Source of the DNA: Rhizomucor pusillus
Lineage: Eukaryota > Mucoromycota > Mucoromycetes > Mucorales > Lichtheimiaceae
Direction: 5' to 3'
Assembly (NCBI GenBank): GCA_900175165.2
Contig: FWWN02000467.1
Location: 1-64,000 of the forward strand
Length of the DNA: 64,000 nt
Shown here: positions 1-64,000 of the stretch, piece by piece
How the letters are laid out: every line of letters starts with the position of its first letter
Numbering within the stretch: position 1 is the stretch's first letter
The notes under the pieces: generated by a model
Told to the model about the DNA's origin: nothing
Database searches by the model: none
What the model saw: only the letters and a program-made list of their open reading frames with translations
Translations under genes and position numbers: made by a program

Positions 1-301
1 TCTTCACTAGATGAATGTAAGTTTTCCATCGATAAGCCTACATGAAACAAGTGCACTGACTTTATAATTATAGGAGAGGTGAGAAAATAGAAGGCTACTT
101 CTACGTTAAAGCCAATGGCTTATCAATTCTTGTACTATGCGACCTGGGGCGTCCTTTTGCGCTGGCTCTGCTTACGGGCTTGCACGAATATCGCAAGCGT
201 AAGTCGTCAANTTTCAGTAGATTACAGTGGTCCAACGTTAATTCGATTTCTGTAGGCGCAAAATGTAGCCAACTAATACAAGCTGTCCGTTGGTTTTGCT
301 A
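1..301 (+). CDS. 3' end of an unidentified gene (partial)
   Basis: An open frame runs from 79 to a TAA at 299-301. It can be joined to bases 1-16 by an intron at 17-78 (GTAAGT donor at 17, AG at 77-78), giving a continuous reading frame. The peptide contains GYFYVKANGLSILVLCD and a basic stretch HEYRKRK. I do not recognise the family. The N at 211 falls inside this frame, so one residue is unknown. The stop lies only 75 bases before the next start codon. A possible GTAAGT at 199 has no usable acceptor close by. The call rests only on open frame, splice signals and protein-like composition. Confidence 0.35.
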
Positions 302-376
302 AATCAATTGCACGAGAAAAATACAGCCAGGAACACAAGTCCGCACCCCGCGCCCTCCCTTTCTCCACATTCCCCT

Positions 377-1627
377 ATGCTTCGGCGTCTTGTTCCTTTT
401 CGAGCAGCATTCTCGACCTCAGCTGCACGCCAACACAGACCAAACGCCCGTAAACAGCTACAAGGCACAGGTGCGGTCCCGCAAAGGGCAGGTATTGCTA
501 ATGACAAGCAAATTTACCTTGACTGGAATGCGCGCAAAACATCTGTTTTCCACCATTTCTGGCTTCGGGACCATTGCCGCTGTGAAAAATGTTACCACCC
601 AGCTACGCGTCAACGACTTGTTGACACTTTCTCCATTCCCCGTGATATTGCACCAACAGCGATCGACAGCACCGAGGAAGGTCTAAAGGTGACATGGCCT
701 GACGGACACCTCTCCCTGTACGCCTGGGACTGGCTTCATACTCACTCATACAGCCCTGTACTTCGTACCTCTGAACCGCTGCAAGGCAAAAAACCTCAAG
801 TCTGGGATGCCACGACTTTATCTCCATTACCAGTTGTCAGTCACGAACAGGTGATACATGGCGACGGTCTAAAAAAATGGTTAGAGAACTTGGAAACGTA
901 TGGTATTGGATTTGTAGATGGTGTGCCGACCACTGTTGAAGCAACCGAAGCTCTGGCGCGCAAAGTCAGTTTCTTGAGAGAAACACACTACTCCCAGGGC
1001 ATGTGGTCCTTCACTGCCGATCTGGCACATGCAGACACCGCTTACACTACGTTAGCACTCGGTGCACACACAGATAACACTTACTTCACCGAGCCAGCTG
1101 GTCTGCAGATGTTCCACAAATTAGAGTTCCAAGGAACCGGCGGTGATTCACTTTTTGTGGATGGGTTCAACGTTGCTCAGCAATTGAAGAAAAAATCACC
1201 TGAGGCGTACCGCACCCTGTCTACAACGTTGGTGCCTACTCACTCCGCTGGCGACGAGGACGTTCTGATCGTACCAACACCGCGCGCTTATCCTATCCTG
1301 AACCACGGTCCAGATGGTCAGCTATATCAAGTGCGTTACAACAATGACGATAGGTCCACTCTCGACCATCTCAGCTCGACCCAGCTAGAAGAATTTTACG
1401 ATGCCCTGTTTATGTGGAACGAGCTCCTCAAGAAACCAGAAAATGAACTCTGGGAACCATTGCCACCTGGTCGCGTTGTTTTGTTCGATAATTGGCGAGT
1501 CTTGCATGGGCGCAGTGCTTTCACTGGACATCGCCGCATCTGCGGTGCATATTTCCCTTGGGACGATTACAAGAGTCGTGCTCGGACATTACGCTTAACG
1601 CCGGAGGATAAGGATCGCCTGCTGTAA
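377..1627 (+). CDS. TMLHE: Trimethyllysine dioxygenase (carnitine biosynthesis), mitochondrial
   Basis: Single-exon gene of 416 residues, close to the human enzyme's 421. The family hydroxylates N6-trimethyllysine using Fe(II), 2-oxoglutarate and O2, the first step of carnitine synthesis, in mitochondria. The N-terminal part (about 50-120) is the small DUF971-like domain with a zinc-type cluster (HCRCEKCYH). The TauD/TfdA catalytic domain follows, with the iron ligands H231 and D233 (in GAHTDNTYF) and H377 (in VLHGR). The frame is open back to 290, but the ATG at 377 is preferred: it begins MLRRLVPFRAAFSTSAARQH, a typical mitochondrial presequence, whereas the extension is Ser/Pro-rich. The close relative gamma-butyrobetaine dioxygenase is the alternative; YFTEPAGLQMFH and NWRVLHGR fit the trimethyllysine enzyme better. 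Confidence 0.85.
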   Translation: MLRRLVPFRAAFSTSAARQHRPNARKQLQGTGAVPQRAGIANDKQIYLDWNARKTSVFHHFWLRDHCRCEKCYHPATRQRLVDTFSIPRDIAPTAIDSTEEGLKVTWPDGHLSLYAWDWLHTHSYSPVLRTSEPLQGKKPQVWDATTLSPLPVVSHEQVIHGDGLKKWLENLETYGIGFVDGVPTTVEATEALARKVSFLRETHYSQGMWSFTADLAHADTAYTTLALGAHTDNTYFTEPAGLQMFHKLEFQGTGGDSLFVDGFNVAQQLKKKSPEAYRTLSTTLVPTHSAGDEDVLIVPTPRAYPILNHGPDGQLYQVRYNNDDRSTLDHLSSTQLEEFYDALFMWNELLKKPENELWEPLPPGRVVLFDNWRVLHGRSAFTGHRRICGAYFPWDDYKSRARTLRLTPEDKDRLL

Positions 1628-1899
1628 TTTAGCATATCAATACATATTGTATCTTGAATTCGGTAGAATCTAGACGTATATTTTTAGAATTGACCACACA
1701 TTTGAACACGGAAAGTTTGACTATAGTAGCAGAGAGTACGCATATAGCAACAAGTCGGGAATGCAGCATGACTTGCTTTTCAGTTGCATGCATTATGAGG
1801 ACCAGTCATGCCGACTCGTGCCTGAGTGGCTTGCGCTTGATTTCCGCATTAAGATCGACTTCCGATTTTTCTACTTCATTATTCTTCTTCTCAGAGATC

Positions 1900-4123
1900 A
1901 TGGGAAACAAAAAAGGCCAGAAGCCTCAACGCAAGAATTTTAACAGAAATGAGCCTGTGATCAAAGATCCTCGCTTTGCTCACGTCCACCAAGATCCTCG
2001 GTTCCGACGACCTAAAAAGTCGGATTCCAAGGTTACTATTGACAGCCGTTTCAAGGACATGTTGACCTCGGAAGAGTTTGCAGGCACACGTAGGTTTTAG
2101 ACATGTAAGAATCATGCGATGACTTGCTAACTAAACCCAAACAGCCAAGGTCGACAAGTACGGTCGCAAAGTGCAGCAAAAGACAGCTGACGAGTTGAAA
2201 CGATTTTATCACATTGAAGATGATGAGGAAAGCGAGAGTGAAGAGGAGAAGACACTGGAGGAACTAGAGAAGGAACTTGCAGAAGATGAAGAGAATCTAC
2301 GTGACGAAATAAGCGAAAATGAGGAAGAGGATGACGATCTCGATGCCAAGGCCGTAGGCAAGCAAGTATACGATCCTATGCGTGGCAAGGGCATCATCGG
2401 TTCTTCTGATGAATCTTCCACCGATGAAGAGGAGGATGAAGAAGAGGAGGAGCAAGAAGAAGAGACCAAGGTTCCTGAGGGCGAACCCACACGGCGCATT
2501 GCGGCTGTGAACATGGATTGGGATAACATCAAGGCCGTTGATTTGCTCAAAGTTTTGAACGGCTTCAAGCCTAGCGCATCCGTTGTCAAGAGTGTCTCGA
2601 TATATCCTTCTCAATTTGGCAAAGAACGAATGCAACGTGAAGATATTGAAGGCCCACCCAAAGAGATTTTTGATGTCGATCCTGAGAAACTCACCGAGGA
2701 AGATGAGGGCGAAGAGTTTGATCAGGAAGCTCTCCGAAAATATCAGCTGGACCGTCTCAAGTAAGCATAATGTAATCCTAATTTGTTTGATTGATGACCC
2801 TAACGTATGTTTCAGATATTACTACGCCGTGATTGAGTGCGATAGCGTCGCAACAGCAAAGGCATTGTATGAAGCCTGCGATGGTACGGAATATGAAAGT
2901 AGCGCCAACTTTTTCGATTTGCGATATATACCCGATGACATGACATTCGACGACGAACCACGCGAGGTTGCCACTATTGCACCAGAAAACTATAAACCGT
3001 CCATCTTCTCGACTCAGGTACGGACTTCTGTCTCAGATACACAATCATTGTATATTAATGAACAAAATTTTATGCTAGGCATTGCAACATACCAAAGTGA
3101 AACTTACTTGGGACGAGGATGACAATGAACGCATGCAGATTACTCGACGTAACTTTACAGAAAGCGACTTGCAAGAGCTAGATTTTTCAGCGTACATTGC
3201 TTCGTCAGATGAAGAGAGTGATTACGACGAGGAAGATGTTAATGCTCTGCGTGAAAAATACCGAAAACTGCTTGAGGAAAGCGATGGAAATGCATATGAT
3301 GGACATGATCACCAGGAGGAAGGTGATATGGAAATTTCCTTTACTCCAGGTTTGAGCGAAGCCGCTGCTGCAGCTGTCGAGAAGAAGAACGAGCCAGAAG
3401 AGAAAGAAGAGACGACGATTGAAAAATATCAGCGCAAGCAGCGAGAAAAAAGACAGGCTAGAAAGGAGAAACGAAAGGCTGCAAAGAACGAAGAACAGGA
3501 GAGTGGTAAGTAATTAGCCAGAGCTGGAGATTATACAAAAGCAACTAAGGTATACATTTTGCACAAGAATCCGAGGTGGATGAGGACGATCCATACTTTA
3601 AGGAAGCTCTGGAAGAAATGGAGCAAGAAGTCCCATCCTCCAAAGGTACCTATCCTGCGAAATCCAAAATGCCATACTCCTGTATTTCTGACAGAATTCT
3701 ATAGATAAATCCAATAAGGTGAATGATAAGAAGAAGAACAGAAAGAGCAAGAACAAACTGTCCAAGGAGGAACTTGAAGAGCAAGAACGACAAAAGGCAG
3801 ACCTCGAGTTGCTTATGGACGATGCTGATGGAAAAGGTGACGGTTTTAACATGGCTGATGTGATCAAAAAAGAGAAGGCGGAGGCACGAAAAGGCAAAAA
3901 GAACAAGAGAAAGGCAGCCGAGGCGCTGGATGGAGCGCAAGAAGACTTCGAAATCAATGTCGAAGACCCACGTTTCGCTGCAATGCATGAATCCCATCAT
4001 TTTGCTATCGATCCAACAAATCCGCAATTCAGAAAGACCAAGAGCATGCAAAAGATCATGGAGACACGACAAAAGAAATTGCGCCAGAGCAAACTTGTGG
4101 AAGAAGATTCCTGGAAGAAATAG
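1900..4123 (+). CDS. ESF1: ESF1-type pre-rRNA processing factor
   Basis: Exons 1900-2089, 2145-2760, 2816-3017, 3079-3505, 3568-3645 and 3705-4123 join in phase to 643 residues. Esf1 is a nucleolar protein needed for 18S rRNA maturation in the small-subunit processome. The N-terminus holds the conserved DPRF repeats (IKDPRFAHVHQDPRF). Long acidic runs follow, then the central RNA-binding-like region (AAVNMDWDNIKAVDLL, SIYPSQFGKERM), the conserved KVKLTWDEDD block, and a C-terminal NUC153 motif (EDPRFAAMHESHHFAIDPTN). Length and order agree with the family. The Glu/Asp-rich stretches create serine-rich antisense frames, which are not genes. It is convergent with the ribosomal protein gene downstream, with 160 bases between the stops. 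Confidence 0.93.
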
Positions 4124-4283
4124 ACTCCTTTTTACCCTTTCGACTTTCTTTGGTTTGTTCCCTTTTCCCCATTGCATCTTGTTTTCTCTTTTCCTCCATG
4201 TTGAACACGTCTGTAGATAAAGCAATAGTAATAATTGTTGCATTCATACTTTTCACTAGCTTTATTGGCGCTCAGTGATAAAG

Positions 4284-4759
4284 TTATTTCTTCTGGGTCT
4301 GGGACTTGAGGACCTTCTTGACGATCTTCTGCTCCTCGACCAAGAAAGCACGGATAATGCGGTTGCGAACGCAGTGAGCGCAACGGGAACCACCGTAGGC
4401 ACGGCTGACGGTCTTGTGTCTCTTGGAGAGCTTAGCCAACTTGCGAGGGCGGATAGCCTTAAGCTGTTGTCAAAAAAATATTGTCGTTAGTCGATCCATA
4501 GCCGCACATTCACGTCGATCTGTTGCTGATGACTTACGCCGGCCAGAGCTTCGCCGCAATCGCCGCAACGAGGAGCCTTCACAGGCTTCTTCTGGTAGTG
4601 GTACACCAACTTGCCACCTTTGCAGCAAAACATTGTAAGCATTCCCATTCACATTCACATTACGTTTCCACGAAATTTACCAGGAGTCTTGACGACCTTG
4701 ACTCGGTTGGAGCGGGTGTTGTATGAAAGACGGCGTCGATAGGTGAGTCTCTGAACCAT
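4284..4759 (-). CDS. RPL34: Cytosolic large-subunit ribosomal protein eL34
   Basis: Three exons read on the minus strand (4681-4759, 4538-4617, 4284-4463) encode 112 residues. The protein begins [15 protein letters not shown], as in other eL34 proteins, and contains the two CxxC pairs of its zinc site ([11 protein letters not shown] and [12 protein letters not shown]). The conserved tail is [18 protein letters not shown]. Both introns are short with GTAAGT or GTAAAT donors. It is a structural protein of the 60S subunit. Only minor length variation (human has 117 residues) is seen. Confidence 0.96.
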
Positions 4760-5682
4760 TTCAACTAGAGGAAACCGTTAGATGAACGTCGCTCGCAACG
4801 ATGGATGGATGGATGATTTACCGAACGAAGAGGAGGTTTATAGGCTTCATGGTCAATGAGCTTACTTACTGACGGAAATTCCAGCTCCGATTTCCTATGT
4901 GGGCAGAAGGCGATTTCGCTAAGATTTTCCTGACAGGAGCTGTGCGAATTACAAAGCGACTTCAGGAAGATGGACGATTTTCATTTAGAATTAATATCCT
5001 GGCTGCTACGATGTAGATGATTTACGTTTTCATTTTAGCAATGAGCTCCATTTAATCTGCATGCAAACTCCTTTACAACCTGCCCTGGGTACCGGCTTAC
5101 ATGGTAGCTTTTGTTTGCGAAGTGTACAAAGTCAAGGGCGACACTTTTGCTTCATAATTTGCTGTTGTTTTTAAGTAAGTTCTGATGTAAACGAATAGTT
5201 CCTTCATTCTATTTCCCTGCATTGTCTATTATCAGTGACAACATCAGAAGAAGAGGGAAGAAACGCTTTGTAGCGAATGAGAAGTCTGCTCCTGAGAATT
5301 GCAACGTGGGAATGCATACTGTTTTGCGTAGATATGCTACTCCAGTGTTTCCAAACGCGTCGATGCACAATGACTGCCTCAACGCTTATGCGCTTCCGAG
5401 AATGTATTTTATGAAAAGATATTATTCTATAGAAATACAGTGTTCATTACATGGTGGATACCTGCTGGGATGAAAGACCACACGTGGTCTCACATCATTG
5501 CAAGCATGTCCATGTAATAGCATTTTTCCTGGTGATGAAAAAGAAACAAGTAGGTCACCAGATTCAATTGTTTAAAATGTGCCGTGTACAACATGATGCA
5601 TCAATTTTCGTTCCTCTTCTTACTCCCACACGCTCACCGCATTCAAAACTCTCTGTTTTACTCTGTCACAACCAAAAAGTCA
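4760..5682. other. Intergenic, divergent promoter region
   Basis: This lies between the start of eL34 (minus) and the start of the F-box gene (plus), so it should hold both promoters. Short open frames occur (for example 5222-5473) but lack protein-like composition or splice signals leading anywhere. I see no convincing gene, repeat or structured RNA. Confidence 0.5.
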
Positions 5683-7094
5683 ATGAAGATGGCGCTGTAT
5701 CGAAGAAACAACTGGCAGGAAGATGTCCGAACAGGGTCAGATGAAGTAGAGGAGCAGCTATGTCACGACAAGGCGTACTCAGTCGCGCTGTTAGCGTCGA
5801 AAGCTACTCTATGGACACCTGCAGTCACCTCAATGCTTGAAGCACCAACCTCCGCTCTCGATATGTATTTGAAAGCTATTGAACTGGAGCGCAAGGACCA
5901 GCTGAGTGAAGGTAAACGGTGAAATGGTTCGGTGCATGCAGCGTGGTTCCCACGAAAGCAATGTTTTCCCATCATAGCACTCGTGTATTACAGGCGTGCC
6001 TTCAGGCTGGACTCTGATGTTGACAGAGCCTACCGTCAGTATGAGCAGCAAGCTGTTGCTGGTGTTGCTACTGCGGGCTCATCCAATGATGTTAGCTCAA
6101 GTGCTGCGGCAGGGAACACTGAACTGCTAAAAGCAACTAATACCTCTCGTCTGCCTGTTCTCCCCAACTCCTCTTCCTTCGCTGCCTCAAATCACACAAT
6201 GGGCAACGTCAAAGACCCACTGGATGTATTGGCCATCCAGTTTAATCAACAAGATACACAATATATTCCAGCTATTGACTACAAACCAATGCCGATCCGC
6301 AAATTGCCAGGTACGCAATAATGGTTCATGCGACCACGAGTGGAACAGAAAAATAACGTACGTTTTTTTCTTATTCCTACCATCAAGGCGAGATCCTTGT
6401 TCAGGTGTTGCAGCACCTCGCATTGCATTCAGTATCATCCGTGGCGAAGTTTGCACTCGTTTGCAAACGCTTCTTTATTGCCACCAGGTCACCGACACTC
6501 TGGCGGTTCCTCTGTGAGCACGTCTTTCGGGAACCCGGCATGAGCATGGAAAAATCCAAGAGAGTACAAGCCGAGGTTGTAACAAGCCTCTATGGAGGAT
6601 ATTGGTTGCGCATGTATATAGAAAGACCTCGAGTTCGATACGACGGGGTTTATATCTCCGTATGTCAATATATCCGGCCTGGAGTATCAGAGACTGCCTG
6701 GACACAGCCTGTGCACCTGGTCACTTACTACCGATATCTACGGTTTTTCCCTGATGGAACGATCATTAAATACCTCTCCACCGATGAACCGAGCAACGTG
6801 GTGCGTCTGCTGACACCCAACTTCTCGCGACGCCAGGTCTTCCATGGTAGCTTTGAAATTCGCAACGAGGATGAGATAGTCATCGAAATGCGGGATTTGC
6901 TGGCGCGACCTCGCGAACGGTTCAAGATGGTTCTACATCATATCAAAAAATCGCATCGCGGGCGACTTTGCAAACTAGGTTGGCAAGAATATGTCAGTGA
7001 AAAAGAAGGCCGGGACGAAGGCACGAGTTATGATCTAAAATTGATGAGGCCCTACGTCTTTAGCGTAGTACGAAGTTACAACACTGCCCTGTAA
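5683..7094 (+). CDS. F-box protein of the FBXO9/Hrt3 type
   Basis: Exons 5683-5911, 5978-6310 and 6388-7094 give 422 residues. FBXO9/Hrt3 proteins are substrate adaptors of SCF ubiquitin ligases. The N-terminal part has the TPR-like segment ALDMYLKAI ending in the family signature YYRRAFRLDSDVDRAY, split by intron 1. The F-box starts near residue 184 (LPGEILVQVLQHL). It is followed by the family-specific C-terminal domain: GGYWLRMYIERPRVRYDGVY, YYRYLRFFPDG, and a lipocalin-like half with FHGSFEIRNEDEI. The ATG at 5683 is the first one giving the conserved NW(Q/R)xxV start; a second ATG lies two codons later. Only 70 bases separate its stop from the next ATG. Confidence 0.88.
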
Positions 7095-7164
7095 AATCAA
7101 TTTTAAACAACCGCATAAACATTCTCTCGACTTCCTTGTCCCTTTTGCGAGAACAAATATTACC

Positions 7165-8085
7165 ATGTCCCTTGATGAGTCTAGCTCACCGCTGGCTACC
7201 GCCATCTATGAACATTTTCAGGCAACTGTTCGGTTAATTCAGGTCGCGCTCATGTTGGAATGGACAATTTTCACGCGCTTCGTTGTTGGAGTGATCTTGG
7301 CCACCATACTGTCTGTCCTGTATCTCGTCTTTTCGCTCCGAAACGCACGTCAGCCATTGGTAATATGGGAACGACTCAACAAGCCGCTTGTTAAGTTGTT
7401 CCGCGCCTGGATATTCGCCTGGCTACTCGGTAACGCTGATCCGTACGTGCGCTCGATAGGTAGTTTCAAATCTATCTGTATCACAATTGCGGCGCACTGA
7501 CTTTCTGTTTCAGATCTGCGCATCTCCACATTCTCTCGAGGTTTCTGTACCGGAATTATGCGAGTAAGTCATTTCTCGAAATGAAACAAAAAGGATTGCA
7601 AAAAGATAGGGATCAAATAGTAATCCAACAATTTTGATAACAAAAGGATCACAAAAGTATCCATAATCCCTTCAAAAGGTATCACACTCAAGTATGGAAA
7701 TCGGAAATTGGTTCTGACAACTGATATTGTTTTCGTAACAGTATCCATGCAACTGCTTTGGCGACCTTTGCAGAGACAGTGGGCGGCCTTGCGCTCATGA
7801 GTACCCTTAAAAAGAAAGATCGAGCCATTCTAGTGGGATTAAACATGGAGGCAAGTTATGGAGAAAGCACAAGACGACTGAGAGACACATGAGGTATTAA
7901 CCTGCCGCCGCCTGCAGTACAAGAAGAAAGCCCGAGGGCTACTTACAGCTTCCTCCGACTTTACCCCGCCTGATCTTGCGGAAGGCAAGCACACAGTCAA
8001 CACAGAGGTTGTGATCAAGGACCGCGTACTTGACACTGTTGCTATTGCTCACCTGAGCTGGAGTGTTGAAACAAAAGAATCATAA
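7165..8085 (+). CDS. DUF4442 hotdog-fold thioesterase-like protein
   Basis: Five exons (7165-7459, 7514-7563, 7647-7678, 7742-7850, 7918-8085) encode 217 residues. An N-terminal hydrophobic helix (near residues 31-53, RFVVGVILATILSVLYLVF) suggests a membrane anchor. The rest matches DUF4442 hotdog proteins related to acyl-CoA thioesterases: the block HNPFKSIHATALATFAE spans an intron, followed by TVGGLALMSTL and EYKKKARGLLTA. Substrate is unknown. Exon 3 is only 32 bases. The last intron uses a GC donor (GCAAGT at 7851) with a normal CAG acceptor, and the junction restores the conserved MEYKKKARG motif, so the GC-AG reading is well supported. Confidence 0.82.
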
Positions 8086-9047
8086 TGAGTCGAAAGACCA
8101 GGCGCTGCAGTGCTGTAAAGTGCAATTTAAGGGAAAGCTGCCTTGCGATCGTGTAACATAGAGCTGCATGTGTCCCGGTCATCCTGCAAAAAGCAGCGCT
8201 TTCACCGGTCATCCCCTTCCCCTGCTATCTGCATGGAATCTAAACACTTGACACTACTAATATACATCTTGCTCTAAAACCTAATTATTTGTATTCTTGA
8301 AGCATTATCCTGGCTACCATCCTGCAAATGACGGGAAAAATCTATGCATGAGATGCAGCCTCATTTTTCTTTTTTAAGATTCAACGCTGCAGAACTTTCT
8401 TGGGTTGCCGCCCGAGACAACTCTGCTGCTCAACACGTCACTTGTATGATCTTGTACAGTGTAGTAACAAAGATCGCCGCAGTTTACGCCGAATGCGTAG
8501 CAAACTGCGGGTTAACACCGCGTGCCATTTGGGCACGAACAATTCTTTGCATATCGTCCCCGTTTGAAGGCATGATTCCAGGAGCGAGTTTTCTTGATGT
8601 TTATTGTCACATAGGATAAATGAGGGAAAATAGCAACTAATGCAAATCAGCCGAAAAGGGTAGCAAATTTCGCTCTTGTGCTTGTCTGTAGCAACAAAGT
8701 TTTGCAAGTGCAATTCCGAAAAAGTGTTTGCCCCAGATGCTATATCCAGGAAAAATAACAACAACATTGAGCATAGGATGTTCGAATCGACCCCTGGATT
8801 TTCAAAAGCTGCCTGTGTTTATTTTGAGCTTTTCTTTTTTTCTTTCTTTTTTTTTTTATTTTTTGTTCTAAGAGTCTACTCGCTGCTCTTAGTTGCTCGA
8901 GCTACTACAGAAAAAAAAAAGTTACGGCGCTTGATTTTTTGCTTCTCTCTCTCTCTTTCTTTTCCTCTCTCACATTTCTCACCCCGTTTCTTTGCGTGTG
9001 CTCGTTTACGCCTTATATATTTTACGCTAGTTCCTTCGGAGAAGTTC
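8086..9047. other. Intergenic with long pyrimidine-rich promoter tract
   Basis: No gene is supported here. From about 8820 to 9000 the plus strand is extremely T/C-rich (T runs of up to nine, then CTCTCT), followed by TTATATATTTTACG at about 9012-9025. Such tracts often lie just before fungal transcription starts, so this is probably the promoter of the gene starting at 9048. The 8344-8619 open frame is treated as chance. Confidence 0.45.
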
Positions 9048-10505
9048 ATGTCTGCTCATAGGCTCCAGAACTATCCACAGGTACGAGCTGTGCCTAATCT
9101 GCCAACTTCATCGCGATGACCGATCTGCAAATAGACACTAGGGCGCCTGCCACAGCAGGCTGTCACAAATCGGCCGCTTCCCATTCGCAAGGTACGATGA
9201 TGAGGAGAGTTACGATATGTTGCTGACAACGCCACTTTAGAATGCGTGTATCGTTTGTAGCATATGCTTCACTTGCTCCAAGGCAAGCAGTCTGTGTGCT
9301 TTTTCCTGTGCCATGGACGATAAACTGACAAAATGACACAGGTTTACGGAGAGGACTGTACGTGTGACGAAATGCAACCGCGCCGCGGCAAGAACTTGCC
9401 CGAAGGAAGCCTCGACTCTCGCGCAAAGAAACTCGTCCCAAACGACAAGGACGATTACGAATTCTCGATCTGGTGGCTCTCCGAGAATGCCAGTCCAGTC
9501 TATCGGGACGAATCGAGACAGGTTGTGGGCTTACGAAACGTGTCAGAAGTGTCACTCTGCAAGGCACACAGTAGTACACTCTACCGAGCCAAGAAGAGGC
9601 ATGAGCGAGGCAAGAATCAGGCTCCGCCATCACCAGCAGACTCAAATGGCATTGATACAGCCATGATGGACGCAATTCCAGCACACAGTAGCACTGCGAA
9701 TCACGGCCGACCATACTCTGATCCATATCCGCTTCAGCCACAATTGCACCATCACTACCAGATTCCACCTCCATATCCAACGCATATGAGAGAAAGCAGT
9801 CTCGCGGCAAAAGTACGCGATATGAAATGCGATCATCAGCCTCCGCCAGATTTCAGCACTATGACATCGTCAACATCTCTAAAGCGAAAGAGAACAAACA
9901 ATATGTCTTTGGATCAGCAGCGGCCACATTCGAGTGCTTCCACGCCGCTTTATGCAACCGGCATGGCGCCACTTTTATCTCATCCGCCTCCTTCATCCTC
10001 ATCTTCAGCGGTCTCGGCCTCTACGTCGCGTCACGAAACGCCTGACAGTTTCACGCCCCACCAGCTACCGCCACTACAGAGCCGCGAACCTCTTTCTATT
10101 TTGTCTTCTTCTCTGCAGCATTCGCTTCAGGTTACGCCATTGTATTCCCAAAAGCAGGATCCGCCCTCACCACCCACTCCTGTGGTGAAGAATAACGAGC
10201 CAGAAATTGTGGTGGAAACCGTATCTCTCAAAACATTTCCTACACCAGAATGCCCCTCCACCTATCACATTCGCAATCTCGCTATCTCGGACACATTTAC
10301 ATTCAGAGACTTACTACAGGAAGTGGATATGATCGGTACTCCGCCGCCAGGAAAGAAAATTGTGATATCAGACGAGAAAAATGAAATGGTCTTCCCCCTA
10401 GATCAAGCAATCAGAAGCGTATTCCGTCGTCCCTCGTCTACTCATATGGAATTATGCGTCAGCTTAAGCGACAAACCGTCTATCGATTGGAGCATGTATA
10501 CCTGA
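9048..10505 (+). CDS. Unrecognised protein with a conserved-looking C-terminal domain
   Basis: The large final exon (9342-10505) is certain to be coding-like. Two short upstream exons, 9048-9080 and 9135-9191, join it in phase with good splice sites and give 417 residues. The alternative is a start at 9333. The N-terminal third has DYEFSIWWLSENASPVYRDE and a few cysteines (EDCTCDEM). The middle is a Pro/Ser/His-rich disordered stretch with a basic patch (LKRKR). The last 90 residues look folded: ISDTFTFRDLLQEVD, GKKIVISDEKNEMVFPLD, MELCVSLSDKPSIDW. I do not recognise the family. Composition suggests a nuclear regulatory protein, but that is a guess. Confidence 0.6.
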
Positions 10506-10675
10506 GGAAGGAAGGATATTGGCTTTTTCTCACTCTTTTCTTTTTTTTTTTCCTTTTTTCTTTTCCAACTTGTGATATCCCCTCAATACAACAAACCCAT
10601 TCCTGTTTTTTGAAAAACCCATGAACAAGGATAAAGATTTTATCTGGTACACTCTTCCTTTCTCTTCCGGAAACG

Positions 10676-11075
10676 ATGAGTACAAATGAACAATCACGAA
10701 AACTAGCTGCAGAAGCAAATCAGAAAGCGAAAGAATATCATCAAGCACGGACAACAGAAATGGCCAGATGCTTTGATGATCTTGAAATGGATCAGCCTCT
10801 ACCTCGCGATCACACCGATCCCGGGAACTCGTACGCAATTCAGAATCGTGCGAGTATAGCGCATATATACTTACTTATGGAATAGATCATGGATTGACGT
10901 ACCAGAAGGACAGTGTCAAGTATGTAAGTCGAAACCACTTCTTGAAATAAAAGAGGATACACAATGACTTAACACGCAAAATGTTTTTGCTGCAGTGCTG
11001 GCCAAAGCCGAAGATCTACCCGTTCTGGATTTTGAGCTGGAAGGACCAAAGGATGGCAAACATAAGCGAGAGTGA
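10676..11075 (+). CDS. Small unrecognised protein (90 residues)
   Basis: Three exons (10676-10830, 10886-10923, 10996-11075) join in phase, with donors GTACGC and GTAAGT and acceptors TAG and CAG. The product is charged, with an N-terminal helix-like region rich in Gln/Ala/Lys, then DVPEGQCQVLLAKAEDLPVLDFE and a basic tail. No signal peptide, membrane segment or known motif is visible. The consistent phases over two small introns are the main evidence. The middle exon is only 38 bases. Confidence 0.5.
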
Positions 11076-12644
11076 CCATTTTCTTTTTATTGCCCTTCGA
11101 ATAACTTTTGTATCCGTCTTTCTGCTGCTGATTTGCTAGATGCTTGGTCCTAAAAATTGAGCTGTAACTAATTGGACACATCGTTATGCAAAGTTAGCGA
11201 GATACTAGTCGTGGTATGCACGTTTCGAATGGTTACAAGAGAAAGAGATAAGAAGAAAAGAAATACGGAAGAGAAGGGCGTTGCAATTAAATATGCTTCG
11301 ATACCTAAAGATCGATTCTGTTCCCCTTGTGACTATTGATTGTTGTCAGGATCACGTCTATATAAAGACGGTGTTCCTCCTGGTCATTGCACCTTGGACT
11401 GTTTGCGATTGTCACTTTGGTATCATATGCATATGATTCCAAGTACCTTTTCAAAAGTCTTCCTTTGCTGACTCTTGATTTTAACAACACATCCAGCCGG
11501 GTTATTTCAGCGCTCCTTTGTTTTTCGAGCTATTATTTCTCTTTTGTTCAAGTCGACGAGTAAGTAATTATTGAAGATAAATGTTGGATGACCCAAGATA
11601 ATAATTCATGATATCTCTAGAATCCCTCGGCCAAATTTCTCGGCCTTGACCTGGTGGGACATACAGAGTTTGTTCGATCTTGTATATTTTACTCGGCCCA
11701 CTTTGACACGCAAGCGATGTCGTATCGCGGTCTGGTATTCTAGGAAAAATATGCAGCGGATGTCTGGGACACCAAATGCAGAACGAATTCTCGATGCTAA
11801 AAGAGCTTAATTTCCTGCTGTCTACAGTACAAGCTTTGCAGACCCATTTCGGGGTATGTGGGTATGTTATAGTATGAATCCTGCTACGCCTCTTGTTAGC
11901 ACTCAGGGAGAAGAGAAACCGCACTATTTATATGCCAACACTCGAAAATGGAGAAATAATCGACGAAGTGTATTAAATACAAAGCAGTAATACCGCAACA
12001 AATGTGAACAGCATACAAAAACTGCAAATTGTGCCAAAGTAGCGGAAAAATGGCGCTGTAAACTCGAAAAGACTAGATTGCCTATCGATAAATCTCCAGG
12101 CCATTGAGTGGATCCATCAGATGGAAGAATATGAACCAACGAAAAACCTCCCTTCTCGCATAAATCTTTGCATACATCTCGACAAAAGGAGCTGCTGTGC
12201 AACCAGGATCTTCATTGCTATCGTAAAGCTGATATTGACGAACATTTCTCAAAACAATTATGCATGTAGCTAGTCTCATAATAAAAGAGAGATCGTTTTC
12301 TACCGTGTATAGTGATTTCGGTGTTTTCGATATTCGTTAAGATCCAATTGAGTCAAACCAGAACTGGCCATTAATTGCTGCCACTTCAAAATTTGCTCCG
12401 AGAAGCCGTCTGAAAACGTTTCCTTCTCCTAACCATGAACTTGATACTGCCTCAAACTATTTTGAGACGCAAATGAAGACATCTAGTCTATTTTTGCATA
12501 ACCACGCATGGGTGAGAAAGAGTTAAGGCAAGTGTGTCATAAATGGCGACAGGAGCTTGATGGTGCCCGACAAGGAGGTCGAAACTCAGTCGCGTCGCGT
12601 TTGTGGCGCGTTCCCCTTTCACCGATTTAAGATAACTGCTTCCT
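11076..12644. other. Long intergenic region, no gene supported
   Basis: About 1.6 kb without a convincing gene. Minus-strand open frames at 11568-11924 and 12082-12279 have unremarkable composition, do not join through splice sites, and match nothing I recognise. The 3' end of the preceding gene and the promoter of MRC1 must lie here. Nothing repetitive was seen. Confidence 0.45.
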
Positions 12645-14902
12645 ATGAACGAAACCACCGTCCAGCAGCCATTGCGGCCTACCACTGCTACAGAGTCTTT
12701 AGAAAATGCATCACGGAGTAACAACACAGAAAACGTCTCCAGCTCGGATGAAGCCCTAGGTCCATCGCTCCCTGACAGCTCAATACGAAAAGCAACAACC
12801 ACCTTCGACGATTCCGATTCTGACGATGACGACCTGGGACCGATGCTATCCGGCTTTGATAACCTTAACCTGCCTGCAAAAATGAAACGACTTATGCAAG
12901 GCGTGAACCTGGATAAGGGAGCGGATAGTAGCGAAGACGACGATGATGATGATATTTTGGCAGACAACACCCTATTCCGTACACCTGCTGCTGTTAAGAC
13001 AGTCGAAGTACGATCTATGCTTAAGCAACCGCCTTCAGCTCCAGCGATTACCGAGAAAGCTAAAAAGCAAAGATCGAAAAAACAACCGCCAAAACGACCA
13101 AAACAAAAAGCTTCGATTGATTCTCTCGCAGAGCCTAGCAGTAGCAGCAATGATAGCGAGGCGGAAGACAATTCACCCAAAAGCCGAAAATCGTCAAAGA
13201 AACGTACGCTTGCTGAGACGCTCGAATTTCTTGCAGAATCAAGCGATGATAGCCAAGACGAGTCGATGACACCCAAACGAGACCGGCCTCCCAAGCGAGC
13301 CATGTCCAAGCGAGCCCAGTTACTAATGTACCAAGAGACACAACGTTTAGCGCGATCGTCCTCAGCATCCCTCAGCGCGCGACAGGGTAAATTAGCATTT
13401 GAAGGGCTCTTGGAACGCTTGAAATCCGCGAAGGATACGTCTACTATAACAAGGTATATTTGGGATGGTGTCGGTCAGGAGCTAGATCCAAGTACTAATA
13501 TGGTTTCTTTAAAACCCTATGCAGCATTGAATCTCCAGATCGAACTGAAAAGACTTTCTCATTGGTGACGGCAGCGCAGAATATCGAACAAGAAGAGGAT
13601 GATGATGATGATGATGATGATCTCGAGGTTGTCGGTGGTCCCAGCTTGCATCTACTCCCTTCACCTGAACAGAACCGTTTCCATTGGCAGTCGCCAACTC
13701 GCAAACCACAATTGGATCTTAATAGACAGCTACAGCAGCGGATAGCAAAGGAAATAATGGAGAGAAGGAGAGAAGCAGAAGAGAGAGCGCGGGCTCGCGG
13801 CGAGTATAAGAATGCACAAGAGTCGGCGGAGAAGCAGTTAGAACGTGAACGAGAGGCTAAATTAATCGATTCGCAAGTCAAGCAACATCTTATGAAGAAT
13901 GCAACCCGCAACAATAGCGACGATGAATCTGTACCAGACGAAGAAGACGAGGAAGAAGAGCTTGAACCTATTGAATATCCAGATAGTGAAATTGAGAATG
14001 AAGAAACAAATGAAAACGATACCCTGATACCCGATGAAGAAAATGACGGCAATAACAACAACACAAAGAAACGGCGAAGGATCATATTCAGCGATGAAGA
14101 GGACGAGAATGATAACAATGAACAGTCAAATACCAAGCAAAACAACTTGGATGAAGTTTCATCGAAGAACAAGAGAGAGAAACCGGCGACATATGGGACG
14201 ACTGGTCCACAAACAAAGATTAATACGGAGTATTTGGACGCAGAAGCGGAGGAATCAGAAGACGAGTTCTATGGGGCAGGTGGACCTGATGATCCAGACG
14301 GAGAAGATTTGGACGTATATGAGCAAGACGGCATGCTGGTTGACAAGACAGATGAACATGTCGACGAAGCTGCACTTCGCTCGGCTTTGAACTCACAATT
14401 GGCCGAATCCGATAAGCACATGGTTGATCGAATCTTGAAAGATATTATGAGCGGTGGATTACGGCGGCAGAAAGCTGCCAAAGAAGCAGGGTTCATTTTG
14501 GACGACTACAACATTTTTGATGATCAGAACGATGATCTGGTGGCATTACGACGCGCAGCCGCAGAACGGAGACGTCGCATCCAAGAGGAATCTGGCGATG
14601 TGCTTGCTGCACTGGCGAAGAACCCTAAAACAGCAGCATTTGCTAAAGCAGCCTTACCTATACCAGACGAATCTGACCGGCTTGAAATTGACCGGGAAGA
14701 GAAACAGACTGATGACGAGGATGAAGATGACGAGGAAGAGGGTGATAAAATGGCTGTAGATAGTGAAGATGACCAAGATGCCAGCGATGGATATAGCAAA
14801 GCTTCTCCTAATGTAAATACTGAAAGAACACGATCTCGTTCTGCATGGATGGACTGGATAAAACCTCGACGACCCAAAAATCAAGCAGAATCCACGGAAT
14901 AA
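12645..14902 (+). CDS. MRC1: MRC1/claspin replication checkpoint mediator
   Basis: Two exons (12645-13453 and 13525-14902) give 728 residues. Mrc1/claspin travels with the replisome and carries the Mec1/ATR signal to the effector kinase. Most of the chain is acidic and disordered with many S/T-Q and S/D runs, as in the family. Conserved blocks are SKRAQLLMYQETQRLARSSS (the Mrc1 N-terminal motif), the claspin-type block EAEESEDEFYGAGG, and the Mrc1-like domain DRILKDIMSGGLRRQKAAKE. The intron (13454-13524) falls within the segment after LERLKSAKD. It is shorter than yeast Mrc1 (about 1100 residues), mainly in the linkers. Antisense serine-rich frames are shadows. Confidence 0.85.
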
Positions 14903-15024
14903 AAACTTATATTTTCTGCCGAAGATCTTGTCCTGGTAAAAGTTCTACGTTATTACAAGGTCGCTCACAACAAAACTTTAGAGGTAGAAGTATATAAAAT
15001 AGATAGATATAGGTTATCTATGAA

Positions 15025-15074
15025 CTAGAGCGACCTAGAGCGACCTAGAGCAATCTGAAACGATCTAGAGCTGA
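15025..15074. repeat. Five-unit degenerate 10-bp tandem repeat
   Basis: Five consecutive decamers based on CTAGAGCGAC: the first two are identical, the third and fifth keep CTAGAGC, and the fourth is diverged (CTGAAACGAT). It sits about 120 bases after the MRC1 stop. The rest of 14903-15316 is AT-rich with no gene. Confidence 0.6.
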
Positions 15075-15316
15075 TTCATAAAAAATATTATCAGTGGCAG
15101 TAAGATCCCGAGATCCTTACTCCTTTCCACTGTTAGCTCTCTGAAATACATGTTTGCCCATTATAATACATTTCATTTCGGAACGTACACTTTCCTCTGG
15201 ATATGTGAATACACGTTTCCGAGGTTAAACGAGGTGGCTACTTCATTTTTATTTCATGATACTGCTCAAAAGAAGGCATTTATGGATCAGTCCGGATTAC
15301 GTCCAGGTAATTTATA

Positions 15317-16001
15317 ATGGTGTATGCATGTATAGATGACATCTCACGCGAGTTTATTGAAAGTTTCAGAGGAAAGCCAATCTTTCAGCAAAAGGATTCA
15401 AAATTTATTTGGCGAGCAATATTGTCTCATTTAAATGACAAAACGTCGATCGTGGACGCCACGGCTATCTACTACAACAATATCACTCCGTGGAAATATT
15501 CATATGTAAGTTACCGGTAAAGGTTCAAGCATGCCGTTCCAATCTAATTCCCCTATCCGCACAAAGTGTCTTTCCATTCTCCACGAAGGTACGTTGGAGG
15601 ATATCAGAATGGCTTTTATTCGAACAAGTCTTATCGGTCGAGGCATTGTATCAGTTTTAGTCTAGATACTCAGTGAACGATTCATGATATTTGATACGGT
15701 TGCAAAGCTAAGATCCCACTTGAAAACGGAACATCAAGTGAATGGAGGGGGATCCAAGTTTAGTTGGAGCTATCATCTCCAATGTACCAACGCGACCGAA
15801 AGGAAAGAGACGCAGAAACACCGCCGAATATACACATATCCACACAAAAGACGACGCATCTCACGAATCGCTCACCTTTATTTCGAAGGCTCTTCCTGTT
15901 TTTATAATTGTGCGTCAGTGGACGATTTCGAAGCCCATGTACTGAATTCACGCCTGTCACAAGAAAGCCCAAAAGAAGAAGAGGCGCCGTTCCAGTACTA
16001 G
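15317..16001 (+). CDS. Doubtful hypothetical gene
   Basis: An open frame from ATG 15317 reads to a strong GTAAGT donor at 15507, with protein-like composition (DDISREFIESFRGKPIFQQ). A second open frame, about 15666-16001, begins after a TAG acceptor and contains LRSHLKTEHQ (reminiscent of the second half of a C2H2 finger) and a basic patch KRRR. The two can be joined in phase, but the intron would be about 160 bases with a poor acceptor, and no CxxC precedes the histidine motif. It may be a real small gene or a relic. Confidence 0.25.
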
Positions 16002-17779
16002 TAACTTATTTCCTCGTCCGTTGGAATTGGTTTCTAATCATTGTATATTATAGAAGCCTCTGAAAGAAGAAACTCTTGGTCCAGTTTGGACGACTCATCT
16101 CAAAGAATTGTAAAGTACAACTAATTGTGTTCTGGCGGGCAATTGGAACCACAAATAAGTGACAATGGTCAAGTAAGTAGATTGATTGGTTGATTACCAT
16201 GTAGTACGCCTATTGATCAATATCTCGTGGATTATCAATGAATACAATGTCACGGTCCATTTAATGCGTTTCAGAGGCAAATCGGTCTCTGTAACTGTAC
16301 TGGTAAATAGTTCTGTAATTAACAAACTGATAATTTACTGTGCTAGTTCTCTGAACTACATTTTCCTTTTAACATTAATAGACGATGTGTCTTAGTGGAG
16401 TTGTACAATTTGGCAAGCCCGAAAAATATGGAGTCGATCATACACCTTTTCCAAAAATGAATGTCGCTGCAATTTGCCGTTTTGCTGTATAAATGTATTA
16501 TAAAAATTTCACAAAATGCGACATTACTTTTGGGAAAAAGCGTACCATCGCAGGTAATTAGCCACATCTCAAAAATATGCCGCGCTCGTGGTTTTTTGGC
16601 GGAGACCACAGGCCGAACGCCTATTGCCATTATGTACCGACTTCTCGAAATAAAGCTTTTTTGCCGAAAACACAAATTTTCCCCGAACAGAAAAGGGATG
16701 TCAACACAAGCTGTACCTTTCGGAATATCGCTGTTGTAACGTGTCTTTGCAGGCTATGAAGCTTTATACTCCATCTAAGTTTAGTGGTAACGACGAGTTG
16801 CGAATTGGTGGTAGTAAGTTTCGGTCCATACGTTTGAAAAGTTACGAATATACTTTTCTGTATTTCTGTCATCTCATATTCTGTGATGCATTGGATTGGG
16901 CGCACAAATGAAAGCTCCTTCTTGTACACTTTGATTGGCTGCGTCGGATACCAGCGAAATGACACGCAGTGCTAATAATGAGTCTGAGTCTATAGATTTA
17001 TTTTCGAAACCGCCAAAAAATATATTAGCGATGCTTGATATCTTGTTGTTCTAAAAACTTGTCAGTCTCGGTATATGGAGCAAGCATGTTGTTTGTCTAT
17101 GCAAAAAAGGACAAGAGCCCTGAAGCGCGGCGCACATATAACAAAGGTCCTTGTGGTACGTTGAGAGGTCGTTACACGAACTAACCTAGAACCAGCAAAG
17201 TTTGAATTCAAATTCAAATAAAACTACCCTCGATGACGGCATAGAAGTAGCAGTGACTGTATGTGTTTCACATGCTCAAGTAACTTGACAGAATGTAGAG
17301 GATTTTCAAAATATAATAGGATGAAGGGGAGCCTTCTCGTAAAGTCTGAAGGAGTGAATATCTATAAATTATGCAAGCTCACCAATTTTGGGAGTGAGCA
17401 GCAGGGAGGCTGATGCAAAAGCCGGTTAGAAGCGGGAGTCTCAAACTTGCACTAAAGTCATTGGGCTGATCTTCAGTGTGTGAGAAGCTGACGGCGGAGA
17501 AAGCATTGCACCGAGCTGCCATAGCGAGCGTGCGACCTTCCCTTTTTCCTCGTTCATCGACGTTCACAGCGCGCTCAAATCCTTTTGACCGCCAGACCCT
17601 TCCCTTTCGCTTCTTTACCCAACTATCTACTTCCTACTTACTTTACCTACTTATTAGCACTTTACTCTGTGTACATACAAGAACACTTCTTTTCCTCCGT
17701 TCCTTTCTTATCGTTTACTACGTATATCCTTAGAATTTGTCATATTACTGTTCTCCCTCATTTTTTCCCTATCACTACG
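16002..17779. other. Intergenic, nothing supported
   Basis: About 1.8 kb of AT-rich sequence. An ATGGTCAAGTAAGT at 16145-16158 looks like a tiny first exon with a donor, but no downstream exon makes a recognisable protein. The final 150 bases before 17780 are pyrimidine-rich and are the probable promoter and leader of the next gene. Confidence 0.4.
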
Positions 17780-19449
17780 ATGACCACAAAGGCAGCAACT
17801 GTATCAGCTTCATCTATGGCACCATATACTTCAGCAAAACGAGCAAAGCCTCAACGACAGACGCAAATTCAAGACGATACTGCTAACGGGGCGTACTTGG
17901 CGTCAAAAATCCAAGATGAGCAGGTGTGTAAAACGAATTATATTTTTCGTTGATCATCACCCCAGCCGCTTTCCCCACTCCCAAAATAAAAAGTACCACT
18001 GCCGTTTTCGGTGCTTTTCGGGTCCAAGAATATCATGCAATTCAGTTGCTTTTCTCGGCTTCTCTACTCCTTGGGCTCTTGCTTTTCCCCCATATCTAAC
18101 AACATTTTAGTCCTTCCAGGATCCTACCATGACGTGGATTTATCAACGAAGCAGTGTCTATGCACCAGCAAATTGGTCGATGTATCAGCAACAATATGTT
18201 GCAGCATCCAGTCATCCGTACTATTATGTTCCATCGTATTACCAGTATCAGTATACTCCTGTTGCACAGCAGCAGACATTGCAGCAAAGTCCACGTGCAT
18301 CAACACCAAAGTCTACGAATCGCGAGTCTTTACATGTCCAGAAGTCCTCTTCGACGCCGCTACCATCAGCATCTGGTCGTCCTCGTCAACAGCAGCGGTT
18401 GTCACCTACGACGCAGGCCAAGGCGTTTCCAACAGGTCCTCCACCATCTCGACGCCATCCTGATGAATCATCTCGCAGAGAAAAGCAATATCCGAGTACC
18501 GCGAGGATTTTACAGGAACGCAAACCTTCACGACCCTCTTCTTCATCGTCATCTACCATATCATCCGGAACAAATGCATCGTCCGAATTCTCAACAGGCC
18601 GTCGGTCATCTGTAACATCCGTTTCATCCTCCGTTTCTATCCAGTCCGAAATGTCCATGAGCAGCAACAAATCGTTATCAAAGAAGCTCAGAAAGGTGTT
18701 CAGCGTGAGCGGATTACGATCCAGGAATAGCCAATTGGGATCTTTGGTCGAAGCAAACGGATCCAACGTTTCTCTCAGTACTGCAGACGATACCAGCTCC
18801 GTAACGTCAGCTGCTACGAGCGCGAGTAATGGAAGCCGAAACCGCTCCATTCGGAGGCGTTCCATTGCTTCTCTTTCTAGTCTTTTTCAAAAGAATAGTT
18901 CCAGTGTACCCACTGTGCTGGAAGAAGAAGAAAGCGATGCGCCAGCAGATAAAGGTAAATTCAAAGAGGCGAAACGACAACAATCAAAAATACATGGGTT
19001 AGCTTATAAATTCCTTATGAAAAGAACACATACAGCACCAGCGAGCAGTTACACTTCCACCCAAGTCTCTGTCGTCAGCTTCTCAGCGTCAGTCAAGAAT
19101 GAGACCGGATAAGGACGATCAATCACTTGACCTGCGTCCAACCCCAGAAGCCCCTTTTCCTCTGCACGATTCACCACGTTTGAAACCCGCCACATCCGCG
19201 TCCAGTCTTGCCACCGAAGTTACCTCGTTTAGCAAGTCCCGCAGTAACAAGATCCAATTCTGCCCAACGATTCAAGTGCACGAAACTTTCAGCTCACATG
19301 AGTATGATCGTCGATGTGACCCCAATGCCACATGCCAAAAACTCTCGCCTGTCTTGGCAATGAGGATCAAGCAGGAGCTGAACGAATATAAGCTTACCGA
19401 TATGGAGATCCACGTGGAAAGTCGGCAGTATACACATTTCTTCCTGTAA
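17780..19449 (+). CDS. Bni4/Afr1-type protein, possible PP1-targeting septation factor
   Basis: Exons 17780-17923, 18120-18954 and 19049-19449 give 459 residues. Most of the chain is Ser-rich and disordered, with a Tyr/Gln-rich patch (HPYYYVPSYYQYQY) and basic motifs SKKLRKVFSVSGLR and RSIRRRSIASLSSLF. The C-terminus carries the signature NKIQFCPTIQVHETF, HEYDRRCDPNATC and ESRQYTHFF. That block resembles the conserved end of yeast Bni4 and Afr1, where an RVxF-type site (here KIQF) binds protein phosphatase 1 at the bud neck. The family link is from memory of the motif. Exon 2 has two possible acceptors nine bases apart (exon start 18111 or 18120), both in frame. The last intron must end at 19048 to keep the C-terminal frame. 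Confidence 0.65.
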
Positions 19450-19920
19450 TCCCCACATCCCTTCTTTTCGTGAGCATAGCTACATCGATTTTTTTCCTTT
19501 TTACTGTTATCTCTTAGTATTGGCATTTTAAACAATTGTATGCCAAGGAGTTGAATAGCCCATTGCGATGATCGTTCACTCCTGACTTGCCTCCCTTGCT
19601 CGTTCATATTAAATGCGGGGTCAATGACGATGAACGAGGCTAGTGATACGCAAGCCAAAATGAGGGATGTTGCGTAAGCCTATTATTTCCGTAATTCCAT
19701 TCCATAGGAACTTATTGATTTTGGAATATGTGGATGACATCCATGCAATTGACTTGAAGCAATGGTTATTCTACTTCCCGGCGCTTTAATTTGGATTTTG
19801 ATCATGAATCATAAATGGCAAGTTCGGCAGAAGATTCTGCCGGACAATTTGACAGGGCGGTCACGAAAAAACAGAGCCTCCTTTTGTTACCCAGCCTTCG
19901 AAAGCAAATTACGAAAGATA
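19450..19920. other. Intergenic spacer
   Basis: Holds the 3' end of the preceding gene and the promoter of the mitochondrial ribosomal protein gene. No open frame of interest. Confidence 0.5.
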
Positions 19921-21344
19921 ATGTTGGGCGCATGGAGTAGACGAGCTGTTTCTGCCAGGGCATCACAATGCATGGCTTTCAGAGCCGCCACCAACGTATG
20001 TTACAACAAGTTCATTGAGGCATTCACCTTATTTTCAGCATGCTGAACTGAGATCGCTGCTGTTCTATGCAGGTTGTGCGACACGCATCCACAAAGGAAC
20101 CAAAGAATGCTGCAGCACAGAGTGTCACCAAGATTGCTTACGAGGAGGCTCTGAAATTAATTGAACTCGACAAGAAGGAAAGGCTGGAAATGCTCGGTCG
20201 CGTTGAGAAAGAGATCGCACGAGTCAAGAAAGGTACACATTTTTTATACGACTTGAAGAAGCAGCAAGAATCTCATACTTCTGTAACAGCCGAATCACCA
20301 ACAAAAGATGCGCAGCTGGCTGCATTGGAATCGCTAAAGTTTGATCTGCAGGTCAAGTCTGAACTGAACGATCCAGAAATTCAGCGAAACTTCAAGCTTG
20401 GTATTGGTAAGAACGAAAAGGATATTGTGGTAGAATCAGGATAAGGTGATAGTAACACCTTTTTGCATAGTGGACATGTCACGGCCGGTTTATCGGTATA
20501 TGCGTAAGAAACAATTCGAAAAAGCACCTCTCGCCACCTTGATGGAACGTATCACCCAAATGCGAGTCGTTCCCGATTTGTTGCCTCTCGACACGAAGCC
20601 AGTTGTTGATGTTGGTATTCGAATGAATGGAAGAAACGAAGCTATCGAACCCGGTGTTTTCACAAAGCCCGAAGAGGTACGGATGCATGCAGAAAGTCAA
20701 GCACGGTGGCACATGTGCTCACACGACGTTGACAGACTATTCAACTGCCCGAAATCAATGTGACGAGTTTCCATCCGGAAACTCGCCTATACACATTCTT
20801 CTTGGTTGATCCCGGTATATATAAATGCTTACATGCTGCAAGAAAATGATGTTACTCAACATCCGCATATGTATAGACTCACCGGATGTCGCCAACAAGA
20901 CCTATCAGCAGTACTGCCACTGGATCCAGTAAATATAAATAGCTAATGTTTGTAGAGAGCTTTCGGTTAAACAATCTATTTTGTAGAACAAACGTCCCGA
21001 TTTCTGCCACTCAACCTCAAGTGAAAGGTGGCGATACTATTCTTGAGTACGTTCCACCTCACCCGCAGAAAGGCACAAAGTACCATCGCTACACTTTGAT
21101 AGCGTACGAGCAACCTAACAACGGACAAGACAAGGTGGATTTCAAGGTGGATAAACGTGATGGATTTGACGCTAGAAAATTGGCACAGCAGTATGCTCTG
21201 CAGGCTCGAGGAGTGTCATTCTTCCGTCAAGTTTGGGATGAAACTGTCAGTACCATCTACAAGGACATATTGCGTGCCCACGAACCAATTTATGGCAAGC
21301 CGCCGAGAGAAGAACCTTACATTCGTAGAGCCGTTTATCTATAG
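19921..21344 (+). CDS. MRPL35: Mitochondrial ribosomal protein mL38 (MRPL35), PEBP fold
   Basis: Six exons (19921-19995, 20073-20406, 20471-20676, 20736-20814, 20877-20928, 20987-21344) join in phase to 367 residues. The first exon encodes an amphipathic presequence (MLGAWSRRAVSARASQCMAF). The middle has the family helix region (EEALKLIELDKKERLEMLGR) and MSRPVYRYMRKKQFEKAPLA. The second half is the phosphatidylethanolamine-binding-protein fold: LYTFFLVDPDSPDVANKTY, QYCHWI, then EYVPPHPQKGTKYHRY. This protein is a structural part of the large mitoribosomal subunit. Exon 5 is only 52 bases. Confidence 0.9.
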
Positions 21345-21573
21345 AAGACATCTAATCACTTTGAATTCCCTTTACCATGAAAGTAAAACATGTACATTTG
21401 ATTTGGAGACCTGTTCAATGGAAAACAGAACGATCACTGGATCTGCATCAGAAGTTTGATTCAACGTTTTGGCTAGAAATAGAGGTGAAGGTTGACCAGA
21501 ATGCTCTTTTCCGCAAAAACATTTTCTGACTCCTGACCAAATTTGTGTGGCTGCCCTGAATAGAGCAAGGAGC

Positions 21574-22344
21574 ATGGTCCTCCTACGTACTTTGCGTTCG
21601 CCTGTCTCAAGCAAACTCCTATATCGGATACGCTCGGATAAAACCAAGTTTGTATTCGCTGCTGCACAGAAGCGGTTCAATAGCAATGTTTCTACTATTG
21701 AAGACGGCGATCCTATTCATCGCGTTGATCTGAGAGTGGGCAAGATCGCTGAAATCTCGATGCACCCAGATGCCGAGCATTTATATATTGAGAAAGGTTA
21801 GTACCTCTATTGCATGCTCTTAATGCCACTATGTTTATTTATTGCAACATAAAGTCGATGTAAATATGGAACCAACAGAAACAATGCCCAACCCTCGTAC
21901 CATTGTCAGTGGTCTAGCGCCGTATATGCCAATAGAATCACTCCAGGTAAGCGTTCACAGAGAAAGAAAAGGATCTTGATATCTTGGATCCGTAGATTAA
22001 AGCATCCATTTTAGAACAAGTCTGTTATTGTCGTTTGCAACATGAAGCCAAGTCGTTTCCGAGGCGTGTTATCTCAAGGTATGCTCCTGGCTGCATCCAA
22101 AGATGGCAAGGTGGAACTATTGGAACCGCCACCATCCAGCGTTGTCGGTGAACGTGTACGGATAGGGATGGAGGACTTGAAGGAACCAGACGCAGTACTC
22201 AAGCCAAAACAACGCGTATTTGAAACTGTTGCCATGCATCTTTCGACAGATGCACAAGGCATTGCAACGTATCGAGGCCATCCACTTACGACATCAGCTG
22301 GCTCTGTCAAGGCAGCCTCTCTAACAGAAGCTCCAATCTCCTAA
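21574..22344 (+). CDS. Mitochondrial tRNA-binding (EMAPII/Arc1-type OB-fold) protein
   Basis: Exons 21574-21796, 21855-21946 and 22015-22344 give 214 residues. The first 40 form a basic, Arg/Ser-rich presequence (MVLLRTLRSPVSSKLLYRIR), and the remainder is a single tRNA-binding domain of the EMAPII/Arc1/MetRS-C type: HRVDLRVGKIAEISMHPDAE, LYIEKVDV, RTIVSGLAPYM, VVCNMKPSRFRGVLSQGMLL. Such free-standing domains bind tRNA and may assist synthetases; a mitochondrial role is inferred from the N-terminus. No GST-like or synthetase domain is present. Its stop is 37 bases from the convergent PEX14 stop. Confidence 0.85.
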
Positions 22345-22381
22345 ATTTTTTATATGGTGAAAATATTTATTAAGCATCTCA

Positions 22382-23296
22382 TCAGCGCCGGTTGAGACAG
22401 ATAGTTTTCAAAGTTCGTATTTCTGTATGTAAATTATCGGCTGTGCTGGATGTGGTTTCGGTAGACGTCAAGCTTTCTCTGAATTGGGATATTGTTTGGA
22501 AAAGCTGAAGGCCTGTCGAGCTGTATGTTCGGGTCTTGGCTCGGTTTACTAGTCGCGCTATGGTATCTGATAATTCAAGTTGTTGTTTCGCAAGTTTATT
22601 GTTGAGTGCGACAGTGTCGTCTTCATCGTCGTTGCTCTGCTCATGCTTGCTGGGTTCGGCGGACTCTAGAATCTTGGTCAAAGTAGACTTCTGGGCGCTG
22701 TATAATGAATGTCTATATGCAGCCCATTTGAGCACTGTGGGCAAAAGCATTCTCTGCCAAAGTGTGAGATTTTCATAACTCAGATGCCAGATCAAAACGT
22801 CCAAAACGAAAGCAATTACCTTGACTATGCCCACAATCCCCGCCAAAACGCCTGCAGCGCCCATGCCCATTAGCACAGCGATGGCAGCGAGTTGCTGTAC
22901 AGGTAAGGTATTAATAGGGTTGGGTTTGTAAATAATCTGTTGGATTTGCGGGGCTTGTTGACGCTGAGGGATCAAAGGTGCAGGAGGATTTGAAGATAGC
23001 GTTGAACTCGTGTTTGTAGAAGGAGAAGTAGTCGTATCCTGGCCAACTCGACGGAAAGCTTCCTCTATCTCTTTTTGATTGAGGCCTTTACTTCTGAGGA
23101 AAGCAACCTTCTTTGCCGTCTCTGCGAACTGGACTTTTGGTGAAGAAAGGAAGGACACAGCCGATTTTACAAGGTCTTCTCGCAAATTATCCGGTACAGT
23201 CGAATCTGCTACTGTTTGTGGATTAGAATCCATAGAGCGGTTCTTCTCAGACTCGCTATTTGTTGCATTTTTCGTGTTGTCTTCAGGTCCTGACAT
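22382..23296 (-). CDS. PEX14: Peroxisomal docking protein PEX14
   Basis: PEX14 forms the docking and translocation pore for cargo-loaded PEX5 at the peroxisomal membrane. The N-terminal domain is clear: REDLVKSAVSFLSSPKVQ then FLRSKGLNQKEIEEAFRR. A Pro/Gln-rich linker and a Gly/Ala-rich membrane helix follow (LAAIAVLMGMGAAGVLAGIV), then a coiled-coil-like tail. Read as one exon the protein has 304 residues. A 66-base stretch at 22754-22819 has GT...AG ends (donor GTAATT, acceptor GGCAG) and no in-frame stop. Removing it leaves 282 residues and joins the membrane helix to RMLLPTVLKW, which resembles the family better. I favour exons 22820-23296 and 22382-22753. The start is 106 bases from the divergent enolase-phosphatase start. 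Confidence 0.88.
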   Translation of the reverse strand: MSGPEDNTKNATNSESEKNRSMDSNPQTVADSTVPDNLREDLVKSAVSFLSSPKVQFAETAKKVAFLRSKGLNQKEIEEAFRRVGQDTTTSPSTNTSSTLSSNPPAPLIPQRQQAPQIQQIIYKPNPINTLPVQQLAAIAVLMGMGAAGVLAGIVGIVKVIAFVLDVLIWHLSYENLTLWQRMLLPTVLKWAAYRHSLYSAQKSTLTKILESAEPSKHEQSNDDEDDTVALNNKLAKQQLELSDTIARLVNRAKTRTYSSTGLQLFQTISQFRESLTSTETTSSTADNLHTEIRTLKTICLNRR

Positions 23297-23402
23297 GAGG
23301 ATAAGAAAGAAAGAGGAAAATAATGTGGGGATGACTAAAGCTGAATGTGATTTGTTTTGGAAACTCCGGCCTTTCAGCGCGCTCTTCCCTTTCGAAGCTT
23401 AT
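23297..23402. promoter_or_regulatory. Compact bidirectional promoter between PEX14 and enolase-phosphatase
   Basis: Only 106 bases separate the two divergent start codons, so core promoter elements and both leaders must overlap here. No obvious TATA box was seen. The function is inferred from position. Confidence 0.45.
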
Positions 23403-24516
23403 ATGTCCAGTGCATCTTACGACGTCGTTGTCCTTGATATAGAGGGTACCATTACCCCCATTACTTTTGTAAAAGACACTCTTGTTAGTATGCATTTCTT
23501 TACAGAAACGTGTTCCTTGCTGTACAACGCTTACATACAACGTTAGTTCCCGTATGTCACGACCGGGTTGGATGCATTTCTCGATCGTTCTTGGGGATCT
23601 GATAGTCTTAAAGAATATGTCGAACTGCTCCGCAAACAAGTGAGTTAACATAAGCATTTAACGCTGCCTATGACTGTAAATTGGACGTTTAAATAGGCTG
23701 AAAAGGATGTAAATGAGGCGATCAAAGAAGCAGTTCTTATTCCGGCGGATACAGACGCGTAAGCCAATTGCAGCTGTTCTAAGACTTGTCCATATTGGAT
23801 GCTCATATACCATCTTTAAAGATCTGTAGACGAAGTGAAGGAAGCAATTAAACAAAACATCCGCTGGCAAATGGCTGCGGATCGAAAAATCGGTGCCTTG
23901 AAAGCTTTTCAAGGATATATGTGGAAGGAAGGTTACGAAAATGGACAGTTGAAAGGAGAGTAAGTATATCAGTGATAAGCGCCGTCACAGTAACAAGTAT
24001 TCATGTACGTAAAAACAGCATATATGATGACGTTCTGCCTCGGTTAGATCAGTGGCGGGCCGATGGAAAGAAGATCTACATTTATTCCTCTGGTAGCGTA
24101 CCTGCACAGAAGCTCTTGGTAGGATATTCTGTCAAGGGAAATTTGTTGAAGGTATGAAGAATGAGAATCTTAGAAAAGTCAGAAGTCGTATATTAAAAAG
24201 CTTTCTAGTATTTCGATGGATACTTTGACACTACGATCGGACTGAAAGTAGAAAAGAAATCCTATGACAACATTGCAAAAGAGATTGGGTTAGCACCTGA
24301 CAGAATTTTGTTTGTTAGCGACAATGTCAAAGGTGGGTTGGCTCTTATGATGCGCTTTTTTCTTTTGCAATTGACTCATGTACCGCATTAGAAATTCAAG
24401 CAGCAAAGGAAGCAGGATACCAGGTCATCATCTCTGATCGACCGGGAAACGCACGGCTGGACGCATCATCTCGGAAAGAATTTACTGTCATTACTTCTTT
24501 CGACCAAATTCCATGA
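23403..24516 (+). CDS. UTR4: Enolase-phosphatase E1 (methionine salvage)
   Basis: Seven exons (23403-23483, 23547-23639, 23697-23758, 23822-23959, 24019-24151, 24209-24332, 24392-24516) give 251 residues. This HAD-family enzyme converts 2,3-diketo-5-methylthiopentyl-1-phosphate by enolisation and dephosphorylation in methionine salvage. HAD motif I is [12 protein letters not shown], motif II is [13 protein letters not shown], the conserved lysine lies in LKVEKKSY, and motif IV is [18 protein letters not shown]. Length and motif order match the family. The start follows a frame open upstream; this ATG gives the typical short N-terminus before motif I. Confidence 0.94.
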
Positions 24517-25217
24517 TAAAACATTGCATTTACGGTTTGCATTTAGTATCCTCAATGATGACCGTGTTTTACAATCCGTTTTAAGGTGTACCTTTCCTGT
24601 ATTGTCAGCCTACGAATGCTGCTACATGTAATTGGGTTGATTGTCTTCTTCAAATGTTGGTATCTGCAAAATCGGTCTTTCCGAGTCCCATCGTTGTGGA
24701 AAAGATTTATCCATGTCCGCTACACTGCAGTCCTATGCCGACATCCACTACGAAATAGACATAATTAGAGTAAGATATGATAAAAAAAAAAGAAAATTTC
24801 TGACAAAGCACTTCTGTTAGATGCCTTATCTGACCAGACAGTCGGCTCTTCTTAAGGAAGAAAAAGGCTTGCGGTTAAAAGTTTAGAAGTATCGTCTAGT
24901 TGCTTGAATATGCCGCCGCGCTTCACTTCATGCAGAACTGAGTTGGAATGGCACGTCTGGTGCGGTGCAAGCAATAGGGCCCTTCCTCGTGTTTTAAACC
25001 AAAGTAAGTTTTTAGACCAGGTTCCAGAATGCAGAAACACTTTTGTACCAGGAAGGAAAGTGATAAATAATAGGAATCCGAGAGAATTGAACATATTTCC
25101 TGTCTGAAGTGCAGTATCACAATTCAGATCGGTTCTCTCCCAGAGTTTGTTCTAGAAACAGGAAGCTGAGATATTTCAGCGCTGTTGCCCAATCGCTACA
25201 GGTTCAACTTCTCAACC
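24517..25217. other. Intergenic spacer
   Basis: Nothing coding supported. There is a short A-run near 24782. The promoter of the FKBP gene should lie in the right half. Confidence 0.5.
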
Positions 25218-26145
25218 ATGCGAGCAGCGTTGATATTATTATTAGCTTTCATAGTCGCAGTCTCTGCTTTGAAAGAGCCACCAACTAAACTTCAAGTTGG
25301 TTAGTCTACTGCAGATAGTCGCTGACAGCGTTGTGGAACTAATTGAGCTATAACACAGGGATCAAGAAACGCATCCCGCCTGAAGAATGCACGCGACGAT
25401 CCAGAGATGGGTAATGAAATCTGATTCAACTATTTATATATATTCCTAACGCCTTCGATAGGGACAAGTTATCGATGCATTACGTAGGAACGCTGTTTAG
25501 CAATGGTCAAAAGTTCGACTCAAGCCGTGATCGTAATCAACCGTTCGAGTTCACTCTTGGTCGCGGAACTGTTATTAAAGGATGGGATCAGGGATTGAAA
25601 AAGTAGGTGCTATGTCAAATTTGATGATTGAGCATTGCGTTAGGATATTGAGACATTGTATAGCATGTGTATTGGAGAGAAACGCAGGCTTGTCATCCCG
25701 CCCGATCTTGGTACGTTGCCCAATTGAAGGATTTGCTTATCATGTGGTACTTGATGTTTGTTGACGCATCTGTAAAATAGCCTACGGCGAACGTGGTGTC
25801 GGCAGCGCTATTCCAGGTGGATCTACACTTGTATTTGAGGTCGAACTCTTGGATATAGTTGACGGGCCTACCTCGAAATTCGAACGTGGTGCAGAATTAT
25901 CAACGGAATGGGTTCCCGATTTTATCAAGAACATTGAGTGAGTATAACAAAGACGAATAGCACAGATGAGCATAGTTTTTCTTAAGAAGTATAGTTATCA
26001 ATCGCCCGTTGTCCTTGGAGTTCTCGCCGTACTTGGCTTGTTGGCAATTGTTGTTCTCAAAGGCGCCATCGCCGGAAAGGCTGCTGTCGAGACTGTGCAG
26101 GAGCCCAAGCAGAAGAAGGCCTCTTCTTCCAAAAAGATCAAATAA
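25218..26145 (+). CDS. ER-type FKBP peptidyl-prolyl isomerase with C-terminal membrane anchor
   Basis: Six exons (25218-25299, 25359-25410, 25462-25602, 25664-25710, 25781-25937, 25995-26145) give 209 residues. A signal peptide ([17 protein letters not shown]) precedes one FKBP domain: [56 protein letters not shown]. These are the usual FK506/proline-binding residues. A single hydrophobic segment near the C-terminus ([17 protein letters not shown]) is followed by a lysine-rich tail ending KKIK, which would suit an ER-resident tail on the cytosolic side. It is a predicted secretory-pathway folding enzyme. Only 76 bases separate its stop from the next ATG. Confidence 0.92.
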
Positions 26146-26221
26146 AATTGAACGTACCTTTCTGTATGCGGCTGAACCTAAATTCCAGCCTTTAGCAATT
26201 TGTTGCATTTTCTCAAACATT

Positions 26222-28702
26222 ATGTCTACAGACATCGCCTCCTTGGTACAAGAATGGCTGCGACTGGATCAGGTACCTTAATAAAAAAAACGTGGTAATG
26301 CGAAGGTGCTGGTCTTAACATGATCGGCATATACAGAATCCGGAAACCCGCGGTGAAATTGAGGATTTGTACAGCAAAGGAGCTTACGATGAACTTGAAA
26401 AGCGACTCGGAACGCGCATCGAGTTCGGCACTGCAGGTATGCTTTTGGGCGTTTTTTCAACTCTTCAAATATTCATGCATTATCTCTTCTAGGATTGCGT
26501 GCTAAAATGGAGGCTGGTTTCTCGAGAATGAATGACTTGACGGTTCTGCAAACGTCTCAGGTTTGTCTTGTGATCTGTTATGCGTATTTGCATGGAATTT
26601 TATAGATAATATCGCAGGGATTGGCGAAATATCTGCTTGAGAATGTTAAAGACGCCGCGTTGCGCGGTGTAGTTGTTGGTCATGATCATAGGCACCATTC
26701 CGACAACTTTGCACGCTTGACGGCAGCAGCCTTCATCGAAGCTGGAATCCGTGTTTGGTACTACAAAAGCTACGTGCACACTCCGCTGGTGGTATGTTCG
26801 TTCTCTGGATGTTGTTATTTTTGCTTGGCAAGTATTCTCATGTTGCTTCGATCAGCCTTACACTGTCAAGAAACTAAAGGCAGCTGCGGGGATCATGATT
26901 ACTGCGTCCCATGTAAGTTTGTTAAGCGAATTGCCGTGCACCATTCCTTACTGAAAAGAATTGAAGAACCCTAAACAAGATAACGGCTATAAAGTGTAAG
27001 TTTTGAATCATGTACTGTAAATGCTTGCAGAAGATCGATAATCAAGTCTGTAGGTACTGGGAGAATGCATGCCAAATCATTCCTCCTCATGACAAGAGCA
27101 TTGCTTCAACGATAGAGAAGCATCTTGAACCGTGGGGATGGAGCTACAATTTAGTAGATACTAGCGACCTTTGCAGCGAACCTTCCGGCATAGTAGACAG
27201 CTATTTTGAGGAATTGAGCGCCCTATCGCAATTCAGGCAAGTGAGGCATTTTTATTGCCATTGGATAACTGAATGATTTACAAAGGCGTTTTTAGATCTG
27301 ACAATGAAGCGTCTGATCTCAAATTTGTTTACACTGCAATGCATGGTATTGGAACCCCCTTTGCCAAGCGTGCCTTTGAATGCTTCGGCCTGCCTCCCTT
27401 CATCACAGTCGATCAGCAAATCCATCCAGATCCAGACTTTAGTACTGTCGCTTTTCCTAACCCTGAGGAAGGCAAAGGCTCCTTGGTATGTTTTCATCCT
27501 GATTGGAAGCTGATAATCATGTTGCTTATTAACTTCTTTTTCTTAGCAACTTGCAATTGAAACAGCCGACAAGCACAATGCAACCCTTATCTTGGCCAAC
27601 GACCCCGATGCCGACCGTCTAGCCATTGCTGAAAAGAAGAAGTAAGGAGCTGCTTGTGCGACAAGGTATATTTTCTAAATTTGTCCCGCTTCGCTGCATA
27701 GTGGTGAATGGTGCATTTTGAATGGGAACCAGATTGGTGCTATTCTTGGAGCTGCTTGTCTGGAGAAAGCGCGAGCTGCAGGCAAGTCTACAGGTACGTC
27801 TATGGTTACAAGCGAAAACCATTTGCTTTTAACTAAGCTACATAATTATAGACCGTTTGGCAATGGTTGCTAGCACTGTATCCTCCAAATTCTTGGCTAG
27901 AATGGCAGATGTCGAGGGTTTCCGCTTCGAAGAGGCTTTGACAGGATTCAAGTGGATTGGTAACAAGGCGATCCAGCTGGAGCAGGAAGGTTTCGAGGTC
28001 ATATTTGCATATGAAGAAGCCATTGGATTTACAGTGGGCGAGATTGTCAAGGATAAGGATGGAATAAGTGCATTGGGTTTCTTCGCTGAATGGGCTGTCC
28101 AATTGAAGAAACGTGGTTTATCGGTCCATGACTACCTTGAATCGTTGTACCAAAAGTACGGTTATTTTGTATCCGATAATTCGTACTTTATCTGTGACAA
28201 CAAGCAGCTCATCCAAAGCATCTTCCGTCGTATCCGGTTTGGAGAGCAGGAAACTGGGGAGGTATAGGTGAAAATATAGAAAGAGTCTTATGCATGGATC
28301 TGTAAGTTAATCAATCTGTTTCCATAGTACGCTTATCCAAAGACGGTTGCAGGATACAAAGTAACCGGTGTACGAGATTTGACCGTCGGTTATGACTCGA
28401 ATACAGCTGACCATAAGCCTACATTGCCTGTGTCGGCATCCTCAGAGATGATAACTTTCCGACTGGAGAACGACACTGTGTTTACTATACGCACCAGGTA
28501 ATCTTCTAAGAAGATCCATCAATTTACCTCTATTTCTAACAGGAAAATATTCTATAGTGGCACGGAACCAAAGATCAAATACTACTCTGAATTGCGAGGC
28601 GACACTGAAGCCCAGGCTAAAAGCGACTTGAGCGTGGTTGTTGACGCCATAGGAAATGAGCTTGTGCAATATCAGAAATATAATCTTGAATGGAAACGAT
28701 AA
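26222..28702 (+). CDS. Phosphoglucomutase/phosphopentomutase (PGM2/Pgm3 subfamily)
   Basis: Thirteen exons (26222-26272, 26337-26436, 26493-26560, 26618-26791, 26856-26912, 26967-26995, 27054-27236, 27296-27485, 27547-27641, 27702-27793, 27852-28261, 28328-28497, 28558-28702) give 587 residues. The family moves phosphate between C1 and C6 of glucose or C1 and C5 of ribose. The phosphoserine loop is [15 protein letters not shown] (Ser149), the metal loop is DPDADR (303-308), sugar-binding is FAYEEAIGF, and the phosphate site is [23 protein letters not shown] is typical of the PGM2-like branch, whose members prefer pentoses. Intron 7 has a GC donor (GCAAGT at 27237). Exon 6 is 29 bases. Confidence 0.93.
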
Positions 28703-29107
28703 AGTTATCTTTTTTATACACAGATATTTCTTTGAATAACGATCTTTGCCTTAGAATATCATACAGTGTGCAGACTCCAGATGGGTCTCTACGCACGTAA
28801 TACGTAAGGTGCAATGACGGGCTTTCGAAAGCTGCTGCAGCAACAGCAGCTGTTTCTGTGCACCCAAGCAGAACTGAGTTGTCATGGAAGCTCATCAAAT
28901 TACTTCTTGATTTGTGTCCGTTTTACCTGACCAAGACGAATACACAAAGGATATGCCATAGATATATAGTACACAGACACATCTCTAAAATTTTATTCCT
29001 TTCTCTTCCCTCTCCTCCAGCCTGTCTCCAACTTCCAGTGCCCCTGACTTTGCCACACCAAGTTTCTTTCGTCTTGTGCTCCTCCCCTAACTAACAGAGC
29101 CATATAA
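28703..29107. other. Intergenic spacer with pyrimidine-rich leader
   Basis: The right half (about 28990-29090) is T/C-rich, probably the start region of the MYST gene. No gene seen. Confidence 0.5.
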
Positions 29108-30763
<1,656 letters not shown>

Positions 30764-31512
30764 TAAATAGCGCTACCTGTAAAATATAGTCCAACATAGT
30801 AAAATATTACCCTTGGAGATAGTCTCCATGCTATACACTATATATAAGTTTTAAGTTGTTTGAAATAGTTGAGTTTTTTAGGGAAGCTGCACTTGTGGTC
30901 GACGGTAGAGATCTCAAGGCGGTGCGGAGTTACGCACAGACCATATTCAAAACGCCTATTGTCTTGGTGATGTCAGGCGTGATGCAGCATACTCTTACAC
31001 AAAATGGAGAATCCGAACTGTATACTCTCACTCAAAGCGTTGAATACAAAAGATAGGTCTGATGTAAATCGGATGGCATGCTAATAGACATGATGTTGGG
31101 AAAAGTTTACCGTACGATGTCACCATGGTACTTCAAACTTTGCCGTGCTAACTTAATCGGCATTATGCAGATGACTCCAATTTTTGAATGACCTCATCCA
31201 GCATGGTGACCAAGTTCACAGGAGAATGCTTCTTTGGGGAAGGATCATAATAATGTGCACCACTAATTAGCGGTATCCAGACTTCCGTTATATATATGCA
31301 GCAAATTCGTGGCATGCGATGTATAAACCCTGTATGCATGTTCTCTTGTTTCAAACCGCGAGATCACGAGTCCCGAGGCGGGGCGAATTGGATACAGGGT
31401 TTTATTCCACGACAAAAATTATGATCGTTGGTGGAAGCGGATGATAAACACACAAAACTGAGATATCATTTGCTGTTTTCACTGTGCCCCTTTCTCTTTC
31501 GTTTCTGTGCCT
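30764..31512. other. Intergenic spacer
   Basis: AT-rich, with TATATATAAG near 30838. The 30856-31056 open frame has no recognisable feature. The RNase T2 promoter should lie near 31300-31500. Confidence 0.45.
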
Positions 31513-32653
31513 ATGCAAAAATCCTTGGCTATATTCTTATTATCGTTTTTGGTATGGCGGGCCGCTGCGCAGTCGCAGCAGCAACATCAGCAGCAATATT
31601 TTCAAACTGTACTCGATGATGCCCCCAGCTGCAACAGTATGTCCTGGTACATGTCACGGTTCGGAAATATTGGTTGACTAGAACATATCATAGGTTCTGT
31701 CTTATCGTGTCACTGGCAAGGACCGATCGACTCATGCTGTTCTCCAAAGTACGGACTTGTCATTTTGTCGCTTCAATGGATACCAGGATATGGTCCAGAT
31801 AATGAGTTTACAATCCATGGTAGGTTGAGGACGCGCTTTGTTGCCATGGATACCTCGGCTCACAAATATAAATAAGGCCTCTGGCCTGATACGTGGTAGG
31901 ATTATAGACTGTTTAACAGTATAACATACTCAATAGTGTTTCAAAGCTCCGGAGGACGAGCTCCAAGTCGTGGGTGCGATAGGAGCAGAGCTACGAACAA
32001 TGCCGGCCTGATTCTTCGCAAGATCAACCCTGATCTCTACAGACGTATGCGAACATTTTGGCCAAGCTACAATGACAATGACAACTGGTGAGCCCTCATG
32101 GATTCCGATCAACAAGAGCTCCTGCAAAGTCTAAGACCGCGTCTAGGTTTTGGTCACATGAATGGACAAAGCACGGAACATGCGTAACTACTCTGCGACC
32201 TGCATGCTACGGTCATACGTACCGTAAGTATCAGGATATGGAAGAGTACTTTGAGGTAACTGGAGAGGCTGTTTGCAGTACATGTCGATCTAGTTGATTC
32301 TGATTTTTTGACATTATAAATTTAGCAAGTTTTAGATCTTCGGGATGAATACGATATCTTTGGTGCATTGAAGTATGGCAAAATCATAATTGAGGTCCGA
32401 TATCGGCTAACAAACAATTGCTCTGCAAATCAGTGTAGCAGGTGTTTCACCTGGTCGGACGTATAACGTTGAGACTGTACGAAACGCCCTCCAAGAATTC
32501 TTCCAAGTCAAGATCATGCTTAACTGCGACAGAAAAGGACAACTTCAAGAAGTCTCGTTGTTCTTTTACGTTGAAGGCCGCGATGGATACGTGCTTACAG
32601 ATGCTCTCGGAAAAGGCACTTGCCGTGGCCCCGTGTGGTATCCGACGAAATGA
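31513..32653 (+). CDS. Secreted ribonuclease T2 (RNase Rh type)
   Basis: Seven exons (31513-31636, 31694-31819, 31877-31895, 31947-32087, 32147-32255, 32326-32372, 32434-32653) give 261 residues. A signal peptide (MQKSLAIFLLSFLVWRAAA) and a short Gln-rich spacer precede the RNase T2 domain. Catalytic motifs are CAS1, FTIHGLWPD with His83, and CAS2, FWSHEWTKHGTC with His141, Glu142 and His146. Cysteines match the Rhizopus enzyme (SCCSPKYGLV, RGCDRSRA, PACY, GTCRG). The enzyme cleaves single-stranded RNA to 2',3'-cyclic phosphates, usually for phosphate or nitrogen scavenging. Exon 3 is a 19-base micro-exon encoding LWPD. The following intron must end at the CAAAG at 31942-31946 to restore the cysteine-rich frame; the nearer TAG at 31934-31936 would shift it. 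Confidence 0.93.
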
Positions 32654-33181
32654 TTTCTCTTTGTTTTACCTTGCATTTAGACAATATGCCTTAATCTTGT
32701 ACGCGCTAATGGATGCCATCTAACGTTTTATTCATGATTTATCTGAAAATCCGTATGGATCAATACGTCCTAAATAGTCTGTTAATATTGTGATCGGATT
32801 CAAGAACCTTTTTCGATGATCTTAGAGATAGTTGCATCGTATGGTGTTTTGTCAATAAACTCTTAAACTTTCCCTATCTATGGTACTTATGTCGCATTCT
32901 AAGATCTGAAGTGTACGTCCTAGATTTTTTGGGCGTACTAGCATCTTTAACCACCTGAAAATGGCATGCACATAATGACACGCACATGCGTAGCCGGTTT
33001 CCGTCACTGGATCTTTGAAGCAACTTTAGCATATCGGGCATCAGTAATAAGGAAGAATCTTATCATGCGTTTCGTAAATGCCCGGCGCTATTCTTCAGGT
33101 GCAAGCAGACGATGTATGTATCACAAGTCGCATTCCTTTTTTGTCCGCCTTATCAAGCATGTTTCCTTTCCTCCGTTTTGT

Positions 33182-33192
33182 GATAAGATAAG
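33182..33192 (+). promoter_or_regulatory. Overlapping double GATAAG upstream of DUR3
   Basis: Two GATAAG cores overlap by one base (33182-33187, 33187-33192). Further GATA cores occur in reverse orientation as TTATC at 33470, 33530 and 33614. Fungal nitrogen regulators of the AreA/NIT2 type bind such sites, and urea permeases are classic targets. Binding here is inferred. The remainder of 32654-33642 has no gene. Confidence 0.4.
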
Positions 33193-33572
33193 CAAAATTT
33201 ACGCAAGGTCCGTTCTTCCATAGTCCGGGGTCAATAGATACGATACGCTATGGTGTTGCTGAAAGTCAAGAAAATGTTCCAGCATATTAAAGCTACCCTG
33301 GATTCTTCTCATAAACACAGCGTCAATTATAGAATGATCATCTGCAAGTATCAAGTTCTGTACGCATCATGCAAGAATTTCATCACCAATTTTCTACATG
33401 TACACTGTGCTGTGTGAGTATTCTTCTGCATCAGCCTCATTTGTCTTCGTTGTATTCGTTTATCATGTCAAACCGTGTGTCACATACGAAGGAACGGACA
33501 GATCAAAAACGGATATGGGTGCATTGCGTTTATCACCATATATCTACCCACCTATCAAGAAAAAGGAACAGA

Positions 33573-33580
33573 TATAAATA
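33573..33580 (+). promoter_or_regulatory. TATA box of the DUR3 gene
   Basis: TATAAATA lies 63 bases before the DUR3 ATG at 33643, at a plausible distance for a short leader. Confidence 0.5.
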
Positions 33581-33642
33581 AAGGCTTGCAATGTAGGTCC
33601 ATTGAGATCTTGTTTATCTGCTTTTCATAATTTACCAATATC

Positions 33643-36039
33643 ATGGCTGCATTACCACAAGGTTTTTATTGCATTAAACGCCTGTCTAATGTAATATTCG
33701 GCGATCTAATCCTGCTTTTTCTGGGCGTTATTAGGTGTCGGCTACGGCGTGGTCGTTGGGTATGTGCATTCTACAATTCGGAAGATAATATTCTAGTATT
33801 AACAGTGGATGTTATGCATATTAGCTTTGGAGCTATATTTTCACTGGTCATGATGGTCATCACTTGGCTGTTAAAAAGATATCTTTTTGAAGTACAAACC
33901 TCAGAAATGTTCATGACTGCCAAGCGTACAGTAAAGACTGGTCTCGTTGCAAGTGCTATTGTATCGTCCTGGACATGGGCAGCTACGCTCTTAACTAGTA
34001 CGGAAGTGGCTTACCGGTATGGTGTCTCTGGGCCACTATGGTACGCGTCTGGTGCATGTGTGCAAGTTCTTTTGTTCTCGGTGCTGGCCATTGAGCTCAA
34101 GAGACGTGCTCCAAATGCTCACACATATCTCGAGGTACGTGAAAATATAGCTAGAGTCAAGTAGTGGCAGTGACTGATTTGAATATCATGATAGGTTGTA
34201 CGCGCCCGTTACGGTCGATCTACCCACTTTGTGTATCTTATTTTCTCCTTGGTTACCAACATTGTTGTCACTGCCATGTTACTCTTGGGCGGCAGCGCAG
34301 TCGTCTCATATTTGACCGGTATGCATGTCATCGCCGCATGCTTCCTCCTGCCTCTAGGCGTCATTGCCTATACGCTTTTCGGCGGCATTAAGGCAACTTT
34401 TCTATCTGATTACAGGTACCTATTTACGTTCTACACATACAGCTCCGTGGAGATGTGAACTTTTTCTAACGTGCCTCATGCATAGTCATACCCTGGTCAT
34501 CTTAATCATCATCCTGTATCTCGTTTTCACCGTTTACACATCCTCTCCATTGATTGGTTCTGTCGAGCGCATGTACGATATGCTGGTTGCTGCAGCTGAA
34601 CGCAATCCTATCCCTGACAACGCGCAAGGCTCCCTCCTGACCATGTCTTCGCTTCAAGCTCTCATGTTTGGCATCGTGAACATTGTTGGAAACTTTGGTA
34701 CTGTCTTTGTCGACAATGCTTACTGGCAACGTGCCATCGCTGCACATCCTCAATACGCAGTCAAGGCTTACCTCATTGGCGGATTGTCGTGGTACGCTAT
34801 TCCTTTCACCCTCGCAACCACTATGGGCCTTTCTGGACGAGCACTCGGTATTCAGCTTAGCGAGCAAGCTATCAATGCAGGATTGGTACTGCCAGACGCT
34901 TGTGTTGCCCTTCTTGGAAGCGCTGGCGCGTGGATATGTCTACTTCTCGTCTTCTTTGCTGTGACAAGTGCCGCGTCAGCTGAACTTATCGCTGTTTCTT
35001 CAATTATCACCTACGATATTTTCCGTGCTTACATTCGTCCCAATGTAAGTATTCTTTAAATCACGGATTTTTAAGCGGGTCCAATCTTATTCTGATGATA
35101 AACTGGCTTAGGCATCGGATAAAGCCGTCATCCGCTTTTCACATGCTTCGGTGCTGGCATTTGGCATCATCATGGGTGTCCTGGCAACATTACTCAACTT
35201 GACTGGCATCAATTTGGGCTATCTCTACAAGCTTGTAAGTATTCTAATTCTTCGATATCTAAAGGACATCTTTCAAATTAATTGAAGTGTCATTTATTGA
35301 TCCACAGATGGGTATCATTATTTCATCGGCCGTGGTTCCCATGACTTTGACGCTACTGTGGAGCAAACAAAACTGGATGGCTGCAACAATTTCTCCCATC
35401 TTCGGCTTTGTAGCAGCCCTCATCACCTGGTTCACTGCCACCTATGGACTTTATGGCGAGATTACGGTCGATACGACAAACGAGAACCTGCCAATGATGG
35501 CTGGCAACCTTGTTGCCCTTTTCTCACCTGCTATTACCTGCGTTGTACTGACTCTGATCAAGCCAGATAACTTCACATTTGATGCCACACGAAATATCCA
35601 GCAAGTTAGAGATGAAACGACCGCTGAAACGTCTGCGCAAGGATCACGAAATACCGAGGAAGATGAAGTTACAGAGGAGGAGAAACGAGAGATGGATAAA
35701 TCGTCAAAGTTTGCCAAGATTTCCAGTGTCATCCTCGCATTCTCACTCTTTATTCTGTGGCCAATTCCGATGTTTGCTTCGCGCTATGTCTTCTCGCTTC
35801 CATTTTTCCGCGGTTGGGTCGTCGTTTCCATCATCTGGGTCTTCCTGAGCACCTTTGCTGTGGGTATATTTCCACTTTGGGAGGCTCGCAAGAACGCGGT
35901 CATAATGGCCAAGGCCATCTGGGCTGATCTCACTGGGAAGAGAAGAATTTTGGACTTGGACTTGCCAACCACAGCAAGCGATGCGATGATTACTGAAAAA
36001 AGCTCGGTAATTATTGAGGATAAAAAGGAATCTTCGTAA
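33643..36039 (+). CDS. DUR3: Urea/polyamine active transporter DUR3
   Basis: Seven exons (33643-33661, 33735-33759, 33825-34134, 34195-34415, 34486-35044, 35112-35234, 35308-36039) give 662 residues of the sodium:solute symporter fold, at the plasma membrane. DUR3 signatures are plain: [16 protein letters not shown] across two micro-exons, [74 protein letters not shown]. About 15 membrane segments alternate with loops, and a charged cytoplasmic stretch ([14 protein letters not shown]) sits before the last pair. Exons 1 and 2 are only 19 and 25 bases, so automatic gene models may start too late. Confidence 0.94.
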
Positions 36040-36748
36040 AAGCAAAGCGCCCGATGTTCCGATGCCGCTTGACCTGCATTTTGCAATTTCTTCTTTTCGC
36101 CTGTAATACATAGTTATAGTAGCTACCTTTACTGTCAGAGCAGCAACAGCGTTTATGTACAGAATACCACTGAATCTTTTTGTAAACATATCTTGTAATT
36201 TATGTTAGTCTTTTTACCTTATAAACTATTTTTCCGAACTCAATGTACTTTTGTATATGGTAGTCATTCCGCCCCTCTACTGTTTGACAGAACGTGCACT
36301 ATGCTGCAAGTTCGTAACTATAGTCTTAAAATTATCACGCAGCCGCAGTTACTTTACATGGTAATCAATATTGATCCAAGTCGAGGGACAGGCTTAGCGT
36401 TGACACTACATACACGTAGTAATCTTGAACGTGATACCTATTGAGAGCCATGGACGCTGATCTATTGCGAAATCAGAAGCATTATAATTTACATTCAGAT
36501 ACTCATTATATGCTCGATATTCTTGGCTTTGAAAATTGTCGAATGGGACATGCAGCAAAGCTGCAGCTTTCTGCTTCTTGAACGAATACGGAGGGATACG
36601 TCATTCTCCCTTCAAACGGCCCAGGAGCGCCTCAGCAAGAGTGTCTCTGTGCAACCCGCCCTTTTTGTGTCACACTGCACTTTTTTTCTTTTCTTCTTGT
36701 CTGCGGCATTGACCCGACAACCTTCTTCTTCCTTCTTTTTCGTTTTCA
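36040..36748. other. Intergenic spacer
   Basis: No gene supported. A pyrimidine-rich tract (about 36680-36745) just before the next ATG is the likely start region of the kinase-fusion gene. Confidence 0.5.
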
Positions 36749-39700
36749 ATGGAAAACACGGCAACCGAAAACAATGTAAGATTTGCATCGATACGTCCGG
36801 AATTATACAATGCAGAATCTTACCCATTTGATAGCCGTCGCAACTCGTCGACGCCCAAACGTCGAAGCCTCCTGGTAAGTAGCCCTTTCATTGACTTTCT
36901 TACACCTAGCCAAGTCTAAAGCAATACAAACCCGTTGACAAATAGAGAACGTCAAGAATGATAGCAACGATGTTAACAACAAACAAGGAGAAGTAACAGG
37001 AGCAGGAGGGGAAAAGCAACCTTCGGGCGATGCCATGAAGAATGAAATTACCAAGGAGCGCACTGGTAGTGACACGAAACAGGTTTGTGGCAGCATCGAG
37101 TCACCTGCAAGATATAGAGTGATTTACCTTATTCTTCCGCGAAGCGCACGTTGGCGCTTATCAAGCCAGATGCCATGGGCCGGAAAGCTGATATTATCCA
37201 AGCTATTCGAAGCTCTGGATTTATTATTGCCCAAGAACGCGAAATTAAGCTGACAAAGGAACAGGCTCAAGAGTTTTACAAGGAGCACAAAGGTAAACCT
37301 TTCTACGACGATCTCACACAATGGATGAGCAGGTGATTATATTCCGGTGCATGGCCCCGCATCATCTGTCCTGTTCTAACCTAAACATTTACGTGCTGCA
37401 GCGCGCCCATCTATGCCATGGTCTTGGAAAAAAGCGACGCCGTGACGGCCTGGCGCACCATGATGGGCCCAACTGATGCAAAGAAAGCCAAGGAGACCGA
37501 TCCAAAAAGGTAAACGAGAGCCTGCTCCTGGCGGGGATAGGGTGGCAAATCCTGATGATTGAATACCTTTTGTAGTATCAGAGCACTATACGGCACCGAC
37601 GGCTCCCACAATGCCGCTCACGGTAGCGACTCTGTAGAGAACGCTCAGCGAGAAATCGCGCTGCTCTTTAGTGGTGCGGACCAAGGTCCCGACAACGTTG
37701 CACAGCATCAGAACAATAAAGAACAAGAGAGGAAGCAAGCTACCGAATACATCGTGCCTGCATTGGCCGTCACAAACAAGTCTGAAGACAAGACGTGCAA
37801 ACCTGAAGAGAAAGAGAAGATTCAAAAAGGCCAGGATGAAAAAGAATCCGCAGCTCAGGATGACAAGAAGGTGACAGAGTCTACCGCTGCAGCAGTTACT
37901 GAGAAAGAAAAAGGGAGTCCGCCATCTGAAGTCAAAGAGGCCCAAAAAATTCCTGACACCACCGTGATACCCGACAACAAACCTAACGTCCCCCAAGATA
38001 CCACGCCACCAAATGATTCTAAAGATGGTTCTGACCTCCAAAAGCCAAAGCCAACGGATAAAAACCAACCGAACGACCAAGGAACGAATAAAAAATCCTC
38101 AGACAAAAAGGATACCGATGTCAAAGTTGCATCTTCCGAGGAAACCACAGAAGCCACCAAGAACAATAACACTGGGGCCCCACGACAAACCGTGGATGAA
38201 AAGAAACTAGCCGACGCATCCCAAACTGCCAAAGGAACAGCGGATGATACCAAGGAGGAACATGGATCTTGGTGCAAAGATGGAAACAAGTCAGCAGAAA
38301 AGCTTGAACCCGATGAAGAAGTCGTGGACGCAAATAAGAAAGACGCAGCATCGCCATCTGCGGAAGTGGAGAAGGACCAGCCTCAAGACGTTAAAAAGTC
38401 TGTTCTTGGAGAAGATGCAAGGAAACAGCATGAATCAGAAATTACATCAAAAAGCAAGGAACAAGACAAGCAGCCTGTCGCTCTAGAAAGTACAGTAGCA
38501 GCCATATCGCCACTAGCAGCCCCTGATAAAGAGGATGCTTCTTCACCGACAGACAAGCCCAACGAGCAGACCAAAGGCATGGGAAAGGAGGCCGAGCCAG
38601 GAAAAGCTGCCGAGAAGGATACAGCTGCCGACAATAAGGATGCAGCAGTCGAGAATACAGATAAGAAGAACGATGAGGAAAAGTCAAGCGAGCAAAAAGT
38701 GGCCGAGGCAGCTGTAGCCAAAGATCAAAAGACAACTGTGGATGCAGAAAAGCATGTCATGGATAAGGTGCAAGAGACAGCTAAGAATGAAAGCCCAGCT
38801 AATGTCCAGGAGATACAGAAACAAGAAGCTCCTCAAATTAAGGAAGCTATAGCGGAACAGAAACAATCGTCGAATGAACCAACTAAACTTGCTGTAGAGG
38901 ATACATCCACGACTGCCGTCGATAACGGCGATAAAGCTGATTCTGACCAGAAGAAAGAGATAGTAACGACCAAGGAAAGCGCGCAAAGCGTGCAAACTCA
39001 ATCTCTCCCAGTAACAGCAGATCAGAAGGCGAGTGCCAACTTGAGCAGCGACAAAGCACCGCAAAAGACGGAATCCGTTGGAAACGGAAAATTTACCTCT
39101 GGCAAAAAGGAAGATCGATGGCCATTCAACAAGCAGGACCAGCAAGCACTTCCAGAGAAGAAGCCGATCGAAATCAAGCGCCAGCAAGGCAGCAGCGTCA
39201 AGGCTGCACTTGATATCTTCAATAAGGCTAGCAACGCGGTCACAAAAGCCGCTGCCGATAATAAGACGAAGGGTTTCATTTCCACTATCAACAAAAGCAG
39301 CGAGAAAGAAGCCGACAGAAGCTCTGTAAAGCCACCCGCCACAGATGGGAAACAAGATGCAAAAGACAAGACATCCGAAGACACTGCAAAGCAGGATGCT
39401 GGGAAGGATACCACGCCCGCCGATAAGCAGCAACACCAACAGCAGCCTCCCAATGAAACAGAAACGAAGCAGGAGTCCAAGACTGCTGAGCCTATCCAAG
39501 AGAAGAACACGCCTGTCAAAGAACCTGTAGCTAAGGAGATCGCGAACGTAGATACCAAGCAGTCTTCAGTCGAAGTTGAAGAGAAGTACAACGATCATCA
39601 GCAAGAGCAAGACAAATCTAGTGATATGCCTACTAGCAAAGAGGCTAAAGAGCAGAAGGACCAGAAAGCTACTGGTGATACTGAAAAGACACAAGCCATT

Positions 39701-40321
39701 GAAGGAGCTGAAGCCATCAAAAAGGAGGAAGTGAAGAAAAAAACTTCCAAAGATTTGACCGACAAGAAAGCAAAAGATAGCGCATCCAAATTGGGCCGCC
39801 CTGCAGCAGCAGCAGCTGACAAGCCAGCTACTGCCCGTAAATCCCACAATGGTTCTTCATCTCCTTCGCCGCCTTCGTCGACTCAGCGTCAGGTTAAGAA
39901 GCCAACCGCCGGCCATTCTCCTACTTTGATTAACAACACCGCAAAGACATCTGTCGCTTCCACGAAAAAAATGGCAACATCATCAGCAGAGAAACCCAAA
40001 GTCGTACCCAAAGTACCATCTCCACCCAAGAAGGAGCAAGAAGAGTCAGTCAAAAAAACAAGAGCATCGAGACGCGACTTCCTTGCTCGACTGACAGCAC
40101 CTACTGCATCGAGTGCACGCAAGCAGGTGCATGCCCAGGAATCAGTAGACAAGCATTCTGTGAAAAAGCCAGAAGCAAAGGCTACTACTATTGCCGTCAA
40201 GACTGCAAAGTCTCGAATTGTCAAAGCTGGAGATAGGTTGCAAAGCAAGGAAAACAAGGACGAAACAGCTACTACTCCAGCACCTCAACCTCAAGGTCAT
40301 CGTGGAAATGGAACAAACTGA
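36749..40321 (+). CDS. NME5-like nucleoside diphosphate kinase domain with giant charged tail
   Basis: Five exons (36749-36874, 36948-37082, 37145-37332, 37402-37509, 37576-40321) give 1100 residues. Residues 88-215 are a nucleoside diphosphate kinase domain with every catalytic residue in place: KPD lysine, the FY tyrosine, the WRTMMGPT arginine and threonine, the IRALYG arginine, and the NAAHGSDS asparagine and His201. The wording AKETDPKSIRALYGTDG resembles group II (NME5/NME8) more than housekeeping Ynk1. The remaining 885 residues are a Lys/Glu/Asp/Gln/Ala-rich disordered chain with occasional ordered-looking patches (KEDRWPFNKQDQQ, KGFISTINKSSEKE, RRDFLARLTAPTASS). Intron 1 must end at the second AG of TAGAG to stay in phase. 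The tail's antisense open frames are shadows. Confidence 0.82.
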
Positions 40322-41026
40322 GAGCAACTTTATTCTTCTTTTTTCCTTTTTTCTCATAGCAAAGCAGTATAATAATCTTTATATTAAAAGGAAATAATCA
40401 AAGTTAAAAGCAATACAGAAATGAATATGAAGAAGTCATGAACGAGTAGCAAACGTAGTTGTTTGGGAACAAGGGAATTTCATAAGGGCATTACGTTTGT
40501 ACCTTGAGCTACTGCTGCGTAATCATAATTGATACTTACACCCTGAAAAGCAATCCGCTGAATCGCGGAAGACCAGACCGAGCACCTGATGTTCCTGTAT
40601 CAGCTTCTGTCCGCCACAGTAAAGTAAACTAGTAGACATACTTTTAACCCGTGGGGCCGGTTTGTTAAAGGAAAAGAAAGAGAAGCACGAAAGAGAACTT
40701 GAAGTGATGCATCGCAAGTTGGAGCGGAAGGTAAGAAGAAGGAGGGCAACGAAGCGGTTGATGTTGGAGGTGTTTAGGAATCTACTGCTAAGTATAAGAG
40801 GATGGTTTGCGGAATTGTTTCGAAGCGGCAAGAACCTAGATTTTAGATAATATTCTCTCAAACATCGATTCATGCTGGCGCCGGTCTGAGTAAACCGGGA
40901 ATTCGCTTGCAGTAGCTAAGCGGATGCAAAGCAGCGGGAGAATGGAAGTTTATGAAGCGAGTTTATTCTACAGACTAGTGCAGCGAACGAAGCAAAGCGT
41001 AAGCGTTTATAGAATAATTTTTTCTA
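40322..41026. other. Spacer between convergent genes
   Basis: Lies between the kinase-fusion stop and the PARP stop. A plus-strand stretch at about 40667-40850 encodes a charged, coiled-coil-like peptide (EKKEKHERELEVMHRKLE) ended by a GTAAGA donor at 40730, but no partner exon was found. It may be a relic. Confidence 0.4.
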
Positions 41027-44000
41027 CTATTGATTGTAAGTGTCTTCATCGTCGCTGTTATCTTCATCTTCATCTTTTCTTGTGTTTGGATGGAACCAAT
41101 GCTGATATTTCTTGCCATGCTCTAAATCGTCCTTATTTTTGCATTCGTATCCATAGGAACATACGCGTCGACTTGAAATGGCTGCAGGAAGATATCTCTG
41201 GGCATGCTTGGACAGGATCATACTGGCAATATGCTGGAAACATGAACTGCAGACTTTGCTGTCGCGTGATAAAGGTACCAATGGACTCCACATCTGCGCG
41301 ATATCTTGGCGGGATTGACAGAATGCATCGAGCTGGCTGTCATAGACGTCTTGAGGCTTTCTACCGCTTAAAGTTAATGCAAACTTGACAAAGTTTTGCT
41401 CGACGCTCCCGAGACCATCGTACGAGACATGATCGAGCTTGTATTCACAGAGCTTCTTGTTGCCGTAAGAAGTTTCAGTTTCGCAGAGAGCACAGTAGTC
41501 AAGATTGCGAACCAGAACAAGATATCGAGTCCTGACCTGAGCTTCAGACTGCACTATATATTCATTGTGATTGAGGAATATATAGCGGTCGTTGTATTGC
41601 TCGAGATACTCGAGAGGGCCCATGGGTATCAGTACACCACGTTCATCATAGACTGCGTTGATTGGATCAGGCGAGTTTTGACCAACACCCTTGATAGACA
41701 TGTGCTCGTCTTTGTCGAAATTGCCTGCATAACAGTCAGTCATCACGCACTCCTTGCCCAGTGCCACCTCGCAGAGGAGAGCAAGTGAGAAAGCATCGCG
41801 TTGCCTGCTTGAGTTATAGCGGTTTCTTGTCCCGGCAAAGTTGCTGTATAGGGATCTGCTTTGATACGAGTATTGGATAGATTTTGAAAACATATCAGCG
41901 AAGTAAATTCCTTCTCCAAACATTGCACCCTAGAATTTAGACATGTTACTTGCAAAATCCTATTTCAATACCGTTCAAAGTCATGCTTACTGTTCTTTGG
42001 GCGATTGTTGGAGAAGGGCGTAAACCTTGTCGTAGGATACCCATAAAGTTTTCCGGCTTTGATCCGTGCCAAAGTAGTTTGCGATTTTCGTTAGTAGCAT
42101 ATTTTGCATATCGATCGGCTTCGCCCTGTCGGTCCACTGCAAACAGGTGCACAATTTCGAAATTTCCGTCATCTGCTGTAGTTGTCATATATTTGTTGAC
42201 CATAGAGTATTCAGCAGAGCCAGGTCGGATCTCAGTGAGTTGGCATGCCAAGGAACGGAAGCAATAGTCGAGAGGATGAATTTCAGAAGCACGACGTTTG
42301 GCAGCCAAGATAACGTTGCTTGAGAATGTCAGATACGACAGATCATTGAGACGGGCCCTTTCCTGTGCGATTGCCGAAATGCTGCTCAGAGCTGTTATTC
42401 CTCTCTCCTTGTCGCTGCTTTTTGGCAGTATGCGATAATACTTGGTACTCAATGTCACAAGCTTGTGTGCAAGTTCTGGAAGAGAAAAACGCTGTATAAG
42501 TTTGGGCGTTCGGCATGAACAATGTGTGCATCAGTATATACTTGCCTCTCTTTGATTTTTGCTTGTCTTCTTCGCTAAGCGTATCGAGTTTACGCATCTT
42601 GACAGCTTCGTAAATCTCGCACGTCTTTTCTATCTCCTGGAGAATCTCAAATGCCCTGTCGATAGACTGTTGAGGGATTTGACCTGCCGGAATATCGATT
42701 TGTAGGTTTCGGAAACCCTCGTTCAAAAGTCCAAAGTTGCAGATAACTTGCATAGCTTCATTGATGGCAGGAGCTACCTTGGACTTCACGGCAGTATCCA
42801 AGAAATTAAAGTTCTTGAGGATAACTGGTTTCCTTGGAGGTTTCGCGTGTATAAGTTCGAAACGACCGGGTTTTCGCACAAACTCGTTTCGGTCCTCCCA
42901 GTGATTGCCAGTTTTGGAGCGAAAGATGGACTTGAACTCTGCCACTGCTTCTGCCTTGGTCAAGTAAGGCGTCTTTTGATGCATGCCTTCCTCACCAAAG
43001 GCTCCCCATCTAGTCCAAAGGACGTATACATCAAGTGTTCTATTGTAAATGAGAGACAATTTGTAAAACCTATAGGACTCAAAATTTAGAAATCCAGTTA
43101 AGTTAAAAGTTTCATTTTTTCCTTACATGTTGTCGTTATAGCCTCCATAACCAATGCTCAATCCAATTTTCTGGAGCATAATATCATAAGGTTCACCTTG
43201 CTCATCACGGGTTATTTCGCCAGTCTTGTCCATATTTGCATAGGCATCAATTTCGTATTTTTCTTCTTCGACTATGTCCATATGAGAGTCCTCGTTGTCA
43301 GCGGCAGCAAGTGCCTCAGCTTCTAGTAGTTCACGTTCTTCCTCGGCATCGTTCTCGACTGCTTGCAAGGAGATATATTCGGTATCCATGCTTAGACTTT
43401 GCACGGCTGCTTCTTCATGGGTGGTAGTGTTATGAGTAGCCGGTGAAGCACCTAGTTCCAAAAGCGTCTTGTACATCGTGTCACGCTGGCGAGCTGCAGC
43501 GTGATCAACGGCAGTCAGGCCTATATATAAAGTATCATAACATTAAAATATGTCAATAAATAAGAACTTAGGTCTATTACCTTCGTTATCCGGCATCTGA
43601 AGCAGTTTTTGCCACACGACTGATGCCTGACAGGCAATGTACTTGAGTACCTCCGTATTTTCATACGAAAATCGAGACGCAACCAAAAAGTTGACGATAT
43701 TCCTGCGGTTCCCGTCTGTTGCAAGCCAATCAATAGGGTGTTTCGACTTGTCATTCAACGTTTGAATCAACTTGAAATCGTTCTTTGCCGCAGCGTGGAA
43801 AACGGCGTTCATCACGCCTCCAGAATCGATAGAGAAATTTTCATCTTTGGTACGACTCTTAATATTGGGATTGGCACCTTGAGCCAGTAATCGCTAAGTA
43901 AACCACGGTTAAGATCACAGCTTACATGTTGGCGGATTTTTTAAAACGCTACCTCTAGAAGAATAATGTTGCGCGAGTGTATAGCAGACTCCAATGGCGT

Positions 44001-47000
44001 CATTCCGCTGATACTGTCCACGATGTTTACATCCGGAGACATATTCAGCACCATGTGCTCATATATAGGATCCTAAACATCATTATGTTAGACTATAAAG
44101 AGTCGCATTTAGATTGTTTCTTACACATACCCGATAATCTTGATTCTTAGTTTTATCAAACAGATAAGAGTAGAAAATTGTCCTTCCAGTAGCCGGATCG
44201 ACCATATCCAGATTTAGATCACGATGGCACAATAGTTTCAGATTATCTTGCTGTCCAGACACAGTGCTGAGATGCAAAAAGCATGGGATTCCATTCCACG
44301 GTGCAGCATTGGGTGCGTAGACGTTTGGATCCACGCCATTTTCGATCATGAGCTAAGACAGTGTTGGTTACATAAAGCGCTAAGAAAAGAAATAAGCGAT
44401 ATCTTGTGCTCACCTTCAAAACCTTGTCGGTCGCCAGGAATACCGGATGGATGGTCGCAGAGTATAAGCTGCCCGATGATTCCTGCTTTTTTGAGATGCG
44501 TGATAAGTACCCGAGATCAAAAGACATGTCTAGATATTACTAACCATCGCTTCATCATCCAAATATGGGATTGCAGTGTCATTTTTCTTGTTGATCGAAT
44601 AAGTCAACGTAGACGGAGTATTGATATCGGCGCCCGCATCGATTAGAAGCTAAGATAGATTGCGCTTAAACCAAGCCGGGAAAAAGTACAAAAGTCTGTA
44701 GATTTACCTTGAGGATGTTATACAAACTCTTGGCACAGCAGTACATCACGGCCTGCGCATGCCCAGAAGTATCACCATTGCTATTCTTGAGCAGGATATC
44801 CACCATTTCGGTATTCTGGTGCCGCACAGCCAGAAGCAGTGCACTCTTGCCTTCAGGTCGCGTTCCATGATCCACCTTTGCACCAGCTTCCAAAAGTGCT
44901 TGAACGCATTTGAGATTGTTACCAGATACTGCATACCATAGCTCGGAGGTACGGTTATAGTCGGAAACGTTGATACGTGCGTTCGAAGCAATAAAATGTT
45001 TCAGTAACACAGTCTGACCGTGCATAGCTGCATAATGCGATGGAGTGCGTCCTTCAGAGTCCTGCTCAAATCCGAGCCCTAATGCAGTTGCCTTCATGAT
45101 AAACTCGGGTAGATATTCTTGGTCCCACATATCACTAAATTCAAAATGTATGTGTAAGTGAGAATGACAAATTTTTCGAGTATCAATATGTCTTACTTAC
45201 AGATCAAAAGGCTTAAAATTTGCTATGATATGCCAGAGATTTTGATTTTTGCCTTTGATGTGTCCAGACAGCATCTTGTCCTCTGCAGAGTTCATGATGA
45301 TTTCCGCGATATGAAACTTTCCAGCGCTCAGTGCATCATGGATCCGTTCTGCGTTAATAAACGGTGAATTAGTTATAGCTGTTCGGTATAGCTCATCGTC
45401 AAGAATGTTAACTTACCAAGCGTATTGTCTCCTAACTCCAACACACGATAAGCCACGTTCATTAACCCTTTTGATAAACTGTGCTTCAAAGGCGTAACTT
45501 GCTGACCATCCGCTAGAGTTATTGTATCCGTGAACTGTGCTCCGTGCTCACATAGCATAATGCAATAATCGACGTGGGTGTAAGTTAAAGCAAGCTGCAA
45601 AGGAGTATTCTAGGTTCAAACAAAGAAATATCAGTTATGCTCATTTATAAAGGCAATTCTTCAGCTTACCTTGTCCAGATCTTGAGCGTTGATATTTACA
45701 TTCTTATCTAGGATCAATGTCGTGCAAGAAAACGCTCCAGCGCAAGCTGCGTAGTGCAGAGGTGTGCGACCAAATCGATCAGGAATATCATACTGTATAT
45801 CAGGTTGGCTTGCAAGGAACATGATGATATCAATAGGATCCGTTTTTCCTTTGGCTCCAACTTCCTTCTCCCATTTCATGCTGGACACGGTTTTAATAAG
45901 CTCCATATCGTTTGCATCTGTGGCTTCTTCCTCTGCGTTTTGTGGTTTTGACTGCTGCTTTTCCAGTATCGTCTTGAGGATGGCATCTCGTAACCAAGAG
46001 TCGGCTTCCTCGTCATAACCGCCGTAGCGAGCTAATTCCTGTCTGACTTCCTCCTTGATCTTTTCCTCGGCATCGTTACTCTCCAAGTATCTCAAGACTT
46101 TTGGTCGAAGCTTCAGAGTAAAGAACATATCTGGTATATCAAAAGGGCCGGAAAGTGCAATGTGCAACGGGGTACGACCAATGCTGTCCACTGCGTTTAC
46201 GTCCGCACCTGCTTGGAGGAGTAGCTTCTCGGTTCGGAAGGAAGCATTCGTCATATTCTTGGTTTTTTCTATTGCCATATGGAGGGCAGTGTAGTTCTCC
46301 TTTGTTGTCACAGCATCGACATCTGCGCCGGAATCAAGAAGTAGCTTCACTAGACGATGTTTTTCTGACCAGACAGCATAGTAAAGTGGGAAATATCCGA
46401 GATTGTTCTTGATATTGGGATCTGCTCCGGCTTCAAGCAACATTTCTGTAATCTCTGGATATCCAAATCTGAGGGCGTAAGATAAAGGCGGTGATCCTTG
46501 AGAGTCAACCAGGTTGACGTCTGCATTGTGCTTGAGAAGAACTTCCACAGCGAAGCGATATCCCCCTCCAGCTGCCATAGACAATGCAGTCCTTCCCTGC
46601 TTATTCGTCTTATCCACGTTGCATGGGGAGCTCTTGGCAAGTATTTGGAAATAGCTTGAAACGACGGCTTCGTCCGTGAGCGTGCAAGCAAGAATAGCTG
46701 CGGTTTCCATGTCTGACGCTTACATTGTAAGTATCTTCTGCAAAGTTTACTGACAAACAGCCCTTACCCTTGTTAGCAACGTCGTGATTAATCGGATATC
46801 TTGAAAAGTGTGCCATGGTATCCAAAAGCGCCGGTACTTTCAAGCGCATAGCCTTCATGAATACAGTATCGCCATCAGATTTTTCGTAGATTGCGTTTGG
46901 ATCTGCACCCATTTCCAATAGATACTGTACGATAGTAGGATCGATTTCGTTTGCAGTTTTTTCGGATAGAGCATCCATGGCATACATAATGGCAGATCGT

Positions 47001-50000
47001 CCAGTCTTGTCACGTTTGTTAACCCCGTCGGAAGATGGGAATGACTCCTTCAAGATTTTCAAGGCTGCAGTATCCAGCAACTCTGCTGCCTTCATCAGGC
47101 ATGTATATCCGTCCTTGTTGGGTATACAGGGATTGGCGCCGTAAGAAAGATACTTCTCAATAGCCTTGTATAGTATGTCGCCAAAGTCCGGCTTGTGAAT
47201 ATTGAAACATTTGCTGCTATGCTCTTGATATTGAAGAGTATGATACGTGAGATATTCCTTCACGGAGAACGATTTGAGATAGAAACCTAGCAGCATCGGC
47301 GTGCTTCCCAGTTTCTTATCAACTTTGACACGTAAGTTAGGATCGCAACCAGCAGAAAGCAGAAAATCTAGCAATGCGACATCTTGTGATTTTGCCACTA
47401 TGAGGAAAAAGAAAGGTTAAAATCGATATTCTCAAGGAGCATCCTTTGCTGTCAGTCTTACCAAGATGAAGTGCAGTGTAACCAGTTTCAGCCGGGTATT
47501 CTGACCTTTTGCGCTTGGGATTCTCCTTGAAAAAATCTCGAGGTAACTGTACGGTAGCATTCATGTCTGGCCGGAATAAATCAACTATTCCTTTTGCAAG
47601 TTTGATCTATTTATCTGTCATGTTAATCGTGATCTGCATCAACTAGATAGCTTTTTTACTTACCCAGCTATCGAAACGGAAGACGAAGAAAGCATCTTCT
47701 GACTGCTCAGGAATGTCAAACATGTGCCCAGCGTGTCCATATGCATTCTTGATCTTAAGCTTTTCGGACTGGACAAACTGATATTGTTGTTGGACCACTG
47801 TCTTGATGCCGAGTTGCAGCGGAGTGTAACCATCGTTATTCGTAGCATTGACCTAGAGCACCTATTCATCAAGGATGGATCGTAACAGTCGAACATTGTA
47901 GGTACTAACATTTTCCGTAAGCAGTTCTCGTGCGGGGAGTTCGCCCTTGTAGTTCAAAACCGCATCCCAAACGCTGAAAACTGCATCATAGATGCGTTGC
48001 CTTCTCAACTTCTCCATTTCATTCTGCGTACGCATGGCATCCAAGCTGGAGGCCGCCGTAAAAAGGTAATGGAAGAAATTATTACCATTGCAGCATTTGG
48101 CCGTCCAGTATTTTGCACCATGTTGTAATAGAACTTGGATGATTGGGTGGTTATTGGCCGCTATAGCGACTGCTAGGGGCGATTCACCATCGGCGTTGGG
48201 GATATCTGGATCTGCACCTGCAGCTAGGATGGCACGCGCTAAAGTCTGTTGTAGTTGGATACCCTCTTGATCATCTAGCTCAAGACATATTTCCTTGTTC
48301 GGTCTTAATTCATAGCCTTCAGGACGTTGTGCCAAGTAATATGTTGATCTTGCCAAACAATGCAATACGGTGTCTCCGTCGACGGTTTTTAAATTTGGAT
48401 TGGACTTTCGAGATAGAAGCAGTCGCGCCTTGCGAAGGATTTGCTCTGCCTCCAACTTGGTTTCAGCTTTTTCAGTAACACAGCTGTGGAGCATAGTGCG
48501 ACCCTCCTTATCCTTGAAATTGACGTCGACATCAGACCTTGTCAGGAGATAGTGTACGATGCCAATGTGGCCTTTGAGATTCGCAACAGAGCAAGCTGTA
48601 GTTCTCCATACATTTGCAGCGGCTGGATCGGCGCCGGCAAACTCGATAAGAAGTTTCAAGACGCGCAAGTGGCCAAAAGCAGCAGCGTAGTGAACCGGTC
48701 GATTGTGTGACGAGTCTGATGCATCAGAGTTGACACCTTGCTCGAGCAGATATTTGACCACGTCGTAGTGACCATTGATACTGGCAACATGGAGTGGAGT
48801 ACGTGCATATCTATCGACATACTCTGGATCAGCCTTGCCAAACTCGATCAAGGTCTTGACAGTCTCCAAGTGACCTCGCTGGGCTGCCATGATTAGAGGA
48901 GTGGCATGGTTGGGTGCATCTTCGATATCAACTGTCGCGCCGCATTCGATCAAAGCACGGCAAGTCTGGGGGTGGCCGAAGTAAGCAGCGTAATGTAACG
49001 GTCGATATTTCTGGCGAAGCAATGTGTGATCTGCATATTCTGCTGAAGGCAAAGCACCCTTAGAAAGATAATTGAGTAACGGGCGAATGTTGCGGTGTCG
49101 ACCGTAACGAGCCGCTAACACAAGAGGTGTCAATTTATACTTGTCACCCATGTGGAAATCGAATGCTTCCGATATCAGAAACTCAAGACATTCGGAAGTC
49201 ATGCTTGCAGCTGCAAAGTGAGCCACGGTGCGGCCAAACTCATCCGTTTCATTTCTTTCAGAAGGCGTTAACTGTGCATAGAACTGTTTAAGGAACTTGC
49301 TAGAGGGATGGATCGCAGAACACTCGAAAGGCGTAAGATTGGCGGCTTCAAACGCCTTCTTCAGAATTTGATTGCGACGATAAGTTTCCAAATCTTGGTG
49401 CTCTTCGAGCTATGACCGAAAGTTACTTTGCTGTAATGATCAAAGTATGGCAATATAATTGAAGGCTTACCTCCAAGACGCCAATGTGAAGATGATTGAA
49501 ACCTGTGCGATAGTTGTCACCATTTGAAAGTATCTTGTGAGCCAATGTTCTATTTCCAGAAGCAACGCAGTAGTAAAGATTCCTCTGCTTCCATGTGTCG
49601 GGGAACACCGTTTGATAAATTTCATGTACACCTTCTGGGAGTCCGGAAAGTTGTGAACAGGCAACCATAGCACCCATGTCAGCACGTCCACCAAGGTAGC
49701 GGCCTTGCTCTATTTCCAATGGATTACGACCGATGGAACGGAAGAATGCAGAGTCACCTTGTCTGTTGCCACGAGATTCATTCACTTGTCTGCATAAATT
49801 TTCTTCAGTTACCAAATATGGATCGGAAACCTGCGCAAAAAAACGTACCTTACTGCATGTCCAAAAGTCGAGCGATTGATATATCCAGTGTTGCTGCCAT
49901 ATACCTTGTATTTATCAGGCACTGACACTCGCGAATTATCATAGGGCGTTATTTCCGATAGCAATATCGCATGTCGCAAACGGTCTTTCTTCAAAGCGTA

Positions 50001-50952
50001 TGCCAAAAGATTGTCGTCAAAGAACTCAACGTCTTCTTCGAACCAATTGGGCACGCTTTGCTTGTCTTCCAGAATGGCCTTGAGTCTTTCAATATTGTTA
50101 TTTTCGATGGCTTGACGGATCTGTTTGATAGAGCAGCGCGTGCAACAATCGCTCTCGTCCACCGATGTTTCGTATTCACATGCGGATGCGGCTCGGTCTA
50201 CCTGCCGTTGCTGTCTCAATTCAGCCTCTTGTTGCTTTATAGCAGCTTTTCCACGAAGTTTCTTGACTTTAGGCGTCGATGATTTTGTCTCCGATGTCGT
50301 CTTTCGCTTCGTTCCCGGCTTGCGCGTAGAAGTTGTTTCCTCTTCATCATCATCATGTTCAAAAGAACTTGAATCGTCCGAATCCAGTTCCATAGGCTCA
50401 TGGCCCTTGAGGCGAACGATGGCACGTGTCTTGGACATTCTGGTACGTCTGACAGGCGACTCCGAAAGGTCAGAATTGTTGCCAATCGCGTAACCTGATT
50501 CCGTGCGCACGAGTTCTTGGAAAGCTGTCAAGACCCTGCTCGCGCCAAGGTCAACCTCAGCTTCCCAAGTATCTTCCGTTGCTTTGGTTCCGGCACGGCG
50601 CACAAGATAGTACATGGTGTTCTGGATTTTGTCAGATCAGCATCTGGAATCCGCCTTATTCGTGTTAACTTACTCCAACGCGCTTAAAGTCTCGAATAGA
50701 TTCGATTGGCTTGACCTTGACATTGGTTTTTGTCGACCTCTTTTCAGAAGATAGGCGTTTTTCGCGTCGCTTCAAGCTTGTTTTATTGTCCTGACGTTCC
50801 GGAACAAACTAAGGAGACAGTTGAATATAACGTTAAAGATCCGACGAGAATTGTATTGTTACCGAGTCACGCAGACGGTCTGTTGCTGGTCTCTTGATTC
50901 TTGACGAAGAGCGAACAGGCTGTTTTTTCTTGGTGTTGGAGCTACGTGTCAT
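41027..50952 (-). CDS. Giant ankyrin-repeat PARP with chromo-like N-terminus and C-terminal PBZ finger
   Basis: Twenty-one exons in phase (50863-50952, 50674-50808, 49849-50621, 49471-49789, 47910-49409, 47664-47852, 47462-47606, 46768-47397, 45670-46712, 45417-45609, 45201-45348, 44708-45134, 44545-44649, 44414-44482, 44131-44352, 43953-44072, 43581-43893, 43127-43520, 42546-43069, 41991-42475, 41027-41929) give 2908 residues. Order: basic N-terminus; chromodomain-like fold (about 62-114, EDTWEAEVDL); basic/acidic linker; some two dozen ankyrin repeats (about 230-2150); WGR-type domain (RWGAFG, 2292-2297); PARP regulatory helices; ADP-ribosyltransferase domain with His2583, Tyr2617 and Glu2731, the triad for poly-ADP-ribosylation from NAD+; CxxC pairs at 2754/2757 and 2835/2838; and a PBZ finger (C2865, C2871, H2879, H2885). 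Intron 19 has a GC donor (GCAAGT). A nuclear scaffold-enzyme role is inferred; nematode PME-5 shares the ANK-WGR-PARP core. Confidence 0.92.
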
Positions 50953-51265
50953 TATGCAGACTTTGTTTTGGCAATTATCAGAAAGTTTGCTGCCGCCTTT
51001 TATATCGTGCAGCTGCATAGCCACAAGTTCATAATTTGTGTAACACAACTGCTGTAACATTGGTTAGGTTGTCATGGTAACCTACTACGACTCTCGTTGC
51101 CTTGACAACGGTTGCCTTGGCTTCGGACTGTCTCTCCATCGGGATGGGAATGAAGGCACTAATGATCTCAGTGACATCATTCAAAGTCGAGTACACATAT
51201 CCATTTCATTTTCTCCTTATACATTGGTGTCTTCTGAAAAAAGTCGTTTGTTTATTTCACATACT
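50953..51265. other. PARP promoter region and arginase 3' end
   Basis: About 310 bases between the arginase stop and the PARP start, both on the minus strand, so the PARP promoter must be here or overlap arginase. A near-palindrome of CCTTGACAACGGTTGCCTTGG type occurs at about 51099-51120. No gene seen. Confidence 0.4.
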
Positions 51266-52349
51266 CTACAGCAAAGTTTCACCGAGGCAGCACCGTGCCA
51301 AGGAGCAACCAACTTGAACAGTTTGGAATACAGCCTTTTCATCTTCGAGCGACGGATTCACTTCCATTATATCAGCTGCTACCAGCAAACCAGTTTCTGC
51401 CAAAGCTTCACAGATGTAATGACCTTCTCTGAATGTCAAGCCTCCACGAACAGGAGTTCCCTGCATTAAAAGATAAGCATCTGTTATTTTCCCTTATCGG
51501 CGCCAACTTCATATTTTATCTTTACTAACCGTGCTTGGTGCCACTGACGGGTCCAAAGCGTCAACGTCAAAGGAAAGATGGATAGGCAGGTCTCGATTGG
51601 GATTCACGTGGTCAAGTGCCATGTCAACCACCTTTCCAATTCCCCACTTGTCGACATGGTGCATGGTAAAGGCCTTGATGTTGAGTTTCTTGATAATCTG
51701 TTTCTCAAAGTTATCAAGGTCCCGCAGGCCAATATAGACAAGCTTGTTTGTCTTCAGTAAAGGTTTGACCCAGATGAAATCGGGATGCTCTTCTGCTATG
51801 CCGGTAAGGAAACTGAGAGGACAGCCATGAATGTTTCCGGATTCAGTGGCCCCGGGTGTGTTAATATCCTACATGATATCCGAGTCATCCCAAGTTGAGT
51901 TTCGCTTCCAAATATCAGTTATATATCGATACACTTACAGCGTGAGCATCCACCCAAACAAGGCAAGCATCAGGATGAGCACCGAAGACACCAGAGACTG
52001 TAGCCAGCGCGACAGAGTGGTCGCCGCCCAGGGTAAGGACAAAGTTGCCTGCCTTTGCGCGCTCATAAATCTGCTTTGATACGTGCTGGGTCACCGCAGA
52101 GACATATTTGGGCTGCTTCAAGTTCAACACATCTGGATCCGACTCAGGGCGCAGTTGAGTGATGTTCTTGTTGGCTTCATGCTCAACCTGCCATCCCATC
52201 TCCTTGAGCTGCTCGGCAAGGCCAAACTCGACCAGACGAAGCGGTCCTTCTTCAACACCTTCGCGAGGCTGACCGCCGTTGAAAGGAACACCCACAATGG
52301 AGACCTTGTTCGCAGCAAGAAATATGTAGTTTGGTAGTTCAACGGTCAT
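51266..52349 (-). CDS. CAR1: Arginase
   Basis: Three exons on the minus strand (51939-52349, 51530-51868, 51266-51460) give 314 residues. Arginase splits arginine into ornithine and urea. The binuclear manganese ligands are all present: His111 (GGDHSVAL), Asp134/His136/Asp138 (VDAHAD, split by intron 1) and Asp238/Asp240 (SFDVDALDPS). Substrate-binding GNIHG and the EVNP motif near the C-terminus are also intact. No mitochondrial presequence is visible, so it is probably cytosolic as in yeast. With DUR3 17 kb away it covers urea production and uptake, though the two are not adjacent. Confidence 0.96.
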
Positions 52350-52481
52350 ATTCGTTTTAGTATTTTCAGTTAAGTTACAGTATTTAAAAAAGGGGTAACA
52401 AGTGTAAGGAAGGGCAGAGACGCTTTTTATCGATCCGAGGTGTAGTGCGTAACCGTGTGAAAATTCGACTTCAGGAACCAA

Positions 52482-54585
52482 TTAAACTCGTGCCTTTTTG
52501 AAGTAGAGGAAAAGCAAAAAGATAAAGATAGCCAATTTCTTGAGGGGACCCTTCCATGCCTTGAGCTTGAGACTGGTTGGAGACGTAATCATGAGCATGC
52601 GGAGCATGCCCATGCGGTTGGAAGTGTATGGAGGGTAGCGAACTGCCATTAAACTCTCCATATTGAGCTTCTTGCCCATGACTGACCGTTCATGTGTGAA
52701 AGTACGAAAAGATCTGGGACCGTGATAGTTTCCAAGGCCGGAATTACCAACGCCGCCGAAGGGCAAAGCATATTCTAAGCACAAGTTCGTCATGAGTCAT
52801 GCCAATATGGAGCACTTTCCCTTTATGCTACATACCGGCTTGGTGCATTAAGCAGTCGTTAATGCAGACACCGCCAGATTGGGTATTATCCAAAACTGAC
52901 AATGACATATTAGTCACGGCCTTCCGAGCATACATCATGACTTACTTTTTTGGGCGAGCTTCTTCTTGTTGGTGAAGGCATACAGCACGAGAGGAGGATG
53001 GCTGGATATCAAATATAGAGTTTAGACTTTCCCACACTTACGCTTCTAGCGTCTCAACTCACTTTTTGTTGATCATATGGATGGCATCATCCAAATTCTT
53101 GTAAGGAATGACAGGAAGAATAGGACCAAAAATCTCATCGCCCATCAGAACTTCATCGTCAAACTTGACGTCGGTAACTAGAGTAGGAGCGATGTATCTC
53201 TCTTCGCGATCATAGTCACCACCAACAGCGATAGCACCACTCTTGCGGTTGTTCAGCATGCTCATGATACGATCAACATGTCGAGTAGAGACTATTCTGG
53301 CATAATCCTTGGATTGCTTGGGGTCAGGACCAAACCATTTGTTGATTGTCTTGCGGAAAGCTTCTGCAAAGGCATCCATCTTATCTTCGGGAAGCAAAAC
53401 GTAATCTACGGCAATACAGATCTGGAAATGTTTCAACGTCAGATAATCGCTTATATACCTAGCCCGTTTTCCTTGTATCGATCTTACCTGACCGCAGTTG
53501 TAGAACTTGCCAAAGCCAATACGGTTTGCGACAACCTGCAAATCGGCGTCCGGAAGGATAACGGCAGGTCTATTATCACCGGTATCTATGAGAACGTTGC
53601 TTCTGCCTCAATTACGGCAATACTTACGATTTGCCACCCAACTCCAACGTGACACCAGCGAGGTGTTCCGCAGCCGCACGCATGACGATCTTGCCAACAT
53701 TGCTGCTTCCAGTATAAAAGTAATGGTCAAAGTGGTATTTCAAAAGTGCAGTGGTCTCTTCGACGGCTCCGTTCACGACGCGGTAGCATTGATTATCGAG
53801 ATATTTCGGGAAAAGTTCGGTGATCAAGGCGGCAGTGTGGGGCGATATCTCAGATGGCTAATGATACACGAAATTTTATAGTTACTGTTGTCCCACAGAG
53901 TTTTATTTTAACCTTACCTTCAAGATGACCGTGTTACCACCGGCGATGGCTCCTGCCACAGGCACAAGAGACAGCTATTATGAAGAGTTAATTACTCTTT
54001 TTATACAATTAGCCTCAACGAAACATACCTGGACAGGATAGTTCCAGCAACCTGTGTAATTCGAGTTAGAAACCTTGGATAGCTCTCACATGCTCAATTT
54101 GCTGCTCACCAATGATTAAGACAGCTCCCAAAGGTTCTTTTCGGATGACAAGCTCTTCCATGGCATTCATTTGCATACGTGGCTTCACCTTCTCGTCTTT
54201 GGCAAGAGTGTCGAGGTTCTATAACGTCCACCGTCCATCAGTCTAAGCGTACAAACGACTTTGAAGTGCTGTCATACTCACGTCAAGGAAGTAAAGACAT
54301 TCTTCGAGCACTGGTGCAATGTCACCACTCATTGCCTCCATGCGGGGCTTCCTCATATCCTTTGCCATCGCCTCGTAGAATCGTTCCTCATTGTCCTTGA
54401 CGAGATCGTACAAGCGTTGCAGTTGCTGTTTACGGAAAGCCAGACTGCGTGTTTTGCCTAGAGGAAGTATCTCAGAATTTCATGAATTGGTGCAAGTATG
54501 ACATTTGACAAATACCAGTGAGAAACACACGACGGACCAAATGTACGCTGTCTTCCAAGGATTCGGGGGAAGTGTAAGTAAGCAT
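52482..54585 (-). CDS. HFD1: Membrane-anchored fatty aldehyde dehydrogenase (ALDH3/Hfd1 type)
   Basis: Eleven exons (54516-54585, 54282-54457, 54110-54218, 54029-54051, 53918-53974, 53628-53857, 53488-53569, 53063-53421, 52946-53001, 52836-52895, 52482-52774) give 504 residues. The enzyme oxidises long-chain aldehydes to fatty acids with NAD+; the yeast homologue also acts in sphingolipid breakdown and 4-hydroxybenzoate supply. Seen are the cofactor loop [11 protein letters not shown], general base Glu217 (TLELGGKSP), catalytic Cys251 ([11 protein letters not shown]), [10 protein letters not shown] and [17 protein letters not shown]-terminal hydrophobic helix ([12 protein letters not shown]) followed by KKARV anchors it to a membrane, typical of the fatty-aldehyde branch. 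Exon 4 is a 23-base micro-exon encoding CWNYPVQ. Confidence 0.93.
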
Positions 54586-55639
54586 AGCTAAAGGACAATG
54601 AAAGAAAAGAATGGATGAAAAAGGAAGAAGTTGCAGAGTAGAAAAAAAATGCGGGGACGGCAATGGCTTTTCACATGCTGAGGTTCATGTCGTTCAAAAT
54701 GCCGTAATCTTTAATTTTCTATTTACGCGGAGCACATGTATCCGCCCAGGTAACTGGACGTAATCTCCAAGGCAAGCATCATATTGCTCTTTTTACCGTA
54801 GAGCAGAAAACGTGAAACCCATCGAGGAATTGATTCTTCAGCTAAAGTAGACTCGCCCAACATTGCCGGCTGTGTTACAAGTTTTCTGATTTCAGGTCCT
54901 GCTTCAGAAACTGCATGTTGACAGTCCAGATGAACGAAGCGGATATAGATCTTTATACATACAATCGAGTTTATTACATTGTATGCTCCTATGGCGTGGT
55001 CCATATTGAAGCCTTGTGATATTGAATGTTCATTCTTGTTGATTGTCTTTTGTATGGATGCATTCAACCGCTAATGATATTCATTTATTGGTTGATGAAC
55101 TTCCTTCTTCTCATTATGTCCGTATACGGCAGATGGAAAAATATTTCTAAATTACTGACTGTTCTAAGCTTCTCACACCGTGAACTTTCCAGCGTAGCTT
55201 TTGCTCACGGTGTGGTTCCACAATTCTAGCCATAATACAAACTTAAAGGTTAGAGAGGGACAGGTAAAACTATGCATATTCTATGATGTTCCTGACACAG
55301 CGTAAAATCGACGAGCCTCCAAGGACACGGCCCAGTGCTCATCTCAAAAAGTGAATTATCTTCTATTCTTTCCGCTATACACAATATCTCAGGAGCGATG
55401 CAGACGACGGGTACAGCACACAAACCGATGAGGCAGAGATCACTGCTTTTACAGAATGCCGACGACTGGAACTGATCCAGAGCATATGTCTGCCGTACAA
55501 CCGGAGAAATTCCGAGACATAGTTTGAAGCGATCAGAATGCTGACCATCCTTATAATTATCACTGCGGGATATATCAATCGATCGAGCCCCAGCATCACC
55601 ATTATACTATTAGCAAGAAAGAACAGTGGATTGGTGCTT
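54586..55639. other. Intergenic region upstream of a decayed element
   Basis: Contains the aldehyde dehydrogenase promoter. The minus-strand open frame 54723-55067 (114 residues) and the 55375-55602 frame have no recognisable features. Part of the region may be older debris of the neighbouring transposon. Confidence 0.4.
55174..55214. repeat. Perfect 10-bp inverted repeat
   Basis: CACACCGTGA at 55174-55183 is repeated inverted as TCACGGTGTG at 55205-55214, with a 21-base spacer. It could form a hairpin or be a dyad binding site. It lies about 450 bases before the transposase remnant. Confidence 0.6.
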
Positions 55640-57372
55640 ATACCTCACGGTCGCTACATTTAGGGACGACGACAACAAACTGTGTTGAAGGAGCACATAC
55701 TGTAATCAAGGATAATTTGACTTCTTCAGGAACTATCTCAATTGCAATGGAATCTATAGATAGATATGCACGTTTTGAGGTACGTGGAAGAGCTGCAGAT
55801 ATGTGGTGTCTTAGATACATACGTAGCATGATCAGAATGATAAAAGTGGGATCACGGAGAATACAGATATTTGATAAAGATTGAAACGAAATAAAAATAG
55901 GAAGATTCAATTAGCTTGTATGATGGGAAAGACAAGCTCGGCCGTGATTATTTTGTTGCAAAAGATCATAAAGGAGGATAAACAGGTTGGTCGCGAAAGT
56001 TTCTCGCTTGCAGTTGAAGCTATTAATAGGGAGCTTGCCAAACCAGTAGTTTCAAAAGAAAGCGAACAGGATCCCGAAAAATGCAATTGCGAAATACGAG
56101 TCAATTATAACATTCTCTGCTGTCATCAACTGGTAGCACACCTCTAATGTAATACCATCCCGGTGATTACTTTGTCCTCATATAGAAGGTACAGTTGCCG
56201 TCCATACATGTTAATGCTATGCTCTACAAGCAGACCTTCTGTATTTACTGAAGTGTAGCGGTAGAGAAAAAGCCAGAGTTTGGTGAAGTTCCACCAGTCA
56301 GCCATGAAATACGCACCGATGTGAAGCAAAAAATGCAATCATTATTGTATAATCTTGAAGAACGGTTGGAGGATGCTGGAGGCGACCAAGCCAGGCTTGC
56401 TATGATGGCCCGCATAGAAGCAACCATGGGCCATGATGAAGAGGTATCCTTGAAAGACCGGCAGCCACCCAGCAAACTTAAGTCCAAGGGCAGGCCACGA
56501 GGGACTGGACGTCTTTCCGCGGCGAACGAGCTACTTGACAAGCACATACGAGAACAACAAAAGCTTGATCGAAAACGTGAACGATTGAATTCTCAAAACG
56601 ATTCGCAGACTGGTCTGCAGGAAAATCAGAAAAAGCATCAAAAGAATAGACATCCATTCAAAAAGCTACGAGTTGTTGTAAATCCACCATCCCCGTGAAT
56701 ATTCAAGAGCTTGAAGTCTTTCTAATATATGCACTCAATTCTTTTCACTTGTTTTACAGATCGACATTGCCTGCATTTAAATTTGAAGCTGCTTGTCAGC
56801 ATGATTTGCGTAAATTCATGGTAAATTGCGTATCTTCTGTTTCTGATGTAAAGGCAAATGGTAACTGTGGATACCTTGCATTTGCGATCAGCCTAGGGGA
56901 ACCCGAGGATGCCTGGAGGAACGTTCGGCTTCAGTGTCTGCAGGGACTTACAAGCCGCCGAGAGCATTATACTCCACTTTTTTGGTTTACCTGACGATTA
57001 CAGAACAGTCAGAAGCTCCTTACAATGGTATGATGGTCCATATGGTGCTGAGCACTGTATGCCAATGCCACTCTTTGGTTACGTCCTGGCAAATGCGTAC
57101 AAGCAACCAATTCATTTTTTTTCTGCCCTGGATTCGTATAGCTTTCTTCCCGATAACGCTCCCGCAGCACAATTCTCCAGTATCTTGTTGCTGATGAGGC
57201 ATTCAGCGCATTATGTAAATATTCGCTTAGCCATGGGTGCGCCAATTCCTCAAATCACCATGTCCTGGAAAAGACATGCAACTAAGGATAGTCTTGCCTA
57301 GGAGCATCGGCTTACGGAGCAAATGGATATGTTTACAAATTTTTCTAGAGCATTATCTTAAGGTGGACCCAA
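55640..57372 (+). pseudogene. Decayed Mutator-like (MULE) transposase with SWIM finger and OTU-like domain
   Basis: Fragments in order match FAR1/MULE-type proteins: VEGAHTVIKDNLTSSGT (about 55679-55730, a conserved block near the end of the transposase domain), a SWIM zinc finger CNCEIRVNYNILCCH (about 56083-56130, pattern CxC-x9-CxH), a basic GRPRGTGRL region (to 56698), then an OTU-like module beginning DVKANGNCGYLAFAISLG and continuing HYVNIRLAMGAPIP. The element is broken: a frameshift near 55870-55920, a one-base disruption at a T-run near 56979, and an in-frame TAG at 57299-57301. A GTGAAT...TTTACAG segment at 56694-56759 behaves like an intron joining the basic region to the OTU part. 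The 5' half and terminal inverted repeats were not found. Confidence 0.7.
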
Positions 57373-58544
57373 CGGAGCAGATAGACCTTGAAGATATCTT
57401 GGATCCATCACAGCTGGTATAAAGTTTCCTTCAGTAATACGCTAGAATATTTCGAATGATTATTGGATGTTGTGTCTGAGGCCATGATGTTCTGAATATG
57501 TTGTGTCTGAGGACTTATGCTCGCTGGGCTTAAATGTCGTGTCCGAAGGAGATCCCAAAATGATCCAACTTGCCTCTATTACGTACAAGATGTGTAAATG
57601 CCTCGACCTCGATGACTTCTAACGGCTCTTCTAAAACCTTGTTCTCCTTCTTTCAAGTCTGCCACAAGGTCACGAGGACAGAGGTATCTGTCAGAAATGC
57701 GAGAAAACCAAATATGAAAAACTTCCCCACTGCCATGTAGTGTAGGATATGCTAATATGTGCCAACCATATCATAAAATATGCACTCTAGATCGTAATCT
57801 CTAGAAGCTCTTCGTATAACTTCTAAAATCTTCTCCACAAAATAGCCGGTAATGCAGGTGCGTATTGATGTCCACTGGGTGGTGTGTCAATCCTTTTCAG
57901 AGACCACCCCTTTTTGCTCCGTGCCTAATGAGTCAGGTGGACAATAAGTTGCTATGGAAATTCCCTTACCCAAAAGCAATACAGAGATCAGAATTCTATG
58001 CCCTAAGATTGCGATGTTCGCAAGCCAGTGTCACAAATAACCCCGCAAAGTTCGTGCGAACACATAAATTCCTATATATGGTTGATTGCACGACGGACGA
58101 TAGCGAGTGGGAGACGGGAATGTCTCGTCAGCGTGAGAGACTTTTTCTCCAAATAGTGGAAAGGTGGGCAAGGTCTATCTGAGATAACGACTCACAGCAT
58201 TCGAGTACCGGGTTTTGGTGTTGCATGGGAATTTTTGGGTCGATATGGGCAGACAAGAGGTCAGCGTTTGAAAACAAGGGCGCATGCATCCACGCAAGAC
58301 TGCTGATGATAGTATAAAAAGCAAACCTGCCACGTCTTTTACCTTTTTCCTTTTTATTTACTTACATAGTTCTTTTTTCTATACTCCCCCCTTCTTTTCC
58401 TCAGCTTCTATATCTACCATATTTCTGCTTCGTTGATCTATTCCTTTCCACAAGAACACAACGGAAAAAGAACGTAGAAAGGTTAACACACGTTACAGGT
58501 TGTCGACCAACCCAAACAGTACATAGAAGAGTACACAGCAAGAC
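57373..58544. other. Intergenic region with a short direct repeat
   Basis: No gene supported. A 15-base direct repeat, ATGTTGTGTCTGAGG, occurs at 57467-57481 and 57498-57512. The right end is the lactate permease promoter and its pyrimidine-rich leader (58335-58400). Confidence 0.5.
58313..58320 (+). promoter_or_regulatory. TATA box of the lactate permease gene
   Basis: TATAAAAA lies about 230 bases before the ATG at 58545, followed closely by a C/T-rich stretch (TTTTACCTTTTTCCTTTTT) typical of a fungal transcription start, which implies a leader of roughly 190 bases. Confidence 0.45.
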
Positions 58545-61060
58545 ATGTCTTCTACTCAGCATCCTCCTATTCCACAATCTGCGTATGATGAGGGTCTCTT
58601 TATACAAGAACTGGCTCCCATCAGAGGCAGTCTTGTAGGATCATTCTTTGTTGCGGTGATCCCGTTACTTGTCGTTCTGGTTTTGCTAGGTGGCTTCCGT
58701 CTGCCAGCACACTACGCATCTTTCGTCGGTCTTGTCGTCTGGTAACAATAATTTTTGAAACAGTCATTCTGCAGCGTCGGCAGTCTGTACTGAAATATGT
58801 ATTTTCTGCAGCATATTCATAGCTATATTTGCATGGCATATGCCTGCACAACAATGCTTCGAATCCGTCGGCAATGGTATGACCTTTGCAAACTGGCCCA
58901 TCATGTGGATCGTAGTGAATGCAATGCAAGTATCTTTGCATATTTAAACGCGTCTACGTTTACGGGAAGAATAATGATATATTCTAGGTTTATCTACAAC
59001 GTCGCGGTTCGATCTGGTATCTTTGACTTATTCCGACGATGGATGATCACAAACACTCCTCCAGATCAGCGCGTCATACTGCTCGTGATTGGCTTCAGCT
59101 TTGGCTCGCTACTTGAAGGTGTCGCAGGTAGTCTCATGGTTCCTTATGTCATCAATGACAGGATAAAGGCTCCTTTTAATTAAATGATGTATGCGAATAG
59201 GTTTCGGCACTCCGGCCGCAATCGCATCTGCCTTGATGGTTTCTTTAGGATTCGATAAGGTTAAAGCTTTAACTTACACCTTGATCTTCGATACGACCCC
59301 TGTGGCGTTCGGCGCTCTTGGTATTCCCGTTACTACACTGGCAAAATTGACCGGTTTGCCCGTCCAAAGCTTATCTGCAATGATCGGCCGTCAACTTCCT
59401 TTTATCAGCTTGTTCTTACCATTGTATGCCTTGGTCTTTTTCGCTGGTTTCCGAGCCGGTCTTATAGAATGCTGGCCGATTGCGCTCGTGGGAGGATTCT
59501 CGTTTGCACTATTTCAGGTAAAACTGCGGCATGATTACTAATAGTACGACGGTGAAGTTAATACCTGAATTACCCTTTCTTCACGACTTAGGCTGTATTC
59601 TCCAACTGGGTAAGAAGTTAGGAATTACTGCAACTCGGTATGACTATCATACTGATGTACGTATTGTTTCATGCGAACTAGGTTGGACCAGAATTACCAG
59701 ACTTGATTGCAGGTCTCATGTCGCTGTTGTCGCTTATCATATTCGTGCAATTTTGGAAACCTCCATACAGAGAAGAATTTGCGCTTAAATACCATCCAAC
59801 TAGCCAGGATGATGATGAAGAAAAGAATACACGGGCCACTGTAGCACCAGAAGCTGATGGAAATACAAGTGGATCTACAAGCAGGGAGGCGAGCGGAAGC
59901 CGAGATGAAAAAGTGGAGCTGTCGCATCACGAGCAAACCGAACAGAGTGATCGTGGAAGTGCAAAAAGCTCGCCCGATATTGACAATGTCCCCGATCCAC
60001 TGGCTATCACATCTGTAGACCAGCTCGAAAAGCCAACATGGATCGAGACTGCTTATGCATGGAGTCCTTGGTTACTTATTGTCGTCGTGGTTATTATGTA
60101 AGCATTACAGGAAAGCACAAGTCCGTGGGACCATGGAAGCTGAACAGTCTATTTCTATAGTTGGACGTTTGCCAAGGTATCCAGCTACGGTCAAGTCGAC
60201 GTTCAATGGCCTCATCTACACAACAGGGTATGCGCAATGATTATTACAACTGACTTTCTGACATCTGCAGGCAATTAACAGCAATTCTCTAAGATTTGGC
60301 TCACCTTATACGGTCAAAAATATGCAGCTGTCTGGAACTTCCAGCCTCTTGCAACGGGCACAGCTATCCTTTGCTCAGGGATCATATTTTGCGGCGTCGC
60401 ACTGCTATACGGTGCTCATCCTCGTATCTTTCCACTTGCCATCAAAGATACAGTGTTGCAGCTGTATTTGCCTATCTTGACCGTCTCCTTCATCATTGCT
60501 CTTGCATATTTGTATAACTATTCCGGTATGGCTTCTTTTTTTATTAGCGGCATCGTTGCTAGACCCACGTTCAGTTGCTGATATCCATGGACTCTAGGTA
60601 TCGTGTATACTATTGGCTTAACTCTTTCATCTGTGGGCAAAGCTTTCCCTTTCTTGTCCGCGTGGTTAGGCTGGTTGGCATGCTGTCTTTCTGGTAGTGA
60701 CACATCTGCCAACTCTCTCTTTGGCAATCTACAGGTCGTCGCTGCTCGGGAGATTGGTTTATCGGCGGTGCTTATGGCATCCACCAACTCGTCAGCTGCT
60801 GTAACTGCAAAGATGGTTTCCCCTCAAAACTTGACTACAGGCGTATCCACCGTCCAAATGCAAGGAAAAGAAGGCCATATTTTCCGAAAAACTGTCCTGC
60901 ATTCTATTATTATGTGCTGCGCTATCGGTGTTATGGCCATGATTCAACAATTTGGAACTCCAGGTACGTTGCGATGATAAGTGTATTTCCTGTAATCGTA
61001 TTTTAATCCTTCTCTCAAGGCATCATTCCTCCCGGAGACGAAGTCCTGCAAGCTTCCTAA
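58545..61060 (+). CDS. L-lactate permease (LctP/LldP family)
   Basis: Ten exons (58545-58741, 58812-58925, 58988-59127, 59201-59517, 59592-59609, 59682-60097, 60161-60227, 60282-60525, 60598-60963, 61020-61060) give 639 residues with about 13 membrane segments. LctP proteins are proton-coupled lactate/glycolate carriers known mainly from bacteria and archaea. Family blocks are LLEGVAGFGTPAAIAS, GALGIPVTTLAKLTGLP, VGPELPDLIAGL and the C-terminal SGSDTSANSLFGNLQV and STNSSAAVTAKMVSPQN. A hydrophilic acidic loop (about 300-378) interrupts the middle and looks like a eukaryotic insertion. Intron 2 uses a GC donor (GCAAGT at 58926). Exon 5 is only 18 bases (AVFSNW). The dense introns and matching base composition argue against contamination. 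Confidence 0.92.
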
Positions 61061-62670
61061 ATCGATATTATTCTATAATCTTCTAGTGTATGACATATCA
61101 ATAATATTATTAGTTTGTATAGAATTACCCAGAATCAAGTATTTATTCGAAAATGGCACGTGTTGGCAAAGTAGTATACCATCTCTGTTTATCACCAGAA
61201 TTTCCCATGGCCCCAGCTTTTTGTATGCACGTTTTGAAATTCTGATCAGTTATTTGTGTGTGGTTTCGATATAATGTCAAAACCAACTCTTCGACCATAC
61301 ATCCATTATTTGCTATTCGTTGACGCCTCAAGCTGTACTAAAAGGTAGCCTTCAATATCGTCCTAAAGCCTAAGTCAATTCGCTGGATAATGAGTATCGG
61401 TTCCTACCGCACTAACCGGAGATTGAGGAGGAAGCCATTGCAACCAAGTCAAGAACTTTGTGTAGTTAACTGAAAGTACCGCTCCCTTCGTCTGTAAACA
61501 TACGCAACTGTTAACGGCCAATTGATCTTTCTAATGTCCTACTTTCGCCACCGCAAAAATATGCAGTGCGCAACTGGAATGTCAGGATGTGCAGCAGATC
61601 TCCTCTTAGACATTTTAGCTATGAATTGCGACACATCAGCTAAATTCATTCTTAAACTCTGCAGTTAAAAGTTACACCAACTTTATTCACTATCGCCGTA
61701 TTCTTTCGAAAATGTAAACGTAATTTGCTATTCTGTGCATCGACGTTCGTCCACGCCAGAACATAACTCCTTAATCCTGATGAGAAATAGAATGGCAGTA
61801 GTCAATTGATTTGCGTGCGTAACCTTTAAAAGAACTTTGTTTGAAATCATAGCTACCATGGGTCAAAACTTTCAATTTGTAGATGTTGGTCTTGACAAGT
61901 TTGCGCTAAGTTCCTTTTTTAAACAAACTGACTCTGGAAAGGAAATCCGAAACCGACAATTGTGAGACAGCACTGGCCAACGGAAGCTAGAAAAAAAAAG
62001 GCGAGCCAATGCGAGTCTAACGCAAGTACCCTGATAAACAAGTTGAAAGTTCCATCGATCTGTAGACAGAGTTTGACTCAATGCGGCCAAACTGGACGAT
62101 GACTAGCTTTTGCCATATTTCCAAGTGCCCAGAAAATCTCAGATGATACACGCTGTACTAATCCGACTGCTCTGTATCTAAAACAGGAAAACTAATACAG
62201 TACGCTTCCTGTTCCTGGGATTGGAATTCAAGATGGTTATCCTCTGCTTGGTGATACAAAGCGCAGCTAAACGTTCTGAAAAGATGTTCAGGAAATAGTT
62301 TGAGACCTGTAAACTTGCAATTGCCATCGATACGCGGGTATACAAATAGGCATCATACCATTGAGGCTTTGGAGTCTTCAATGGTGCATTAAAATGATCG
62401 ATTGGAGGTATATGCGGGTAGGATCCACGAAGAGCAATAGCTATCGATAAATGAACAAGCTGGTCACAGAATGTGCCGATTTACTAGCAATGTTGATCAG
62501 AACAATTCTTGTATAACATATAATCTAAAAGAAACGAATACTGATGACTATGACTCATTCTTTTTATTTACCAGCAGCGGCGAATTGACCCGACGGAGGG
62601 ACATGCAAAAGCTTTAAAAAGAGTCAATTCCCTCGTCAATTGGAACTTAGTATATTTCTTACCGGTCCAT
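61061..62670. other. Gene-poor region
   Basis: About 1.6 kb of AT-rich sequence. Open frames (61872-62090 and 62178-62381, both minus) are short, without recognisable motifs. A first exon of the cysteine-rich gene at 62671 may lie near the right end, because a TTAG acceptor at about 62646-62650 keeps that frame open upstream. Confidence 0.4.
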
Positions 62671-63147
62671 ATGAGTATCACCTGGAACGAACTCTCAATC
62701 CCCAACGATGAGAACTACTTGATCCCATACCACTATGCGAACACGACCGAAGGAACTGTCTCCAAGTGTCCCGAGTGCTGTATTGGCGGTTCCTTGTTAA
62801 CCTCGGATTACAAGTTCAATGGACATCAAATGACTTGCGAAAAACAAATTTGAGTATACAAATGTTACGATGATATGGGATATAGGCTTATGACATTTGA
62901 ATGCACCGAACCAGACAATCTTTTGAACGGCATTTTGCTCGTCACTCCTCGCAATACGAGCAGCTCAGCAACATCTACCTCCACGACGGCGACGATTGGA
63001 ACAACAACGACACCTGGAACTACTCCTGGAGCCACTTCCGGAACTGTGGATTTCCCCTCAATGGTCCACAACAAGTATACATTGATTCCGGATCTCATAT
63101 TTTGCATACTAATCTACTCCTCACTGTATTTCTTTTGTTCTTCCTAA
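62671..63147 (+). pseudogene. Cysteine-rich, Ser/Thr-rich surface protein interrupted by an in-frame TGA
   Basis: One reading frame from ATG 62671 to TAA 63145-63147 is broken only by a TGA at 62851-62853. Before it the peptide has CPECCIGGS and GHQMTCEKQ; after it, KCYDDMGYRL and FECTEPD, then a Ser/Thr-rich stretch and a C-terminal hydrophobic tail (LIFCILIYSSLYFFCS). This is the layout of a secreted, possibly GPI-anchored wall protein. No signal peptide precedes the ATG, but an acceptor at about 62650 keeps the frame open, so a signal exon may be upstream. The TGA may be a true nonsense change, an error, or evidence of a missed intron; no good donor precedes it. The family is not recognised. 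Confidence 0.5.
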
Positions 63148-64000
63148 TCTATGGAAATCACTAAATGCTTAAATGTTGCATAATACATAGTAGCTATATA
63201 CATGTATCCACGGGATCAGGGAATAAATATAGGTTATGTACAATACATTGTAAACACTGGGTACTTCCTTTTAGTAGTTTGATCCTGTCTTTGCCTGTGT
63301 GTTCTCAATATGCATGTGACACGATCTTCCCTGCCATAAATCTACCCTTTTGCTTCAAAATGCGCGCGATATCTTCAATAGTAATCCGTCCCAAAAAGAC
63401 GCCTGCTCAGGTGGGTAATTCACAGTGGAAAGGATCGAAATATCGCTCACAATACATCAAAACATGTAATATATATTGTCAGCTATAACAGCACTGCTTA
63501 TTTTACGTTTCATCCTAGAGAAGGAATTTGCTTTGAGGAGCTCACCGAAAATAAAGCAAATGCTTTATAGAATGTATCGCAAAACAGGTCAAGGATACAA
63601 AGCAGACAAGTACATGAGAAAAAAGGTGTCTCTGCAATGATATGTTCATCTTTAAACAAATGACAGCATTCGGTAAAATATGTACAATGCACTGTGTCGG
63701 AAAGTTGGTGGTATTCGATGGAGGAATGACAGACAATGGATGGATGGTGGACTTTGAAGGAGGGTATTCTGTCTTGATATAGGAAGGTTAAAGCAATGAT
63801 TGGTCACATCGGTGCCTTTGAAGAAATGCTTGACGTAACACAGCGTTAATATCGTTGTATTCGCATGGCGCCCCTTGCTGACTAGTACTATCTACCGGTT
63901 GTTGGAATTTGCTGCTATGCGTCTCCGGATCACCGTATCGCATGACATGTGCATTGTGGAGTATCTCATTAATGTGTCTGTAGCTTGATTTTTGATCAGG
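63148..64000. other. Window end, no gene supported
   Basis: AT-rich, with only short open frames on both strands. No RNA gene, repeat or splice pattern was seen. Confidence 0.4.

Follow-up and report, generated by a model that had tools for sequence, protein, structure and literature searches.

Poly(ADP-ribose) polymerases (PARPs) of Clade 1A, or "Clade 1-ank", occur in Dictyostelium, Paramecium and fungi and carry N-terminal ankyrins followed by WGR, PARP regulatory (PARP_reg) and PARP domains (PMC2964712, PMC4245714). The fungal ankyrin-WGR-PARP core was described under this name in 2010, as ankyrins, WGR and PRD (Citarelli; PMC2964712), and ankyrin-type Clade 1 PARPs were discussed by Perina in 2014 (PMC4245714). 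Caenorhabditis elegans PME-5 is a Clade 1-type ankyrin PARP with a link to the DNA-damage response (PMC4245714). Tankyrases (Clade 4) likewise join an ankyrin array to a PARP catalytic domain, but have a SAM domain and lack WGR and PARP_reg (PMC2964712). Two other kinds of protein bear on the present study. In CHFR, a C-terminal cysteine-rich/PBZ (CRD-PBZ) module, known from structures 2xoc, 2xoy and 2xp0, sits on a ubiquitin ligase. Human MPP8 has both a chromodomain and ankyrins, and we know of no PARP domain in it.

The Rhizomucor pusillus protein described here shares the Clade 1A plan and has, in addition, a chromodomain homologue at its N-terminus and a CHFR-type tail at its C-terminus. 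Neither addition is mentioned in the descriptions of Clade 1A (PMC2964712, PMC4245714) or of PME-5 (PMC4245714), as far as these accounts go. The gene lies on the minus strand of the window, that is, the whole 64,000-nucleotide stretch of DNA analysed. A splice model built manually along consensus splice sites joins 21 exons in phase, from the ATG at 50952 to the stop at 41027, into 2908 amino acids with no internal stop.

41027..50952, minus strand: whole gene, 21 exons, 2908 aa, compared with seven relatives
Exons 1-5, minus strand, manual splice model: 50952-50863, 50808-50674, 50621-49849, 49789-49471, 49409-47910
Exons 6-10, minus strand, manual splice model: 47852-47664, 47606-47462, 47397-46768, 46712-45670, 45609-45417
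Exons 11-15, minus strand, manual splice model: 45348-45201, 45134-44708, 44649-44545, 44482-44414, 44352-44131
Exons 16-21, minus strand, manual splice model: 44072-43953, 43893-43581, 43520-43127, 43069-42546, 42475-41991, 41929-41027
50514..50712, minus strand: chromodomain homologue, aa ~63-111, exons 2-3 (Pfam Chromo 23.2 bits when excised, cut-off 25.1)
43490..49409, minus strand: ankyrin-repeat region, exons 5-18, limits approximate (Ank_2 444.6 bits, 10 stretches)
42880..43143, minus strand: WGR domain, aa 2267-2335, exons 18-19 (52.7 bits, cut-off 22)
42258..42783, minus strand: PARP regulatory (helical) domain, aa 2368-2519, exons 19/20, spanning the GC-AG intron (54.1 bits, cut-off 26.8)
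41507..42218, minus strand: PARP catalytic domain, aa 2533-2749 (162.8 bits; triad motifs)
41180..41494, minus strand: predicted CHFR-type cysteine-rich domain (zf-CRD, PF17979), two C-x2-C pairs, first Cys aa 2754
41099..41170, minus strand: PBZ-type CCHH zinc finger, C-x5-C-x7-H-x5-H, aa 2862-2885 (9 of 10 specified consensus positions)
41027..41074, minus strand: acidic C-terminal end, 9 of the 23 residues after the finger being D/E

The 20 introns measure 52-70 nt, and retention of any one of them destroys the frame. All are GT-AG except intron 19, between exons 19 and 20, which is GC-AG; there AG/GCAAGT preserves the frame and the GT alternative disrupts it. An automatic gene model gave 24 exons and 2676 aa. 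We rejected it because it drops conserved sequence, and the 21-exon join therefore rests on judgement applied to the DNA and on comparison with relatives. When the protein is aligned with seven relatives, one window-specific insertion of at least five residues, and no other, touches a junction: aa 1885-1901, at the boundary of exons 13 and 14. Because of it the protein length may be off by about 17 residues. Two further window-specific insertions both fall within exon 21, window-specific gaps number five, each of 3-4 residues, and the surroundings of junction 1 are unconserved and uninformative on the splice model. Same-strand upstream neighbours of the gene are an arginase (three exon frames) and an aldehyde dehydrogenase (51269-52481 and 53059-53607, minus strand). 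On the plus strand, at 37559-40321, an open reading frame has at its start the C-terminus of a nucleoside diphosphate kinase (PF00334, 32.1 bits, residues 5-38), followed by about 880 residues of Lys/Glu/Asp/Ala-rich low-complexity sequence.

In a scan of the full protein, Ank, WGR, PARP_reg and PARP score above their Pfam cut-offs, in that order. The earlier note, which had read a single gene of 21 exons and 2908 residues with WGR, regulatory and catalytic domains in this succession, is borne out on these points, and the single multi-domain gene is well supported. Its ankyrin array of roughly 1900 residues is there too, but this length is an upper figure since Pfam repeats cover the ankyrin half only partly. 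The catalytic triad is present by motif (His in LWHGS, Tyr in GIYFAD, Glu in NEYIV), and Tyr and Glu are invariant in all 31 aligned rows. The WGR motif itself reads WGA, so that break sensing may differ. A basic stretch N-terminal to the ankyrins resembles, by eye, a nuclear localization signal (NLS). No SAM domain is found in the protein at E 0.01; the presence of WGR and PARP_reg makes the arrangement the reverse of that in tankyrases. With ankyrins ahead of WGR, PARP_reg and PARP, the core is, judged by its sequence, of a known type, a Clade 1 ankyrin-WGR-regulatory-PARP protein. It is probably the sole PARP of the genome, since exon-by-exon searches of the 24.45 Mb assembly, which may be incomplete, returned no other PF00644 match even at E 10 and no other WGR match at E 0.001. 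PARG gave no genome match in a search where no control gave signal. Two macrodomain matches in the same genome (G000:C122:108247-108411 and C251:11791-11958) are possible ADP-ribose erasers or readers.

What is chiefly new here is the relation of the tail to CHFR. The first zinc-ligand Cys (aa 2754) lies five residues past the end of the Pfam PARP match, and the tail aligns along its length with the CHFR CRD-PBZ (2xoc, 2xoy, 2xp0), both by family profile and in its predicted fold, which matches CHFR chains solved with mADPr and with a diadenosine ligand. Profile and predicted fold thus identify the CxxC pairs and the finger as one CHFR-type cysteine-rich plus PBZ module; the finger is of the PBZ type, as had been proposed, while the CxxC "knuckles", listed apart from it, belong to the same module. 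Neither FHA nor RING is found in the protein at E 0.01; the module known from a ubiquitin ligase is here carried by a PARP. A hidden Markov model (HMM) of the tail matches 42 of the 43 fungal family members and none of the 73 other relatives fetched, and all eight zinc ligands are retained in 35 of the 42 tails.

The zf-CRD scores 15.7 bits in the window protein (cut-off 26.3), PF10283 (PBZ) has no match there, and none of zf-CRD, PBZ and Chromo is listed for the full protein at E 0.01; at E 1, PF10283 matches 12 of 15 aligned members, the window protein not among them, and the window tail alone reaches CHFR at E 0.31. The finger fits nine of the ten specified positions of the PBZ consensus, given as [K/R]xxCx[F/Y]GxxCxbbxxxxHxxx[F/Y]xH in PMC4030884. 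It retains the aromatic-Gly (CSYG) and Tyr-x-His positions and lacks one of the two basic ones. Only one of the 43 fungal proteins, a different one, fits the strict consensus; a relaxed pattern is found in 18 of the 43 and in none of 2000 shuffled copies of the window protein. The aromatic residue two positions past the first finger Cys, present here, is absent from 8 of the 35 complete tails, among them those of Absidia, Chlamydoabsidia and Cunninghamella. Given the sub-cut-off scores, the rarity of the strict consensus and the losses of this aromatic, the ability to bind the polymer may be reduced or absent.

The N-terminal domain is by homology a chromodomain. A profile of 12 Mucorales sequences, made without chytrids, finds human MPP8 as its best match (E 2.3e-8), CBX7 and SUV39H1 coming next, in a range of 2e-8 to 2e-7. 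Conversely, Pfam Chromo matches 8 of the 12 at E 1 (best 3.4e-6), and the corresponding chytrid domain (P0023) finds HP1/CBX at about 1e-6. A family HMM built from 13 seeds exceeds 20 bits in 20 of the 43 fungal members (including seven that were not seeds) and stays at or below 5.5 bits outside these members. Several of the 23 remaining records begin downstream; in Chytridiales such as Podochytrium and Obelidium the N-terminus is present with no match to this HMM. At what we take, from HP1 and MPP8, to be the cage positions, the alignment places Arg in the window protein where MPP8 has the cage Trp, and Thr for the aromatic three residues further, so that no aromatic methyl-lysine cage is apparent. 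Among 20 aligned family rows, the cage Trp is kept in all six from chytrids and in none of the 13 from Mucorales, and Umbelopsis has Phe. The chromo-like fold reported earlier thus holds as homology, whereas histone-mark reading is doubtful because the cage Trp has gone. As the Trp is kept in chytrids and lost in Mucorales, the chromodomain itself probably goes back to an ancestor, and the lineage leading to the window protein has probably given up methyl-lysine reading.

The same plan recurs, in two protein searches, in long single proteins of Mucoromycota, many chytrids and Entomophthora; ankyrin-WGR-PARPs that lack the tail turn up in molluscs, rotifers, ciliates, oomycetes, Pelomyxa, Willaertia and others. 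A Rhizophlyctis rosea protein (P0024) has all seven domain types above Pfam cut-offs and in order (Chromo 27.5, zf-CRD 28.2 and zf-CCHH 30.3 bits, together with Ank, WGR, PARP_reg and PARP). Judged by sequence, nothing speaks more strongly for the architecture being real than this chytrid protein. In the top-scoring relative of the window protein (P0001), Chromo reaches 20.2 bits, below cut-off, and the zf-CRD and PBZ families are unlisted. The earlier note's two ends fail against Pfam cut-offs when the window protein is taken alone, a failure that the relatives overturn, and the order chromodomain, ankyrin, WGR, PARP_reg, PARP, PBZ-type finger stands. The search it proposed in other Mucoromycota recovers the same plan, and chytrids have it as well, so the protein is not unique. 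That it knew of no described protein with both ends agrees with what titles and abstract openings reveal, subscription papers being mostly outside this range: no PARP with a chromodomain or CHFR-type tail, and no instance of the whole plan. Domains of the plan are nevertheless already annotated on database records of relatives.

In a tree of 100 of the 116 rows, drawn with a midpoint root from relatives found in the two protein searches only, a single branch separates the 41 fungal tail-family rows from the rest (SH-aLRT 92), and the window protein falls among the Mucorales, grouping with Phascolomyces, Fennellomyces and Dichotomocladium (SH-aLRT 98). A Rhizophlyctis protein with BRCT and ankyrins and without the tail (P0114) is fungal and falls outside the group. 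Six proteins also outside it (P0041, P0091, P0093, P0100, P0101, P0109) have a separate, internal APLF-like PBZ motif, in five of the six as C-x-Y/F-G-x2-C-Y-R-K/R-N-P-x-H; PBZ therefore seems to have been acquired by ankyrin PARPs on at least one further occasion, elsewhere in the protein. Two ankyrin-WGR-PARPs, the only ones among the 116 proteins to fit the pattern, begin like what we take to be the histone H3 tail: MARTKQTARK, an exact copy, in a 2270-aa Willaertia magna protein (P0066) and MARTKETARK in a 3869-aa metagenome protein (P0041). On visual inspection, the N-termini of P0083, P0084, P0087, P0043 and P0047 seem to have in common a short stretch of globular appearance (e.g. LVAVYDPDDEEYQFFVCRI) that does not resemble the chromodomain and may be a further reader-type domain of ankyrin PARPs.

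How might such a protein work? The single open frame, the domain identities, the triad motifs and the homology, predicted fold and conservation of the tail are the observations at hand, and the earlier interpretation as writer, scaffold and reader is a sensible one. For PARP1 and PARP2 it is established that WGR and PARP_reg sense breaks and that the triad makes the polymer, and it is on this knowledge that we extend both roles to the present protein. We consider it fairly probable that this fungal Clade 1 ankyrin PARP, with its C-terminal CHFR CRD-PBZ and N-terminal chromodomain, is a self-reinforcing DNA-damage writer that reads its own product. A DNA break would be sensed by the WGR and regulatory domains, releasing the catalytic domain, which would make poly(ADP-ribose), presumably of polymer length, on its own protein and on neighbours. 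The CRD-PBZ would bind the polymer in cis or on an adjacent molecule and so keep the enzyme at the lesion. That the tail would read the product is suggested by CHFR, which does so (PMC4741567, PMC4030884); if the tail did so in cis and thereby held the enzyme at the lesion, this would supply the feedback. The ankyrin stack may, by analogy with tankyrase, be a docking site for partners or substrates, and the chromodomain may represent an ancestral chromatin contact whose methyl-lysine reading has gone in Mucorales.

It is also conceivable, though rather unlikely, that the tail lost PAR binding in Mucorales and now serves as a zinc domain with a structural or regulatory task, stabilizing the catalytic domain, holding it in check or binding a different partner. 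The missing basic position, the aromatic lost from 8 of 35 complete tails and the silence of Pfam PBZ on the window protein would all fit this; however, the zinc ligands are intact in most tails, CSYG and Tyr-x-His are retained in the window protein, and the fold matches ligand-bound CHFR chains. An improbable reading is that the protein, like a tankyrase, is a scaffold acting in the cytoplasm or in mitosis and takes no part in events at DNA breaks; the ankyrins would then select substrates by short motifs and the PARP domain would mark them. The very large ankyrin array and the function of CHFR as a mitotic checkpoint protein (PMC4030884) speak for it; WGR, the regulatory domain, the unlisted SAM and the NLS-like stretch speak against it, as do published trees that put ankyrin-WGR PARPs outside the tankyrase clade (PMC2964712) and one survey reporting no tankyrase in Holomycota (PMC9688111). 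Least probable by far is that an ankyrin gene and a separate PARP gene were wrongly joined. A gene model made from the DNA sequence, at odds with the automatic one and requiring a GC-AG intron, leaves room for such an error, but all 42 fungal relatives fetched are single records (1635-3659 aa), relatives align along the protein, and P0001 and P0024 have the identical core domain order within one chain.

Returning to the self-reading writer, a 2014 survey found that the distribution of PBZ follows that of PARPs in eukaryotes, with Fungi as the exception: there PBZ "could not be found" (PMC4245714). A PBZ-bearing module does occur in fungi; it is of the CHFR kind and is fused to the polymerase itself. 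As CHFR encounters poly-ADP-ribosylated PARP1 in human cells (PMC4741567), the fusion can be read as natural "Rosetta stone" evidence that PARP and CHFR reader activities belong together, and it opens a testable question, namely what a PARP gains from a product reader in cis. The fusion also draws attention to a chromodomain that has its cage Trp in chytrids and is without it in Mucorales. We suggest, tentatively, that in early-branching fungi one protein might sense the break and both write and read PAR, the result of an ankyrin PARP and a CHFR reader having fused in an ancestor, which would give feed-forward retention in cis on the lesion. R. pusillus would then have no other PARP and no other protein with such a reader, and this may be a one-gene PARP system.
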